From Swingsia samuiensis (GTDB lineage Bacteria; Pseudomonadota; Alphaproteobacteria; Acetobacterales; Acetobacteraceae), in assembly GCF_006542355.1 (NCBI RefSeq), contig NZ_CP038141.1, positions 1,742,001-1,806,000 of the forward strand: a stretch of 64,000 nt of DNA, in the 5' to 3' direction. Each line of letters opens with the position of its first letter. Position 1 is the first letter of the stretch. The notes under the pieces are model-generated. The model had not been told where the DNA came from. It did not search any database and saw only the letters and a program-made list of their open reading frames with translations. The translations under genes were made by a program, and so were the position numbers. This document shows positions 1 to 64,000 of this stretch, piece after piece.

Positions 1-23
1 GGGACCGAGATTTAATACGCATT

Positions 24-1205
24 ATGATCAATCAGGCATTTACAACACGGAACGTTATTCCAGCCAGAAGGATAGGGGTCTCTTTTATTCTTCTTGCTTT
101 GTTTGCCGGCCTTTTAGGGGGAGCACTCGCTTTTCTTAAACTGCCGACAGAGTCCACCGCAGGGCAAGTTTTTTGCCATGGAATTTTAATGACTTTTTAT
201 GTCATGTGCCCTGCAGTTTTAGGTGGCTTTTGGAATTTTTTTCTTTCTGATGAATTAAAAGTCAAGCATTCGACTTTACCAGTCGCAACGGTTGCCGGCT
301 TATGCTTTTTGTCCGCCGGGATCGTTTTGTTACCCCTTCAGCCTGTTTTGGGGGTATTGTGTTGGTCTGTTGGTATTTTATGCGTTGCTTTAGATGTTAT
401 TACGACCTTCTTAGAAGGAAGGTCTGTTTCTTTTAAAAATATTTCGCCTTTCGCATGGTCTGTTCTAGCAACAGCATCGGGTGCAATTATTATAGCTTCG
501 GCTCTTGCTGCTCTTGTGACACGCTTAGTTGTGGATGAGAGTTCGGTCAGCAAAGTATATACACTCGCACATATTCTTTATCTTCCAGAACAGGCTTTGA
601 TGATCACCCCAGCGCTCGGGTTGGTCTGTCATGTTTTGTTGGCGAAAACGAACAAAACATCCGCACTTTCATTTAGAATTGCGTCATATATTTTCGGTAT
701 TATTGCCGTTATTGGTCCGTTATGCTGGTTAGATAGTTTGTTTGGTGCGTTTCCATTAGTGCTGGAAAAGTATTTGTTTCTGCTTACACAGCTAATTCCG
801 GTCTCATTTCTAGTGCTGGCTGTATGTTGGGATGCTTGGAACACACGCCGTGAACTCACGGGTGTAACCTTATGGGCTGTAGCTAGTCTTATTCTTTTTG
901 GGATCAGCTGGGTTACAGAATTTCTTTATTCTGGTTCTTTTGTTGAACATACAGCGGCCTCCTTTGGTGGCGTAATGGCTTTATGCTGTGGTTTATACGC
1001 GTGGATACAAAAGCTATATCCATCGGGCTTTCCTTCAACATTATGCCGTATACATGCAGGTTTAACTTTTTTTGGGGCTCTTTGTTCTTTACTCCCCTCG
1101 TTAATGATTATGGGAGAAGGAATGATGGGGGTAAGTCTCCTTACGTTTGGATTGCTGGGCCTCTCTTTGGTTAAAGCGGCAGAGCAAAGCCGAGTAAGAA
1201 TATGA
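24..1205 (+). CDS. Degenerate cytochrome c oxidase subunit I-like membrane protein (vestigial)
   Basis: 393-residue polytopic membrane protein, against roughly 530 residues for normal subunit I. Family landmarks can still be aligned: His52 in CHGILMTF matches the HG(L/M)IM helix, LPEQA (187-191) matches HPEVY, WLDSLF (235-240) matches the WAHHMF site, and 306-328 matches the HFHYV...GFYYWI helix. In this alignment the low-spin haem histidines remain (His52, His309). The active-site residues are replaced: His to Leu187, Tyr to Ala191, the His pair to Asp237-Ser238, and the haem a3 His to Val307. Oxygen reduction is therefore very unlikely. It overlaps ctaB by 4 bases (ATGA). No Shine-Dalgarno sequence precedes this ATG and the frame is open to the window edge, so the true start may lie upstream. 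The family assignment rests on motif alignment by eye. Confidence 0.7.
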   Translation: MINQAFTTRNVIPARRIGVSFILLALFAGLLGGALAFLKLPTESTAGQVFCHGILMTFYVMCPAVLGGFWNFFLSDELKVKHSTLPVATVAGLCFLSAGIVLLPLQPVLGVLCWSVGILCVALDVITTFLEGRSVSFKNISPFAWSVLATASGAIIIASALAALVTRLVVDESSVSKVYTLAHILYLPEQALMITPALGLVCHVLLAKTNKTSALSFRIASYIFGIIAVIGPLCWLDSLFGAFPLVLEKYLFLLTQLIPVSFLVLAVCWDAWNTRRELTGVTLWAVASLILFGISWVTEFLYSGSFVEHTAASFGGVMALCCGLYAWIQKLYPSGFPSTLCRIHAGLTFFGALCSLLPSLMIMGEGMMGVSLLTFGLLGLSLVKAAEQSRVRI

Positions 1206-2149
1206 GTGACGTAACACCATCCATTCCAACGGGCCTTTTTTCTATTTTAGGGCATGAACGTGATTCTTCATTAAGAGAGTGGTTTTCTCTTTTAAAGCCC
1301 AGAGTAATTTCGCTAGTTGTTTTCACGGGCGTTGCAGGGATGGCTGTGGCGCCTCAATGGCCTTCTGTTCCGATCGGGCTTATTACTATTTTATGTATTT
1401 GCATCGGAGCGGGTGCCGCCGGTGCAATTAATATGTGGTATGATCGCGATATTGACGCGATTATGAAGCGCACAAACGTGCGTCCTATTCCAGCTGGGCG
1501 TGTGTCGGCTGACAGCGCGCTAATTTATGGAATTATTCTTTCTGTTTTATCGGTTGTTATATTGTGGTTAGCAACCAATGCATTGGCTGCCGGCATTCTC
1601 GCATTTTCTATATTCTTTTATGGCGTTATTTATACGATGTGGCTTAAGCGACGGACGCCACAGAATATTGTAATTGGTGGTGCAGCCGGTGCGTTCCCTC
1701 CGATGATTGGGTGGGCTGCTTCTATGGATTCCATGGCTGTGTTGCCCGTTTCTATGTTTGCCGTCGTATTTTTGTGGACGCCCCCTCATTTTTGGTCGCT
1801 CGCACTTTATGCGTGTAAAGATTATGGCAATGCAGGCATTCCGATGTTGCCGGTTGTGAAAGGAGCGCGGCACACACGGTGGCAAATTCTACTTTATACA
1901 TTTGTGCTAACTGCTGTATCGTTAACGCCCTCATTCTTTCATGAAACAGGATGGTTTTATACAGCAACAACTAGCGTGTTGGATTTAGGATTTATTCTGT
2001 GTGCTATACGCGTTTTGCTTGATCAACAGGACGCTGAAGGAGTGAGTCTCACAAAAGATAAACCAGCTCGTTTTGCTTTTCGTTATTCATTGGCTTATTT
2101 GTTTTTATTATTTTGTGGTCTTTTAATTGATCGGGTTTTGCTATCGTGA
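1202..2149 (+). CDS. ctaB: Protoheme IX farnesyltransferase (heme O synthase)
   Basis: Membrane UbiA-family prenyltransferase that adds a farnesyl group to protoheme IX to make heme O. The first Asp-rich motif is clear (Asn77, Asp81, Asp85 in NMWYDRDID), followed by the KR-N-RP-P-GR loop typical of CtaB/CyoE and later a KRRTPQN stretch. The length of 315 residues is normal. Its start overlaps the end of the oxidase-like gene. The cyo operon at 48-52 kb has no cyoE of its own, so this enzyme probably supplies heme O to that bo3 oxidase. This would explain why it survives beside a decayed cytochrome oxidase gene. The operon role is inferred. Confidence 0.93.
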   Translation: MSDVTPSIPTGLFSILGHERDSSLREWFSLLKPRVISLVVFTGVAGMAVAPQWPSVPIGLITILCICIGAGAAGAINMWYDRDIDAIMKRTNVRPIPAGRVSADSALIYGIILSVLSVVILWLATNALAAGILAFSIFFYGVIYTMWLKRRTPQNIVIGGAAGAFPPMIGWAASMDSMAVLPVSMFAVVFLWTPPHFWSLALYACKDYGNAGIPMLPVVKGARHTRWQILLYTFVLTAVSLTPSFFHETGWFYTATTSVLDLGFILCAIRVLLDQQDAEGVSLTKDKPARFAFRYSLAYLFLLFCGLLIDRVLLS

Positions 2150-2268
2150 AAACAAATGAGGAATTAGCGCTTAAGCGCCGGCAAAGCCGTATTATGGGTA
2201 TAGCAGGAGGAGTAATCCTCCTCGCTGCTATGATTTATATCATCACATTTATTCGGTTTAGTGGTTAG
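2146..2268 (+). CDS. Short single-span membrane peptide, coxF-like
   Basis: A 40-codon frame starting GTG at 2146, overlapping the ctaB stop by 4 bases and ending TAG at 2266-2268. The product has a charged N-terminus (KTNEELALKRRQSR) and one hydrophobic helix (about residues 16-37). The position directly after ctaB and the pattern of Arg-rich head plus one helix match the small CoxF proteins found after ctaB in alphaproteobacterial cytochrome oxidase operons. Its end overlaps the end of the opposing Tim44-like gene by 4 bases. It is too short for homology to be certain. If real, it is probably another remnant of the lost aa3 oxidase operon. Confidence 0.55.
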   Translation: MKTNEELALKRRQSRIMGIAGGVILLAAMIYIITFIRFSG

Positions 2269-3161
2269 CCACCTTGCTGTATAGCTGAAAGCATCCAGTT
2301 GCCTCGGCCATCTGCACGGACAAATGTCCAAAGTTCTGTCACTGTGACAGGGTTGGTTGAGCTCCCGTCAATGACATTCCCGAATTGATCTGTTGTAACG
2401 TCGATCATGGAATAACGCATGGCTACGGTTGCATATGTGAGGTTGCCTTCACGCCACGCTTCGGAAAGGTCCCCGTGCTGGAACTGAACATTAGAGACAA
2501 CATTGCGTGCGCCTCGGCTGCTGAGTTCTGAAAGTTGATCACTAAAATAGCTGACCATCTCAGGCGTCGCCATAGAAGACAAAGCACGTAGGTTTTGAGC
2601 GCTCCAAGCAGCCTGAATATCAAAAAGTAAGCTTTTAAACGTCTGATAATCATCCATCACCAATGTTACAGGTGGGTGATTGGCTGTATTTTGAGCACCG
2701 TTGTTATTACGACGGGCAAAGAGACGAATAACAAAAATAATAAGCGCGGCAATGATGAGCGCCTGAAAAAGGAAACCAATTAAAGATGCCAAGCCATGAA
2801 AGCCCCATAGGAAGCCATGTCCGCTGAGAAGGCCAATAATACCTGCTCCCAGCATTCCACCCATAAATCCTGTTAAAAAAGGATGGCGTGCTGTGAGAGG
2901 GGGACGGTATCCGGGCATGCCATAATTATTTGGCATGGGCCGAGGTTGCATTGGGCCATTAAAGGCAGGGTTATTCGGTTGTGGGGTGGCGGTACGATCC
3001 ATTGGTCGTACCCAGCTTGGGCTAACCGATGTTCTTGGTGGAGGGCTCCAAGTGTGTGACCCACGACTACCAAGAGACATTCCGCCTCCTGCACGTGCAT
3101 CGGCAGTGCCAATGGCACAAAGGAGAGTGCATGTAAGGGAGAAAAGGCGAAGGTTTTTCAT
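2265..3161 (-). CDS. Exported/membrane Tim44-like domain protein
   Basis: 298 residues. It has a signal peptide (MKNLRLFSL... cut near ADARA, residue 24), then a Gly/Pro/Ser-rich low-complexity stretch to about residue 90. One or two hydrophobic segments follow (about 95-145), including a GLLSGHGFLWGF glycine-rich stretch, and then a C-terminal Tim44-like domain (about 165-298) ending in the conserved type of strand LWTFVR...W.LSAIQQ. Bacterial Tim44-like proteins are inner-membrane proteins of uncertain function. The start codon shares one base with the stop of pmbA (TAATG), so the two are probably translated together. A second Tim44-like protein occurs at 23.6 kb. Confidence 0.75.
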   Translation of the reverse strand: MKNLRLFSLTCTLLCAIGTADARAGGGMSLGSRGSHTWSPPPRTSVSPSWVRPMDRTATPQPNNPAFNGPMQPRPMPNNYGMPGYRPPLTARHPFLTGFMGGMLGAGIIGLLSGHGFLWGFHGLASLIGFLFQALIIAALIIFVIRLFARRNNNGAQNTANHPPVTLVMDDYQTFKSLLFDIQAAWSAQNLRALSSMATPEMVSYFSDQLSELSSRGARNVVSNVQFQHGDLSEAWREGNLTYATVAMRYSMIDVTTDQFGNVIDGSSTNPVTVTELWTFVRADGRGNWMLSAIQQGG

Positions 3162-4495
3162 TACAGTCCTGCGATGCTCATATTATCAATCCGGATGCTG
3201 GGTGCGTTGACACTGCTCCGGAATAAAAGGTCGTTAGCGGGGATCATGCGTGAAAACATGTCTTTTAAGTTACCTGCTATTGTAAACTCTGCAATGGGTT
3301 CGGCTATTTCTCCATTGCGGATCATAAACCCAGCTGCGCCACGGCTATAGTCTCCTGTTAACATATTAATAGAAGATCCCATCATTTCTGTGATGAGAAT
3401 TCCCTCTTTAATATCGCAGCGTAATTCTTCAATAGAAAGAGTGCCAGGTGAAAGAGAAAGGTTTGTTACGCTGGGGCTTGGTGGAGAGGTGACACCGCGG
3501 CTTGCTCTATGGTTGGATTTCACACCTAATTGACGAGCGCTTCGGGTATCGAGAAGCCAGTTTTGCAAAACACCATTTTTCACGAACTCGAGTGCTTCAA
3601 CAGAGCATCCTTCTGCATCAAAAGGACGAGAGGCAAGGCCCCGAATACGCCGAGGGTCATCAAGGATAGTCAGGTTCGATGGTAGTATTTGGGTGTTAAG
3701 AGCATCTTTTAGGAAAGATGTACCTCGTGCAATTGCGGCCCCATTAATTGCTCCGGCAAGGTGGCCGAGCAAACTTGAGGAAACCCGAGGGTCATAAATG
3801 ACACTATATGTCCCTGTTTTGGGGCGGGAGGGGTTAAAGCGTGCCAAAGTGCGTTCAGCAGCACGCTTCCCGATGATCTCAGGTGTTTCTAAATCCTCAA
3901 AATGAACAGCACTATGATAGGCATAGTCCCGTTGCATGGCATTACCTGTTCCGGCCAATACGCTTACACCCGTTGAATAACCTGTACGAGTGTAGTGGCC
4001 TAAAAATCCAGCTGAGGTGCCTAAAGCAATTGTTGTTCGGCTATAGCCGGATGACGCACCACCACTATTGGTAATATCAGGGAAGGATAGAGATATTTCT
4101 TCCGTGGTACGTGCTTTTTGGATGAGTTGATCCATGCTGGGGGTTGTATGGTCTTGTAGATCAAGCCCTGAAGCATCAAATGAGCCGATCATGGCATCCG
4201 GGGCGAGGCCAGCGAACTGGTCTTCTGGAACGACAAGGGCCATAGCACAGGCCTGTTCAGCAAGCTTATCAAATTCGGCAGAATTCAAGACACTTGTTGA
4301 GACAGAGGCAATGCGCTGCCCGCGGAAAACACGCAAACCAATAGCGACACTCTCTGAACGCTCAATCCCTTCTGGTGCTCCTTGGCGGACCATGGCAGAT
4401 TCTGATTCGCTATGGGTGAAAATAGCATCCGCGTGGTCTGCGCCATGTCGGCGGGCGGCAGATAAAAGCGTTTCAATATGGTCTGTTATTTTCAT
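3161..4495 (-). CDS. pmbA: PmbA/TldE family protein (TldD partner)
   Basis: 444 residues, the usual length for the TldD/PmbA family. It shows the family regions: an N-terminal domain with the ERSESVAIGLRVF motif, a central FNPSRPKTGTYSVIYDP segment, GLASRPFDAEGC, and a C-terminal ...TGDYSRGAAGFMIRNGEI motif. The HExxxH metal site of TldD is absent, as expected for the TldE/PmbA subunit. TldE pairs with TldD in a heterodimeric protease that matures certain peptides such as microcins; no tldD lies in this window. The start overlaps the M16 peptidase stop by 4 bases (ATGA). Confidence 0.88.
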   Translation of the reverse strand: MKITDHIETLLSAARRHGADHADAIFTHSESESAMVRQGAPEGIERSESVAIGLRVFRGQRIASVSTSVLNSAEFDKLAEQACAMALVVPEDQFAGLAPDAMIGSFDASGLDLQDHTTPSMDQLIQKARTTEEISLSFPDITNSGGASSGYSRTTIALGTSAGFLGHYTRTGYSTGVSVLAGTGNAMQRDYAYHSAVHFEDLETPEIIGKRAAERTLARFNPSRPKTGTYSVIYDPRVSSSLLGHLAGAINGAAIARGTSFLKDALNTQILPSNLTILDDPRRIRGLASRPFDAEGCSVEALEFVKNGVLQNWLLDTRSARQLGVKSNHRASRGVTSPPSPSVTNLSLSPGTLSIEELRCDIKEGILITEMMGSSINMLTGDYSRGAAGFMIRNGEIAEPIAEFTIAGNLKDMFSRMIPANDLLFRSSVNAPSIRIDNMSIAGL

Positions 4496-5757
4496 GCAGC
4501 AAGCCTTGCAGAAATATCCTCAAGAGAGGGAAGGTTTTTTACAGGACCAATAGCGGTAAATGTTGGAGTGCCTGAGAACAACTCGGCAGCGACACGTAGA
4601 ATATCGGTTTCTGTCACGTTGTCTATTTTAGCAACGGTTTCCTCAATAGGAATGGGGCGCCCATGAACTTGCATCTGCCGGGCTAGTTGTTCACAGCGAC
4701 TGCCTGTGCTTTCCAGCGACATCAGGAGCGCAGATTTGAGTTGTGCCCTTGCGCGAGACAGTTCCTCTGCGCTGATACCATTCTGTAACCGTTTAAGTTC
4801 GTCTATGACGACAGGTACGAGCTCGGCTGTTTCTTCTTCACCAGTGCCAGCATAAATGCCGAATAATCCGCTATCATTGAAAGAAGATGCAAAAGAATAA
4901 ACGCTATAGACAAGGCCACGTCGCTCCCTAATTTCCTGAAAGAGACGCGAGGACATTCCCCCTCCAAGAAGGGTGGATAAGATCATGACATTATAATAAT
5001 CAGGATGACGATAGCTTACGGATGGGAAGCCTAAGAGAAGATGAGCCTGATCTAATTCACGAGAGGTTCTAAGATCGCCCCCAGTATAATGTGCCTGATG
5101 TGAACGCTCTACTTGGTGAGTAGGGAGGTCTTTAAAATGTTTTTTGACGAGTTCAATAACATCATCATGGTGTAGATTGCCTGCTGCGGCAATCGTGATG
5201 TTATGTGTCGTGTAATGTTCTTTCATGTAGTTCATGAGTGTTTCACGGGTCATATTGGAAACTAGCTCAGAGGTTCCCAAAATAGGACGTCCCATTGGTT
5301 GGTCGGGAAATGCACTCTCTTGGAAATGGTCAAAAATGATATCATCTGGCGTATCATTGGCTTGGCCAATTTCTTGTAAGATGACCCCACGTTCGCGTTC
5401 AATTTCAGCATCTAAAAATGTACTGTGGGTTAGAATATCGCCAATAATATCCACCCCAAGAGCAAGGTCTTCTTTTAAGAGCTTTACATAATAGGCCGTT
5501 GTTTCACGTGCTGTATAAGCATTAATAAAGCCGCCAACATTTTCAATTTCTTCTGCAATACGGGCAGCAGAACGGCGTTCTGTTCCTTTAAAGGCCATGT
5601 GCTCAAGGAAATGGGAGACGCCGTTATTTTCGACATTTTCATCACGTGTGCCGATAGAAACATAGGCTCCAAAAGAGACGGTTTCAACGCGCTCCATACG
5701 CTCTGTGATGATCGTTAATCCGTTATCGAGTGTAGTAACCTGAATTGTATCGGACAT
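4492..5757 (-). CDS. M16 family zinc peptidase (processing-peptidase-like)
   Basis: 421-residue M16B peptidase related to mitochondrial processing peptidase beta. The inverted zinc motif HFLEH is at 49-53 and the third ligand is most likely Glu129 (VILQEI), 76 residues downstream as expected. The C-terminal non-catalytic half has the glycine-rich LLGGGMSSRLFQEIRERRGLVYS motif region. There is no signal peptide, so it is probably cytoplasmic. The gene lies downstream of thrC, separated by a terminator hairpin, and overlaps pmbA. This M16-after-threonine-synthase order is common in alphaproteobacteria. The natural substrate is unknown. Confidence 0.9.
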   Translation of the reverse strand: MSDTIQVTTLDNGLTIITERMERVETVSFGAYVSIGTRDENVENNGVSHFLEHMAFKGTERRSAARIAEEIENVGGFINAYTARETTAYYVKLLKEDLALGVDIIGDILTHSTFLDAEIERERGVILQEIGQANDTPDDIIFDHFQESAFPDQPMGRPILGTSELVSNMTRETLMNYMKEHYTTHNITIAAAGNLHHDDVIELVKKHFKDLPTHQVERSHQAHYTGGDLRTSRELDQAHLLLGFPSVSYRHPDYYNVMILSTLLGGGMSSRLFQEIRERRGLVYSVYSFASSFNDSGLFGIYAGTGEEETAELVPVVIDELKRLQNGISAEELSRARAQLKSALLMSLESTGSRCEQLARQMQVHGRPIPIEETVAKIDNVTETDILRVAAELFSGTPTFTAIGPVKNLPSLEDISARLAA

Positions 5758-5770
5758 AATTTTCCGTAAG

Positions 5771-5805
5771 AAAAAAAAGATTAGGCTCCCTAAGATGGGG
5801 AGCCT
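5771..5805 (-). terminator. Rho-independent terminator after thrC
   Basis: Read on the minus strand, an 8-bp perfect stem AGGCTCCC/GGGAGCCT (5805-5798 with 5790-5783) with a 7-base loop is followed by AATC and eight T (5778-5771). It sits between the thrC stop and the M16 peptidase start, so it ends or attenuates transcription from thrC into the peptidase. Confidence 0.85.
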
Positions 5806-5824
5806 GACAAAGAGAACAAGTTAT

Positions 5825-7225
5825 TTATTTACGTTTCATGTGGTCACGAACGGCTTGCTGGATTGTGGCGAGTTCGTTGCCAAGAGAATCAAACCGTTCT
5901 TCACGCTCAAAAAGATCCGCCAAATGAGGGGGAAGCTTAGGGTCAAGCCCGGTTGCCGCTTTTACGGCATCTGGGAACTTGGCTGGGTGAGCTGTAGCCG
6001 CAGCTACCATAGGTATTCCCGGCTCTTTAAACTCTTTCCCGACAGCGAGTCCAATCGTACTATGTGGGTCTGCCAGATACAAACTTTCTGCATAGAATTT
6101 ACGCATTGCTGCGCTGGTTTGCTCATCAGACAAGGTCATTCCATCAAAGGATTCCTTCATACGCATCCAAGCATCCTGAGGGACAGCCATACGTCCTGTT
6201 TGACGGAAATCTTTCATGATGGTGGCACAACGCACTGGGTCTTGATCCAGGAGTTCAAACAAGAGACGCTCAAAGTTTGAAGAAACCTGAATATCCATCG
6301 ATGGTGAAAGACTGGGCTCTACTTTGCGGACGCTCATGTCATTATCGACGAGGAAGCGCGTTAGAATATCATTTCGGTTTGAGCCAATGCATAAACGTTT
6401 AATGGGCAAACCCATTTGTTTGGCTGCCCATGCGGCAAGAACATTCCCAAAATTTCCTGTCGGAACAGAAAAAGAAACTTCTCGGTCTGGAGCGCCAAGT
6501 GCGAGTGCCGCGCGGATATAGTAAGGGATTTGGGCTGCAATACGCGCCCAGTTGATAGAGTTTACGGCAGAGAGAGAGACATCATCACGAAAAGCCTTGT
6601 CTGCGAACATGGCTTTTACGATGTCTTGGCAGGTATCGAAATCCCCGTCGACAGCGATATTGAGAATGTTGTCATCCAAGACGCTTGTCATCTGGCGACG
6701 TTGAACTTCAGATGTCCGGCCTTTTGGATGAAGAATAACCACAGAAAGGCGTTCACGACCACGACAGGCTTCAATTGCCGCAGATCCTGTATCGCCGGAT
6801 GTTGCCCCAACAATGGTTACGTTTTGATTGCGTTCTGTGAGAACATGGTCAAATAAACGGCCCAACATTTGCATGGCCATGTCTTTGAACGCCAAGGTAG
6901 GGCCATGAAAAAGCTCAAGAGCGTAGAGATCTTGCTCAACTTCACTGAGCGGAGCGACGGCTGCATGATCAAAATGCTTGTAAGCATCATGTGTCATTGT
7001 ACGCAACGTAGCCAGATCAATAGAGCCGGCAGTGAAGAGAGAAATCACTTCTGCTGCAAGATCTGGATAAGAAAGGCGTCGCCAGTCACGAAGAGTTTGA
7101 GGGCTAATTTGAGGCCAGAATTCAGGCATATATAGCCCGCCATCATCTGCTAGACCAGCAAGAAGAATGTCGGAGAAGTTGGGGGAGTGAGCGGTGAGCT
7201 CACCTCGTGTTGATCTGTAGCGCAT
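5825..7225 (-). CDS. thrC: Threonine synthase
   Basis: 466-residue PLP enzyme converting O-phosphohomoserine to threonine. The PLP lysine is Lys114 in LAFKD and the phosphate-binding loop is GATSGDTGSAA (140-150). The N-terminus MRYRSTRGE and length match the longer (type 2) threonine synthases of proteobacteria. It lies 15 bases after the MRJP-like gene on the same strand and before the M16 peptidase, from which a strong terminator separates it. No threonine-leader attenuator is evident upstream because the preceding gene is so close. Confidence 0.95.
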   Translation of the reverse strand: MRYRSTRGELTAHSPNFSDILLAGLADDGGLYMPEFWPQISPQTLRDWRRLSYPDLAAEVISLFTAGSIDLATLRTMTHDAYKHFDHAAVAPLSEVEQDLYALELFHGPTLAFKDMAMQMLGRLFDHVLTERNQNVTIVGATSGDTGSAAIEACRGRERLSVVILHPKGRTSEVQRRQMTSVLDDNILNIAVDGDFDTCQDIVKAMFADKAFRDDVSLSAVNSINWARIAAQIPYYIRAALALGAPDREVSFSVPTGNFGNVLAAWAAKQMGLPIKRLCIGSNRNDILTRFLVDNDMSVRKVEPSLSPSMDIQVSSNFERLLFELLDQDPVRCATIMKDFRQTGRMAVPQDAWMRMKESFDGMTLSDEQTSAAMRKFYAESLYLADPHSTIGLAVGKEFKEPGIPMVAAATAHPAKFPDAVKAATGLDPKLPPHLADLFEREERFDSLGNELATIQQAVRDHMKRK

Positions 7226-7240
7226 AGTTTTCTTTATATA

Positions 7241-8254
7241 TCATAATTTTTGCATAATCACACTTGTTGATGGCAGCGCGATTTTGAGAATGTGAGGAAC
7301 ATTGGCTTCTGTGGTGAAGACCATAACCTGATTGTTTTCTGTAGGAGTTAAAGCGCCTGCATTTATGAAGCGTGGATCATGCAACATAATGAGAGGAGTG
7401 CGTTCTGGGCCAAAAGCTAATAAGGCTCCATTCGTGATATCTGAGAAGAAAAAGAGATTTTGGTTTGATAAAGATATCCCTCCCAGACTGGGAGTGTCTC
7501 TCCATTGAACGATGCCATCGAGCTGTTCAACTGGGGTGAAATTGGGGTCTGTGAGTAAGGTTGTATCAATTCGATATAGAGGTCCAGAAGCCGCAGCGTA
7601 AAAGAGCCAGTGGCTATGAGGGGACAGAGCAAGATATCGGATATTTCCACCGGATACAGGGAGGTTATCTTTTCCTGTATGAAGAGAGTGATTTTGGAGA
7701 AGAGGACGATGTCCTTTGAGGGATATGTCGTAAGAAAGAAACCTGTTGCTCTTTCTGGTTTCAAGAGAAAGGGCGATGAGAGCCGGATTCCCTTCATCCG
7801 CAATGAAAGCAAAATTTTGGCTAATGGCTACGGCTGTCAGATGACTATTTTTTTGAATGGATTCTTCTAAAGAAATTGTTTGAATAAGCTGACCCGTTTT
7901 CGAAAGTTTCAGGAGTTGAAACGGAGCTTTAGCGGTTATGCCCCATACATAGGTCTGATCATAGGTAAGGGTTGAAAGGGCGGGAATATTATTGGGTTTA
8001 TGTGAGGGAACTAAAGAAGAAACAGTCCCTGTTTCAGGATTTAAAACAACTGGGGCCCCTGTTTCTGTTAAAGCCAGTAAGCGTGAAGCACTTAATTCAA
8101 TAAGTGAAGAGGTTTTGATACCGGGAAATGGAGTATCCGCCACAATCTTTGCTTGTTGCGGAGCATCTTTCCACGGATGCTCCGCAAAAGCAGGAGACGT
8201 ACATATTATGCCGAATAAGGCACTGAGGATAGAATATAGAAATCGGTTATTCAT
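7241..8254 (-). CDS. Secreted Yellow/major royal jelly protein-like beta-propeller
   Basis: 337 residues with a clear signal peptide (hydrophobic run then SPAFA, cut after about residue 24). The body resembles the MRJP/Yellow beta-propeller family: FAFIADEGNPALIALSLETRKS (family-like AYI.D.G...LIV.DL.TG.S) and later NIRYLALSPHSHWLFYAA..GPLYRI (family-like GIALSPDG.WLYY...LYRI), then a GGISLSNQNLFFFSD blade. Bacterial members are periplasmic or secreted and mostly uncharacterised; some are proposed to bind small aromatic compounds or act as lactonase-like propellers. It precedes thrC by 15 bases, with no functional link seen. The family call comes from motif resemblance only. Confidence 0.6.
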   Translation of the reverse strand: MNNRFLYSILSALFGIICTSPAFAEHPWKDAPQQAKIVADTPFPGIKTSSLIELSASRLLALTETGAPVVLNPETGTVSSLVPSHKPNNIPALSTLTYDQTYVWGITAKAPFQLLKLSKTGQLIQTISLEESIQKNSHLTAVAISQNFAFIADEGNPALIALSLETRKSNRFLSYDISLKGHRPLLQNHSLHTGKDNLPVSGGNIRYLALSPHSHWLFYAAASGPLYRIDTTLLTDPNFTPVEQLDGIVQWRDTPSLGGISLSNQNLFFFSDITNGALLAFGPERTPLIMLHDPRFINAGALTPTENNQVMVFTTEANVPHILKIALPSTSVIMQKL

Positions 8255-8313
8255 ATCACCGAGATTGGCTTACTAAAAAAAATTAGCAAGCCTGAAATGA
8301 AAGAAAAAAGGTC

Positions 8314-8691
8314 CTACGTAGGCATTTTGGGTTTTGTAATAGTAGGGGGCGCCCAGCCGAATCTTAGAGGGGGTGCTTTTTTATTACTGCGAGAGGAAGG
8401 AATAAAATACTGATTTGGCAAATATTGAGTAGGACGAGGGGCAGGAATATGGTTGGTAAACCAATCAGAATCTTTCGTATGCTCTACAGGAAAAAGCATG
8501 GAGGCATGCATCATGAGAGCCTCTTCGAGGTTGCTGCATTCGTCTGACCAACGATCGTTTGGTAAGAGGGAAATATAATGCCCAGTTTCGGTCTGCCGGA
8601 CTTCAATGGAAAAAACTCGGCTTGTTGCACCACGGCGCACTGTTGCATGAATTCGTCCCGGAACCGGTCCAATATGTTGTTCTAGATGCAT
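8314..8691 (-). CDS. Hypothetical protein, no family recognised
   Basis: Soluble protein of 125 residues from the ATG at 8691, which has AAGAG about 7 bases upstream. A longer start at 8712 adds 7 residues but lacks a ribosome site. The N-terminal half looks folded (IGPVPGRIHATVRRGATSRVFSIEVRQ, with alternating strand-like residues, then a short helix around EEALMMHASMLF). The C-terminal third is Pro/Ser/Asn-rich and probably disordered. There is no signal peptide, membrane span or catalytic motif. It stands alone between the MRJP-like gene and the divergent TPR gene. I cannot suggest a function. Confidence 0.6.
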   Translation of the reverse strand: MHLEQHIGPVPGRIHATVRRGATSRVFSIEVRQTETGHYISLLPNDRWSDECSNLEEALMMHASMLFPVEHTKDSDWFTNHIPAPRPTQYLPNQYFIPSSRSNKKAPPLRFGWAPPTITKPKMPT

Positions 8692-8792
8692 AAGAATTCT
8701 CTTAAATAACAATAAGTGATTTTCTGAATATGAAAGTAGGTTGCAAAGATGAATAATATGTTAACATTTGAATTAAATTATGTGATTTTAAA

Positions 8793-10499
8793 ATGACGAA
8801 TAATTATTCTTTTGACCCAACCAAAATTGCCTTTGATTATTTAGAGCAGGGACGAACCCTTGATGCAGAAGAACGGTTTCGCTCGCTTTTAAAAACAGAC
8901 CCTCGGCAGCCAGATGCCTTACACGGGATGGCGTGTGTGGCCCGTCATAAGGGGCAGAACGCTACAGCCATTGCCTTGATGGGTTTGGCTTTAAAGAATG
9001 CCGCAGAAGTCTCCCCATCACGGCGTGCTCGTATGCACATCACACTAGGAGCCGCTTTGTTGGAAGAGGGGCATGTCGAACCTGCCCGTGCCGCCTTATC
9101 TGTTGCAACCGTATTACAACCGGCAGACCACCGTGCTCATGCCGCATTGGCTCAAGCATTGTTGGTGTTAAATCGTCGTGATGAAGCGATGGCTTCATTG
9201 CAGGTTGCTGCTGATCTTGCGTCTCACGATCAGATATATTTGACGCAATTAGGACAGTTATCCCTTGAAGATGGCTTGCTGAAACAGAGTATTCGCTATT
9301 TTGAGGAGGCTGTTCGCAGTGGCGCCAATGATGGTGCTGCATGGGCGAACCTTGGTGCCGCTCTTTTCTCTGACCGCCAATTTGAAAAAGCTCAAGAAGT
9401 CTTGGGGAAAGCCGAAAAATTAGGGGCAAAAACAGCAGAAACCTATAATAATCTTGGCTTGGTACAGATGGCTTTAGGTGATTTGTCGGCAGCCAAGCAA
9501 AGTTTAATTAAGGCTCTGACCTTAAGACCTCATGATGCCCGTATTGCAAACAGTTTAGGTACGGCTTTAATGGAGCTAGGAGATGAGGAAAAGGCTCAAG
9601 ATCTCTTTGAGTGCATCGTTAAAGAGACGACCGGATATGATGGAAATCAAGCCCGTTTTAACTTGGCAACCCTCTTATTAGGGAAAGGTGAGTTTGAAAA
9701 AGGCTGGGTTAATTTTGAGAGTAGACATTCCTTATTAGGCTATCAGCCTGCACTACCTGTCTGGAAAGGGGATCAAGGCGAGACACCTGTTCTCGTGACG
9801 GCGGAGCAAGGCCTCGGAGATAGCCTTCAGTTTTTACGTTTTCTGAAGAGTGCTTCAAAGAAACGCCCATTAGAATTAGATTTTCCAGCAGCATCACTAA
9901 CAGATTACATGCCAGATTTGGAGAAGGCGCGTGTTGTAATTGGAAAAACAGGTCGAGCAAAATCTGAGGTGAGTTTATTAAGCCTGCCTTATATTTTAAA
10001 TGAAAAAGAAGCGCCTTCATCCACTCCTTATGTGATGATGAATATAGAGCCTGATCATCGGCGTATTGGGCTGTGTTGGTCGGGAAACGCATCGTATCAA
10101 TTTGATCGGCGTCGTTCTATTCCTGTTGAGTTGTTTGAGCCGTTTAAAGAGCTTGCATCCGATGTTGATTTTGTTGCTCTACAACCGGGCGAACACCCAG
10201 ACTGGATGCACAAAATCTCCTCTTTTGAAACAATTACAGACCTTGCCGTCGCTGTCGCGAAGTGCTCGTTGGTGATAAGCGTTGATACGCTTGTTGCACA
10301 TATGGCGGGAGCACAAGGCCGCCCCCTATGGCTGTTAAACCGATTTGGAGGAGACTGGCGTTGGAAAAATATTGAATGGTATCAAAATGTTAAACAATTT
10401 CGCCCAGATGGATCTCAAAGCCCTTATGAAGGCTGGAAATCCGTTATTGCAAAAGTAAAGAAAGAACTTAGAGAACAGCTAAATGCTCATCATTTGTGA
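8793..10499 (+). CDS. TPR protein with C-terminal glycosyltransferase-like domain
   Basis: 568 residues. The first 290 or so form tandem tetratricopeptide repeats (for example AWANLGAALFSDRQFEKAQEVLGKAEKLG, then AETYNNLGLVQMALGDLSAAKQSL). The C-terminal half resembles glycosyltransferase family 9/41-like domains: AEQGLGDSLQFLRF near residue 345, GLCWSGN near 427, DRRRSIPVELF, and a terminal SVDTLVAHMAGAQGRPLWLL...WRW segment. Such TPR-GT proteins may glycosylate proteins or surface structures, but the substrate is unknown. The C-terminus overlaps the end of the opposing glnD by 32 bases. No good Shine-Dalgarno sequence precedes the ATG. Confidence 0.78.
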   Translation: MTNNYSFDPTKIAFDYLEQGRTLDAEERFRSLLKTDPRQPDALHGMACVARHKGQNATAIALMGLALKNAAEVSPSRRARMHITLGAALLEEGHVEPARAALSVATVLQPADHRAHAALAQALLVLNRRDEAMASLQVAADLASHDQIYLTQLGQLSLEDGLLKQSIRYFEEAVRSGANDGAAWANLGAALFSDRQFEKAQEVLGKAEKLGAKTAETYNNLGLVQMALGDLSAAKQSLIKALTLRPHDARIANSLGTALMELGDEEKAQDLFECIVKETTGYDGNQARFNLATLLLGKGEFEKGWVNFESRHSLLGYQPALPVWKGDQGETPVLVTAEQGLGDSLQFLRFLKSASKKRPLELDFPAASLTDYMPDLEKARVVIGKTGRAKSEVSLLSLPYILNEKEAPSSTPYVMMNIEPDHRRIGLCWSGNASYQFDRRRSIPVELFEPFKELASDVDFVALQPGEHPDWMHKISSFETITDLAVAVAKCSLVISVDTLVAHMAGAQGRPLWLLNRFGGDWRWKNIEWYQNVKQFRPDGSQSPYEGWKSVIAKVKKELREQLNAHHL

Positions 10500-13317
10500 G
10501 TGTTTGAGGTGTGAGGGAGTTTAAGAGAACTTTTTTTATTTTATTCAACCGTGCGGTATCAATAATTTTCATTCCTATGTGATCAGATACATAGAAAACA
10601 TCCACAGCGCGCATACCGTAAGTTGTAATATGAGCAGATGAGATTTGGAGTGATTGCTCACTGAGTGAGGTGGTTACATCATGAAGCAGACCTGGGCGGT
10701 CGCGCCCATTGATTTCGACCACGGTAAAGCGATCTGATGCTGTATTATCAATAACAACCCGAGGTGGAACATGAATGGCTCGTAAGCGGCGGGATGTTCC
10801 TTTATGGCGTGTTTCAGAAATTTCTTTTTTAAGATCAATCGTGTTGAGCAAAGCCTGTTCAACCAAGTTTTTGAGACGTTCTACATGGTGAGGATCTTCG
10901 AAGGATTGACCATCCCTGTCTTGAATCCAAAAGGTATCCAACGCCATGCCGTTGCTTAATGTGTGAATACGTGCATCGACAATAGACACCCCAGCAATCG
11001 CCAGTGCGCCTGCGATTTGGGCGAAGAGGCCAGAATGGTCTTGGCATAAAACAGTTAACTCGGTTACGCCGCGGTCTAGAATGGAATATGCTTCAACACG
11101 AATATCCGAATTATCTTCTTGTGCTTTATGGATCATGTGGGCATGGCGCATATGGGTATCTGTATCGAACCCTAACCAATACCCGGGATAACCTAGGGCT
11201 AGAAAACGTGAAATAGTTTCTTCAGGAAGAAGGGAAGCAAGGCCGTCCCGTGCTAATTCACGGGCATGGGCGACACGTCCATCTTGTTCTGTTGCGGCAA
11301 GGCCACCTTCCAGAACTTCTGCTACACGAGAGAAGAGCTCTTTTAAAAGAGTTGCTTTCCAAGCATTCCAGACTTTGGGGCTTACAGCACGCATATCCGC
11401 AATGGTGAGCAGCAGAAGAAGGCGGAGGCGTTCAGGGGACTGGATTGTATCGGCTAGATCTAAGATCGTCCGTGGATCATCAATGTCCCGTGTAAATGCT
11501 GTTTGAGAAAGCAGAAGATGGTGTAAAATAAGCCACGAAACGGTGTCTGTTTCTTCAGGATCAAGCCCTAATTGGGGGCAAATAGTTAAAGCGAGGTCAG
11601 CCCCTATTTCAGAGTGATCACCGCCTCGGCCTTTTGCAATGTCGTGGAGCAGGGTTGCAACATATAAAACCCGTCGTGAGTGAAGGCCTTTGGCAATCGT
11701 ATATGCAAATGGAATTTCATCAGCCATGTGTCCGGCTTCAATTTGCCCCATGATACGCACAGCTTCGACCGTATGCTCATCAACGGTATAGATGTGGTAG
11801 CTATCAAATTGCATTTGTCCCACGATTTTAGACCAGTCTGGTAAGAGACGTCCAAGCAGGTCTGTTTCATTCAGAATCGGCAGCCAAAAGGGGATTGCTT
11901 TTGTTGTGTCGGCGCTGGGCTCACATAAGAGGTTAAGAAAAATTTCTGATGTTTCAGGGTCGTCACGTAATTCAATGGCATAACGTGCGTTTCTGATGAG
12001 TTGTTGAATGGCTAAGGGGTGTAATTTTAAATTGTTTTTGCGCGCACAGTCTAACATTCGGAACATATCACGTGGATTATGCTCGAATGTGTTTGGAGTA
12101 GGGGGGCATATATAATTGGCGATACGACAGAAGTTTTTAGGCCCTGGCATAACATCTGAAGACATTTCACCATGTTGTTCTTGAAAGCCCATTATAATGG
12201 TAGGTTGAAGCACATGCGTAAGCCGCATGACATCCCGGGCGGTCAAAAAATAATGACGCATGAAACGCTCAACACCCCGTTGGCGCCCGTGTGTGGCATA
12301 ACCCATGCGCCCGCCAATAACGGGTTGAACGTCAAACGTGAGCCGCTCTTCTCCTCTTCCCGTAATGTAGTGAAGATGTAAGCGAACCGTCCATAAAAAT
12401 TCCCACGCCCGAAGAGCACGATGGGCTTCGCGTGAGGTGATAAACCCAAAGGAAGCAAAAGCCGGAGTAGGAATTAAAGGAGGGGCTTCTTCAAGAGGGC
12501 CGGGTTGAAAGGTAATTGGGCACCCTAGAGCGGCGCGTCCGATCCAGTTAAGGGTTTGTAGATCCCGTAAGCTGCCCCGTCCTTCTTTAATGTTTGGTTC
12601 TACGACGTAGGGATTGTCTCCAAAGCGGGCATGACGGTTGAAACGCTCATTTATTTGGTCTTGAAGAAATTTTGATAAATTATCGTTTTGAAGAGCAATA
12701 CTCAGGCTTTCCCGCAATTGTTGGGCAAGTGTAAAATCACCATAGAGGGGACGTAAATCCAAAAGGGCTGTTTGGATTGTGAGGTCGGTAGCGGCGTCTT
12801 TTACGCTTCCTTGAACAGAACGTGTGGCATGGCCCACGCGAAGGCCTAAATCCCATAAGGCATACAGAATGAACTCAATACGGGACGTAATCGCTTTGCT
12901 GGGCTCTTCTGCAGTTAAAAATAGAATATCAATATCACTAAACGGAGCGAGAAGGCCGGCTCCATAGCCTCCTGTTGCACATAGGCAGAAAGCTTCATCA
13001 GATGTGGGGTTATACAGTTCAGAGAGTTTGGCCAGTGTTGCGACAACACTATCTGCTTGCGTTGCCAGCGCGTGCGCTGCTTCTATCCCTGATAAACGTC
13101 GTTCTTCAAAATCCCGCCGAATATCGGCGCGGCCATTTCCCAAAAAACGGCGCAGAACATTAAGAATTTCTTCCCGTGGTGCAGGTTTTTTCTCAACGTC
13201 ATCATAAAGTAAAGTATGCAAAGATTGTATCATAGCATTTGAACGCGGGGCAGAATTATGAAGAGAATCAGGCAAAGATGTTGAATGATTGTCGCTCCAA
13301 TAAAAAGTTTTTTTCAA
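10468..13317 (-). CDS. glnD: Bifunctional PII uridylyltransferase/uridylyl-removing enzyme
   Basis: 949-residue nitrogen sensor that uridylylates PII proteins when nitrogen is short and removes UMP when glutamine is high. Domain order is normal: nucleotidyltransferase with GGYGAGLLAPFSDID (Asp128, Asp130 as metal ligands), a central HD hydrolase domain (LLHDIAKGRGGDHSEIG, around residue 540), and two C-terminal ACT domains (starting near 752 and 863) for glutamine sensing. It starts 3 bases after mutS ends. The N-terminus carries about 30 extra residues (Ser/Asn-rich) of doubtful use, so Met29 could be the true start. Confidence 0.95.
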   Translation of the reverse strand: MKKTFYWSDNHSTSLPDSLHNSAPRSNAMIQSLHTLLYDDVEKKPAPREEILNVLRRFLGNGRADIRRDFEERRLSGIEAAHALATQADSVVATLAKLSELYNPTSDEAFCLCATGGYGAGLLAPFSDIDILFLTAEEPSKAITSRIEFILYALWDLGLRVGHATRSVQGSVKDAATDLTIQTALLDLRPLYGDFTLAQQLRESLSIALQNDNLSKFLQDQINERFNRHARFGDNPYVVEPNIKEGRGSLRDLQTLNWIGRAALGCPITFQPGPLEEAPPLIPTPAFASFGFITSREAHRALRAWEFLWTVRLHLHYITGRGEERLTFDVQPVIGGRMGYATHGRQRGVERFMRHYFLTARDVMRLTHVLQPTIIMGFQEQHGEMSSDVMPGPKNFCRIANYICPPTPNTFEHNPRDMFRMLDCARKNNLKLHPLAIQQLIRNARYAIELRDDPETSEIFLNLLCEPSADTTKAIPFWLPILNETDLLGRLLPDWSKIVGQMQFDSYHIYTVDEHTVEAVRIMGQIEAGHMADEIPFAYTIAKGLHSRRVLYVATLLHDIAKGRGGDHSEIGADLALTICPQLGLDPEETDTVSWLILHHLLLSQTAFTRDIDDPRTILDLADTIQSPERLRLLLLLTIADMRAVSPKVWNAWKATLLKELFSRVAEVLEGGLAATEQDGRVAHARELARDGLASLLPEETISRFLALGYPGYWLGFDTDTHMRHAHMIHKAQEDNSDIRVEAYSILDRGVTELTVLCQDHSGLFAQIAGALAIAGVSIVDARIHTLSNGMALDTFWIQDRDGQSFEDPHHVERLKNLVEQALLNTIDLKKEISETRHKGTSRRLRAIHVPPRVVIDNTASDRFTVVEINGRDRPGLLHDVTTSLSEQSLQISSAHITTYGMRAVDVFYVSDHIGMKIIDTARLNKIKKVLLNSLTPQTLTNDEHLAVL

Positions 13318-13320
13318 GCC

Positions 13321-15951
13321 CTATTCTCCTATTTCTAAGCGTTTAATGAGATATAATTTTTCGAGAGCCTCTTTAGGGGAGAGTTCATCAGGATTTAGAG
13401 AAGATATAAGTTCTAAAATGTTAGAATGATTAGGCGGTACTGAAGGAATGTGTTCATCACGCTGGTCGGGCAACGTGTCTTCAAAAAGAGGGAGGGAAGA
13501 ACGTGCCTGAACCTGTTCTTTTTCGAGAGATGCTAATAAACGAGAGGCACGTGTAATAACACTCTGCGGAATTCCAGCTAGTTTCGCAACATGTAATCCC
13601 CAGCTTTTTCGAGCAGAACCTGGTTTAACTTCATGTTGAAATATAACTTCGCCCCGCCATTCCTTAACGGCCATGGTATACGGAGCAAGGCGGGGTAAAA
13701 ATTCTGTTAATGCTCCTAATTCATGAAAATGAGTAGCAAAAATAGTACGTGAGCCCAGTTGCGTATGAAGTGCTTCTAAAGTAGCCCAAGCGATCGATAA
13801 GCCATCAAGAGTAGCAGTGCCACGACCAATTTCATCCACAACGACAAGAGATTTTGGCCCCGCTTGATTGAGGATTGCGGCCGTTTCTGTCATTTCAACC
13901 ATAAAGGTGGACCTGCCGCGAGCAAGGTCATCCGCACCGCCGACACGTGAGAAAAGACGGTCAACGACCCCAATCTGTGCACTTTTTGCCGGAACAGGAA
14001 GCCCCGCTTGTGCCAAAATCACGGCAAGAGCATTTTGGCGCAGGAAAGTTGATTTTCCAGCCATGTTGGGGCCTGTAAGAAGCATGACACGCTGGTCAGC
14101 TTGAAGGTTGCAGTCATTGGGGATGAAGCGGGCATCCGCGCTTCCACTTTCGAGAAGTGCTGCCTCTACAACGGGATGGCGACACGCTTTTAAAGAAAAT
14201 TCTGTTCCCTCTGTAACTGTGGGACAAGTCCACTCATCATTTTCAGATAAAATTGCGCATGAGGATAAGACATCCAGCAACGCAAGCATTTCAGCAATTT
14301 CATCCAGCTCTGGTGTGTTGAGAATGTCTTGAGACAGTTCGTTAAAGATCTGCCGTTCAAGAGCAGATGCCTTATCAGCAGCTTCAAGAATAGATCGATC
14401 AAGTTCGGCAAGTTCTTCCGTTGAAAAACGCGCTAAATTAGCGGTGCCTTGGCGGAAAGAGAGCTCAGGTCTGTCTTTTAGTTTTTTTCCAGCGGCTGCA
14501 GGTGTTTCAATAACATAGCCGAGTTGGGAGTGATGGCGGATTTTGAGGGTAGTGATTCCATATTTTTCTGAAAGCTGGCTTTGCATTGCAGCGACAATTC
14601 GTCGGCTTTCATCTCGCAGGGTTCGAAAGTGGTCCAGCTCTTTATGAAAGCCCGTTGCAATGAACCCACCATCTTCAATACGCGCAGGTAAATTCTCTGC
14701 AAGAGCGGTTTTCAGTTTGGTTAAAAGAGTTTCTGCGCGTTGATAAAGACCAGTTGTTAAGGTCTGTATAAGAGGGGGCGCTTCGTCATTGCATAATGGT
14801 TTGAGGAAATCGGTAAAATGATCTGCGGCAATTAAAGTATCTCGAATAGTAGCGAGATCACGCGGCTGTCCACGGTTGGAGGATAAGCGGCCAAGCGCGC
14901 GCGCTGGATCGGGTGTTTTCTTTAGGATCTGGCTTAAAGAATGAATTAAATCAGGTGATTTATTGAGCCAAAGCCAAGCGTGTTGGCGGTCTGTAATTAG
15001 GGCTGCATTTGTTAAGGGAGCTGCAATCCATTGAGCGAGTAAGCGAGACCCGGCAGCTGTCACCGTACGTGAAACGGCGTTGAGTAAGCTATATTTTGTA
15101 TCACCATCGCGTGTTTTTAAAAGGTCTAAACTTGCACGTGTTGCAGGATCAATACCGAGAATGCCGCTTATGCCCTGAGGAATAGGGCGTGAAAGGCGTG
15201 GTAGTGCACCTGCTTGGCTGCGTTGAATGTAATTGAGAGCCATCGCACATGCGATGGCCTGTTCCTCCGAAAAATCTCCTAGAGCATCAATCTGCGCTAC
15301 ATCATAAGCCCGAGCAATCAGGGTTCGTGCACTATCGAGGGATGGAATAGACGCGACGGGAGCAAGACGGAGTGAAAAATCGGGTGGAATAAGAGGGGGA
15401 TCAGAAAGAATTTCTGCGGGGTCTAGCCGTGCGATCAGTTCAGGAAGAGATGTTTTTTCAATAGATGTTGTTTCAAATGAACCTGTGGAAATATCGATCC
15501 ACGCTGCGCCGATCGTTTTTGAACGTTTATTTGTGCCGAGTGCAATAGCAAGCAGAAGGTTCGCTTGCCCGGCTTCTAAAAGTTCATCTTCCGTTAAGGT
15601 TCCAGGAGTGACAACGCGAACGATAGCGCGTGGTAAAGGCCCTTTTTGTCCTTTTTGAGGAGATTGTGTTTGCTCTGCCACGGCAACACGAAACCCTCTG
15701 CGAATTAAGCGTGATAAATAAGCCGGCGCCGCTGCATATGGAACCCCACACATGGGGATAGGCTCTCCATTATGAGAGCCTCGGCTCGTCAGGGCGATAT
15801 CAAGAGCCATTGCCGCTGCCTGAGCATCTGCAAAGAATAACTCGTAAAAATCTCCCATGCGGAAGAAAAGTAAAGCATCGGGTTCTTGATGCTTTAGTTC
15901 AAACCACTGCGCCATGGCAGGAGAAGCATTTTCAGCAGATGGCAGAGGCAT
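13321..15951 (-). CDS. mutS: DNA mismatch repair protein MutS
   Basis: 876 residues, full length. The mismatch-wedge motif is GDFYELF (Phe35, Glu37). The ATPase domain has Walker A GPNMAGKST near residue 625 and Walker B VVVDEIGRGT near 705, followed by the ATHFHEL segment. The C-terminus ends in the helical region typical of MutS (LNPDELSPKEALEKLY). MutS recognises mismatches and recruits MutL. It lies between murJ and glnD on the same strand, and the mutS-glnD pairing is usual in alphaproteobacteria. Confidence 0.97.
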   Translation of the reverse strand: MPLPSAENASPAMAQWFELKHQEPDALLFFRMGDFYELFFADAQAAAMALDIALTSRGSHNGEPIPMCGVPYAAAPAYLSRLIRRGFRVAVAEQTQSPQKGQKGPLPRAIVRVVTPGTLTEDELLEAGQANLLLAIALGTNKRSKTIGAAWIDISTGSFETTSIEKTSLPELIARLDPAEILSDPPLIPPDFSLRLAPVASIPSLDSARTLIARAYDVAQIDALGDFSEEQAIACAMALNYIQRSQAGALPRLSRPIPQGISGILGIDPATRASLDLLKTRDGDTKYSLLNAVSRTVTAAGSRLLAQWIAAPLTNAALITDRQHAWLWLNKSPDLIHSLSQILKKTPDPARALGRLSSNRGQPRDLATIRDTLIAADHFTDFLKPLCNDEAPPLIQTLTTGLYQRAETLLTKLKTALAENLPARIEDGGFIATGFHKELDHFRTLRDESRRIVAAMQSQLSEKYGITTLKIRHHSQLGYVIETPAAAGKKLKDRPELSFRQGTANLARFSTEELAELDRSILEAADKASALERQIFNELSQDILNTPELDEIAEMLALLDVLSSCAILSENDEWTCPTVTEGTEFSLKACRHPVVEAALLESGSADARFIPNDCNLQADQRVMLLTGPNMAGKSTFLRQNALAVILAQAGLPVPAKSAQIGVVDRLFSRVGGADDLARGRSTFMVEMTETAAILNQAGPKSLVVVDEIGRGTATLDGLSIAWATLEALHTQLGSRTIFATHFHELGALTEFLPRLAPYTMAVKEWRGEVIFQHEVKPGSARKSWGLHVAKLAGIPQSVITRASRLLASLEKEQVQARSSLPLFEDTLPDQRDEHIPSVPPNHSNILELISSLNPDELSPKEALEKLYLIKRLEIGE

Positions 15952-16020
15952 AAATGTGCCGATGGCTTACACTCCAAAAGCGAAAAAAGGGATAAAAAAC
16001 AAGGTAAAGCAAAATACATT

Positions 16021-16050
16021 TTTTCTGCTGATCTGTGAACCAGCAGAAAA
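16021..16050. terminator. Inverted repeat after murJ, possible terminator
   Basis: Perfect 10-bp arms TTTTCTGCTG (16021-16030) and CAGCAGAAAA (16041-16050) with a 10-base loop, located just past the murJ stop. On the minus strand the hairpin is followed by AATGTATTTT rather than a clean T tract, so its termination strength is doubtful. Confidence 0.45.
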
Positions 16051-16056
16051 GAGTTC

Positions 16057-17613
16057 TTAGCCTGATCTTTTTCGTGCGATGCGTCTTTGCAACGCTGCTT
16101 TGACATCTCGGATCTTAATAATCTTAAGCCGATCAAGAGCAATAACGTAAACGAGGCCACCAAAAGATATAAGAGACATGACGCCGATAAACCGTTCCAA
16201 TCCATGCCACATTAACAGATTGGGCATAAGAAATTTACGAGCCGCTACAATCCATAACGCCATGAGAAGAGAGGCGCCCAAGATGCATAAGGAGCGGTTG
16301 CGGAGCTTGGGGTCGAGACTAAACATTCCTCGACGATGAAGGATAATGGCTAATATTCCAACATTGACAAAAGCAGCTAATGTGCTGGCAAGAGGCGGGC
16401 CTATATGGGCTAAAGGACGGTAAAGTAAAAGATTAAGGACAAGGTTTAGCCCTAAGGTAAAGAAGCCAATACGAACAGGTGTTGCGGTGTCCCCTGAAGC
16501 AAAGAATCCGGGAGATAGAACTTTGATAAGAATGAAAGCAGGGAGCCCGAGTGCGTAAGCTTGGAGAGATTGTCCAGACAGAATAGCGTCTTCTGTTGTA
16601 AAATGCCCAAACCTGAACAAAGCCGCCATGATATAAGGAGCAAGGGAAATCAAGCCCATCATGGCAGGCAGCGTTAGTAGGAGCGTATAATCAATGGCAC
16701 GATTTAGGCTTGTATGAACAGATTCCCGGTCATTGTTTGCGATATGTTTGGTGAGGAGTGGTAATAAAGCGGTACCTGCTGCGGACCCTAAAACCCCTAA
16801 AGGTAGTTGGTTGATACGATCAGCAAAATAAAGGAGGGAAGGTGCACCTGCTGGTAGTTGAGAAGCAATGATACCATCAATTGTAAGGTTGAGTTGCGTC
16901 ACGCCAGATCCAACAAGCCCGGGGCCCATACGCCGAAGCAGTGCTTTAATGTCTTTGGAGAAAGAAGGCCGAACTAAGTGAGGGGCGATTCCTAGGCGAT
17001 GAGCAGCCCAATAAAGGGCACCTAATTGCACAAACCCTGATATGGTTACTCCCCAAGCACTGGAAACGGCAGTATTATGCCAAAGATAAGCACCCGCTAA
17101 AATAGCAACAATACCAATAATATTGAAGGTAACGTAGGCAGCAGAGGCCGCTCCAAACTTTCCTCTTCCGTTAAGGACGCCAGAAACTAAGGCGGCCGCA
17201 CAGATCAGTACCATATAGGGAAATGTAATGCGTGTAAGAGCGACAGCTTCGGTAAAGCGAAAGCCTGTATATCCCCATGCAATGACGTGGATAATACTTG
17301 GCATAAAGATTTCAGCCAAGACGGTTAGAACCACGAGCCAAGCGACAAGAGCTGACAGTGCTTGCCCTGCAAACTGAAGGGCTGCTGCTTGCCCCTCTTT
17401 TTCATATTTTGCCGTAAACATAGGGACGAAGGCTGCGTTAAAAGCCCCCTCGCCAAAGAGACGACGAAACATGTTTGGTAAGCGTAATGCCGTTAAATAG
17501 GCATCCTGAAGGGGGCCAGCTCCCAAAAAAATGGCTAAAAGCTGGTCACGTATGAGGCCGAGAACACGCGAAAGCATGGTCCAGCTGCCAACGGTCAAGA
17601 AGTTACGAAGCAT
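16057..17613 (-). CDS. murJ: Lipid II flippase MurJ
   Basis: 518-residue polytopic membrane protein of the MVF/MATE type with about 14 predicted spans. The N-terminus (MLRNFLTVGSWTMLSRVLGLIRDQL) and the following RLPNMFRRLFGEGAFNAAFVPMF are the MurJ hallmark, with the conserved Arg residues near positions 17-22 and 50-53. It moves lipid II across the inner membrane for peptidoglycan synthesis. It is upstream of mutS on the same strand. The C-terminus is short and basic (RRIARKRSG). Confidence 0.95.
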   Translation of the reverse strand: MLRNFLTVGSWTMLSRVLGLIRDQLLAIFLGAGPLQDAYLTALRLPNMFRRLFGEGAFNAAFVPMFTAKYEKEGQAAALQFAGQALSALVAWLVVLTVLAEIFMPSIIHVIAWGYTGFRFTEAVALTRITFPYMVLICAAALVSGVLNGRGKFGAASAAYVTFNIIGIVAILAGAYLWHNTAVSSAWGVTISGFVQLGALYWAAHRLGIAPHLVRPSFSKDIKALLRRMGPGLVGSGVTQLNLTIDGIIASQLPAGAPSLLYFADRINQLPLGVLGSAAGTALLPLLTKHIANNDRESVHTSLNRAIDYTLLLTLPAMMGLISLAPYIMAALFRFGHFTTEDAILSGQSLQAYALGLPAFILIKVLSPGFFASGDTATPVRIGFFTLGLNLVLNLLLYRPLAHIGPPLASTLAAFVNVGILAIILHRRGMFSLDPKLRNRSLCILGASLLMALWIVAARKFLMPNLLMWHGLERFIGVMSLISFGGLVYVIALDRLKIIKIRDVKAALQRRIARKRSG

Positions 17614-17661
17614 AAAACGCTTTTACGTTATTCTGACCGTTAGGAACATATTTATAATAAA

Positions 17662-18153
17662 TTATTCTAAAACGCGGTGAATAACTTCTTCAACGCGTGA
17701 GGAAGCAGGTTTCGTCAGAGGGGAAAACCAACGAACAAGTTTTCCGTCACGGTTAATGAGATATTTATAAAAATTCCAACGTGGCTGAGATAGAAAACCT
17801 CCTTCCTGTTGGAGCCATTTGAAGAGAGGGATTGCTTGTTTGCCTTTTACAGGAGATTTTTCAGCCATTGGAAAGGAAACACCATAATTGCGTGTGCAAA
17901 AACCTTGGATCTCTTTGCCAGAAGTGAATTCTTGCTCTCCAAAATCATTCGAAGGGACGCCTAATATGACCAACCCGTTCTCATCCTCAGCGCCGTAGCG
18001 CGACCATAGATGCTGTAAATCTTCGTATTGAGGGGTAAAACCACATTTGGACGCCGTATTAACAATCATGATTGGGCGGCCTCGAAAAGAGGAAAGGTCG
18101 ATGGTCTCTCCAGACAAGCTGTTTAGTTTGAAGTCATAAATGGTTTTTGGCAT
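17662..18153 (-). CDS. Glutathione peroxidase family (cysteine type)
   Basis: 163 residues, thioredoxin fold. The peroxidatic residue is Cys37 in NTASKCGFT (no selenocysteine). The rest of the tetrad region is visible as PSNDFGEQE and WNFYKYLI. In bacteria these cysteine enzymes usually reduce organic or hydrogen peroxides with thioredoxin or glutathione. It sits between gpsA and murJ on the same strand. An aerobic oxidiser of sugars and alcohols would have use for it, as for the haem peroxidase at 26.5 kb, but that link is inference. Confidence 0.93.
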   Translation of the reverse strand: MPKTIYDFKLNSLSGETIDLSSFRGRPIMIVNTASKCGFTPQYEDLQHLWSRYGAEDENGLVILGVPSNDFGEQEFTSGKEIQGFCTRNYGVSFPMAEKSPVKGKQAIPLFKWLQQEGGFLSQPRWNFYKYLINRDGKLVRWFSPLTKPASSRVEEVIHRVLE

Positions 18154-18203
18154 TTGCTTGTCTCCCCTAATTCGACAATCACTATAAAGGGTTGGATCTG
18201 TTA

Positions 18204-19178
18204 TTATTCAATAGTAGGCGGACGTTCCAACAGGCGCGTTCGAGCTTCATCTAAGGTAATCTCTTCAGATAAGAAACGTGTAACGGTTTCAATAATTGGG
18301 GTGCGGACATGTTGTTCCTGTGCTCGTTGTAATAAGGCAGGAGCTGTTAAGACGCCCTCTGCTACTGTCGTCCGGGAGGCTAAAATTTCCTGAAGAGATT
18401 TGCCTTGTCCGAGTTCCAGCCCAAGGCTGTAGTTTCTGGAGCCTGCTCCGGTACACGTAAGGATAAGATCTCCCATTCCGGAAAGACCTGCGAGTGTGGA
18501 GGCACGGCCACCATTTGCTTCGGCAAGGCGGCTTAACTCAGCTAAGGCGCGCGTCATTAACGCAGCGCGAGCATTTTCTCCCATATTAGCCCCCATCGTC
18601 ACACCTGCACCAATGGCAATAACGTTCTTAGCTGCTCCTGCGAGTTGGACTCCGATGACGTCAGCACTGGCATAAATGCGGAAAAAGGATGTATTTAATT
18701 GATGAGAGAGCGATTTAGCTAAGTCGAAGTCTGCGCTGGCTAATGTTGCCGCTGCAGGAAGGTTTTGCGCAACCTCAATTGCAAAGTTAGGCCCAGAAAG
18801 AACCGCTGTCGGGCGATTGGGCATAGTTTCAGCGAGGATAGATAAAGGCAAAAGGGAAGTTTTCTGCTCTAGCCCCTTACAACATATAATGACAGGGATG
18901 CCGGGATTGAGCGTTTTTTCCAAAAGTGTAGAAACATCCCGAACAGTTTGAACCGGAACAACCAGCAGAACACAATCTGCTTCAGCAGGGAATTCTCCTG
19001 TTGTGGTAACATTTTCTGGTAACGTAATTCCAGGTAAGCGAGGAAGTTGTCGCACATTTGGTGCAACGGGGTGGCGCATCCACAAAGTTACGCGTGTTGC
19101 TTTTATGCGAGCTGTTGCACAGGCCAGTGCTGTACCCCATGCTCCAGCCCCAATGATTGCGATATGACGCTGGTTCAT
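18204..19178 (-). CDS. gpsA: Glycerol-3-phosphate dehydrogenase [NAD(P)+]
   Basis: 324 residues. Rossmann motif GAGAWGTALA at residues 10-19; catalytic region around AGAAKNVIAIGAG (conserved Lys) and GLSGMGDLILTC; C-terminal substrate-binding RN segment (SRNYSLG). It reduces dihydroxyacetone phosphate to sn-glycerol 3-phosphate, the backbone of phospholipids. It starts 2 bases after the rlmJ stop and belongs to a tsaD-rlmJ-gpsA run. The tsaD-gpsA pairing is frequent in proteobacteria. Confidence 0.96.
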   Translation of the reverse strand: MNQRHIAIIGAGAWGTALACATARIKATRVTLWMRHPVAPNVRQLPRLPGITLPENVTTTGEFPAEADCVLLVVPVQTVRDVSTLLEKTLNPGIPVIICCKGLEQKTSLLPLSILAETMPNRPTAVLSGPNFAIEVAQNLPAAATLASADFDLAKSLSHQLNTSFFRIYASADVIGVQLAGAAKNVIAIGAGVTMGANMGENARAALMTRALAELSRLAEANGGRASTLAGLSGMGDLILTCTGAGSRNYSLGLELGQGKSLQEILASRTTVAEGVLTAPALLQRAQEQHVRTPIIETVTRFLSEEITLDEARTRLLERPPTIE

Positions 19179-19180
19179 AA

Positions 19181-20005
19181 TTATTCCTCGGTAATGCGTT
19201 CAATAGAATATTGGATGTCAGGTGTATTTTCGGTTGTGAGTGCTTGTTTTAAGGCCTCAAAAATGGCCATGATATTCTGTTGTGTCCCATATGGTGCATT
19301 GACGAGAAGCATACCACATCCATTTAAACGGCTTGGATCCAAAGCGGGTCTGAGTAGAAATTCACAGGAGATAATGTCCTGAATAGCGGCATCTTTTAAG
19401 GCTTGGTAAAATTGACGGATGGGAGTGCGGTGTTTGATTGGAAACCACACAGCAATAATACCTGCTCTGAAATGTGTCCGTGTAAAAGCAATAGCCTCTA
19501 CGCATTTTGAAAAATCATCAGGCTTTTCAAAGGGTGGATCAATGAGAATGAATCCACGTTTGAACTCTTTGGGAGGTAAAAGCGCACGTAAAGCTTCATA
19601 TCCATCTCGATGATGGACGGCAACTTGTGGGTCTGATCGGAAAAGGCGTCGTAATGGTTTGACATCCTCTGGGTGAAGTTCACACGCGATGAGTTGATCC
19701 TGAGGGCGCAGCAGATAACGTATGAGAGCAGGCGACCCAGGGTAAAGGCCTAGATAATGGATTGTCGAAAGGTAATCCTGCAAAGCTTCAGCGGTTGAAT
19801 TTTGGGCAAGACCAATCCCACTTTCCCACTCACCCGTCTTTTCGGCCTCAAGGGAGGATAGGTCATATTTTCCACGCCCCGCATGAGTATCTAAAACGCT
19901 GAACCCGGTTTGTTTGCGTTTGAGAGAATGTAAAATTGAAAGGACAATGGCGTGTTTTACACAATCCGCAAAATTGCCGGCGTGATAGATGTGGCGGTAA
20001 TTCAC
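19181..20005 (-). CDS. rlmJ: 23S rRNA (adenine(2030)-N6)-methyltransferase
   Basis: 274 residues. The N-terminus NYRHIYHAGNFADCVKHAI is the RlmJ hallmark, followed by LDTHAGRGKYDL (SAM-binding motif I) and the catalytic DPPF motif starting at Asp156. It methylates A2030 in 23S rRNA. It is placed 11 bases downstream of tsaD and 2 bases upstream of gpsA. Length and motif spacing are normal. Confidence 0.93.
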   Translation of the reverse strand: MNYRHIYHAGNFADCVKHAIVLSILHSLKRKQTGFSVLDTHAGRGKYDLSSLEAEKTGEWESGIGLAQNSTAEALQDYLSTIHYLGLYPGSPALIRYLLRPQDQLIACELHPEDVKPLRRLFRSDPQVAVHHRDGYEALRALLPPKEFKRGFILIDPPFEKPDDFSKCVEAIAFTRTHFRAGIIAVWFPIKHRTPIRQFYQALKDAAIQDIISCEFLLRPALDPSRLNGCGMLLVNAPYGTQQNIMAIFEALKQALTTENTPDIQYSIERITEE

Positions 20006-20016
20006 AGGATCAAAAC

Positions 20017-21090
20017 TTACTTTTGTTGTTGAGTAGCATTTGGAGGGGTGCGTTCATTGAGGGGCCAGCGTGGGCGGGGCGCTGTTTCAATTTCATTCGG
20101 TTCCTCTCCAGCGTGAAGACGTTCAAGAGCTGCCCATCCAATCATGACGGCATTGTCGGTACAAAGGCGTAAAGGAGGAGCAATAAAAGGGATATTATGT
20201 GCAGAAGCTACTTTTTCGAGTGCAGCGCGAAGCGTTTTATTAGCAGCAACCCCGCCTGCGACAACAAGTGCGGTGGAATGCGGAGCCATTGCTAAAGCAT
20301 GCTCTGCACGATCAGCTAAAACATCAGCAACAGCGCGTTGAAAAGATGCGGCAATATCGGCCGCAATCTGGCGCGGTAATGCCCCTTTACCCAAAGGTTC
20401 AATGAGGCGGTTCACAGCGGTTTTTAACCCTGAAAAAGAAAAATCACATCCCTCACGTCCTTTAAGTGGACGCGGTAAAGTGAAAGCATCGTCTCGCCCT
20501 TCGCTTGCGAGTTTTTCCAATGCGGGTCCTCCAGGCCACCCTAAGCCCAACATTTTTGCAACTTTATCAAACGCTTCACCCGCAGCATCGTCAATTGTGC
20601 CACCAAGACGAATATATTTACCTGTTTCTTCAACGCTTACACATTGGCAATGCCCTCCAGAGACAAGGAGGGTCAAATATGGGAACTGTAAGGAGGCATT
20701 CAGTGCGGGTAGACGCGCTGTTAGAACGTGCCCTTCGATGTGGTTTACGGCGATAAAAGGTCGGTTAAGAGCTAGAGCAAGGCCCTTTGCATAGGAGCTG
20801 CCAACAATGAGGCCGCCAATTAACCCTGGGCCGGTAGTTCCTGCAAATGCATCAATATCTTTAAGAGATAAGGAGGCCTTGTTTAATACTGATTGCACAA
20901 GGTGCGGAAGTGCATCCAAATGAGCACGGGCTGCAATTTCAGGAACTACACCGCCAAGGATGGCGTGGTCTTTTTGAGAAACCACTCCTTCAGCCAGAAT
21001 CGTACCATCGTGAGCGAGTACAGCGCACGCTGTATCATCACATGAACTTTCAATGGCAAGGAGCGGACGTGAAGAAATGGAGTAAGGCAT
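20017..21090 (-). CDS. tsaD: tRNA N6-threonylcarbamoyladenosine transferase TsaD
   Basis: 357 residues, ASKHA-fold protein (Kae1/YgjD). It has AIESSCDDTACAVL near the N-terminus, the metal-binding HIEGH (His117, His121), and GGLIVGSSYAKGLA plus VVAGGVAANKTLR motifs. With TsaB and TsaE it transfers the threonylcarbamoyl group to A37 of ANN-decoding tRNAs. It is the first gene of the minus-strand run rlmJ-gpsA and is divergent from hemC with 59 bases between them, an arrangement very common in alphaproteobacteria. Confidence 0.97.
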   Translation of the reverse strand: MPYSISSRPLLAIESSCDDTACAVLAHDGTILAEGVVSQKDHAILGGVVPEIAARAHLDALPHLVQSVLNKASLSLKDIDAFAGTTGPGLIGGLIVGSSYAKGLALALNRPFIAVNHIEGHVLTARLPALNASLQFPYLTLLVSGGHCQCVSVEETGKYIRLGGTIDDAAGEAFDKVAKMLGLGWPGGPALEKLASEGRDDAFTLPRPLKGREGCDFSFSGLKTAVNRLIEPLGKGALPRQIAADIAASFQRAVADVLADRAEHALAMAPHSTALVVAGGVAANKTLRAALEKVASAHNIPFIAPPLRLCTDNAVMIGWAALERLHAGEEPNEIETAPRPRWPLNERTPPNATQQQK

Positions 21091-21149
21091 AGTTGTTTAT
21101 TATGGCTTAGTCTCCTACATCAGGACAGCCCCCTTTTGAACAGGACATA

Positions 21150-22214
21150 GTGTGTATTGTTATGAATGCTTCCGTTACGTTATCTGACGCCCTTCAAAAA
21201 GTAGCTGCGGAAGCTGTCCGTCGGTCTCAGTCCAATGTGTCTTCTCATCAACGGCGCACGCTTCCTCTGAAGGTCGGGACAAGAGCTTCTCCGCTTGCTT
21301 TGGTACAGACACGGCATTTTTTAACGCGTCTGACGCGTTTTTGCCCTGTCCTGCGTGATATGGGGGCGTTTCAGGAACACCAAATTAGCACAGAAGGAGA
21401 CCGTAATCTGGTTCAGCGTTTGGCTGATATTGGTGGGAAAGGGCTCTTTGCAAAAGAAATTCATGAAGCGCTTTTGGCAGGGCGAATCGATTTTGCCGTA
21501 CATAGTTTAAAAGACCTTGAGACTAAACTTCCTGACGGTTTGGTTCTGGCGTGTACGATGAAGCGCGAAGATGCGCGTGATGTTATTATTTTGCGGAACC
21601 GTGAAGTAGAAATTTTGGAAAATGATCCGCTCGCTTGTTTGCCAGAGGGAGCAGTAGTGGGGTGTGCTTCTGTTCGTCGGCAGGCTCAAATGTTGAGCCG
21701 GCGGCCTGATTTGCGATTTGTTTTGTTAAGAGGGAATGTCCAAACGCGTTTGGATAAGCTGCAAGCGGGCGCGTGTGATGCGACGCTTTTGGCGTTGGCT
21801 GGGTTACGCCGTTTGGGAATGGAAGACCGTGCAGACATTATTCTCGAGCCAGATCAAATGATCCCAGCATCTGGTCAAGGGATTGTCGGTGTGACTGTTC
21901 GCGAAAGCGACATAGAGTTGCGTGAACTGCTATCTGCTATTGAAGACCCTCATGCGCGCGCTGTATCGACGGCTGAGCGGGCTTTACTTGCTGAATTAGA
22001 TGGCTCTTGCCGAACGCCGATCGGTGGTTACGCTCGAATTGAAGGTGATCAGTTAAAGCTGACCGGCATGGTCGCGAGTGAAGACGGAACGTTCTTATTG
22101 CGCCGGGAAATACAAGGTTCTCCTAAGGAAGCCGGTCGTATTGGTTTAGAGTTGGGAAAAGAATTGCGTGCAGAAACGCCTGATGCAATTTTTGCTGAAA
22201 TAACAAGCGTTTAA
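21150..22214 (+). CDS. hemC: Porphobilinogen deaminase (hydroxymethylbilane synthase)
   Basis: 354-residue enzyme joining four porphobilinogens into hydroxymethylbilane. Key motifs: KVGTRASPLAL (near 41-51), the HSLKDLE loop, SVRRQAQ, and the dipyrromethane-cofactor cysteine in LDGSCRTPIGG (about residue 285). There are two possible starts: GTG at 21150, with AGGA 4 bases upstream, or ATG at 21162. Both leave an N-terminal extension of roughly 35-40 residues before the conserved core, longer than in most homologues. hemD follows after 6 bases. Confidence 0.95.
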   Translation: MCIVMNASVTLSDALQKVAAEAVRRSQSNVSSHQRRTLPLKVGTRASPLALVQTRHFLTRLTRFCPVLRDMGAFQEHQISTEGDRNLVQRLADIGGKGLFAKEIHEALLAGRIDFAVHSLKDLETKLPDGLVLACTMKREDARDVIILRNREVEILENDPLACLPEGAVVGCASVRRQAQMLSRRPDLRFVLLRGNVQTRLDKLQAGACDATLLALAGLRRLGMEDRADIILEPDQMIPASGQGIVGVTVRESDIELRELLSAIEDPHARAVSTAERALLAELDGSCRTPIGGYARIEGDQLKLTGMVASEDGTFLLRREIQGSPKEAGRIGLELGKELRAETPDAIFAEITSV

Positions 22215-22220
22215 AACAGA

Positions 22221-22898
22221 ATGTCGTCCCGTCGTTTTGTTATTGTGACCCGGCCTGAGCCGGGACTAACCGAAACGATGAATGCGATTAGAGCGTTGGG
22301 TTGGGTTCCTGTTGCTTGTCCCATGCTGGTCATACGTCACTATCTTCCACCTGAAGAAGTGGAATGTGATGTTGTTTTGGTGACGAGCTTAAATGCCCTT
22401 CCGGCGCTTAAAAATTGGTCAAAAAGAAAAAGAATAATAACGGTTGGGCAAAAAACAGCACAGCGTGCAAGGGAATATGGTTTTCTACACGTAGATTCTG
22501 CCGGTGGGGATGCCAAAAGCCTATCTCAGCTTTGCTTGCAGAACAATATTGTAGGGCAAAAGGTTCTACTGCTTTCTGGAAAAGGCTATGGGGTAGAACT
22601 TGCGGCACAATTAAAAACGCAACGGCTTGAAGTCTATGATGTATTTCAGAATACAGAATTAACAGAAGAAGCAAAAAACGTATTTTTGAATGAAGAGATA
22701 GCCGCCGTATGCTTCTACTCTGGTCGAACGGCTAAGGCTTTTGAAGCGGCTTTAGAGCAAAAATATAGAGAAAAATTGAAAGATATTAGAGCCGTTTGCT
22801 TGTCTGAAGGGATTGCACAGGAACTTTCTTCAGAACTTTGGAAAGAAAAAATATGGCCCAAACCTTTGGAAGGGCTTGGGCCATATAAAGGTTCGTAA
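22221..22898 (+). CDS. hemD: Uroporphyrinogen-III synthase
   Basis: 225 residues, slightly short for the family, which is poorly conserved. The N-terminus RFVIVTRPEPGLTETMNAIRALGWVPVACPML and the later VCFYSGRTAKAFEAAL segment (family-like SP.....) fit uroporphyrinogen-III synthase, and its place right after hemC supports this. It cyclises hydroxymethylbilane with inversion of ring D. Its last 50 bases carry a hairpin that, on the opposite strand, forms a strong terminator for secB, so this coding segment serves two purposes. Confidence 0.88.
   Translation: MSSRRFVIVTRPEPGLTETMNAIRALGWVPVACPMLVIRHYLPPEEVECDVVLVTSLNALPALKNWSKRKRIITVGQKTAQRAREYGFLHVDSAGGDAKSLSQLCLQNNIVGQKVLLLSGKGYGVELAAQLKTQRLEVYDVFQNTELTEEAKNVFLNEEIAAVCFYSGRTAKAFEAALEQKYREKLKDIRAVCLSEGIAQELSSELWKEKIWPKPLEGLGPYKGS
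22841..22886 (-). terminator. secB terminator embedded in the hemD coding sequence
   Basis: Read on the minus strand, perfect 11-bp arms ATATGGCCCAA (22886-22876) and TTGGGCCATAT (22861-22851) are followed at once by TTTTTCTTTC (22850-22841). This is a canonical Rho-independent terminator for the minus-strand secB, whose stop is at 22903. It lies wholly inside the last codons of hemD. Confidence 0.8.
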
Positions 22899-22902
22899 GC
22901 GA

Positions 22903-23418
22903 TTATGCTTCGCCTTTTGTTTCTGGGAACTGTTGTTCACGCTTTGCTTGCCAAAGAGCGACAAAGTCAATGGGTTGAAGAACAACAGGAGGGAAACCAC
23001 CATCACGTGTCACATCACTGATAATTGCACGTGCGAATGGGAAAAGAAGGCGAGGGACTTCTACAAGAAGGATCGGTTCAATCAGCTCTTGAGGAGCATC
23101 GCCAAGTGTTACAATCGCGGCGTAAGTTAGTTCGGTAATGAAAACAACGCGACCTGGCTGTCCACCTTCTTCTGCTGGTGGTTCTTGTGCTTCAGCTTTA
23201 AGGGTAAGAGCAACCTCAAAAACAGGTTGATTCTCTTCTATGCGGTTCGCTTGAACGTCAATGTTGACAGAAATGTGCGGTGCAGCGCGTAGAGAGGCAA
23301 AAATTGCTGCTCCAGCAGGTACTTCAAACGATAAATCTTTAGTGTATTGAAGGTTAACAGATAGAGGGAGGGGAGGAGGAGCATTTTGATCGGTGGTGTT
23401 CGTTAGGTTCTCAGACAT
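22903..23418 (-). CDS. secB: Protein-export chaperone SecB
   Basis: 171 residues from the ATG at 23418, preceded by GGAGA about 8 bases upstream. A longer frame opening at 23499 has no such site. It contains the SecB core: YTKDLSFEVP, the EVALTLKAEA strand, ITELTYAAIVTL and the C-terminal LLFPFARAIISDVTRDGGFPPVVLQPIDF signature. It holds preproteins unfolded for SecA. The gene is convergent with hemD and divergent from the Tim44-like gene, the classic alphaproteobacterial arrangement. Confidence 0.96.
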   Translation of the reverse strand: MSENLTNTTDQNAPPPLPLSVNLQYTKDLSFEVPAGAAIFASLRAAPHISVNIDVQANRIEENQPVFEVALTLKAEAQEPPAEEGGQPGRVVFITELTYAAIVTLGDAPQELIEPILLVEVPRLLFPFARAIISDVTRDGGFPPVVLQPIDFVALWQAKREQQFPETKGEA

Positions 23419-23596
23419 AGTGTAATCTCCAGACCCATCAAAAAATGGAATATAGAATTGCGATCTCTCCGCGGTAGCATGATGTCGTATAATCGCCAAG
23501 GTGTGCAGCTTAATGTTTCAGAGGAGTTGAGATTAATTCCTGAGCGGATTATCTATAGGAGGATTTATTTTTAACGATCTATGAAACGTATAATGT

Positions 23597-24343
23597 ATGC
23601 CTGCTGATGGAAATCATCCTGTAAATAATATGATACACAATGTTCCTTGGGATATTGTTGTTTTGGCTATTTTGGCAATTGCTCTGGCTTTTCGTCTTTA
23701 TCAGGTGTTGGGACGTAAAGTTGGGATGCAAGGGGTACGGCAGCAACGCCCTTTGAAAGAGAACCTCGGGAATCCGATTTCTTCTCGGACTGCTCCTCCA
23801 CCATTGCCGAATACACAGCAAGATTCTGCGAGTGAAGTGTTCGAGCAAGCCCAATATGAAATACCATCAGCAGCAACACGCGTAGGTGCTGTGATGGTTG
23901 AGTTTGGGCAGCGCACATCAACAGCGTTTCTTCCGGATGCCTTTTTGAAAAATGTTGAAGTAGCTTTCCGTCAGGTTATTCCTGCGTTTGCATCAGGGGA
24001 TTTGGATGTTCTAGGAAAGTTCTTAACCTCTGATACGGAGCAGGCTTTCAAATTAGCGATTGAGAAGCGTCGTGAAGCAGGTGAAAAGCAGCAAAGTGAG
24101 ATCAAGAAAATCGATAGTCTGGCCATTCTTGATGCGTCTTTAAGACAGGACGAACAGGCCGGTTGGATTGGTCAGATTGAAGTTCGTATTACTTCCCATC
24201 AGATTAATTTACTAACCACAGTAGATGATGTTCCAGTTCAAGGAACAGATGCTGTGACGGAGTTTCATGATCTTTGGTTATTTGAAAGAAAATTTGATAG
24301 CTCTGATTCCAGCTGGCGTTTGGCAGCATCAAGGCCAGCATAA
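23597..24343 (+). CDS. Tim44-like domain protein, membrane anchored (TimA type)
   Basis: 248 residues. One N-terminal membrane span (about residues 17-37, DIVVLAILAIALAFRLY), a Pro-rich linker (45-80), then a Tim44-like domain (about 95-248) with FLPDAFLKNVEVAFRQVIPAFASGDLDVLGKFL and a C-terminal ELWLFER-like strand (DLWLFERKF). This is the TimA-type protein found beside secB and mltA in many alphaproteobacteria, thought to work at the inner membrane. The start is uncertain: neither the ATG at 23597 nor that at 23630 has a convincing Shine-Dalgarno site. mltA follows 49 bases downstream. Confidence 0.8.
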   Translation: MPADGNHPVNNMIHNVPWDIVVLAILAIALAFRLYQVLGRKVGMQGVRQQRPLKENLGNPISSRTAPPPLPNTQQDSASEVFEQAQYEIPSAATRVGAVMVEFGQRTSTAFLPDAFLKNVEVAFRQVIPAFASGDLDVLGKFLTSDTEQAFKLAIEKRREAGEKQQSEIKKIDSLAILDASLRQDEQAGWIGQIEVRITSHQINLLTTVDDVPVQGTDAVTEFHDLWLFERKFDSSDSSWRLAASRPA

Positions 24344-24392
24344 AATTGGTACAATTTTAGACCTAATTCATTTGAGTATAGTCTGATCAATA

Positions 24393-25541
24393 ATGAAAAA
24401 AATGATACGTTTAGCTGCATTATTCGCTTTAGGTGGATGTGTAGCACAAGAAAATACAACCCAGCCATTAACATTGAATGCTGTTGATTTTTCGTCTCTT
24501 CAAGGATGGCGGCAAGAGGATATTCCCTCTGTAATATCTTTGTTGCGTGTAGAATGTAACCGAATGCAGCATTTACCTTCCACTACGTTTCTTGGGGGAA
24601 GTACGTCTATTACTTATGGACGTCATGCCGGGGACTGGTCAGGAGCTTGCCGTGCATTGGAACTTCAACCAGAAGCAGGGCGGGATTTTGTTCAAGCATG
24701 GTTTCAGCCATATGCTTTGACGCAACAGGCATTTTACACAGGATATTATGAACCACAGATACAAGCGTCTTTATCGCGGTTCGGGGAGTATCAAGTTCCT
24801 GTTTATGCTCGCCCTTCAGATTTAATGCAGGGCAAAACCAGTGACGGACATTTTGTGAGTGGCCATATGGTGAATGGGCGCTTTGCACCATATTACTCAC
24901 GTGAAGAAATTGACCAAGGTGTGTTGAGTGGAAAAGGGCTGGAAATTGCTTGGCTGAAAGACCCGGTTGACTTGTTTTTTCTACAGATCCAAGGGTCGGG
25001 CCGTTTAATTCTGCCAGATGGCCGTCAAATGCGCGTCAGTTATGATGGGCGTAACGGGCAACCTTATGTTCCTTTAGGGCGTGTTCTGGTGCGTGAAGGG
25101 AAAATGCAATCTTCTTATGTGAATATGGATAATATTCGAGCGTGGTTGAATGCTCATCCTGAACAGAGGATGAGCATGATGGAGAAAAACCCGAACTATG
25201 TTTTCTTTCGTGCTTCCAATGATAATCTGGAACAAGGGAGCAAGGGAGCATTCGGGGTTAATCTGACCGCCGGGCGCTCTGTGGCCATTGACCGTAAAGT
25301 TTTGCCGTTTGGATTGCCGTTATGGGTTCAAACAACATTACCAAATGGGAGAGGGGCCTATACTGCTTGGCAGCATATGGTTTTTGCTCAGGATATAGGG
25401 ACAGATATCAAGGGTGTTGGTCGATCTGATCTTTATACGGGGTGGGGAGCGCAGGCGCATGAAGTTGCTGGGAACCTTCATGCCAGCGGACAGATGTTTG
25501 TTTTTCTTCCACGACCGCCGGCAAGTGCTAGCACTCCATGA
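24393..25541 (+). CDS. mltA: Membrane-bound lytic murein transglycosylase A
   Basis: 382-residue outer-membrane lipoprotein. Signal peptide with a lipobox ending at Cys16 (ALGGC). The MltA domain includes YTGYYEP, the FFLQIQGSGRL stretch and a 3D domain with VFAQDIGTDIKGVGRSDLYTGWG, which holds the catalytic Asp. It cleaves the MurNAc-GlcNAc bond to form 1,6-anhydromuropeptides. Its last 4 bases overlap the start of the DNA methyltransferase (ATGA), an unusual pairing. Confidence 0.94.
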   Translation: MKKMIRLAALFALGGCVAQENTTQPLTLNAVDFSSLQGWRQEDIPSVISLLRVECNRMQHLPSTTFLGGSTSITYGRHAGDWSGACRALELQPEAGRDFVQAWFQPYALTQQAFYTGYYEPQIQASLSRFGEYQVPVYARPSDLMQGKTSDGHFVSGHMVNGRFAPYYSREEIDQGVLSGKGLEIAWLKDPVDLFFLQIQGSGRLILPDGRQMRVSYDGRNGQPYVPLGRVLVREGKMQSSYVNMDNIRAWLNAHPEQRMSMMEKNPNYVFFRASNDNLEQGSKGAFGVNLTAGRSVAIDRKVLPFGLPLWVQTTLPNGRGAYTAWQHMVFAQDIGTDIKGVGRSDLYTGWGAQAHEVAGNLHASGQMFVFLPRPPASASTP

Positions 25542-26368
25542 TACGTAGTCGCCGGGAGAAGTTAGGTAACCATACTTTTGTTCGAGGGGATTGTACGACG
25601 GTTTTGCGTCGTATGCCTTCACAAAGCGTCGATATTATTGTGACATCACCTCCCTATAATCTTGGCGTCGAATATAGAACCTATTCAGATAAGCTTCCCG
25701 AAGATGCTTATTTGGATTGGATGGAGGACGTTTGCACAAGTTTAAAAAGAGTGATGAAGGACGGTGCTTCTTTTTTTCTTAATATAGCTGGGTCATCTGC
25801 ACAGCCTTGGTTGCCGTTTGAATTAATGACGCGGTTGAGAACTTTATTTGTTCTGCAAAACCATATCACATGGATTAAGTCGATTTCTGTTGGTGAAATT
25901 ACATATGGCCATTTCAAACCCTTAAACTCATCTCGTTTTGTTAATCGTAATCATGAGCATATTTTTCATTTAACAAAACGAGGAGATGTACCGGTGTCTC
26001 GTCTGGAGGCAGGTGTTCCATTCACAGATAAAAGCAATATTTCAAGAAGACAGCATGAAATAGACCGACGGTGCCGTGGGGATACATGGTTTATTCCTTA
26101 CGAAACAGTACGGAGCCGAAAAGAAAAATTTAGTCACCCTGGGACCTTCCCGATCGCTCTGCCAGAAGCGTGTATCCGTTTACATGGTGTTTTGCCGGGG
26201 GGAGTTTTACTGGATCCTTTTATGGGGGTAGGAACAAGTATCATAGCGGCACAACGAACAGGGCTGACCGGAATAGGGATCGATACAGACACGCGTTACG
26301 TTAATATAGCCCGCAAGCGCTTACGTTTGGCAATTAATCAAACCGAAGAAGATTGGGAAGAAGATTAA
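25538..26368 (+). CDS. Orphan DNA methyltransferase, beta class (N4-cytosine or N6-adenine)
   Basis: 276 residues. The catalytic motif IV is TSPPY (residues 36-40) and comes before the SAM-binding motif I DPFMGVGTS (about 225-233), the order of beta-class amino-methyltransferases. SPPY is typical of N4-cytosine enzymes but also occurs in some N6-adenine ones, so the base is undecided. It lacks the C-terminal extension of CcrM, so it is unlikely to be the cell-cycle GANTC enzyme. No restriction endonuclease gene is near. It is translationally coupled to mltA by a 4-base overlap. The recognition sequence cannot be read from the protein. Confidence 0.85.
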   Translation: MIRSRREKLGNHTFVRGDCTTVLRRMPSQSVDIIVTSPPYNLGVEYRTYSDKLPEDAYLDWMEDVCTSLKRVMKDGASFFLNIAGSSAQPWLPFELMTRLRTLFVLQNHITWIKSISVGEITYGHFKPLNSSRFVNRNHEHIFHLTKRGDVPVSRLEAGVPFTDKSNISRRQHEIDRRCRGDTWFIPYETVRSRKEKFSHPGTFPIALPEACIRLHGVLPGGVLLDPFMGVGTSIIAAQRTGLTGIGIDTDTRYVNIARKRLRLAINQTEEDWEED

Positions 26369-26462
26369 TAAATTTGATCTATGAACTTTATAGAATGAAT
26401 TGCTTTGTATATTCGTGATAAAAATTGCACAAGTTTAATGATATATTCATTAAGGAGATTAT

Positions 26463-27926
26463 GTGGTGCGCACCAGCACGATGACAAAGGGAATTGCCGG
26501 TTTAGTAGTACTGGGGGTGGCGGCCTGGGGCGGTACGGTCACTTATCTGGAACATTTCGATCATGCTGGCGCCCCCCAACTTCCGGTCAATAGTTCGACC
26601 CGGCATGATGCAAAAGCAATGGCAGCATTCGCAGCATTTCAAGAAGTGCGGTGTGATTATTGCCATACTAAAAATGCAGATTTACCTTTTTACTTTAATC
26701 TGCCTGGTGCAAACCAGATTATGAAAAAAGATTTGGTTGAAGGGCAACGGCATTTTAATTTTGCTCCAATCATTGCTGATTTCCAACAAGGCACTCCTCC
26801 TTCTGTTGAGCAACTATCTCGTATTGAAGAGGTCATTTCCCAAAATCGGATGCCGCCGACACCTTATTTGTTGATGCATCCACATGCACATTTAGATGAG
26901 AAACAAAGAGCCGATATTCTTGCTTGGGTAAGAGATCAGCGTGAGCGCTATTACGCGAGCTCGGATGTAAAGCCTGAGTTCCGTGGTGAGGTTATTCAGC
27001 CTATTCCAGAAAGCATGCCTGTTGATTGGAAGAAAGCCGAGCTGGGCCGTCAGTTGTTCTTTGATAAACACCTCTCTGGAAATGACCAGCTGAATTGTGC
27101 AAGCTGTCACGGCCTAAATAAAGGTGGGGTTGATAACCTTGTAACAGCAACGGGGATTAATGGTCAGAAAGGCCCAATTAATACGCCGTCTGTTTATAAT
27201 TCGACCTTTAACCTAGAACAGTTCTGGAATGGTCGTGCAAAAGATCTGAAAGCTCAAGCCGCTGGTCCTGTGATGAACCCTGTTGAAATGGGCTCTCATG
27301 ATTGGGAAGGCGTTGCGACGAAAATCCGTTCTTTGCCAAACTATGTTAGCGAGTTTACAGCGGTTTACGGTAAGGACGAAATTTCTCAGAACACCGTTAC
27401 AGATGCAATCGCCGAGTATGAAAAAACCTTGATTACACCTGATAGTCGCTTTGACTTGTATCTGAAAGGGCAGTCAAATGCGATTACAGATCAGGAGAAA
27501 AGAGGCTATGAGCGGTTTAAACAAATTGGATGCTCAGGCTGTCATAGTGGCGTAGCTGTTGGTGGTGATGCATTTGAAATTCTTGGATTGGAAGGTCCAT
27601 ATTTTGAAGATCGTCATACGAAGTTGACGCCAGCTGACGAAGGTCGTTTCTCCTTCACGAAAGATCGCTCAGACTATCAGCGCTTTAAAATCCCTAATTT
27701 GAGAAACGTTGAGCTGACCGGCCCATGGTTCCATGATGGTTCAGCAAAGACGTTGGAAGATGCTGTTCGTAAAATGGCTCGGTATGAAACACCAGATCAT
27801 GATATTTCAGATCAAGATGTGGCAGATATCGTTGCTTTCTTGAAAACCCTTACAGGGAAATATCAAGGCGTGCCATTGAAAGATGTAGAGGTTGAAGCTC
27901 CTTTAAAAGTGCCCCAGTCTCACTGA
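26463..27926 (+). CDS. Three-haem cytochrome c peroxidase (YhjA/quinol-peroxidase type)
   Basis: 487 residues with an N-terminal membrane anchor or uncleaved signal (about 10-28) and three CxxCH haem sites: CDYCH (64-68), CASCH (212-216) and CSGCH (357-361). The last two belong to the di-haem peroxidase core with LGRQLFFDKHLSGN, FWNGRA and MNPVEMG motifs. The N-terminal extra haem domain matches the plan of E. coli YhjA, which reduces hydrogen peroxide with electrons from quinol. Start GTG at 26463 has AGGAG 5 bases upstream; GTG 26466 and ATG 26481 are alternatives. A Rho-independent terminator follows at once. Confidence 0.9.
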   Translation: MVRTSTMTKGIAGLVVLGVAAWGGTVTYLEHFDHAGAPQLPVNSSTRHDAKAMAAFAAFQEVRCDYCHTKNADLPFYFNLPGANQIMKKDLVEGQRHFNFAPIIADFQQGTPPSVEQLSRIEEVISQNRMPPTPYLLMHPHAHLDEKQRADILAWVRDQRERYYASSDVKPEFRGEVIQPIPESMPVDWKKAELGRQLFFDKHLSGNDQLNCASCHGLNKGGVDNLVTATGINGQKGPINTPSVYNSTFNLEQFWNGRAKDLKAQAAGPVMNPVEMGSHDWEGVATKIRSLPNYVSEFTAVYGKDEISQNTVTDAIAEYEKTLITPDSRFDLYLKGQSNAITDQEKRGYERFKQIGCSGCHSGVAVGGDAFEILGLEGPYFEDRHTKLTPADEGRFSFTKDRSDYQRFKIPNLRNVELTGPWFHDGSAKTLEDAVRKMARYETPDHDISDQDVADIVAFLKTLTGKYQGVPLKDVEVEAPLKVPQSH

Positions 27927-27948
27927 TTCTTGATACAATTTAAAGAAA

Positions 27949-27976
27949 AAGCCTCGGATCTTCCGGGGCTTTTTTT
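27949..27976 (+). terminator. Rho-independent terminator after the peroxidase
   Basis: Stem AAGCCTCGG (27949-27957) with CCGGGGCTT (27963-27971), one G-T wobble, 5-base loop ATCTT, followed by T to 27976. It lies 23 bases after the peroxidase stop. Confidence 0.88.
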
Positions 27977-28037
27977 ATAGGGTAGATAATGAGTATGAAT
28001 ATGGTACAGCTTTTAGGGTATTTTGATTAAGAGGTAG

Positions 28038-28613
28038 GTGGTGGCAAAAAGGGCGCTTAGGAAAGATGAAATAACGTTATGGGAGATGGTTGTGCGTGAT
28101 ATTAAGCCGCTATCTTCTCCACGGCGCTCATCACCATCAATGGTAAAAACTCCTGAAAAAGAAGATGTTGTTTCGATTGCAAAGCTAAAGTCTCAGGGCG
28201 CATCTAAAAGAGATACGTCATTTGAAGTTGTTTTCCGGCAGCCTGAAAAGAAAGTAACAAAGTTACAGGAGTTGAGGGTAGGTGTGCGTGCTCCAGGTTT
28301 AGATGACACAAGCTGGAGACGACTATCGCGCGGTAAGGTACGGGTTGATGCAAAGTTAGATTTGCATGGATACGTGGTGCAAGAAGCCTTCGAAAATCTG
28401 TTGGAATTTCTACATCGTGCGCGTGTCAGAAACTGGAAATGTATTGAAGTGGTTACAGGCAGAGGAAGCGGACCATCGAGTGGGCTAATCCGTCGTGAGT
28501 TGCCAATGTGGTTACAAAGACAAGAGATTAGGCCCATGATTTTGGCCGTAGTGCATCCTCATGCTGCAAATCATGGCTCGGTGAGAATTTTATTACGAAC
28601 AAAGAAGCACTAA
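28038..28613 (+). CDS. Smr domain protein
   Basis: 191 residues. The N-terminal half is basic and probably disordered. The C-terminal Smr domain (about 108-191) has LDLHGYVVQEAFENLLEFL and VVTGRGSG...LRRELPMWL followed by HPHAANHGSVRILLR, the DxH and TGxG elements of the family. Smr domains are nucleases or DNA/RNA-binding modules related to the C-terminus of MutS2. In many alphaproteobacteria smr directly follows mltA; here the methyltransferase and peroxidase genes stand between them. GTG start with GAGGT just upstream. Confidence 0.88.
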   Translation: MVAKRALRKDEITLWEMVVRDIKPLSSPRRSSPSMVKTPEKEDVVSIAKLKSQGASKRDTSFEVVFRQPEKKVTKLQELRVGVRAPGLDDTSWRRLSRGKVRVDAKLDLHGYVVQEAFENLLEFLHRARVRNWKCIEVVTGRGSGPSSGLIRRELPMWLQRQEIRPMILAVVHPHAANHGSVRILLRTKKH

Positions 28614-28628
28614 AACAGGGTCAGTTAT

Positions 28629-29735
28629 TTAAAATAATCGCGTTTCTTGATTATCTCTCCACCGGGGGCTGTTGAAAGAAATCCAACGCTGTAAAGCAAG
28701 GCGTGCATTTAAACTTGCCGTTGCACGGGAAAGGAAGGGGGAGGCATTATCGCCCACAGCAAGAGCAAAGTGATGCATCTCAGCCCAATGTTGGATGCTG
28801 CTGTTTTGTAAAACGTCACTCGATGCTTTGACCCAATCTGCAATAAAATTATGAGGCGTGAGCATCGGCAGAGCAACAGTGAGGGCTGTATAGGCACAGG
28901 CAGAAACAGCTTGCCATGCTTCGTATAAGTTCCCTTCTGGTGTTCGGTGGCGCAATTGTTGATGCGCTTCTAAGAAGTTGGGAATACGGTCAGTAAAAGT
29001 ATCAGGCAAGGTGCCCGAGTAATAAAGGGGAGCGACTGTCGGCGGAAGCTGAGCTAAAAACTCTTCTAATGAAGTGTCTAGCGTATAAGGCAGAACCTGA
29101 AAGGCATCAATTTCGTTACGCTTCAATGCCTCAAGAGCATCAGATGTTTTAGTATATCCCGGAACGGCAATAGGCTGCAAACCCAAAAGGGTTAGTCCTA
29201 GTAGGGCTCCCAGTTCGAGGCCTGTTGGATGAGAAACTGCGAGGCGAACAGAATGGTCGATAAAAAAATTTCGTAATCGACTACGTAAGCCTGTGTGAGG
29301 ACTATCTGTACGCACGATGACAATAGCTGCGGAATGAGCGGTGAGAAGAGGGATCCATCGTGTGAAATCATAATGCACACGTTGATCGCCTATTAGGGAA
29401 GCAAGAAGAGTATTTCCGGGGGCAACAATAGCGCAGAGTTCATCCGTGGGAACATTCGCATCAAAAAGATTAGCGGCCCGTATGCCATCTTGCTCTAAAT
29501 CAGGGGTGATTTCGATAAGGTCTGGAAGCTTTAAGGATTTTGAATAAGGAACGGCTGCGAGTTTTGCAAATTGTCCGGCAGTTGAATTCAGTGTTCCTCC
29601 CAGCAAAAGGCGAGCATTTTGTAACCCCGACGCTTGAGCATTGAGGAATGAACCTAACATTCCTAATGCACCAGTGCTCAGTAAGAAACGACGTCTGCTT
29701 AGCTTGAGGGGATGTGAGAGAGACATTATGGCCAA
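28629..29735 (-). CDS. Tat-exported solute-binding-like protein (TctC/Bug type, tentative)
   Basis: 368 residues. The N-terminus carries a twin-arginine motif ([10 protein letters not shown], about 13-22) and a hydrophobic stretch ending near AQA. The body resembles TctC/Bug periplasmic binding proteins: [25 protein letters not shown], then a [24 protein letters not shown]...[22 protein letters not shown] stretch like their G....S..A....G..DA. pattern. No TctA/TctB transporter genes are nearby, so it is an orphan if the family call is right. It overlaps hemF by 10 bases. The ligand is unknown. Confidence 0.55.
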
Positions 29736-30643
29736 CGTACTTCAGGTGGCATGCTCATTAAAATGGCCTCAGTATTTCCACCGGTTTTGAGACCGAATAA
29801 AGTGCCTCTATCATGAAGTAGATTAAACTCCACATATCTACCACGTCTAATAAGTTGGGCGTCTCGATCTTCTTCAGACCAAGGGGTTAACATGCGGCGT
29901 TGGACAACTTTTGGGTATGATTCAAAGAAGGCTGTTCCAACATCTTTCGTGAAAGCAAAATCTTCTTCTAAATTGTCTGTTGAAAACTGATCATAAAAAA
30001 TCCCCCCTAATCCTCGGGGTTCATCTCGGTGATGTAAGTGGAAATATTTATCACACCATTCTTTAAAGCGTGGATAACGAGATGGATCGTAATTTAAGCA
30101 TGCTTCTTCAAATTTTTGATGGAAAAAAGCTGCGTCTTCTTGTGCTTCCTTGCTGTCGGGGAACATAGGGGTAATATCACCACCACCACCAAACCAGCCT
30201 TTAGTGGTTATAATCATACGGGTATTGAAGTGCGCCGCACTTACATGGGGGTTACATGGGTGGGCGACTAAAGAGACACCCGTAGCAAAAAAACGGGGGT
30301 CTTCTTGTGCGCCGGGAATATTTTTACGGAATTCAGGGGAAAACTCTCCCCAAACAGTTGAAACATTCACTCCGACTTTTTCAAAAACACGTCCTCGCAT
30401 GATGGACATGACGCCACCACCACCCTCTGGCCGCTCCCATGCCGTGCGGGTAAAACGCCCTGCTTCTGTGCGTGAGTGAAGAACTTGAGAGTTCTGTTTA
30501 ACAGCCTCATCTTCAATTTGTTCATAAGAAGCGCAAATCCGGTCTCGGAGGGATTCAAACCAGTTTTTTGCTTCTTGTTTGAGTGTATCATGTGGGACGT
30601 CGGGGCGAATAAGGTCAGCAAATTCAGTGCTGGTTTGGCTCAT
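29726..30643 (-). CDS. hemF: Oxygen-dependent coproporphyrinogen III oxidase
   Basis: 305 residues from the ATG at 30643, which has GGGAGA about 6 bases upstream; the frame opens 30 bases earlier without a site. Signature regions: [16 protein letters not shown] (substrate-contact His and Asn), [37 protein letters not shown] and [16 protein letters not shown]. It decarboxylates coproporphyrinogen III to protoporphyrinogen IX using oxygen. An oxygen-dependent enzyme fits an obligate aerobe; no hemN is seen in the window. The downstream binding-protein gene overlaps it. Confidence 0.97.
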
Positions 30644-30837
30644 CGTGTTCTCCCGTCTGTCGACTTTACTCAAAAGAATTAAATAAGATCACCTTATTAG
30701 CAAATCGTTAAGGCAACGAATAGCCATGCTCTTTTTTATGCTGCTGGTTTAAAGTCTATTACGCAAAGGGTTGCATTAAAATCATTCTGCGTGTTCCTGA
30801 TAGAATGATACACATTTATCTAAAGGTATAAGTTTTT

Positions 30838-31722
30838 ATGTCTGCACATTCTGAAGTTCAGCCTGTCATCGGGATCGTTGGTGGATCAGGGTTGTATGAT
30901 ATTGATGGATTAGAAAATAAGGAATGGCGTAAAGTCGAAACTCCGTGGGGTGATCCTTCTGATGAGCTCCTTTTTGGGGTTTTTGAAGGCGTAAAGTGCG
31001 TTTTTCTTCCTCGGCATGGCCGTGGCCATCCAATCCCTCCATCACGATTGAATTTTCGTGCCAATATTGATGCTCTAAAGCGGGCAGGTGTTACGGATAT
31101 TCTGTCATTATCGGCAGTCGGATCGTTAAAGGAAAATTTGCCCCCTGGAGAGTTTGTGCTGGTGGATCAGTTTATTGATCGTAGCTTTGCACGGGAGAAG
31201 AGCTTTTTTGAAACAGGGTGCGTGGCGCATGTGAGCATGGCAGATCCGGTTTCTGCTCGATTGCTTGATGTTTTGGAAGCAGAAGCAAAGAAGTTACAGA
31301 TTTCGGTAACGCGCGGGGGTACGTATCTTGTGATGGAAGGGCCTCAGTTCTCTACACGCGCTGAAAGTGAACTCTATCGCTCATGGGGATGCTCTGTGAT
31401 TGGCATGACGAATATGCCAGAAGCCAAGCTGGCTCGTGAAGCAGAAATGAATTATGCCACCGTTGCAATGGTGACGGATTTTGACTGCTGGCACACAGAG
31501 CATGATAGCGTAACAGTTGAAAGCGTTGTCAAAGTGATGAGCGGCAATGCGGATAAAGCACGCCGTCTTGTAAAGGCTGTTATTCCGGTTCTAGGACAAA
31601 AGCGTGGTGTAGATCTTTCTGCTGAAAGAGCGTTGGATCATGCTTTAATTACAGCACCTGAGAAACGTGATCCTGCCTTAATCGCAAAATTAGATGCTGT
31701 TGCAGGACGTGTTTTGAAATAA
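30838..31722 (+). CDS. mtnP: S-methyl-5'-thioadenosine phosphorylase
   Basis: 294 residues. N-terminal phosphate loop GIVGGSGLYDIDGLE, then LPRHGRGHPIPPSRLNFRANIDALK, the MEGPQFSTRAESELYRSWG signature and GMTNMPEAKLAREAEM, all typical of MTAP. It cleaves methylthioadenosine from polyamine or N-acyl-homoserine-lactone synthesis into adenine and methylthioribose 1-phosphate. It is single-gene in the window, divergent from hemF, convergent with the dienelactone hydrolase. A 10-bp perfect inverted repeat lies just after its stop. Confidence 0.95.
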   Translation: MSAHSEVQPVIGIVGGSGLYDIDGLENKEWRKVETPWGDPSDELLFGVFEGVKCVFLPRHGRGHPIPPSRLNFRANIDALKRAGVTDILSLSAVGSLKENLPPGEFVLVDQFIDRSFAREKSFFETGCVAHVSMADPVSARLLDVLEAEAKKLQISVTRGGTYLVMEGPQFSTRAESELYRSWGCSVIGMTNMPEAKLAREAEMNYATVAMVTDFDCWHTEHDSVTVESVVKVMSGNADKARRLVKAVIPVLGQKRGVDLSAERALDHALITAPEKRDPALIAKLDAVAGRVLK

Positions 31723-31731
31723 AGGGTATGA

Positions 31732-31762
31732 GAGCTCTGCCAAAATAAACAAGGCAGAGCTC
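31732..31762. terminator. Perfect inverted repeat between convergent genes
   Basis: Arms GAGCTCTGCC (31732-31741) and GGCAGAGCTC (31753-31762) pair without mismatch around an 11-base A-rich loop. It lies between the ends of mtnP and the dienelactone hydrolase. No T run follows on either strand, so it may be a Rho-assisted or 3'-end stabilising hairpin rather than a textbook terminator. Confidence 0.5.
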
Positions 31763-31775
31763 GTGGCTTAACGTA

Positions 31776-32471
31776 TTAAGCCAGATTTTGTCTTAAGAAT
31801 TCGACACTACGCTTCCATGCAAGATCGCGTGCGTTTTTATCAAAATCTGCACGATCGCGGCAGCCAAAACCATGGCCTGCGTTATCATATACAAAAACTT
31901 CTACTTCAGGGCGTTTTTGGCGAATAGTTTGGATATCAAGATGAGGAATTGTATGGTCTTGATCGCCAAAATGAAGTTGCACAGGGCAGTGTGGAGCGTG
32001 CTCTACGTAGTCTGATATTCCACGCCCATACCAGCTGACTGCTGCGTTAACTTGATGGGTTTGTACCGCTTCAAGCCAAGCGATCAATCCACCCCAGCAA
32101 AAACCAATGATTCCTGTCTTACGGTTATGGTCTTCTTGGCGAAGGTGTTTGGAGCAAGCTGCTATATCTTTACGAAGATGCTCTGGTGTAATTTGAGCGC
32201 GGTATTTGAGGCCTTCTTCAATGCCGTGTTGGTCGTAATTTAAGACGGTATTCGGCTTAACACGGTCAAAAAGGGCAGGAGCGATAACGTGGAAGCCTTC
32301 TTGCGCGAGTTCTTCACACGTTGTTTTGATGTGATCTGTTAGTCCAAAGATTTCTTGAATAACGATAATGGAGTGTTGAGACTCCGCAGAACCAGCTTCC
32401 CAAGCATCGAAGCTATGACCATCATCAGTTGTGAGGCGAACGAGACGCCCTTGTGTTTTCTTGGTATTCAT
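31776..32471 (-). CDS. Dienelactone hydrolase family protein
   Basis: 231 residues from the ATG at 32471 (GGA 9 bases upstream); a longer frame to 32513 looks spurious. Alpha/beta hydrolase with the DLH triad pattern: Cys125 in GFCWGG, Asp172 in GDQDH and His200 in AGHGF, plus Glu40 in the QEIFGL motif that in DLH controls the cysteine. The natural substrate is unknown; many members act on carboxymethylenebutenolide or esters. It is divergent from the DUF4169 gene with 41 bases between. Confidence 0.9.
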   Translation of the reverse strand: MNTKKTQGRLVRLTTDDGHSFDAWEAGSAESQHSIIVIQEIFGLTDHIKTTCEELAQEGFHVIAPALFDRVKPNTVLNYDQHGIEEGLKYRAQITPEHLRKDIAACSKHLRQEDHNRKTGIIGFCWGGLIAWLEAVQTHQVNAAVSWYGRGISDYVEHAPHCPVQLHFGDQDHTIPHLDIQTIRQKRPEVEVFVYDNAGHGFGCRDRADFDKNARDLAWKRSVEFLRQNLA

Positions 32472-32512
32472 AAGGATATATCCATCACGTAGAGAGCCTG
32501 AAAGGCAAGACA

Positions 32513-32695
32513 ATGACAGATGTTATTAATCTTCGGCGTGAACGTAAACGCCGGAAGTCTTTAGAGGACGCAAAGCAGGCGGAAACGAACAGGCTTCTAT
32601 ACGGGCGTACAAAAGCACAAAAGCAATCTGATTCTCTGGAAAAATTAAGGAAAAAGGCCCTTTTAGATGGGAAACGACTCAGAGAAGAAGATTAG
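32513..32695 (+). CDS. DUF4169 family small basic protein
   Basis: 60 residues, very rich in Arg, Lys and Glu and mostly helical. The N-terminus MTDVINLRRERKRR matches the small alphaproteobacterial DUF4169 proteins (GEIVNLRRARK-like), which have no known function. It is probably cytoplasmic and may bind nucleic acid, but that is only a charge-based guess. It lies just upstream of the groESL promoter and on the same strand. Confidence 0.75.
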   Translation: MTDVINLRRERKRRKSLEDAKQAETNRLLYGRTKAQKQSDSLEKLRKKALLDGKRLREED

Positions 32696-32732
32696 ATTTT
32701 TCTTGACGTAAAGCATTATAATGATTACCTAT

Positions 32733-32759
32733 TTAGCACTCTCTATACGAGAGTGCTAA
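32733..32759 (+). promoter_or_regulatory. CIRCE operator of groESL (HrcA site)
   Basis: TTAGCACTC (32733-32741), 9-base spacer, GAGTGCTAA (32751-32759): an exact match to the CIRCE consensus bound by the repressor HrcA. It lies 77 bases before the groES start, so it occupies the 5' leader or start region. TATAAT at 32717-32722 is the best -10 candidate; a TTGACG at 32703 is too close to pair with it. hrcA itself is not in the window. Confidence 0.96.
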
Positions 32760-32836
32760 TTGGCGCTGCTACTATGAGCGCATAACCTGGTTGAGCTGCT
32801 TTAGAACAAGGGCCAGCCTTATTTATGGAGCGATCC

Positions 32837-33127
32837 ATGACGAAATTTCGTCCCCTTCACGACCGTGTCGTGGTCCGTCGTCTAACAGGCGAAGAAAAGA
32901 CAGCTGGTGGCATTATTATTCCAGACACCGCAAAAGACAAACCAACAGAAGGTGAAGTTGTTTCTGTTGGCCCTGGCGCTCGTAATGAGCAAGGCCAGAT
33001 TGTTGCGCTTGATGTAAAAGCTGGTGACAAGGTTCTTTTCGGTAAATGGTCTGGAACAGAGGTGAAGATTGACGGTGAAGAACTGTTGATCATGAAAGAA
33101 AGCGATATCATGGGTGTGATTGGCTAA
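32837..33127 (+). CDS. groS: Co-chaperonin GroES
   Basis: 96 residues from the ATG at 32837, preceded by GGAG 6 bases upstream; the in-frame ATG at 32825 overlaps that site and is unlikely. Standard features: [13 protein letters not shown]-terminus, mobile loop region [40 protein letters not shown]. It caps GroEL. It is under the CIRCE element and followed by groEL after 55 bases. Confidence 0.98.
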
Positions 33128-33143
33128 TTCAGCCTCCCATTGA

Positions 33144-34823
<1,680 letters not shown>

Positions 34824-34878
34824 TCCATCGTACCCAATAGTTTCTGGGCATTATGTCCAGAAACAGCTAACGGTTATG

Positions 34879-34911
34879 AAACCTGCTTCGTTTGACGGAG
34901 CAGGTTTTTTT
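34879..34911 (+). terminator. Rho-independent terminator of groESL
   Basis: Stem AACCTGCTtCG with CGgAGCAGGTT (one T-G pair) around a TTTGA loop, followed by seven T ending at 34911. It begins 56 bases after the groEL stop. Confidence 0.9.
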
Positions 34912-35088
34912 GTTGATTGCAGTAGAAACTATTTAAAGAAGCATAGCAGATGTGTTGCATTTGCAACGCTTTCTCAAAAATGTGATGAAAATATGTTAGA
35001 ATCGTGTTGAGAGTAATGACATTTCATTAATGCAACGTTTAAAGTTCAAGACGAACCCGTTGTTGAGCTTTGAATAAAGAATACTCGA

Positions 35089-37977
35089 ATGAACGCTTCT
35101 CGCCGTAATGTGCTTTTGTGTGCATCAATTTTAAGTGTTGGTGCTTTTTCATCTCCTGCAATTGCAGCCGCAGAGCATGTTCATGCGAAGCGTCATCTCT
35201 TGCATCATAAACCCCAATTACGCTCACGGGCTGTGAGTAATGCGCCTGTGGTCTCTGGGGTAACTCCTGCTTCTTCGGTGGGAACGGTTCAGAGAGCAAG
35301 GGTAGGAAAAAACACCTTGGCATCTGTTGAAAGTACGCATGCTGAAGAAGTGACAGTCACTGGGTCAATGTTAAGCACGTCCAGAAATGCGAATGCTAAC
35401 CCCGTCCAGATCGTGACGAGTAAGCAGATTATGCAATCTGGTTCGACAACGATGGGAGATTTTTTGGCACGCTTGCCTTCCATCGGGTCTAATTCCACAA
35501 ATAATACCAACACAAATGGTGGCGGTGGCGTTAGTTGCGCTGATATTAGAAACCTAGGTCAGCAGCGTGTGCTTGTGCTGATTGATGGGAAACGTACTGC
35601 TGTTAATGGAAGCAGCAACTGCGTAGATATGAATACGATTCCTGTGCAGTTGGTTAAGCAAGTTGAAATTCTGAAAGATGGTGGGTCAGAGCTTTACGGA
35701 GCTGACGCTGTCTCCGGTGTGATTAACATTAAACTAAGGCATGATATCAGCACGGGTAATATCACCATGCGAGGGGGTATTGCAGGCCAAGGTGATGATA
35801 AAACGGGAATGATTTCAGCGTATAAAGGTTGGAATTTTGATGATCGTAAAGGCAACATAACGCTTTTCGGCTCTTACATGACGCAAGGCGGTGTAAGGCA
35901 GCGGAATCGTTCTTGGGCTGATCCAGTGCAAAATGATCTGGGAGGATCTTCTTTTGGTTCTGCCTATACCCCACAAGGGCGTGTTTACGATGTTTCGGGC
36001 AATTTAATGCCGGGGCAGAAAACAACCCGGTATGATTTTTCCCAAGATCAGATGCTTTTGAATCGATTGCAAAATGCCACCCTGTCAGGTGATGCGCATT
36101 ATAAGTTTGATAAACACTTCAATTTATATTCAAACGTTTTGTATAGTCACCGTAATAGCTATACGCAGATGGCAGCAGAGCCGAGTGCGGGAAGTATTCC
36201 TCCCTCTAATTATGCAAGCCTATTATATATTAATAAAGAAAATCCGTTTAATACCTATGGTCAGGATGTAACGTTAAGAAAGCGTTACAATGAATTTGGG
36301 CCACGTAAAACGGAAGATGCATCTGACACCTATACGGCGAAAGTCGGGTTAGACGGAGAAATTATCCATAACTGGATGTATGATGCGTCTTATACATATG
36401 GATGGAACCAAGATACTTCGCACATGGTCAATATGGGGAATTATGCCCATTTGATGCAGGTTTATGGGATGGATCAGCTTGACCCTAATGATCCTAATAG
36501 TGCGATTATGTATAATCCTGGGGTTTGCCAAGGTTCTGCCGGTTGCGCGTTAGCTAATCCGTTTGCCCCTCTGAGTGGGCAGGCTTTAGAATATGCAAAT
36601 GCTACGCTGAATAATCATTCTTATTATCAGCTGCGTGATTGGAACGTGCGCATTCATAATAACAAGGTGGCTCGTCTTCCGTGGAAGAATGGTGGGGATT
36701 TTGCTGTTGCGATGGGGATGGAACGGCGCAGTGAATCTGAGACATTTAAACCAGACCCTTTAATTACTTCGGGCCAGAGCATGACAAACACTCAGAATTA
36801 TACGGGTGGGGGCTTTCATGTGTGGGAAGGTTATCTTGAAGGTAAGTTAACTCTGCTCAAAAACACAACGATGGCCAAAGATTTATCGATTGATGGTCAA
36901 GGGCGTTATTCTTCCTATAATACATTCGGAAGCGCCAAGAACTGGAAAGCTGCTATTAACTGGTCCCCCGTAAGAGATGTGCATTTTAGGGGAACATTAG
37001 GAACTTCTACGCGCCAACCATCAGTCTATGAATTATATGGTGGGCAGAGCATGAGCTATGCCACGGCAATGGATCCTTGCGATATGAATCAGGTGGGGAC
37101 ATATGGTGCGCAATCTTCTACAGTAGCGCTAAACTGCGCACAGCAAGGAATTAACTCACAAAATTTTCAGATGGCGACGAGTTCGCAGGTTCCGTCTATT
37201 GTGGGGGGGAATTCGAAGTTAAGGCCAGAGCTTGGAAGAACCTATACCTTCGGTGTAGAGTTAACCCCTCGTTGGGTTCGTGGCTTCTCAGCATCTGTTG
37301 AATATTGGCACACACGCGTTAAAAATACAATTTCTGCTATACCAACGCAGTATTTGCTTGATCAGTGCTATACGGGTGCAAATACGGGATACTGCTCAAG
37401 TATTCTTAGAAATTCACAAGGGCAAATTCAAACCGCAACGACGCTTGATGCTAATTTGGGTGGGCTGAGAACAGGCGGTATTGATTTTGATATGGATTAT
37501 CATCTGCGGGTAACCCCCCGTGATATGGTTCTGTTATCAAATAATCTTCAGGATACTATTAGCTACCAGCAGCAATATCTACCTGGTGGAGAGTGGTATA
37601 ATTATACAGGCCGTTTGCAGTATAATAATGCTGTTGGTTTCCCGCGTATACGTGACTACGCAACGTTGACGTGGCAGCATGGCCCAATTGGACTAACTTA
37701 CATGATGCAATATACTAGTGGGATGGTTTGGAATACTACTCAGCAAGATGTTGTACCGGGGAATGGGGTTGGCCGTTGGAAAACGCCCGGAATGTTCCAG
37801 CATGATGTGACGCTGAATTATCGTCTTAATCGGTGGAATTTTGAAGCAGGTATTCAAAACATTGCCAATAAAAAACCACCATTTGTGGCAAGCGGACAAG
37901 ATAACAGCATGGGTAATCTTTACGGAGGGTTTTACCCAGGACGGTATTTCTTTACGCAGGCTGGTTTGAATTTCTAA
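35089..37977 (+). CDS. TonB-dependent outer-membrane receptor
   Basis: 962 residues. A signal peptide (MNASRRNVLLCASILSVGAFSSPAIA, cut near 27) is followed by a long basic/His-rich linker, the EEVTVTGS TonB-box-like motif near residue 85, and the plug domain (NPVQIVTSKQIMQSG, then LVLIDGKR and GGSELYGADAVSGVINI). A 22-strand barrel follows, ending in aromatic Phe (FFTQAGLNF). The plug has an Asn/Thr/Gly low-complexity stretch (NNTNTNGGGG) and two cysteines that could form a disulfide. The substrate (siderophore, sugar, vitamin) cannot be told. It stands as a single gene with its own terminator. Confidence 0.93.
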   Translation: MNASRRNVLLCASILSVGAFSSPAIAAAEHVHAKRHLLHHKPQLRSRAVSNAPVVSGVTPASSVGTVQRARVGKNTLASVESTHAEEVTVTGSMLSTSRNANANPVQIVTSKQIMQSGSTTMGDFLARLPSIGSNSTNNTNTNGGGGVSCADIRNLGQQRVLVLIDGKRTAVNGSSNCVDMNTIPVQLVKQVEILKDGGSELYGADAVSGVINIKLRHDISTGNITMRGGIAGQGDDKTGMISAYKGWNFDDRKGNITLFGSYMTQGGVRQRNRSWADPVQNDLGGSSFGSAYTPQGRVYDVSGNLMPGQKTTRYDFSQDQMLLNRLQNATLSGDAHYKFDKHFNLYSNVLYSHRNSYTQMAAEPSAGSIPPSNYASLLYINKENPFNTYGQDVTLRKRYNEFGPRKTEDASDTYTAKVGLDGEIIHNWMYDASYTYGWNQDTSHMVNMGNYAHLMQVYGMDQLDPNDPNSAIMYNPGVCQGSAGCALANPFAPLSGQALEYANATLNNHSYYQLRDWNVRIHNNKVARLPWKNGGDFAVAMGMERRSESETFKPDPLITSGQSMTNTQNYTGGGFHVWEGYLEGKLTLLKNTTMAKDLSIDGQGRYSSYNTFGSAKNWKAAINWSPVRDVHFRGTLGTSTRQPSVYELYGGQSMSYATAMDPCDMNQVGTYGAQSSTVALNCAQQGINSQNFQMATSSQVPSIVGGNSKLRPELGRTYTFGVELTPRWVRGFSASVEYWHTRVKNTISAIPTQYLLDQCYTGANTGYCSSILRNSQGQIQTATTLDANLGGLRTGGIDFDMDYHLRVTPRDMVLLSNNLQDTISYQQQYLPGGEWYNYTGRLQYNNAVGFPRIRDYATLTWQHGPIGLTYMMQYTSGMVWNTTQQDVVPGNGVGRWKTPGMFQHDVTLNYRLNRWNFEAGIQNIANKKPPFVASGQDNSMGNLYGGFYPGRYFFTQAGLNF

Positions 37978-37993
37978 AAGTTGTATGTGTTTA

Positions 37994-38023
37994 AGAAGGG
38001 CGGCTGTATAGGCCGCCTTTTTT
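37994..38023 (+). terminator. Terminator after the TonB-dependent receptor
   Basis: Stem GGCGGC (37999-38004) with GCCGCC (38012-38017), extended by A-T pairs, then TTTTTT (38018-38023). The A-rich left side means it may also act weakly on the minus strand, where the DinG-like gene ends at 38036. Confidence 0.8.
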
Positions 38024-38035
38024 GTGGTTAGAGCA

Positions 38036-40951
38036 TTAGTTTAGAAATTCTTTAATATGCTCAAGCGCGTCAGTTAAAGAAAGGCGCTCGACCTGTACTC
38101 CTTCGGGGAAGGCTGAAAGCAGGCGAGAGGGCATACGTCGATCCAGCATAACGAAAACCCCGCGGTCATCACTGCGTCGAATAAGCCTTCCAAAAGCTTG
38201 ACGAAGGCGCATGCGTGTAATGCGGTCGTCATATTCGCTTGGTCTCCCTTCCGATAGTAGTTTGCGGCGTTCACGATGAAGGATATCGGGGCGAGGCCAA
38301 GGTGTTTTCTCAAAGACAACCATACGCAAGGCATCACCGGGAACATCTACTCCATCTCGCATAGCATCTGTTCCGAGGAGGCAGCTTTGTATTTCGGTGC
38401 GGAAAATATCCACTAAAGTTGCGTTATCCATTGCATCAACATGCTGGGCGTAAAGAGGAATACCTTCTGTTTCTAGAGGTTCCTGAATGCGTTTATATAC
38501 TTCGCGTAAACGCCGAATTGCGGTGAAAAGGCCAAGCCCGCTTCCCCCTGAAGCAGAAAAAAGGGAGCGAAAAGCATGTGCTAAAGACGCAATCTCGGAA
38601 GAAACATCCGTAATGATATAGGCGCGAGTTTGTTTGCTGTAATCAAATGGGCTCATCAGAGAAGCCCGGATAGGGGGCTTTATAAAATGTGTGGCTCCGA
38701 GCCGGAGTTCGGCGGCGTGCCATGTTTCCTCTCCGCTGGTATTTTGCGGTTGATCTCTTAGGGTTGCGGAGGTGATTAACAATCCGTGTGCGGGTGTTTG
38801 GATGGTTGAAACAAAAGGGATCGTTGGGTCGAGCCAGTGTCGATAGAGACCGATATCAAAGCTCTGATGAGGGCTTTGTTTTTGAGGGAGCGGCTCAGAA
38901 CGAATAAAATCGATATAAGTTGGGATCGTATCAGGAGCTGGAGGAGTTTGAAGAGAATCCAGCATACTAATCCAGCTGGATACAGGGCTAATGGCGCGCC
39001 GATGTAAGGTGCGCAGCGTTGATTCGATGCGCTGACGCAAGGTAGAATCTATCTCATCATTATCTTCAATCTGGTGTTCGAACTGTTGGGAAAGTTGTTC
39101 TAAAGGGCGCAGAAGTTGTCTGAGCTCTTGAGCCAGAAGTTCTGAATGTTCTTCAAGAGGTGGATTAATCGGGTAAAGGTCACATTCATTCGAAAAATAC
39201 TCTTGAGAACGGGAAGATGGATGCTCTGCTGTGCGGGCTTTGAGCTGATGCGCCAGTAATTTAAGAAATATTTCGGATGGGTTTTCAGGCTGTGGTGGAG
39301 CAGGAAGATCAAGAGGGAAAAGTGTCTCTGTCTCTTCGGTTGCCGGGAGATTTTCTGGAGCGGGTTGGGGTGAGGGAGATGTTTTTTCTTTGAGGCGTGC
39401 GGACCATCCCGGAGCGGGTAAAACGCGCGCTGCGTTGAGGACAGCGTGTAACGGTTTTTGGATGGAAGGGATGCGCTCGATCAGATCATCAAGGCGCCTT
39501 TGAAGGCCGCGTGCGCGTGAGCGACTGCCTTCTGCACCAAGGAGCCAGCGGCGAAGCTCAGCTGTTTCCAAGCCGGAAAAAGCAATGGAGAAAGCGCTGT
39601 CAGCTGCTTCTGGGATATGATGTCCTTCATCAAAAATATATCGGCTTGGGATGGTATCTTCGTCGGGTAAGTGCGCAGGCGTAAGGGAGTTCCACGCGGC
39701 TTGGGCCATAACTAAAGCATGATTGGCTATGACGATATCTGCCCGGCGTGCCCGGCGAATGCCGTGTTCAACAAAGCAGGTTTGATAATGGGGGCAAGAG
39801 GCGTGAATACATTCCCCGCGTCGGTCAGCAATGGCCGCAAGAGAACCGTGGCCAAAAATTTCACCAAACCATCCGGGGAGATCCCCTCCCATGAGATCTC
39901 CATCTCGGCTTTTTTCAGCCCATCGTGCGAGCAGAGATAGGGGAAGAAGAGAGGCTGTCGCATCTTTCCCGCGGGAGGTTACGGTATTAACCATATCTTC
40001 CATATTGAGAAGACAGAGATAGTTTTCGCGTCCTTTACGCACGACCACCTTTTCTCGCCGTACGGTATCATTGGGGTAAACGCGGTGTAATTCCTGCTCG
40101 ATCTGCCGTTGGAGGTGGCGTGTGTAGGTACTTACCCAGACAGCCCCCTTATTTTCTTCAGCCCAAAGCGTGGAAGGAGCAATATAGCCGAGTGTTTTTC
40201 CTGTCCCTGTGCCCGCTTCTGCTAGCACTACATTGGGTGCACCAAGGGTTTCTCTCGGTTCAAATGCAGATGTGACCACAGAAGAGAAATCAGCTTGTCC
40301 AGGTCGTGTTTCTGCATGCTCGCCCAAGATATCACGGAGCCGTTCTCGGGCTTTGATAGGAGAAACGGGATAACTACTGGGGGCTGGGCGAGGGGCTTCC
40401 TCCTCCCATCGGGGGAGACGTTTCCATATGCGAAGGGATTCGTAGGAGTGGGATGCGCCTTGTGTGGAAGGTGGGCCAATAACATCGGATATAATATCGC
40501 TCCACACCCATCCCGAACGTTGGAGGGGGAGAAGAAGTGAGCGGAGGTGATTTCCTTCAGGAGCATCTTTTTTCGTATTTAGTTCTGACAGAAGGGCTTC
40601 ACACAATGTGGGAAGAAAATCAGCCGTAATCGTTTTTTGAGGGTGAAGGCCAAGTGCTAAGGCTAATCCCCTAGGGGTTGGTGCGATGGTTTGGGCGGGG
40701 CGTACAAATAAAAAAAGATCTAACAGATCAAACCATGGGACGGGTTGAGAGAGAGGGGTAAGATCGAGAGCCTTCAGTGCGGCTGGGCCATGAATGAGTA
40801 AGGGGGGAGGTAATGAGCGGAGTAACTCACGTGTTTGGGGTGCCGGTAGATCCAGTAACTCTCCATCAGGCGTTAAAATAGAGGATAGACCGCGGCGAGC
40901 GATTAAGGCTGGGGCATCAAAAGGCGATAAAAAGGGAGGTGAGGCTGGCAT
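38036..40951 (-). CDS. DinG/XPD-like ATP-dependent DNA helicase
   Basis: 971 residues, superfamily 2 iron-sulfur helicase. Walker A EAGTGTGKT near residue 244, DEGHH (DEAH-type box) near 440, and the cysteines expected for a 4Fe-4S cluster (NYLC near 313, then C-4-C-5-C spacing in ECIHASCPHYQTC near 380). The C-terminal motifs are GTDAMRDGVDVPG and QAFGRLIR. Alphaproteobacterial versions carry an extra N-terminal region of about 200 residues, as here. DinG unwinds forked DNA and R-loops. It is the only gene of its unit. Confidence 0.9.
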   Translation of the reverse strand: MPASPPFLSPFDAPALIARRGLSSILTPDGELLDLPAPQTRELLRSLPPPLLIHGPAALKALDLTPLSQPVPWFDLLDLFLFVRPAQTIAPTPRGLALALGLHPQKTITADFLPTLCEALLSELNTKKDAPEGNHLRSLLLPLQRSGWVWSDIISDVIGPPSTQGASHSYESLRIWKRLPRWEEEAPRPAPSSYPVSPIKARERLRDILGEHAETRPGQADFSSVVTSAFEPRETLGAPNVVLAEAGTGTGKTLGYIAPSTLWAEENKGAVWVSTYTRHLQRQIEQELHRVYPNDTVRREKVVVRKGRENYLCLLNMEDMVNTVTSRGKDATASLLPLSLLARWAEKSRDGDLMGGDLPGWFGEIFGHGSLAAIADRRGECIHASCPHYQTCFVEHGIRRARRADIVIANHALVMAQAAWNSLTPAHLPDEDTIPSRYIFDEGHHIPEAADSAFSIAFSGLETAELRRWLLGAEGSRSRARGLQRRLDDLIERIPSIQKPLHAVLNAARVLPAPGWSARLKEKTSPSPQPAPENLPATEETETLFPLDLPAPPQPENPSEIFLKLLAHQLKARTAEHPSSRSQEYFSNECDLYPINPPLEEHSELLAQELRQLLRPLEQLSQQFEHQIEDNDEIDSTLRQRIESTLRTLHRRAISPVSSWISMLDSLQTPPAPDTIPTYIDFIRSEPLPQKQSPHQSFDIGLYRHWLDPTIPFVSTIQTPAHGLLITSATLRDQPQNTSGEETWHAAELRLGATHFIKPPIRASLMSPFDYSKQTRAYIITDVSSEIASLAHAFRSLFSASGGSGLGLFTAIRRLREVYKRIQEPLETEGIPLYAQHVDAMDNATLVDIFRTEIQSCLLGTDAMRDGVDVPGDALRMVVFEKTPWPRPDILHRERRKLLSEGRPSEYDDRITRMRLRQAFGRLIRRSDDRGVFVMLDRRMPSRLLSAFPEGVQVERLSLTDALEHIKEFLN

Positions 40952-41137
40952 TGAGAGGGAGTTTAAAACGAACCTGCATCGTGTGCGAGCTTTTTTCTAA
41001 GGTGATTGAAAAAAGAAAGATGTTTCATAAATGGCTGAAATGTTGAGAGTTGAGAAGAATATTCACTATAATAATGAGCCTTTAATACTTGTATTGCTTG
41101 ACCTGAAGGCTTTGACTGCTTAATTTTTCAAGCAATC

Positions 41138-42763
41138 ATGCAAAAAACACAGACACATACCCCTCTCGATGCTCTTGCTTCTGATGCGCCTTTGCCAAAA
41201 GCATGGCCTTTTGAAGAGGCGCGTAAGATTGCTGCCCATGTGCAGACAAAAGATGCTGCTGAGCCAGCTTTACTCGAAACAGGCTACGGCCCTTCCGGGT
41301 TACCTCATATCGGTACATTTGGTGAGGTTGCTCGAACCTCTTGGGTCCGTCAGGCTTTTGAGGCACTAACGGGGCGTTCAACGCGTTTGCTCGCATTTTC
41401 AGATGATATGGATGCGCTTCGTAAAGTGCCAACGAATGTTCCGCAGCAAGAGATGCTTGCGAAACATCTGGGTTTGCCTTTAACGCGTATTCCCGACCCT
41501 TTTGGCGAGTATGAGAGTTTTGCAGGGCATAATAATGCGCGTTTGCGCCAGTTCCTAGATAGCTTTGGCTTTGAATACGAGTTTGCTTCTTCTACAGATT
41601 ATTACACATCCGGTATTTTTGATGCGGCGCTGCGCCGTATGTTGGAAGTTCATGACGAAGTCGTAGCAACGATTGTTCCGACACTAGGCCCAGACCGCCG
41701 AGCAACCTATTCTCCTGTTTTGCCAATTCATCCTGAAACCGGCCAGGTTATGCAGGTACCTGTAATCAAGGTTGATCCAGATGCTGGAACGGTTGTTTGG
41801 AAAGATGAAACCGGAAAGACATTTGAGACCCTCGTAACGGGTGGTCATGCCAAAATGCAATGGAAAGCTGATTGGGCCATGCGTTGGTATGCTTTGGGGG
41901 TCGATTATGAAATGTCCGGGAAGGACTTGATTGATAGTGTCAAACTCTCTTCCAAAATTTGCCGTATTCTAGGGAAAGAGCCTCCCGCAGGTTTGACGTA
42001 TGAATTGTTCTTAGATGCTCAAGGGCAGAAAATTAGTAAATCAAAAGGAAACGGCCTGTCGGTTGAAGAATGGTTGAGATACGGAACACCTGAGAGTTTG
42101 GCTCAGTACATGTTTCAGCAACCTGCTCGTGCGAAGCGTTTGTTCTTTGATGTTATTCCACGCGCTACAGATGATTATTTGACGCTGGTTCAAAAGGCAG
42201 AAACGCAGGAAGACGCAGATTTAATGGCGAATTCAGCATGGTTTATTCATGCTGGGAAAATTCGTCCACAAGATACAAGTCCGGTATCTTATACAGCCCT
42301 GTTGAATCTCGCTAACGTCGCAAATGCAGATAAACCGGAAACTCTTTGGAAGTTTTTGCGTCGTTATGATTCAACGTTAACTCCTGAAACCCACCCTTAT
42401 GTCGATAAGTTAGTGCGCTGTGCGTTAACGTATTTCAAGGAGCAGGTATATCCAAGTAAGGTATACCGCGCCCCTACAGACAAAGAGCGTAAAGGCTTGG
42501 AAGATCTAGCGGATGAGCTGCAGAAGCTTCAAGGCGATACGTCTCCAGCAGAGGTGCAGGACGTGGTGTTTGAAGTTGGAAAACGCTATTTTGAAAAGTC
42601 CGAACTGAGGTCATGGTTCGGCTGTCTTTATGAAGTTCTGCTCGGTCAGAAAGAAGGTCCTCGATTTGGGATTTTTGCTTCTTTATTTGGCCTTCCTGAG
42701 ACAGTCGATCTAATTAAAGGCGCTTTGGCACGACCAGAAAGTGCTGAAGCTAATCAGGCATAA
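41138..42763 (+). CDS. lysS: Class I lysyl-tRNA synthetase
   Basis: 541 residues. Class I signatures: HIGT at 57-60 (HIGH box) and KISKS near residue 298 (KMSKS box). This archaeal-type LysRS replaces the class II enzyme in many alphaproteobacteria. It is directly followed, after 3 bases, by the mprF-like gene. That pairing is suggestive because full-length MprF uses Lys-tRNA as lysyl donor. No T-box or other leader was seen in the 186 bases upstream. Confidence 0.96.
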   Translation: MQKTQTHTPLDALASDAPLPKAWPFEEARKIAAHVQTKDAAEPALLETGYGPSGLPHIGTFGEVARTSWVRQAFEALTGRSTRLLAFSDDMDALRKVPTNVPQQEMLAKHLGLPLTRIPDPFGEYESFAGHNNARLRQFLDSFGFEYEFASSTDYYTSGIFDAALRRMLEVHDEVVATIVPTLGPDRRATYSPVLPIHPETGQVMQVPVIKVDPDAGTVVWKDETGKTFETLVTGGHAKMQWKADWAMRWYALGVDYEMSGKDLIDSVKLSSKICRILGKEPPAGLTYELFLDAQGQKISKSKGNGLSVEEWLRYGTPESLAQYMFQQPARAKRLFFDVIPRATDDYLTLVQKAETQEDADLMANSAWFIHAGKIRPQDTSPVSYTALLNLANVANADKPETLWKFLRRYDSTLTPETHPYVDKLVRCALTYFKEQVYPSKVYRAPTDKERKGLEDLADELQKLQGDTSPAEVQDVVFEVGKRYFEKSELRSWFGCLYEVLLGQKEGPRFGIFASLFGLPETVDLIKGALARPESAEANQA

Positions 42764-42766
42764 AAT

Positions 42767-44866
42767 ATGTCTTTACGGCAGGGTAATGAAGAGCTTGATT
42801 TTTCTTCTGACGTAGAAGAAAAACCATCTGAGAAAACGAAATGGCATGCGCTTTTGGCGCGTGCTCCGGCTCTTGTCGGGGTCGTGTTGCTTGTTGCTGC
42901 TGGGTTTGCAGTTTGGCGCGAATTACAACATCTTTCTTTGCATGATATTGTAAAAAGCCTTGAAGGGATTCCAACTTCTTCGCTTTTAGCTGGAGCCGGC
43001 GCAACCGTTCTTTCTTACTTTATTCTGTCTTTTTATGATCGCCTTGCCTGTTTACATATTCGTGTAAAAGTATCGTACGCTCGCTCTGCTTTTGCAGCAT
43101 TTTGTTCGTATGTACTTTCTCATAACTTAGGGCTTGCTGCGATTTCTGGGGCGGCAGTTCGCTTCAGACTATATAAAAGCTGGGGGGTATCTCCAGCGAA
43201 TATCGCTCAGATTATTGCCTTTTGCTCTGCGACATATTTTTTGGGGACATTAGCACTGGTAGGTTCAATACTTGCTCTTGAACCTCATAGTATTCCTGTT
43301 TTATCTCACTTGCCAGCTTTTGTGGTGCAGTTATGCGGGGTGGCATGCTGGGTTGTTTTGGGAGCGTATGTTTTTCTATCGCGTGCCAAACAGCACGTGA
43401 AAATTAAATCATATGAGATAGAAATTCCCAACACTAAAATTGCGCTGGCTCAGATTGTTGTAAGTGCCGCTGATATGGCCGCGACTGCGCTGATTGCTTA
43501 CAGTGTTTTGCCACCATTGCCCCCAGAGGCTCATTTTGGGTTTGGTACTTTTCTGGCTATTTATATTGCATCCTACACAGCAGGACTGGTCGCAAGTGTG
43601 CCGGGTGGGTTGGGTGTCTTTGATACGGCTATGCTCTTAGCGCTCAAGCCGTATTTGCCTGTTTCTCAGATTATGGGTGCCATTTTAGTTTTTCGTTTGT
43701 TTTATTATATTATTCCTCTTGTTCTAGCTGGTGTCATGTTTGCTGGGCATGAGCTTTTCTTGAGAGGCGAACAGGCACTCGTTGAGGCCGGGCAGGCGAC
43801 GTGTCGTGTAAGGCCAAGCCGGGTTATTCGTGAATCTGAAGCTGATTTCTCGGTTATTGTTGCAACAAGTGTGCAAGCTGTAGTTGGGATTGCCCTTGTA
43901 TTTTATGCCATTATTGCAAGGCTCCCTGTTTTTCACAGCCCTTTTTGGTCTGCTGTTTCGCAGATTTCTGACTTGTTTTTAACGGTTATGGGTGTTGCCC
44001 TTGTAGGGCTTGCTCTGGGGTTATCAGAGCGTGTCACATTGGCATGGAAAGTATCGTTAGGCGTTTTAAGTTTTTCTGTTGCTTTGTTGATTTTAAGAGG
44101 TGCGCCTTGGGAAGCGTACCTGACGGTCTTATTGGTGATCTTACTGATTGCACCGTTTAGAGGGTGCTATTACCGCCGTGCTCACTTGTTATCTGCACCC
44201 TTAACGCCTTCTATGTTAGCTCCTTTTTCTATATGGGGCCTTGGGCTGGTCGGAATGGCTTGGGTTGCTGTGCAACGACACTTGGGCCCAATATGGTGGC
44301 GCTCCATGATTTATGATGCTCATACCGCGACAGGACGGTGGTTTTTGGGCGCTTCGGCTTTGTGTGGGGTCGTAGCTTTATGGATTGGGATGCGGCGGGC
44401 GCGTATTCGATTTGATGCATGGAATAGTGAGAATGAACACCATTATAAAAATCTCGCACATGCTTTGCAGGATATAGGGCCGCGCCGACCAAGTGGGCTA
44501 TTATATGATGAGGCAAAGCGGGCTGCTGTCCCGTTTATCCGCTCCGGCGATTTTATAATCGGTCTTGGGGATCCTGCAGGACCAGAGCGTAATTCTATGG
44601 CTGCCATTTGGCGTTTGAGGGATTTTGCTGTTCAGGAAGGACGTAAGCTTGCTTTTATTCGCGTGGGAGAGTCATTCAGTGAAATTTATAGTGACTTGGA
44701 TTTGATGGTATGGCCCGATGGGAGTGGTGAAAGTATCTGTTGTAGTGCGGGGGATTATCGTGGTATTCGGGCGTTTATAACGTCTGAGGAACGTCAGGCT
44801 CGAAAAAGGCGATTAGCATCTATGGTGAATGTCTCATCATTTATTCCTGACGTGGTGGATCCATGA
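42767..44866 (+). CDS. mprF: MprF-like membrane protein with truncated synthase domain
   Basis: 699 residues, against about 840-880 for complete MprF. The flippase-type membrane domain (residues about 30-540, some 14 spans, containing YTAGLVASVPGGLGVFDTAML) is intact. The cytoplasmic domain begins about 555 with ALQDIGPRRPSGLLYDEAK and includes GLGDPAGP near 600, but stops near 699. Only the first of the two GNAT-like folds of the aminoacyl-PG synthase appears to be left. The stop overlaps marC by 4 bases, so the short form is stable, not a fresh frameshift. It probably flips or exports a lipid; synthase activity is doubtful. Confidence 0.85.
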   Translation: MSLRQGNEELDFSSDVEEKPSEKTKWHALLARAPALVGVVLLVAAGFAVWRELQHLSLHDIVKSLEGIPTSSLLAGAGATVLSYFILSFYDRLACLHIRVKVSYARSAFAAFCSYVLSHNLGLAAISGAAVRFRLYKSWGVSPANIAQIIAFCSATYFLGTLALVGSILALEPHSIPVLSHLPAFVVQLCGVACWVVLGAYVFLSRAKQHVKIKSYEIEIPNTKIALAQIVVSAADMAATALIAYSVLPPLPPEAHFGFGTFLAIYIASYTAGLVASVPGGLGVFDTAMLLALKPYLPVSQIMGAILVFRLFYYIIPLVLAGVMFAGHELFLRGEQALVEAGQATCRVRPSRVIRESEADFSVIVATSVQAVVGIALVFYAIIARLPVFHSPFWSAVSQISDLFLTVMGVALVGLALGLSERVTLAWKVSLGVLSFSVALLILRGAPWEAYLTVLLVILLIAPFRGCYYRRAHLLSAPLTPSMLAPFSIWGLGLVGMAWVAVQRHLGPIWWRSMIYDAHTATGRWFLGASALCGVVALWIGMRRARIRFDAWNSENEHHYKNLAHALQDIGPRRPSGLLYDEAKRAAVPFIRSGDFIIGLGDPAGPERNSMAAIWRLRDFAVQEGRKLAFIRVGESFSEIYSDLDLMVWPDGSGESICCSAGDYRGIRAFITSEERQARKRRLASMVNVSSFIPDVVDP

Positions 44867-45570
44867 CTTTCCCGTCGAGTTTGGAAAATGCTGTAAATAG
44901 TTGGCTGATAGCCTTTCCAGCTCTTTTCTCAATCATAAATCCTATTGGCGCTTCCTTGATTTTTGCTCAAGCAACAGAAGGAAGAACCCGCAAAGAAGTT
45001 GTTGATCTTGCCCGGAAGGTTGCATTGAATTCACTGGGAATCATTCTGGTTTCTATGTGGTTCGGGAATGTGATTTTGTCCTTTTTCGGGATCAGTATGA
45101 ATGCTTTGCGTATAACAGGTGGTTTGGTTGTAGCCTCTCGTGCATGGACACTTTTGCAGGCTCCGGCAGAACGAACAGAAGCGGTTAAAGAGAAACAGGC
45201 TTTGCAAGATGGAAAGACTGTTGCAGCACCTGATTTGATGGAACGGGCATTTTTTCCATTGGCTCTTCCTTTTACTGTGGGGCCGGGAAGTATATCCGTT
45301 GCGATTGCATTGAGTTCTTCTATTCCTCCGCATATGCCGTTAGCTGATTATTATATGGGCATTTCAGCAGCCGGAACAGCAATGGGAATTGTGATTGCTG
45401 TTGCATATACCTATGCAGAGCGAATTGTAGCGATGCTAGGTGTTGGCGGAGCACGAATAGTTAGTCGATTAGCCGCTCTGATTTTGCTTTCGATTGGTAT
45501 TCAAATCCTGATTACGGGAATTCAAGGCTTTTCAGTAGATACAATACATCTGGCTCATAAAGAGCTTTAG
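44863..45570 (+). CDS. MarC family integral membrane protein
   Basis: 235 residues with six predicted spans. MarC-family signatures: FSIINPIGASLIFAQAT near the N-terminus and FPLALPFTVGPGSISVAI in the middle. The family has no established transport substrate despite the name (multiple antibiotic resistance). Its ATG overlaps the mprF stop, so lysS-mprF-marC behaves as one unit. It ends 2 bases before the end of the opposing glycosylase-like gene. Confidence 0.9.
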   Translation: MTFPSSLENAVNSWLIAFPALFSIINPIGASLIFAQATEGRTRKEVVDLARKVALNSLGIILVSMWFGNVILSFFGISMNALRITGGLVVASRAWTLLQAPAERTEAVKEKQALQDGKTVAAPDLMERAFFPLALPFTVGPGSISVAIALSSSIPPHMPLADYYMGISAAGTAMGIVIAVAYTYAERIVAMLGVGGARIVSRLAALILLSIGIQILITGIQGFSVDTIHLAHKEL

Positions 45571-45572
45571 GA

Positions 45573-46175
45573 TCAATCGCGTAAAACGCGATTTGTCAGA
45601 TCGCGCAGGTGGGGAATAACGAGGCCTTGAAACCACGGGTTTTGTTTTTCCCAAGCCGTTGTTCGCCAAGATGGGTGCGGAAGAGGGAAAAAACCTTTCT
45701 CAAGATGTGTACGAAAATGGAACACACGCTCGGTGACAGTCCCGCGCTCTAGGAAATAATTTTGAGCGTAGCTTCCAACAAGCAATGTTAATTTTATATT
45801 TGGTAATAGGTTTGTAACTCTTTGCCGCCATAATGGAGCACATTCGGTGCGAGGAGGGAGGTCTCCTCCCTTCGGGGCTTTCCCAGGGTAGCAAAGCCCC
45901 ATTGGGAAAATAGCAATTTTATGTTGATTATAGAAATCTGTAGTAGAAAGATCGAGCCATTTTCTTAGACGATCTCCTGAGGGATCAGAAAAAGATTTGT
46001 TATTATGATGTGCTTTAGTGCCTGGTGCTTGACCTATAATTAATAGGCGAGCAGATGCGGCTATGTGAATGATTGGCCGTGCCCCCAAGGGAAGAAAGGG
46101 GGCACATACGCGACAGAGACGAATTTCTTTCTCAAGAGCAGAAAGGCGTTTTTGAAAAGATGGAGTATCAATCAT
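45573..46175 (-). CDS. Uracil-DNA glycosylase superfamily protein
   Basis: 200 residues. UDG-fold motifs: IIGQAPGTKAHHNNKSFSDPSGDRLRKWL (motif A, GQAPG..., with the F.DP.G element) and the C-terminal PLPHPSWR (motif B, HPS). It has CRVC near the N-terminus but not the four spaced cysteines of the iron-sulfur family 4 enzymes. It is therefore closer to the uncharacterised UDG-like group than to standard Ung. Its start overlaps thpR by 4 bases. DNA-repair function is likely by family but unproved. Confidence 0.8.
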   Translation of the reverse strand: MIDTPSFQKRLSALEKEIRLCRVCAPFLPLGARPIIHIAASARLLIIGQAPGTKAHHNNKSFSDPSGDRLRKWLDLSTTDFYNQHKIAIFPMGLCYPGKAPKGGDLPPRTECAPLWRQRVTNLLPNIKLTLLVGSYAQNYFLERGTVTERVFHFRTHLEKGFFPLPHPSWRTTAWEKQNPWFQGLVIPHLRDLTNRVLRD

Positions 46176-46735
46176 TCATCTTCAGTGGGTAGGATGAAGT
46201 TGGGGTCCCAAGCGTAGCGTGCTTGAGGAATATAAACGGAATCTCCTCCAGATTTAACGCTTTCAAATAAGGTAATATGGTCAACGTCCATCGGTGGGCT
46301 ACGAAAAAGATTATGCCGCTGGATCCAATGGGCTGTTTCTTCACGTAGAGAGGGTGCTGTATAGCCGATACTTATATGCGGATAGAACCGATTTTTGATG
46401 GGGGGGTACCCTGCTTTTCTGAAAAGAGTTTCGAGTTTGTTTTGGAGAGACAGGAGTGCGTCAGAACGTTCTATATTAATGATAAGTTTATCAGACACAT
46501 CTCCCTCGAGGATACCAACCCCTGATAAAGAGAGAGGGAAAGGTTTCCAGTGGAGGGTGTTCAGCGCAGAATCCATGTCTTCTAGTAAATGGCGGTTGGT
46601 AATTTCTCCTGCAAAGCGCAGGGTAAGATGGTAGTTCTGAATGGGAACCCATTGGACATTTGGCATGGAGCCACGAAGTAGCGCGATGGATTGTTTAATT
46701 GGAGCGGATAGATCGATTGCGACAAATAGTCTCAA
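46172..46735 (-). CDS. thpR: RNA 2',3'-cyclic phosphodiesterase
   Basis: 187 residues, 2H phosphoesterase. Both catalytic motifs are present: HLTL starting at His36 and HISI starting at His120. The N-terminus MRLFVAIDL is typical of ThpR/LigT. It hydrolyses 2',3'-cyclic phosphate ends of RNA and was first known as a tRNA half ligase in vitro. It is followed by the UDG-like gene with ATGA overlap, so both are probably made together. Confidence 0.92.
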   Translation of the reverse strand: MRLFVAIDLSAPIKQSIALLRGSMPNVQWVPIQNYHLTLRFAGEITNRHLLEDMDSALNTLHWKPFPLSLSGVGILEGDVSDKLIINIERSDALLSLQNKLETLFRKAGYPPIKNRFYPHISIGYTAPSLREETAHWIQRHNLFRSPPMDVDHITLFESVKSGGDSVYIPQARYAWDPNFILPTEDE

Positions 46736-46887
46736 AGGAAGTTTTCCATTAACAAAAGTTTAAAGACACCGTAGGTTGGCTTGACCGTTTTGGTAAAATC
46801 ACCACATTATTATTTAGAGTATAGTGGATTGGTGATTTAATCCACTTAATCGTTCGTTCATGCGGATGATTTTCTGGAAAAGGTGTT

Positions 46888-47652
46888 ATGGCTTTTAATT
46901 CCAATTTTACCAAAGCTGGCGTGCAATCTGGGGCAGGGGCTCTTGATGCTGGGTTAAGGGCTTATATGTGCCGTGTCTTTAATTGGATGGCACTGGGGCT
47001 TTTGATAACCGGCGTAGTTGCTTTTGGCGTAGCTGAAACCTCTTTACGAGGATTTTTCTTTCACGCTGTAGAACTTTCGAACGGCAGTATTATGCTCCGT
47101 CCAACGTTGTTGGAGTGGGCTGCAATATTCTCCCCGCTGCTTTTTGTGATGAGCTTATCCGTTGGGATCAATCGTTTTTCACGGACTGCTGTGCAAGGGA
47201 TATTCTTGGCTTTTAGCGCTGTAATGGGCGCGAGTATGGCCGGGATTTTATTGGCGTATACTGGGGTTTCAGTCGCACGTACTTTTTTTGTGTGTTCTGT
47301 TATGTTCGGTGGAATGGCTTTGTGGGGATATACCACAGGCTCCAATTTAATGCGGTTTGGTTCTTTTCTAATAATGGGCGTTTGGGGGATAATTATTGCG
47401 TCGTTAGTTAATATCTTCCTGCATAGTTCTGCGCTGTCTTTATTGGTTTCCATCATTGGAGTTGTGTTGTTTACAGCCTTAACGGCCTACGATGCTCAAC
47501 GCATTAAAATTAACTACCAACAAAATTTGAGCTATGCTTCAGCAGAAGATATCGGCAAGTTCAGTATCTATGATGCTTTGAATATGTATCTGAACTTTGT
47601 GAATCTATTTCAGTTTTTGCTTCAGTTTACTGGTGATAGAAATAGCCGATAA
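46888..47652 (+). CDS. Bax inhibitor-1/YccA family membrane protein
   Basis: 254 residues with seven predicted membrane spans. C-terminal signature TALTAYDAQRIKINY followed by SIYDALNMYLNFVNLFQFLLQF matches the BI-1/UPF0005 family, including the conserved Asp pair region. Bacterial members include YccA, which modulates the FtsH protease, and pH-gated calcium leak proteins; which applies here is unknown. It is a single gene followed by a clear terminator. Confidence 0.93.
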   Translation: MAFNSNFTKAGVQSGAGALDAGLRAYMCRVFNWMALGLLITGVVAFGVAETSLRGFFFHAVELSNGSIMLRPTLLEWAAIFSPLLFVMSLSVGINRFSRTAVQGIFLAFSAVMGASMAGILLAYTGVSVARTFFVCSVMFGGMALWGYTTGSNLMRFGSFLIMGVWGIIIASLVNIFLHSSALSLLVSIIGVVLFTALTAYDAQRIKINYQQNLSYASAEDIGKFSIYDALNMYLNFVNLFQFLLQFTGDRNSR

Positions 47653-47695
47653 GTTAAAAAAATATTTAGAAATACTCATAACAAGAAGGGAAGTT

Positions 47696-47725
47696 CTTTA
47701 TGGACTTCCCTTTTTAGGACTAAAA
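47696..47725 (+). terminator. Rho-independent terminator after the BI-1 gene
   Basis: Stem AAGGGAAGT (47696-47704) with ACTTCCCTT (47714-47722), 9-base loop, then TTT to 47725. It starts 44 bases after the stop codon. Confidence 0.85.
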
Positions 47726-47968
47726 AAGTCTTGATTTATTTGAAAATGCTTCGAAAATAAGATTAAAAAAAATTAATTTTATAACTTAAAATCTTTTATA
47801 AACTTTGTAAAAATAGCGATCTACAGCCATTCTTTCTGCTGTATAGGTTTTCCCCTCTGTTATTTGATGAAGACAAAGCCTTGTATTCTAAGTGATTCAG
47901 GCGGAATAGTTCCAAGTTAAGGGGAGCGTATTGCTCCCTACTGTTTGAAAGAATTTCAGGAGCAGATC
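47726..47968 (+). promoter_or_regulatory. AT-rich upstream region of the cyo operon with a leader stem-loop
   Basis: The 440 bases between the BI-1 gene and cyoA hold no ordinary gene. The first part (to about 47810) is very AT-rich and probably carries the promoter, though I cannot pick reliable -35/-10 boxes. A 7-bp hairpin GGGGAGC (47921-47927) with GCTCCCT (47933-47939; one G-T pair), loop GTATT, has no T run after it, so it is not a terminator. It lies 18 bases before an AGGAG site that opens the leader ORF. Confidence 0.4.
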
Positions 47969-48097
47969 GTGGATCTTGTTTTTGATTTCATAACGAGAAT
48001 GAGAAAGGGAGCAGAGATGGCCACTGTTGGTAGCTTTGATGCGCACCTTATCTTGTCAAACCGCTACCGGTTTCAGAGACAGTACCGGATGGGATGA
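47969..48097 (+). CDS. Candidate leader ORF upstream of cyoA
   Basis: 42 codons from GTG at 47969, with AGGAG (47958-47962) 6 bases upstream, to TGA at 48095-48097, which overlaps the ATG of cyoA at 48094 (ATGA). An internal in-frame ATG at 48017 also has GGGAG 5 bases upstream and would give 26 codons. The peptide is basic (Arg-rich end [12 protein letters not shown]) and has no membrane span. Two good ribosome sites plus the exact stop-start overlap suggest a translated leader coupled to cyoA. The coding potential itself is unproved. Confidence 0.4.
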   Translation: MDLVFDFITRMRKGAEMATVGSFDAHLILSNRYRFQRQYRMG

Positions 48098-49038
48098 TGA
48101 AAGCAGGACCGATGAAAAAACTCTGGCGATATCTTCCAGCGTTGCCGGCGCTGATGCTATCGGGATGTACGGTTGATCTTTTGCAACCGGCGGGTCCGGT
48201 TGGTGAACTGAACCGCAATGTACTTGTGATCGAATTTGCGGTCATGATGTGTATTGTGGTTCCCGTTTGCATTGCGACAGTATATTTCGCTTGGAAATAT
48301 AGAGCATCGAATACAAAGGCAGAATATCTTCCTGATTGGAGCCATTCTACAAAAATTGAATACTTCATTTGGGGTATTCCAACAGTTATAGTGGCTATTT
48401 TGTCCGTTATGAACTGGTGGAGTACACATGTTTATGATCCTTACCGTCCTCTCCCCGCAGAGGTCGCAGGCACAAACAAACCTCTTAATGTTCAGGTTGT
48501 TGCATTAGACTGGAAATGGTTGTTTATTTACCCAGATTTGGGAATTGCAACAATTAACCAGCTTGATATTCCAACAAAGACAGCGTTGAATTTTCAAATT
48601 ACGTCAGATTCTGTTATGACGGCGTTCTTTATTCCACGTCTTGGCTCAATGATATATGCGATGCCAGGAATGCAGACGCAGTTGCATTTGTTAGCTAGTC
48701 AATCTGGAGATTTTCTGGGGGAAGCATCTCAGTATAGTGGAGGTGGTTTCTCAGATATGAAATTCCGCGCTATCGCGATGCCTCAAGCTCAGTTTAATGA
48801 GTGGGTTGAGAAGGTAAAAAGCGAAAACAGCAGCTTGGATGCGACAACGTATTCTAAATATGCTGCACCACAGATTGCTGCTCCAGTACATTATTTTGCG
48901 CATGTTCAGCCTGAATTGTTTGATGGCATCGTTGCTAAATATAATAACGGCATGATGGTTGATAAAACGACAGGTAAAGTCATGCATATGCAGTCTGTAT
49001 CAGATGCTGCATCGTCCGACACTGGCATGAAGGAATAA
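48094..49038 (+). CDS. cyoA: Cytochrome bo3 ubiquinol oxidase subunit II
   Basis: 314 residues (308 if starting at the ATG 48112, whose AGGA is only 3 bases away). A lipoprotein signal ends LMLSGC, with the Cys at residue 25. Two membrane spans follow (about 42-64 and 86-107), then a periplasmic cupredoxin-like domain without CuA ligands, as in quinol oxidases ([23 protein letters not shown]). The C-terminal CyoA extension is present. It is the first gene of cyoABCD and appears translationally linked to the leader ORF. Confidence 0.96.
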
Positions 49039-49045
49039 CCGACAG

Positions 49046-51034
49046 ATGCTGGGAAAACTCACATGGTCAGCTGTGCCGCTGGATGTGCCTATTGTTATGG
49101 CCACATTCGCTGGTGTAGCTGTTATTGGCCTCGCTGTGCTGGGGCTTATTACCTATTTTGGAAAATGGGGATATTTGTGGCGTGAATGGTTAACAACTGT
49201 TGATCATAAACGCCTTGGTGTCATGTATATTGTTGTGGCTCTGGTGATGCTGGTCCGTGGTTTTGCGGATGCCATCATGATGAGAACACAATTAGCAATG
49301 GCTTATGCAGGTAACCCCGGTTATTTGCCGCCACATCACTATGACCAGATTTTCTCTGCCCATGGAACGATCATGATTTTCTTCATGGCCATGGCATTTA
49401 TGACTGGTCTTTTGAATATTGTTGTACCTTTGCAAATCGGTGCACGAGACGTAGCATTCCCATTCCTGAACTCCCTTAGCTTTTATATGACGCTAACGGG
49501 TGTTGTTCTTGTAATGGCATCATTGTTTATTGGTGAGTTTGCTCAATGTGGTTGGCTTGTTTATCCACCACTGTCAGAGATCCAGTTTAGTCCTGGGGTA
49601 GGTGTTGATTACTACATCTGGGCTGTTCAGATTTCTGGTGTTGGGACTTTGTTAACAGGTGTTAACTTCTTTACGACACTTGTGAAGATGCGGGCGCCTG
49701 GCATGGGTTGGATGCAAATGCCAGTTTTCTGCTGGACTGCATTGTGCACCACAGTGTTGATTATGACATCCTTCCCAATTTTAACGGTTGCGCTTGGCCT
49801 GCTAAGCCTTGATCGTTATTTGGGAATGCACTTCTTTACAAATGATGCTGGCGGTAACGCCATGCTGTACCTGAACCTGATTTGGGCATGGGGTCACCCA
49901 GAAGTTTATATTCTGATTATCCCAGCTTTCGGTGTTTTCTCAGAAGTTACAGCAACATTCTCACGTAAGCCGCTTTTTGGTTACAATACGATGGTATATG
50001 CGACATGTTCGATCATGGCGCTTTCTCTCGTCGTTTGGGTTCACCACTTTTTCACCATGGGTGCTGGAGCTAACGTAAATAGCTTCTTTGGTATTATGAC
50101 GATGATCATTGCCGTGCCTACAGGTGTTAAAATCTTTAACTGGTTGTTCACAATGTATAAGGGCCGTGTTGAATTCACAGCTCCGATGTATTGGACGATC
50201 GGCTTTATGATCACATTCTCAATCGGTGGTATGACAGGCGTTATGATGGCTATGCCTGCTGCGGATTGGATCGTGCATAACTCACTGTTCCTGATTGCTC
50301 ACTTCCATAACGTTATTATCGGTGGTGTGTATTTCGGTTATGTCGCAGGGATGGATTATTGGTTCCCGAAAGCATTCGGTTTTAAGCTGAATGAAAAATG
50401 GGGCAAACGCGCATTTTGGTGCTGGTTCTTCGGTTTCTACCTTGCTTTCGGACCTCTTTACATTCTTGGTCTTGAAGGTATGACACGCCGTCTTAACCAT
50501 TATAACAATCCACAATGGCATCCATGGCTTCTTGTTGCTGAGGGTGGCGCAATTGTTGTTGCTATGGGAATTATTTGCCAGCTTACGCAAATTTACGTTT
50601 CCATACGTGACCGTAACCTTCCAGAAAACAGGGATCTTACGGGTGATCCATGGAATGGCCGTACGCTTGAATGGTCTATTTCTTCACCACCGCCTGCCTA
50701 TAACTTTGCTGTTATGCCAAACATTCATGGTTTGGATACATTCCATGAAGATAAGAAGTTAGGCCGTCCAGCAACAGGGCATGCGATTGAACCTATTCAT
50801 ATGCCAAAGAATACAGCTGTAGGTGCAATTATTGGTGCCTTTGCAATCCTGTTTGGTTTTGCTGCGGTATGGCATATTTGGTGGGTCGTTGGCTTGTCAT
50901 TCTTCGGGATCATTGTGACGGTAATTGCACGTAGTGCGAACCGTGATATTGATTATTACGTACCGGTTGATGAGATTGAGCAGCATGAGAGAGCTTTTGA
51001 TCAGCGCATTGCTGCAGCTCAGCCAGCAGAGTAA
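49046..51034 (+). CDS. cyoB: Cytochrome bo3 ubiquinol oxidase subunit I
   Basis: 662-residue catalytic subunit. Low-spin haem ligands His106 and His420, high-spin haem ligand His418, CuB ligands His283, His332 and His333, and the cross-linked Tyr287 are all present. The ubiquinol-site residues Arg71, Asp75, His98 and Gln101 are at the same numbers as in E. coli. It reduces oxygen to water and pumps protons while oxidising ubiquinol. Heme O should come from ctaB at 1.2 kb, as no cyoE is attached to this operon. Confidence 0.99.
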
Positions 51035-51050
51035 AGGAGGCACATAATTT

Positions 51051-51668
51051 ATGGCTCACGAAGCGTCTATGTCGCCTTTGGCACATGCCGATGATCATGG
51101 GGGAGAGCATCACGAATCCCCCGTGGTGTTTGGTTTCTGGCTTTACCTGATGACCGACTGCGTTCTGTTTGGTTCAATTTTCGCAGCATTTGCTGTCTTG
51201 CGCCATCAGTATGCTGGGGGTCCAACAGGGAAAGACTTGTTTGATCTTAAGAATGTTGGAATAGAAACAGCAATCTTGCTTGTTTCCTCCATTACCTATG
51301 GCTTTGCTTCACTCAGTGCGATGGCAAAGAAAAAGGGAATGGTTTTGTTATGGTTGCTAGTAACATTTCTTCTTGGCCTTTCATTCGTAGGGTTGGAAGT
51401 AACTGAATTCCATAACATGATTGCAGAGGGTAATGGGCCAGATCGTTCAGCGTTCTTGTCAGCATTCTTTACGCTGGTGGGAACTCACGGTCTGCACGTT
51501 AGCTTTGGTCTGCTTTGGATGGTGGTTTTGATGTTCCAGATGTGTGGTGCACAGGGCTTGTCCGAACGGATGATGAATAAGCTGGCTTGCTTAAGCTTGT
51601 TCTGGCACTTTCTTGACATTGTCTGGATCTGTGTTTTCTCCTTCGTTTATCTGGCAGGAGTAATGTAA
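51051..51668 (+). CDS. cyoC: Cytochrome bo3 ubiquinol oxidase subunit III
   Basis: 205 residues with five membrane spans, the number typical of CyoC. FGFWLYLMTDCVLFGSIFAAF and the THGLHVSFGLLWM segment are family signatures. A strong Shine-Dalgarno sequence (AAAGGAGG) lies about 10 bases before the ATG. Its stop shares one base with the cyoD start (TAATG). It helps assemble and stabilise the oxidase and its proton uptake. Confidence 0.97.
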   Translation: MAHEASMSPLAHADDHGGEHHESPVVFGFWLYLMTDCVLFGSIFAAFAVLRHQYAGGPTGKDLFDLKNVGIETAILLVSSITYGFASLSAMAKKKGMVLLWLLVTFLLGLSFVGLEVTEFHNMIAEGNGPDRSAFLSAFFTLVGTHGLHVSFGLLWMVVLMFQMCGAQGLSERMMNKLACLSLFWHFLDIVWICVFSFVYLAGVM

Positions 51669-52003
51669 TGACCCAAGCTCCAACAACGACAATGACAAGT
51701 GATAGCCACGGTTCGTATGGATCGTATCTTGTTGGGTTTATTCTAGCTGTTATTTTGACCGTCGCGTCATTTGCAGTTGTTATGAGCCACGCATTCTCTC
51801 CAACAGTTACTATGTCCCTACTTGGGGTTTTGGCTGTTGTGCAGATTATCGTTCACTTGATCTTTTTCTTGCACTTGAATACGAGCACAGAGCAAAGCTG
51901 GAATTTGTTGGCTTTCTTTGTGGCTGCAGCAACGGTGGTTATCGTTGTAGGTGGTGTGCTCTTTGTGATGCACGACACAGCCGTCAATATGATGTCTCGT
52001 TAA
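51668..52003 (+). CDS. cyoD: Cytochrome bo3 ubiquinol oxidase subunit IV
   Basis: 111 residues, three membrane spans. SYLVGFILAVILTVASFAVV and the QIIVHLIFFLHLNTSTEQSWN motif are typical of CyoD, a small assembly subunit that helps bind CuB. Last gene of the operon; a strong terminator follows 26 bases after the stop. No surf1-like or cyoE gene comes after it. Confidence 0.97.
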   Translation: MTQAPTTTMTSDSHGSYGSYLVGFILAVILTVASFAVVMSHAFSPTVTMSLLGVLAVVQIIVHLIFFLHLNTSTEQSWNLLAFFVAAATVVIVVGGVLFVMHDTAVNMMSR

Positions 52004-52028
52004 TTCTTTTGTAGAATTATAAAAGAGA

Positions 52029-52064
52029 AAAAGGCCGACAGAATTAAATCTGTCGGCCTTTTTT
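52029..52064 (+). terminator. Terminator of the cyo operon
   Basis: Perfect 14-bp stem AAAAGGCCGACAGA (52029-52042) with TCTGTCGGCCTTTT (52049-52062), 6-base loop, T run to 52064. The strongest hairpin in the window, placed right after cyoD. Confidence 0.93.
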
Positions 52065-52135
52065 GTATTAAGATGTATGGTAAAAAAAATACCGGACATA
52101 AAAGCCCGGTACTTTAAAGAGCGCTTTATAAGATA

Positions 52136-52468
52136 TTAGTCTTTGTGAGGGTTTTCAGACAAAAGCTCAGCTTTGTTGGGTTTGTCTTTCCATTCTTCTG
52201 CATCTGCTGGCTGTTCTCCCTTGCGGGTAATATTAGGCCATTGCGCAGAGAACTTAGCGTTAATTTCAATCCATGGTGTAGAGCGGTTATCGCTGTCTGG
52301 GAAAATCGCTTCAGCAGGGCATTCTGGCTCACAGACCCCGCAATCAATGCATTCATCAGGATTGATCACAAGAAAGTTTTCGCCCGCATAAAAGCAGTCA
52401 ACAGGACAAACTTCAACGCAGTCCATAAACTTGCACTTGATACAGTTCTCTGTAACGACGTAACTCAT
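52136..52468 (-). CDS. fdxA: Seven-iron ferredoxin FdxA
   Basis: 110 residues. Cysteine pattern of the 3Fe-4S plus 4Fe-4S type: Cys9, Cys17 and Cys50 for the three-iron cluster and Cys21, Cys40, Cys43 and Cys46 for the four-iron cluster (CVEVCP and [12 protein letters not shown]). The N-terminus [26 protein letters not shown] is the FdxA hallmark. It is a soluble low-potential electron carrier. It lies downstream of the Hsp15-like gene, an order commonly found next to carD in alphaproteobacteria; carD would lie outside this stretch. Confidence 0.96.
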
Positions 52469-52569
52469 CGGTTTCTCCAGTAATTTTAATGCTTGCTTGG
52501 GTTGGTTTTACCACAAAATTTAAACTGTGCTTGATGGTATGCGAATGTTTGCCGAGAGATGCAAGGTTC

Positions 52570-52851
52570 TTAGCACATTTCTTCAATAATTTCGTATAAT
52601 AAAGCAGCTTCTTTTGCTGGCCCTCGACGCTCACCAAGGGCTAAAACTCTCCATACTCGTACAGATTGATGAGGGGAAAAAGGTGGGAGGGTAAGAATAT
52701 CCCCCACACGAAGTTTTGCGTGTGGTTTATTGGTGGGTTGGTTATTAATTCGGATACGTCCTTTTTGAATAGTGGCTGCGCAGATGGCACGTGTCTTTGC
52801 AATCCGTGCATAATAAAGCCATTGATCTAAACGTTGATAAGGTTCGCTCAT
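52570..52851 (-). CDS. S4-domain RNA-binding protein (Hsp15-like)
   Basis: 93 residues. S4 domain at the N-terminus: RLDQWLYYARIAKTRAICAATIQKGRIRINNQPTNKPHAKLRVGDIL. The C-terminal RVLALGERRGPAKEAALLYE is typical of Hsp15 (HslR), which rescues stalled large ribosomal subunits carrying nascent chains. It starts 3 bases after the SUV3-like helicase stop and belongs to the same unit. Confidence 0.88.
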   Translation of the reverse strand: MSEPYQRLDQWLYYARIAKTRAICAATIQKGRIRINNQPTNKPHAKLRVGDILTLPPFSPHQSVRVWRVLALGERRGPAKEAALLYEIIEEMC

Positions 52852-52854
52852 ATA

Positions 52855-55392
52855 TTATTTGATTGTAAGGGTGGCCAAGGCGGCGAAAGGACTATCAAAG
52901 TGGTTTTTTCGAGAAGGCTTTCTTTTGTTCTGCAAGGCTTGCGGAGGTCGCCGGGAACTGCGGGTCTGTTGATGGGAAAGTAACATAAGAGGAGATGGTG
53001 GCCCAAAGAGATTTGGCTTTAAAACGGCTGGAGGGTGGTGTGCTATTCCCAAGCTTGAGAGGGTAGAGGAGATAGCGGTATTCTTTATGCCTAAACGCGA
53101 GGCGATGTTATTAGGAGCAACATGATGGCGTTTATGGGTTAAGGACGACATTTCTCGGATAAATTTTTCAGCAATATCAATGCGCAGACCATATCCTCCG
53201 GCTTTTAGCCATCCAGGCATCTTGGATACGGTTTCCCAAGGGAGAGATATACGGCTTGCTGGTGTGAAGCTAATGGGCTGATTTCTATGAACATGATTTA
53301 AAAATGTAAGAATATTGAGAGGTCGTTCTCGGAAGAAAGCGGGAAGAAAAATAAAAAAACGGCCAATCATGATGCCCATTTTATGAAGGTATTTTCGGTC
53401 TCGACTAGAAATTTTATGGTCACTAGGCAGAGTTGGAGTGATGGCTCCATCTTCAAATAAACGATGTAAAATACCTCGCAAGACAGGCGTATCCGTAGCT
53501 GCTCTGTTCGCTTTGAATAATAGGTTGAGCTCATTGCGCAAGAATGACGTTATAAAGTGTTGCAAGCGTTGCTCGACAAGGAGTTTTTGGTTGCTATCAG
53601 CAAACTCTCCCGCAAAAAGTTTAATCTTGGGGTCAAGAATAGCTGGTCCAGAAATAAGCTTCCCTAACGGCTTTCCATTCCAGGAAATAACCCCTGATGT
53701 AATATCTAAATTGAGTTCCTGATCGGGTGTGTTTTGCAATAATTTGATGCGGCGTGGAATTTCTTGCAGAAGGGCTTTGCGTCCTGCACGTAAGATTAAT
53801 TCTTGATCAGGGCCGTGTGTGACGTCTGTTTGTAACGTGAAGCCTTCAATTTTCCCAATATTATGGCCTTCTACTATGACGTGCCCATCCGCCGTAACAG
53901 CAGAAAGTAAATTTTGGTCTGTCTCTGCGTCAAAGCGTCTTAAAAGTGTGGTGGCTCGTCGGTCCACAAAGCGTGCAGTAAGGCGTTCATGCAAAGCATC
54001 TGAAAGGAGGTCTTCCACTTCACGGGTGCGTTCTTGCCATATTGTGGAATGGCGGCTCCATTCGCCTCGTGCTGCAACATAGGAGCACACGCGTACACCT
54101 GTCAGGCGGTGCATGAGTGTATCAATATCACCATCTGTTCTCGAAAAACCACGAATATGGCTTTCAAACCATTGGGCAGGAATGGTGCCGTCTTTGAGGA
54201 TATGAAGAAATAACCGACCACATAATCGTGTGTGGCTGTCATCTCCGAGTTTACGGAAGTCTGGAATTTGGCAGACTTCCCACAGAAGAGAGGTAGCACG
54301 TCGGCCTTTAGCGACAGCTTGTATGTCAGGATCGAGAATAAGGTTTTCTAATGTTATGACATCAGATGCCACGCGCCCGGCAGTCAAACCACGCGTAGGT
54401 GGTGCAACGGTAAGACTTGCTAATAGAGCACGTGGGTTCGTGAAGTCTAATTGGCTGTTGCGCCAATAGAGACGTTGAAGAGGGTCAAAACGGTGCTGCT
54501 CGATCGCCTCTACGGTTGCGCCTGACATGGGAGGGCAGTCTGCTGTGGTACCGAAAGAGCCGTCTTTCATTCCTCTTCCCGCACGGCCTGCAATTTGTGC
54601 AATTTCTTGAGGGAAAAGTGGTCGAGGTGATGTTCCATCAAACTTGGAGAGTTGAGCGAGCGCAACATGGTCGACATCCATGTTTAAACCCATGCCAATG
54701 GCATCTGTTGCGACAAGATAGTCGACTTCACGATTTTGATAGAGCTCTACTTGCGCGTTCCGGGTTCGGGGGCTGAGCTGCCCCATGATGACAGCACATC
54801 CCCCACGGCGCCTACGAATGACTTCTGCTAGAGCGTATACTTCCGCCATTGAGAAAGCGACGATGGCGGAGCGGGGAGGAAGGCGGGAAAGTTTTGTCGG
54901 CCCCGTATTGCTCAGATTGGATAGTCGGTTTCGAATGTCAATTTCAATGCCGGGAATAAGTCTTTGTAAGAGGGGGCGTATGGTTTCAGCGCCGAGAAAA
55001 AGTGTTTCGACCGTTCCTCGAGCGTTAAGAATGCGATCAGTAAAAATATGGCCGCGGTCTGGATCAGCAGCGAGTTGTATTTCATCAACAGCGACAAATT
55101 CAGCTTTTCGGTCCAAAGGCATTGCTTCAACCGTACAGGAGAACCATTTGGCTCCTGGAGGAATAATTTTTTCTTCTCCAGTAATAAGAGCGACAGACCG
55201 CTCTCCCTTTGCTTTGACAAGGCGCTCGTAGTTTTCGCGTGCGAGTAGACGTAAGGGAAAGCCGATAATTCCAGATGAGTGCGCCATCATGCGTGTTAAT
55301 GCATAATGGGTTTTACCGGTATTGGTTGGACCAAGTGCTGCACGTATAGTGCTTGGCATGGTATGGTGTAGTGTGTGAGATGCACTCTTCAT
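52855..55392 (-). CDS. SUV3-like ATP-dependent RNA helicase
   Basis: 845 residues, superfamily 2. Walker A GPTNTGKTH (21-29), DEIQ box (103-106), then LFLGAETIRPL and the C-terminal RecA-like motifs ATDAIGMGLNMDVDHV and QIAGRAGR. This is the SUV3 signature set; in mitochondria SUV3 works in RNA decay. The last 40 or so residues are basic and disordered (RSSRRPPQALQNKRKPSRKN) and may bind RNA. Linked with the Hsp15-like and ferredoxin genes downstream, a recurrent alphaproteobacterial trio. Confidence 0.9.
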   Translation of the reverse strand: MKSASHTLHHTMPSTIRAALGPTNTGKTHYALTRMMAHSSGIIGFPLRLLARENYERLVKAKGERSVALITGEEKIIPPGAKWFSCTVEAMPLDRKAEFVAVDEIQLAADPDRGHIFTDRILNARGTVETLFLGAETIRPLLQRLIPGIEIDIRNRLSNLSNTGPTKLSRLPPRSAIVAFSMAEVYALAEVIRRRRGGCAVIMGQLSPRTRNAQVELYQNREVDYLVATDAIGMGLNMDVDHVALAQLSKFDGTSPRPLFPQEIAQIAGRAGRGMKDGSFGTTADCPPMSGATVEAIEQHRFDPLQRLYWRNSQLDFTNPRALLASLTVAPPTRGLTAGRVASDVITLENLILDPDIQAVAKGRRATSLLWEVCQIPDFRKLGDDSHTRLCGRLFLHILKDGTIPAQWFESHIRGFSRTDGDIDTLMHRLTGVRVCSYVAARGEWSRHSTIWQERTREVEDLLSDALHERLTARFVDRRATTLLRRFDAETDQNLLSAVTADGHVIVEGHNIGKIEGFTLQTDVTHGPDQELILRAGRKALLQEIPRRIKLLQNTPDQELNLDITSGVISWNGKPLGKLISGPAILDPKIKLFAGEFADSNQKLLVEQRLQHFITSFLRNELNLLFKANRAATDTPVLRGILHRLFEDGAITPTLPSDHKISSRDRKYLHKMGIMIGRFFIFLPAFFRERPLNILTFLNHVHRNQPISFTPASRISLPWETVSKMPGWLKAGGYGLRIDIAEKFIREMSSLTHKRHHVAPNNIASRLGIKNTAISSTLSSLGIAHHPPAVLKPNLFGPPSPLMLLSHQQTRSSRRPPQALQNKRKPSRKNHFDSPFAALATLTIK

Positions 55393-55465
55393 AATCTCAT
55401 GGTCGTGGTCTTAAGGAAGAAAAGCAAGTTCTAGAACAGCATCAGACATAATATTTTAGGAAAAA

Positions 55466-56869
55466 ATGATGAAAAACACCCCTGAATTACCATTTGTATC
55501 CCTTTCAGATGCTTCTTTCGTAAGGGACTTGCATATTGTTTCAATACAGAATGACTTGGTCATTAAGAATCTTACGGCTCCTTTTTCGGAATTTTTGGCA
55601 GGACAAGGATTTTCCGTTTCTGCAGGTTCTTTCGTGCTTATTCCCGGTGGGAACGGTGTTGACGGCGCGTTGTTCTGTATTGACCCATCTGAGCAGAATG
55701 ATCCGACTGTTTTTGGGAAATTAGGGAGTGCTTTGCCGAAAGGTGACTGGCGTATTGTGTTGCACGATCTGGATGAAGTTGTTCGCCAAACAGCTTTAAT
55801 TGGATTTGGTATGGGGGTGTATCGTTATCATGTTGCTGAACGTACAGAATCTCAAAAAGTTAGAATTGTTATTTCTGAAGTAGATTCGAAGGCAGTATCG
55901 GTTCTTAGGGCTAATTGGTTGGGGCGAGACCTCATCAATACACCTGCAAATTTGTTAGGCCCTCAGGAGTTGGCACAATGCGCGCAAGATGAATTGGTCG
56001 CACGTGGAGCCGAAGTTTCTGTTGTACAAGGGGATGACTTAGAGAAAGAATATCCTTGTCTGGCTGCGGTGGGGGCTGGTTCGGACCGTGCATCTGCGGT
56101 TGTTATCGCACGATGGAAAGCACGGGAAGGGGCACCAAGAATATCACTCGTTGGAAAAGGTGTATGTTTCGACACGGGTGGGTATGACCTTAAACCTGCG
56201 TCCGGAATGTTACGGATGAAAAAGGATATGGGTGGAGCAGCGTTAATGCTGTCTGTGATGGCTGCTGCCATCGATATGCAACTGGACGTGGATTTGGAGC
56301 TCCGCCTTGGGTGTGTTGAAAATAGTGTTTCTGGGCATGCTATGAGGCCGGGAGATGTGCTTCTGACACGCAGCGGTCGTTATGTTGAAGTTGGCAATAC
56401 AGATGCAGAAGGCCGCTTAGTTCTTTGTGATCTTTTAGCAGAGGCATCAGAAAGTCACCCAGATTATATTATCGATGCTGCCACTTTAACAGGAGCAGCT
56501 CGTGTGGCTCTTGGCCCTGATTTGCCAGCTTTATTTAGTAATGATGATGTTTTGGCTGATTGTCTTTTAAAAGCGGGGGAGAAAGCGGCTGATCCCCTAT
56601 GGCGTTTGCCTTTGTGGAAAAAATACGATCAGTGGTTGGATAGCAAAATTGCAGATTTAAATAATGTAACATCCAAACCTATGGCTGGGGCGATTACCGC
56701 AGCTCTGTATCTTCAGCGCTTTATTCCCGAAAGTCAGAAATGGGCTCATATTGATACGTATGGATGGAATGATTCGACAACATATGGCCGGCCTGAAGGG
56801 GGTGAAACTTTGGCACTTCATGCCGTTTTGGGAATGATTTCAGACATCAAGCCGGTATTCGCAAAATGA
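55466..56869 (+). CDS. Leucyl aminopeptidase family (M17) protein
   Basis: 467 residues. The two-zinc M17 core is intact: VGKGVCFDTGGYDLKP (about 229-244, metal and catalytic Lys/Asp), KKDMGGAA, and NTDAEGRLVLCDL (near 311-323). The N-terminal domain is short and divergent. The enzyme removes N-terminal residues such as leucine. AGGAAAAA precedes the ATG; a second ATG follows at 55469. It is divergent from the SUV3-like helicase with 73 bases between. Confidence 0.93.
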   Translation: MMKNTPELPFVSLSDASFVRDLHIVSIQNDLVIKNLTAPFSEFLAGQGFSVSAGSFVLIPGGNGVDGALFCIDPSEQNDPTVFGKLGSALPKGDWRIVLHDLDEVVRQTALIGFGMGVYRYHVAERTESQKVRIVISEVDSKAVSVLRANWLGRDLINTPANLLGPQELAQCAQDELVARGAEVSVVQGDDLEKEYPCLAAVGAGSDRASAVVIARWKAREGAPRISLVGKGVCFDTGGYDLKPASGMLRMKKDMGGAALMLSVMAAAIDMQLDVDLELRLGCVENSVSGHAMRPGDVLLTRSGRYVEVGNTDAEGRLVLCDLLAEASESHPDYIIDAATLTGAARVALGPDLPALFSNDDVLADCLLKAGEKAADPLWRLPLWKKYDQWLDSKIADLNNVTSKPMAGAITAALYLQRFIPESQKWAHIDTYGWNDSTTYGRPEGGETLALHAVLGMISDIKPVFAK

Positions 56870-57130
56870 GGGGCTGCATTGCACTATAATTTTTAACACA
56901 TCGAAACGGATTTATTGTAAGATGGTTACGTAAGGGCAGTTAAGTATCATTTATTAAATTGCGTGCAGCTTGTTTTGATAACACCACTTGTGAAATTGTT
57001 TCGGAGCACCAAGATAAAGCAAACTGCGCTTTGATCTTGATATTTGATGAAGCCCGTATGTCTAATTTGCCGCAGAGGCGGTTTCATTCCCTCGCTAAAA
57101 CAGGGGGGAATATAATTTATGGAGAAGAAA

Positions 57131-57538
57131 ATGCCTCAGGCTAGCAATGATCAATTGTTAAACTTGTTGTGCGATACAGTTTCATCAATGGTTCGTCGTG
57201 ATGGACCAGATCTTTCTGCGCGTCAGCTTGCTGTTTTTTTGACGTGTTATTTGAAAGAGGGAGCGCATACCGTTCGTGGTTTGGCATCAGATTTAAAAGT
57301 CTCTAAACCAGCCATTACACGTGCATTGGACCGGTTAGGGGAGCTCGATCTCGCTCGTCGTAAGGTGGATCCTTTGGATCGTCGGTCTGTTTTGGTTCAG
57401 CGTACGTTAAAAGGTTCTGCTTTCTTGCGTGAAATGCGTGCTGTTATGATTGAGGCAGCCGATGGGCGCAGCCTTGTTCAGGAAGAGCGCCTGGCTACAT
57501 CTGTGGAGCGCATTACACCCCGTCGCGCTGCGGGTTAA
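57131..57538 (+). CDS. MarR family transcriptional regulator
   Basis: 135 residues from ATG 57131, which has GGAG 6 bases upstream; another in-frame ATG is at 57119. The winged helix-turn-helix is clear: TVRGLASDLKVSKPAITRALDRLGELDLARRKVDPLDRRSVLVQRT (about 50-97). The N-terminal helix is short and the C-terminal dimerisation helices are atypical, ending in a basic tail. It ends 1 base before the end of the opposing WecA-like gene. Target genes are unknown. The 261 bases upstream show no other gene or clear operator. Confidence 0.85.
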   Translation: MPQASNDQLLNLLCDTVSSMVRRDGPDLSARQLAVFLTCYLKEGAHTVRGLASDLKVSKPAITRALDRLGELDLARRKVDPLDRRSVLVQRTLKGSAFLREMRAVMIEAADGRSLVQEERLATSVERITPRRAAG

Positions 57539-57539
57539 T

Positions 57540-58505
57540 TTACCACCGTTCTTTCACGCGGGCTTTGGCTCGTGTGAAAATATATCCTGTCCAAAGGAAC
57601 TGTGGGATCATAATTGTAATAAAGGCCGTTGATAAAGGGAGTGTTAGAAACATGATTGCTCCCCATATCGTAAAGAGCCAGTAAATGAGTGTAACGAGAG
57701 GCATCGGCAAACCAGAGCGCACAGCAAGCTGGTAGAGATGCCCACGATGGGCATGGGCCAGTTTATCTCCTGCTAGCGCTCGCCGAACGAGCGTAAAGCT
57801 GACATCCCATAAAATTCCAGCCAGTAATGCGATAACGAAAAGTGTTACCTCGTAATCTTTGGACATTGCAGCCCAAGCCATAATGAGTGCACCGGCTTGG
57901 CTGCCAACATCTCCCATAAAAATTTGAGCTTTAGGAAAATTCCATGGAAGGAAGGCTGCAAAACAGAGGGCCAGCAAATCCAAGGGAATAGAATGCACAT
58001 TGACGGCGGCCAGAAGAAAGGCAGCCAACATCATTGTGCCAGCAGCAAGGCCATTAATGCCGTCGATAAAATTGAGAGCATTTGTGATGAAGACAGATAA
58101 AAGCAAAATAGGAATAATGTAGGCCCAAGGTACAGATGTGCTCATAAAGATGAGCATGCTCGCAATGAATTGTGCAGCTAACTTATAACGCGCTGGAAAA
58201 GAATAGATATCGTCAAGCCATGAGATCAGCGCTAAAAAGGCCACGCCACACATAAGACAGAGTGTAGGGATATTAAAAGCAGACTGGCCTGTTGCAATAT
58301 GACATAAAGGAAGACAGATCAGAAAAGCACCAATGATCCCGATCCCTCCACCTTTTGGTGTGGGGCGTGTATGAGAACTACGATGGCCGGGATGATCCAT
58401 GACACCAGCCCGGATCATCACGATTATGAGGGCTGAACAAATTAATATTGCAGCACAGTCTGGTAGTACAAAACCAGAAAGAAATGAGTTTAACGAAAAG
58501 AGCAT
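57540..58505 (-). CDS. WecA/WbpL-like undecaprenyl-phosphate sugar-1-phosphate transferase
   Basis: 321 residues, about 10 membrane spans, MraY/WecA (family GPT). Motifs: GVMDHPGHRSSHTRPTPKGGG near the N-terminus, NALNFIDGINGLAAG in the middle (catalytic Asp) and IFMGDVGSQAGAL. It moves a HexNAc-1-phosphate from UDP-sugar to undecaprenyl phosphate, priming O-antigen or exopolysaccharide synthesis. It is divergent, with 45 bases between, from the WbpM-like epimerase/dehydratase gene, which may supply its substrate. Confidence 0.9.
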   Translation of the reverse strand: MLFSLNSFLSGFVLPDCAAILICSALIIVMIRAGVMDHPGHRSSHTRPTPKGGGIGIIGAFLICLPLCHIATGQSAFNIPTLCLMCGVAFLALISWLDDIYSFPARYKLAAQFIASMLIFMSTSVPWAYIIPILLLSVFITNALNFIDGINGLAAGTMMLAAFLLAAVNVHSIPLDLLALCFAAFLPWNFPKAQIFMGDVGSQAGALIMAWAAMSKDYEVTLFVIALLAGILWDVSFTLVRRALAGDKLAHAHRGHLYQLAVRSGLPMPLVTLIYWLFTIWGAIMFLTLPLSTAFITIMIPQFLWTGYIFTRAKARVKERW

Positions 58506-58550
58506 GATCTGACTTTATGGTATTTGGTGTTTTAGCGCTATAAGGGAGAT

Positions 58551-60554
58551 GTGAAAGTGACGCTATCTCCCGACTCCCATTCTTTATTTGGCTCATCCTC
58601 AAAGAGTAAGAGCAACACGACGGTGCGTGCGCGTCGTATTGCTCTTAACGTTTTGTTTGATGGTGTTGTTTCTGCACTAGCAGCGCCTTTCGCTCGCTGG
58701 CTTGCGGATCCTCATGGTGGGTTGTTGCATCCTTTATGGTTTATTGCAGGAGGGGGGATTACGCTTTTAGTGAGTGGTGTTCCTTTTCGGATGCCGCAGC
58801 AATATTGGCGTTTTTCAGGAGTAGCAGATCTTTTTAGTATAGCTTGTGCGTCGGCTTTAAGCGCAATTCTGTTTACTCTTTTGCTTTGGGTAACGGGATA
58901 TCCTGATCCGAGTCTGACCTTCCCTATCATTTATGCTCTTGTTTTGCTGACATCCTTAGGGGCCATCCGGATGGGATGGCGTCTGGCGGCACGTCGAAAG
59001 AATTTTTTTGCGGAGAGAGAGCGCGTTATATTGCTGGGTGCTGACTATGAGGCAGATCTTTTTATACGCGCGATGGAGAGAGATCATCAAAAGGCTCGGC
59101 GTGTCATTGGGCTATTAACAGGGCGCCATCAGGTGGGACGCCGTATCCATAGTTCGCCGATTATGGGAACGATTGATGAAGTGCCGAGTATTTTGGAGAA
59201 GATGGCACATAATCATAAGTTGCCAGATACGTTGGTTATTACTTCTCCGGAGTTAAGAGGCGCTAAACTCTCACAAATTCTGGATGCTGCACGGCAGTAT
59301 GGTGTGGATGTTCAGAGAACGCCGTCTCTGACGGCCTTAAAGCCTGCGGATAGTGTTGAGCTTCGCCCTATTGCTATTGAAGATTTATTAAACCGCCCAC
59401 AGGTTGCTCTTAACTCAGAAGGGATGAGCCGTCTTATAGCGGGGCAGGTGATTGCTGTAACAGGAGCAGGTGGGAGCATTGGTTCAGAACTAGTTCGGCA
59501 AATTGCCCAATTTGAGCCGCAAGCTATTCTTTTAATTGAGAATAGTGAATATGCGCTTTGGCAAATCGATCTAGATCTCTTAGATCGTGCCCCGAATATT
59601 CAAAGATATCGTATCATTGCAGATGTCCGTGATCGGAAAAGGATTGCGGAGGTTTTTGAGCAATATCGTCCGCATGTTGTTTTTCATGCGGCTGCACTGA
59701 AACATGTTCCTCTTGTGGAAGCCAATCCAATTGAAGGCGTGCTGACCAACGTTATTGGGACACGTATTGTACTGGACGAATCTGAGCGGGCCAATGTTCA
59801 GGCTCTGGTGATGATTTCAACAGATAAGGCTGTAAATCCATCGAGTTTGATGGGGGCGAGCAAAAGATGTGCTGAAATTTATGGTCAGGCTCTGGATATG
59901 CGCGCCCGTGCAGGTCAGGGCGGTTTGCGTTGTGTGACTGTGCGGTTCGGGAATGTGTTGGGTTCGACAGGATCTGTTGTACCGTTATTTCGCCGGCAGC
60001 TTGAACAAGGTGGGCCTTTGACGGTGACCCATCCAGATATGACGCGGTATTTTATGACTATTCCAGAAGCCGTCGGCTTAGTGCTTCAAGCCGCCGTGCG
60101 TGGAACACAGGATACAGCAGGCGAACAAGCAACAGATTTGCGTTTAAAGCAGGGTGGTATTTTCGTTTTGGATATGGGAGATCCAGTTCGGATTATGGAT
60201 CTGGCTTATCAAATGATCCGCTTGGCTGGTTTAAAGCCCGAAGTTGATATTGAAGTGCGCGTAACAGGCTTGCGTCCTGGTGAAAAATTGTATGAAGAAC
60301 TTTTTCATGGTCGAGAAGCCCCTGTGCCGACCGATGCTCCCGGCTTGCGTATTGCCTCTCCTCGGACAGTGGACTTTGAGATTGTTTCCCAAGCGATGGA
60401 TGATCTCGAAAAGGCATGCGCTCATGAAGATATAACAGAAGTGATGTCCATTCTTTATCGACTGGTGCCAGAATTTAATCATAATTGGGAAGGAAAGGTA
60501 TCGTCGGGTTTGGTCGATACACCTTCTGAGAAAGAGGTAGAACCGCATGAGTAA
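58551..60554 (+). CDS. CapD/WbpM-like nucleotide-sugar epimerase/dehydratase
   Basis: 667 residues. Four N-terminal spans (about 20-150) are followed by a CoA-binding-like fold and an SDR catalytic domain: VTGAGGSIGSE (near 304-314) and STDKAVNPSSLMGASKR (near 420-435), where the usual catalytic Tyr is Met as in WbpM. Such enzymes make UDP-2-acetamido-2,6-dideoxy-4-keto-hexoses. The product could then be aminated by the DegT-like aminotransferase, which overlaps this gene by 8 bases. The start is GTG. Confidence 0.9.
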   Translation: MKVTLSPDSHSLFGSSSKSKSNTTVRARRIALNVLFDGVVSALAAPFARWLADPHGGLLHPLWFIAGGGITLLVSGVPFRMPQQYWRFSGVADLFSIACASALSAILFTLLLWVTGYPDPSLTFPIIYALVLLTSLGAIRMGWRLAARRKNFFAERERVILLGADYEADLFIRAMERDHQKARRVIGLLTGRHQVGRRIHSSPIMGTIDEVPSILEKMAHNHKLPDTLVITSPELRGAKLSQILDAARQYGVDVQRTPSLTALKPADSVELRPIAIEDLLNRPQVALNSEGMSRLIAGQVIAVTGAGGSIGSELVRQIAQFEPQAILLIENSEYALWQIDLDLLDRAPNIQRYRIIADVRDRKRIAEVFEQYRPHVVFHAAALKHVPLVEANPIEGVLTNVIGTRIVLDESERANVQALVMISTDKAVNPSSLMGASKRCAEIYGQALDMRARAGQGGLRCVTVRFGNVLGSTGSVVPLFRRQLEQGGPLTVTHPDMTRYFMTIPEAVGLVLQAAVRGTQDTAGEQATDLRLKQGGIFVLDMGDPVRIMDLAYQMIRLAGLKPEVDIEVRVTGLRPGEKLYEELFHGREAPVPTDAPGLRIASPRTVDFEIVSQAMDDLEKACAHEDITEVMSILYRLVPEFNHNWEGKVSSGLVDTPSEKEVEPHE

Positions 60555-61692
60555 TCCAATTGCCTTCCTTGATTTGCCTCGCCAACAAAAACGTTTGCAA
60601 GGTACAATTCAACGCCGAATTGATACCGTTCTTCAACACTGTCGCTTTGTGATGGGGCCTGAAGTTGAGGAGTTAGAACAGCGGTTGGCAGCCTTCGGCG
60701 GGGCTAAATATGCTATTGGTGTTTCTTCGGGAACAGATGCATTGTTGATGGTTTTGATGGCCGAACAGGTTGGCCCTGGAGATGCTGTTTTTCTTCCTGC
60801 GTTTACTTACACGGCAACGGCAGAAGTTGTTCTTCTTTTAGGGGCAACGCCCGTTTTTGTGGATGTTGATCCGAACACTTTTCAAATCAGTTTGTCTTCG
60901 CTTGCGCAGCGGGTTGAGGATGTAAAAAAAGCGGATGAACTGGATCCAAGAATTATTATTGGTGTAGATTTATTTGGGCAGCCCGCTCCGTGGAATGAAC
61001 TGAAGTCTTTCGCTCAAAAGGAAGGGCTGATTTTAATTGCAGATTGTGCACAGTCTTTCGGTGCTTCTTATCAGGGGCGTCGCCTTGGGCATGAAGCACG
61101 TGCAACAACATTATCTTTCTTCCCATCCAAACCCTTAGGTGGGTATGGAGATGGGGGTGCTATTCTAACAGATGACGAGGATTTAGCCGCACAATACCGC
61201 TCTTTGCGCACGCATGGAGAGGGGAAAACCCGATATGAAGTTGAAAAGATCGGGATTAATGGTCGGCTTGATACGTTGCAGGCTGCTGTTCTTCTTGCGA
61301 AGTTAGATGCATTCGAGGGAGAGTTGGAACGGCGTGAGCAAATTGCCACAATGTATGATGCAGGAATGCCAGCTGGTATTGTGGCTCCTGCGCGTGTCCC
61401 CAATAGCAAAAGCGCTTGGGCCATTTATACGGTCTTGTTGCCGAATGAAGAAAAAAGGAATGATTTGCAGTCTTTTTTGAAAGAAAAAGGGATTCCGACG
61501 GCTATTTATTACCCTAAACCATTACACTATCAGCCTGCATATCAAGAACACCATGATGGGGCTTCTTTACCTGTATCGGAAGGTTTGGGAGCGAAGGTTT
61601 TAGCGCTGCCTATTCATCCTGAATTAACAGATGATGAGGTAGAAAGAATAATAAAAGCGTTGAATGAATGGTCTAAAGACAATCTGTCATGA
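60547..61692 (+). CDS. DegT/DnrJ/EryC1 sugar aminotransferase
   Basis: 381 residues, PLP-dependent. The GTDAL loop (ISSGTDAL type, about 59-65) binds phosphate, the DCAQSFGA motif supplies the Asp, and the PLP Lys lies in FFPSKPLGGYGDGGA (about residue 194). The family adds an amino group to 4-keto or 3-keto nucleotide sugars. Overlaps of 8 bases with the WbpM-like gene and 4 bases with the next gene mark one operon. The likely product is a UDP-amino-dideoxysugar for a surface polysaccharide. Confidence 0.9.
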   Translation: MSNPIAFLDLPRQQKRLQGTIQRRIDTVLQHCRFVMGPEVEELEQRLAAFGGAKYAIGVSSGTDALLMVLMAEQVGPGDAVFLPAFTYTATAEVVLLLGATPVFVDVDPNTFQISLSSLAQRVEDVKKADELDPRIIIGVDLFGQPAPWNELKSFAQKEGLILIADCAQSFGASYQGRRLGHEARATTLSFFPSKPLGGYGDGGAILTDDEDLAAQYRSLRTHGEGKTRYEVEKIGINGRLDTLQAAVLLAKLDAFEGELERREQIATMYDAGMPAGIVAPARVPNSKSAWAIYTVLLPNEEKRNDLQSFLKEKGIPTAIYYPKPLHYQPAYQEHHDGASLPVSEGLGAKVLALPIHPELTDDEVERIIKALNEWSKDNLS

Positions 61693-62108
61693 GACGTGAG
61701 CATAAGTTTTTAATGTTATTTGGCGTTGCTGTTTTCGTTCCGGTAAGCGTGATTTGGTATGTTGCTTGGCCGCTCATTCATCCGTGGGATTTACCTCAGG
61801 TGGATCAGGGAGAGATGGTTAAGCCGATCAAACATCGTTTAACGGATGACGAAACTAGGCAGGTTAATACGTGGATTCAATCACATAAGACAGGGTGGGG
61901 GCCACAAGGAGAGCTGCCGCCTTCGCAAGGGAATATTGTTATTTCAATGCAAGGGGCAGATTTGAAAAAATCGGTTATTCTCTCGATTTGGAAAAATCGG
62001 CATCAGCCTTATGTACTAGGTATTCAGCTTATGGAGCATGGTCCATATAGGATGCATACCTATGACAAAGAAGATTTGAAAGATCTGAAAGTGTTGGGTG
62101 TTCAGTAA
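61689..62108 (+). CDS. Small membrane-anchored protein of unknown function
   Basis: 139 residues. One N-terminal membrane span (about 8-30, FLMLFGVAVFVPVSVIWYVAW) with the rest probably periplasmic, containing strand-like segments (GNIVISMQGADLKKSVILSIWKN). No family recognised. It overlaps the aminotransferase stop by 4 bases (ATGA), so it is made with the sugar-modification enzymes. A role in export or assembly of the polysaccharide is only a guess from position. Confidence 0.7.
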   Translation: MRREHKFLMLFGVAVFVPVSVIWYVAWPLIHPWDLPQVDQGEMVKPIKHRLTDDETRQVNTWIQSHKTGWGPQGELPPSQGNIVISMQGADLKKSVILSIWKNRHQPYVLGIQLMEHGPYRMHTYDKEDLKDLKVLGVQ

Positions 62109-62124
62109 GGTTTAAGACATCATA

Positions 62125-62164
62125 TATTATTTTGGCACTCATAATAACGAGAGCCAAAATAATA
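62125..62164. terminator. Bidirectional terminator, AT-rich
   Basis: 12-bp perfect arms TATTATTTTGGC (62125-62136) and GCCAAAATAATA (62153-62164) with a 16-base loop, between convergent genes. The TTTT/AAAA parts of the stem act as the U-rich end in either direction. Confidence 0.6.
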
Positions 62165-62171
62165 AACCAAT

Positions 62172-63344
62172 TTATGATTCTTTAGAATCTGCTTCTGAGG
62201 TGTCTGAATTTTCATCCTCTGGAGAGATTTCGCCAACAATGCGGCGTGTATGATCTTCATCTTCCAATGGTGCTGTTGCTTTATTTCCCATTGCGAGAAG
62301 GGCAGCTGTTATTGGAGACGCAAGGATTAGACCGGGTAATCCGAGGATAGAACTGAAAACCGTCTGAGACAGAATGGCTAATGCCGGAGGCATATGCACG
62401 GCGTGCCGTTGAATGAAGGGCGCTAGAACATTTCCTTCAAAGAACTGAATGACGCTATATAGGATCGCAACGAAGAGTGCTTCTTGTGGCCCTTGGGAGA
62501 AACCAAGTATGATGGCTGGAACAGCCCCCATAATAGCCCCAATATAGGGAATAAAGTTACACAACCCAGCGACGACGCCTAGCGCCAGCGCTAAGGGCAC
62601 ACCAATAAGGCTTAGTCCAATCCCTGATAATAACCCGACAACAAGCATATCGAGCGCTTGTCCTGCCGTCCAAGCCCATAGGGTGGAACCTGCTGCCATT
62701 AAAAGCTCGCGCGTACCATTGCGATGCGGAGGTGGAACGAGGCGCAATAGGCCATCAATATAAATGGCTGGTGAGAGAGCGAAATAAAGACCGGCAATTG
62801 CAATAACAGCAACGGTACCGATTACACCAAAAGCACTGCTTAAAAGGCCTGTAACAGAGCCTGCAATTCCAGAACTCCAAGAGGTAAGACCGGCTGTGGT
62901 TTTATCGTTTCCACCTAAAGCTGCGGGCCAATGATCGAGAATCATTTTCCCAAGAGTGTTGTTTGAAAGCTGTGTTTTCAGGTCACCCGATTGCTGAGTA
63001 AGGGCGTCTTTTAGGCGGATAAACTGATCGCTAATTTGTGGCCCGCTGCTCCAGAAAAGAGCAACAATAGCAAGCAGAATGACGAGGGTAACTAATCCAA
63101 CCGCAGCTTGATAAGGGATAAAAGGCAGGCGACGTCGTAACATACGCGCCAAGCCATGCAGAACAATAGCAAGGAGTGCCGCAGCGAAAACGACAGCCAG
63201 AACGTCTTTCATGAGCCATAATGAAAGCATAATGGCAGCGATAGACAGCGTTATGCGTAATAACCCTGCAATCTTCCCCAGCTCTCGTGCAGGAGGGTTT
63301 GTTTCGCTTTGTTCTTGCGGACTAGAAAAAGAAAAGTGGATCAA
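62172..63344 (-). CDS. AI-2E family transporter (PerM-like)
   Basis: 390 residues, about eight spans. The family core is present: a central NFIPYIGAIMGAVPAIILGF stretch and the C-terminal ILGLPGLILASPITA. The N-terminal 20 residues and the acidic C-terminal tail (EDEDHTRRIVGEISPEDENSDTSEADSKES) are cytoplasmic. The name comes from TqsA-type autoinducer-2 exporters, but most members, including PerM and sodium/proton antiporters, have other or unknown substrates. No partner genes are adjacent. Confidence 0.9.
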   Translation of the reverse strand: MIHFSFSSPQEQSETNPPARELGKIAGLLRITLSIAAIMLSLWLMKDVLAVVFAAALLAIVLHGLARMLRRRLPFIPYQAAVGLVTLVILLAIVALFWSSGPQISDQFIRLKDALTQQSGDLKTQLSNNTLGKMILDHWPAALGGNDKTTAGLTSWSSGIAGSVTGLLSSAFGVIGTVAVIAIAGLYFALSPAIYIDGLLRLVPPPHRNGTRELLMAAGSTLWAWTAGQALDMLVVGLLSGIGLSLIGVPLALALGVVAGLCNFIPYIGAIMGAVPAIILGFSQGPQEALFVAILYSVIQFFEGNVLAPFIQRHAVHMPPALAILSQTVFSSILGLPGLILASPITAALLAMGNKATAPLEDEDHTRRIVGEISPEDENSDTSEADSKES

Positions 63345-63485
63345 ATCGAGGGGAATCCTTTTTAATCGAGGCTGAAGAAACAGTCTTGAATCATGAAGGC
63401 TTTACGCTTCGAGTTTGGAAAACGTTCATCGCCTTATGATAATTTCTTTGTAAGGTTCTTATGGATCAGCCTCCGAGTAGGAACA

Positions 63486-64000
63486 TTATTGCATTAATGA
63501 ATTCTCTAATTCGGTTTGTATTTCAAGCCAAACCTCCTCGATTTCTTCTTGTTTCGCATTTAAAGCACTTAGATGTGTATTTAATGCTACAATCTCATCA
63601 GAATTACTTGTTTCATAAAGGTTAGGATCTGCCAGCTTTGTTTCGATTTGTTGTTTTTCTTTGGCAATACGCGTGAGTTGTTCTTCCGCATCCCGACCTT
63701 TTTTGCGTAGTGGGGCAAGAGCACGAGTTTGTTCTTTGCGTTCTTGTCTGCGTTGGGCTGCTGAGAGTTCAGGTTTGTGCTCTGATTTTTCTTTCTGATT
63801 GGTTTTAATTCGTTCTGAATTTTCTGAACGTGCTTTTCTCGCCCGTTCAGTCAACCATTCTTTATATTCAGCCATATCACCTTCGAAAGGCGATATGGTT
63901 TGATTTTCGACAAGCCAAAAGCGATCTGCAACAGATTCGACGAGATGGCTATCATGGCTAATGAGAATAACTGCACCATTAAACTCTGCCAGAGCACGAA
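63486..64000 (-). CDS. ABC-F family ATPase, C-terminal part (gene runs off the window)
   Basis: The frame stays open to the window edge on the minus strand, so only the last 171 codons are seen. At the edge, RALAEFNGAVILISHDSHLVESVADRFWLV contains the switch His of the second ABC domain (ISHD). Then comes MAEYKEWL and a highly charged coiled coil (residues KARSENSERIKTNQKEK to the C-terminus). This tail pattern matches YheS/Uup-type ABC-F proteins, which act on the ribosomal E site. The subtype cannot be fixed from this part. Confidence 0.88.
   Translation of the reverse strand, partial: RALAEFNGAVILISHDSHLVESVADRFWLVENQTISPFEGDMAEYKEWLTERARKARSENSERIKTNQKEKSEHKPELSAAQRRQERKEQTRALAPLRKKGRDAEEQLTRIAKEKQQIETKLADPNLYETSNSDEIVALNTHLSALNAKQEEIEEVWLEIQTELENSLMQ

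Follow-up and report, generated by a model that had tools for sequence, protein, structure and literature searches.

A COX1-derived membrane protein family, encoded beside the heme O synthase gene, that has lost the O2-reduction site and retained the low-spin haem histidine pair

The window, a 64,000-nucleotide stretch of Swingsia samuiensis DNA, opens with ctaD* (positions 24–1205, plus strand, as are all window features given below), a gene encoding a COX1-derived membrane protein of 393 aa with 12 predicted long helices, in which the O2-reduction site is absent. The two histidines that align with the low-spin haem ligands of true CtaD are retained throughout a family of such proteins, which evolve under purifying selection and are encoded directly upstream of ctaB. 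Our leading reading, to which we assign a probability of roughly 0.47 from sequence data, is that CtaD* may be a membrane protein carrying a single low-spin haem and working with CtaB, probably in the handling of heme O.

The ctaD* frame runs from an ATG at position 24 to a stop codon at 1203–1205 with no internal stop, and is thus the intact 393-codon frame that a preliminary description of this DNA had reported. The protein matches the Pfam COX1 model (PF00115) at 39.2 bits (cut-off 34.8, E 5e-10), and phmmer matches it to the R. sphaeroides aa3 subunit I with an E value of 3.4e-17. The Pfam scan revealed no second domain above cut-off, and neither PF02628 (CtaA/COX15) nor SURF1 was found among the Pfam matches; in the NCBIfam scan, all models remained far below cut-off. 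PF00115 is matched at E<=0.01 in only 21 of 28 divergent members of the family. In the whole source genome (2.19 Mb in 2 contigs, with completeness rated at 100%), there are only two COX1 matches at E<=1, ctaD* and the cyoB gene of cyoABCD.

An AlphaFold model of CtaD* (pLDDT 78, pTM 0.81) has COX1 proteins as its best-matching structures, with TM scores of 0.83 by query length for bovine COX1 (2y69_A) and 0.79 for the R. sphaeroides protein (1m56_A). A model with the two histidines opposite each other had been asked for in the preliminary description; here, helix II contains His52 and helix X contains His309, which bears on that point indirectly. The fold is supported, yet not independently of true CtaD, because the alignment feeding the model consisted of 35 true CtaD sequences, one other CtaD* and the window protein. 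By sequence, CtaD* is a homologue of COX1 that, judging from its ligands, would fall outside the oxidases.

Alignment with 11 true CtaD proteins of the same bacterial family reproduced, position by position, the pattern that the preliminary description had claimed, namely an oxidase-derived frame in which the low-spin pair is kept and the active site is lost. His52 and His309 align with the two low-spin haem ligands. The CuB histidine columns are occupied by Leu187, Asp237 and Ser238, the haem-a3 histidine column by Val307, the cross-linked tyrosine column by Ala191 and the D-channel aspartate column by His82. In the phmmer alignment, residues 86 and 405 of the 535-residue R. sphaeroides chain lie opposite His52 and His309; numbering in the 566-residue chain is 16 higher, and the two residues correspond to His102 and His421, the established low-spin haem ligands of that chain. 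Glu189 aligns at the retained glutamate, as had been claimed for the window protein, but glutamate is found in 61 of the 103 CtaD* members and is not a trait of the family; the idea of a conserved relic of the proton path was dropped.

The losses extend across the family. No member keeps more than one CuB histidine, and 56/103 keep one, mostly the first of the pair. The cross-linked tyrosine is found in 0/103 and a histidine at the a3 position in 2/103, and the K-channel lysine column holds Leu, Val, Ile or Phe in 90/103. In 102 of 103 members, the alignment shows a gap at the arginine pair of the GMPRR motif, which binds the haem propionates in COX1; therefore, any haem site in CtaD* would be weakened or altered. 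A looser site, as this loss suggests, would be in keeping with a carrier, and the loss would also fit a protein that binds no haem.

In contrast to these losses, 103 of 103 homologues have histidine at the helix II and helix X low-spin ligand positions, encoded in the window by CAT codons at 177–179 (His52) and 948–950 (His309). The 11 true CtaD proteins share 271 invariant columns, only four of which are also invariant in all CtaD* members: His52, His309, Trp145 and Trp235. The chance that both low-spin histidines would be among four random survivors of 271 is 1.6e-4, a figure that serves as a guide since columns are not independent. Retention of the pair in all 103 homologues is not a matter of chance, and the earlier view that random decay would not have spared it is borne out by the constancy of both residues in frames free of stops. 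Trp145 (codon 456–458, helix V) and Trp235 (codon 726–728, helix VII, two residues before the lost CuB histidine pair) match the haem histidines in invariance across CtaD* and the 11 true CtaD. We know of no role that would explain these invariant tryptophans in a protein without an active site.

Residues invariant in true CtaD are retained most often in helices II (0.52), X (0.44), V (0.43) and I (0.39), helix boundaries being those of the AlphaFold model. Retention is low in helices VI and VII, which bear the CuB ligands (0.24 each), and equally low in helices VIII (0.20) and III (0.23).

The CtaD* family includes at least 103 full-length members, one per genome, in 19 genera of one bacterial family, presumably the acetic acid bacteria, judging in part from a Komagataeibacter xylinus record. 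Among the CtaB matches listed in named genomes, only that of K. xylinus (L087) is accompanied by CtaD*. When 200 genomes of this family were searched with the CtaD* protein, 40 short COX1-like frames of full length emerged, along with one truncated at the end of a contig. More members came from a profile search of 397 genomes followed by targeted fetching, in which short-frame matches among the best listed and eight others were retrieved. L070/L178 of G009, cut by a contig end, a fragment (L255) and L087, a likely duplicate of L220 with a contig of equal length, were left out of the 103, and L066/L177 were treated as one locus. A row labelled CYOB in the alignment with true CtaD contained the wrong ORF and enters no count.

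Frameshifted orthologues, or orthologues devoid of the two histidines, had been named earlier as observations that would speak against a retained function; among the 103 homologues, neither histidine is lost and no frame contains a stop. In three profile matches flagged with one stop, the stop lies at the edge of the match, either ahead of the start codon or where the frame itself terminates. A sequencing error in a single genome is excluded by the 103 open homologues, and misalignment was set aside on the basis of the 103-member alignment and codon checks. The CtaD* of G056 has diverged and was missed by the single-protein search, yet both low-spin histidines are kept.

A class-wide search of 385 genomes with the CtaD* profile, at a threshold (E<=1e-85) at which diverged members are missed, gave matches in 83 genomes, three of them known CtaD* genomes and 80 outside the family. 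In 79 of these 80, the frames measure at least 524 aa. A strong profile match outside the family (G440:C11:4641-5963) is a COX1-like frame of 477 aa with one TAA, and may be a broken or cut true CtaD or an independent case. The plasmid search returned 11 records with short partial matches, which correspond to heme O synthase wherever the gene is annotated.

Codon usage and substitution rates indicate that CtaD* is under selection. The His52 codon is CAT in 63 members and CAC in 40, and the His309 codon is CAT in 84 and CAC in 19; both codons are in use, and therefore the DNA drifts while the residue stays. Nei-Gojobori dN/dS values, a comparison among close relatives that had been proposed at the outset, range from 0.08 to 0.24 in 17 of 20 close pairs and denote purifying selection. 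The three higher pairs are L051/L060 (0.34), L064/L068 (0.33) and L066/L069 (0.64, with 0.40 for ctaB in the same pair). In none of the 20 pairs is the value for CtaD* below that for ctaB, and CtaD* is therefore under weaker constraint than ctaB. Six measurable pairs in the genus of the window have values of 0.06–0.09; these are pairs of other ctaD* genes of that genus, as the three pairs including the window gene are saturated and their dS is not defined.

In a tree of 35 CtaD* and 18 true CtaD sequences, CtaD* forms one side of a branch with an SH-aLRT of 100, and its branches sum to ~44 substitutions per site, compared with ~3 for the others. In the CtaB tree, carriers of CtaD* fall into two clades, a large one of 49 rows and a small one of 6; next to these, a true-CtaD genome and G001 share an unresolved fork. 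Because of their long branches, both trees serve only as a guide, and the trees would accommodate either one or two origins of CtaD*.

The gene downstream of ctaD* is ctaB, encoding heme O synthase (1202–2149; TIGR01473, 324.3 bits, cut-off 210.3). The ctaD* stop and the ctaB start overlap in an ATGA sequence at 1202–1205, an arrangement that may couple the translation of the two genes. A start in the ctaB frame with a 4-base overlap is found in 27/40 ctaD* loci, compared with 1/11 true ctaD loci, and 26/40 ctaD* loci end in ATGA. In each of 40 loci, ctaD* immediately precedes ctaB on the same strand (a 41st locus is truncated by the end of its contig), and this adjacency is observed in all 65 loci fetched later. 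Every viewable carrier therefore has ctaB, which gives substance to the link with heme O synthase suggested in the preliminary description.

The surroundings of ctaD* resemble in part those of true ctaD. The ctaC gene is present in 11/11 true ctaD loci and a PmtA-like gene in 5/11; for instance, the gene order in L078 is PmtA-ctaC-ctaD-ctaB. PmtA is found in all 40 CtaD* loci having ctaB in view, and the 40 fetched ctaD* loci contain no ctaC match. Downstream of ctaB, an ORF encoding an Arg-rich, single-TM peptide of 40 aa (2146–2268) has no NCBIfam match. It lies where true COX operons have a small CoxF-like ORF and may belong to the same ctaB unit; by manual count, a small one-TM ORF follows ctaB in 26/40 CtaD* loci. 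The order of ctaD* and ctaB may simply be a carry-over from the ancestral operon.

Genes for oxidase assembly are distributed differently in the two groups of genomes. CtaG was found in 0/42 CtaD* carriers and in 10/11 true-CtaD genomes, and SURF1 in 0/42 and 11/11, respectively. Heme A synthase (CtaA) is present in 20/42 carriers, and therefore CtaD* is not tied to heme A. In the source genome, heme A synthase (PF02628), CtaG/Cox11 and SURF1 were all unmatched at E<=0.001. The window carries cyoABCD (48094–52003; TIGR01433, TIGR02843, TIGR02842 and TIGR02847 above cut-offs), encoding a cytochrome bo3-type ubiquinol oxidase. Because cyoE was not seen among the window ORFs after cyoABCD, ctaB is the apparent source of heme O for this oxidase, and CyoABCD likely uses the heme O made by the ctaB product.

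Ten genomes without a CtaD* match, chosen for that absence, were checked for ctaB. The gene is absent in five (G029, G066, G070, G076 and G116) and present in five (G056, G001, G031, G050 and G077); among the latter, G056 had the diverged CtaD* and the other four had none. G210 also lacks both ctaB and CtaD*, bringing such genomes to six (ctaB at E<=1e-20). Co-loss of CtaD* and ctaB is suggestive only, since the absence of CtaD* was the reason for choosing these genomes. G076 comes from a genus with a true CtaD, and the stretch before ctaB is off the contig in G031. In G001 (L174, about 5640-7350), PmtA adjoins ctaB with nothing in between; ctaB is kept without ctaD*, and CtaD* is therefore dispensable there. 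G001, a natural knockout of ctaD*, also has two open frames, of 676 and 984 aa, that match COX1 strongly. G029, G116 and G066 (L286, L287 and L288) each encode a single COX1-family protein of a different kind, 777–832 aa long, which is possibly a quinol nitric oxide reductase; scans of L286 and L288 yielded no NCBIfam name.

In a record titled as an Asaia bogorensis MAG (L089), the CtaD is a true one of full length (TIGR02891 above cut-off), and the CtaB shares only 58% identity with that of the window. These features are not expected of acetic acid bacteria, and the record is possibly a mislabelled bin.

According to our leading reading, CtaD* would be a COX1 fold reduced to the half that carries the low-spin haem. 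The ancestral gene would have belonged to a ctaC-ctaD-ctaB operon, located behind a PmtA-like gene and making an aa3 cytochrome c oxidase. When respiration shifted to a quinol oxidase, ctaC would have left the locus and ctaG and surf1 would have disappeared; ctaD itself has lost the CuB and a3 sites, and its fold and bis-His site have stayed under purifying selection. We infer that one haem may be bound between the helix II histidine (His52) and that of helix X (His309), and that CtaD* may act as the membrane partner of co-translated CtaB. The haem held would most likely be heme O, which has a farnesyl tail like the low-spin haem a of the ancestor; the alternative would be heme B, the substrate. 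CtaD* could help CtaB to work, or could pass heme O to CyoB, or to CtaA where present. A more specific version, in which a retired oxidase subunit turned, in one lineage, into a dedicated carrier of heme O or activator of heme O synthase, is held more tentatively and at less than even odds. As a heme O carrier, the low-spin half of COX1 would be a membrane haem chaperone that serves the replacement quinol oxidase in cells without SURF1.

The bis-His site is an electron-transfer site in the ancestral oxidase, and CtaD* might have become a stand-alone membrane cytochrome with a single haem, devoted to electron transfer or redox sensing, with no haem handover. Such a protein could, for instance, reduce haem for CtaB or exchange electrons with the quinone pool, and both the ctaB linkage and the selection on CtaD* would fit it. 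However, ctaC, encoding the old electron donor, is gone from all 40 ctaD* loci, no second Pfam domain accompanies the COX1 match, and a constant link to ctaB points more to haem metabolism than to respiration; we regard this cytochrome as unlikely, though worth keeping in mind. Somewhat less probable again is a structural or stoichiometric scaffold for the assembly of CtaB or CyoB that binds no haem, in which the histidine pair would serve for packing. In the available part of one report, the multimerisation of yeast Cox10 seems to be driven by, and dependent on, newly made Cox1 (PMC7140478). Loss of the arginine pair that holds the propionates would also suit a scaffold. The two tryptophans are as invariant as the histidines, and we know of no haem role for them. 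Nonetheless, it is difficult to see why exactly the two ligand histidines, located on opposite sides of the haem in COX1 structures, would be fixed if no haem were bound.

Two further explanations dispense with a function of the protein itself. A leader ORF, kept only for the translational coupling or expression of ctaB, would account for the 4-base overlap in 27/40 loci, but predicts no selection at the residue level. The His/Trp pattern, the fold model and the dN/dS values contradict it, and the 13/40 loci without overlap still keep the protein; we set this explanation aside as very improbable. A decaying ctaD pseudogene would agree with the lost catalytic ligands and with branches far longer than those of true CtaD. 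As an account of the whole family it is refuted, and is barely credible, in view of 103 members with no stop in frame, the constancy of both histidines despite CAT/CAC drift, and dN/dS values well below 1.

CtaD* as a haem-binding partner of CtaB thus remains our preferred reading. CtaD* looks like a functioning haem protein, which would revise the view that this gene is a dead relic in a bacterial group of industrial use. A protein keeping one haem site beside ctaB, after giving up all other tasks of subunit I, would be a natural reagent for questions of haem delivery, in relatives that are both harmless and amenable to genetics. As a clean experiment of nature, the family may show which half of COX1 is expendable while a fold with one haem site stays.

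Matsutani et al. reportedly described, in 2014, a partial COX cluster (ctaBD) of A. pasteurianus in which ctaD was taken to be non-functional owing to accumulated mutations. In the same work, A. pasteurianus ctaB alone is said to have made heme O in E. coli; therefore, CtaD* would not be needed for CtaB catalysis as such. In its available part, another paper lists A. pasteurianus ctaD (APT_01775), beside ctaB (APT_01774) and conserved in three strains, as a cytochrome c oxidase subunit, with no mention there of histidine retention or selection (PMC5158111). This ctaD very likely belongs to the CtaD* family. CtaA-CtaB complexes provide a precedent for partners of CtaB (PMC9145763, available part), and haem delivery to heme O synthase and haem A insertion into subunit I are called unknown in the accessible portions of two papers (PMC7140478, PMC9145763). 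No description of the CtaD* family, of its fixed histidine pair or of selection on it was found in the open-access literature, and the terms cytochrome, heme and oxidase are absent from the main text of a Gluconobacter knockout paper.

CtaD* may be compared with two groups of known proteins. CtaA/COX15 and SURF1 bind haem in the membrane and are partners of either CtaB or subunit I, a role proposed here for CtaD* too, but CtaD* has no Pfam match to either. CtaD* resembles CtaD/COX1 of the type A haem-copper oxidases in its Pfam match, its fold and both low-spin histidines, as well as in its position before ctaB and in the PmtA-like gene at the locus, as in 5/11 true operons. In contrast to CtaD/COX1, CtaD* has no CuB site, haem-a3 ligand, cross-linked tyrosine, K-channel lysine or arginine pair; ctaC was not found in the locus, nor ctaG and surf1 in the genome. 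The window protein is also shorter, measuring 393 aa compared with 530–552 aa in the 11 true CtaD.
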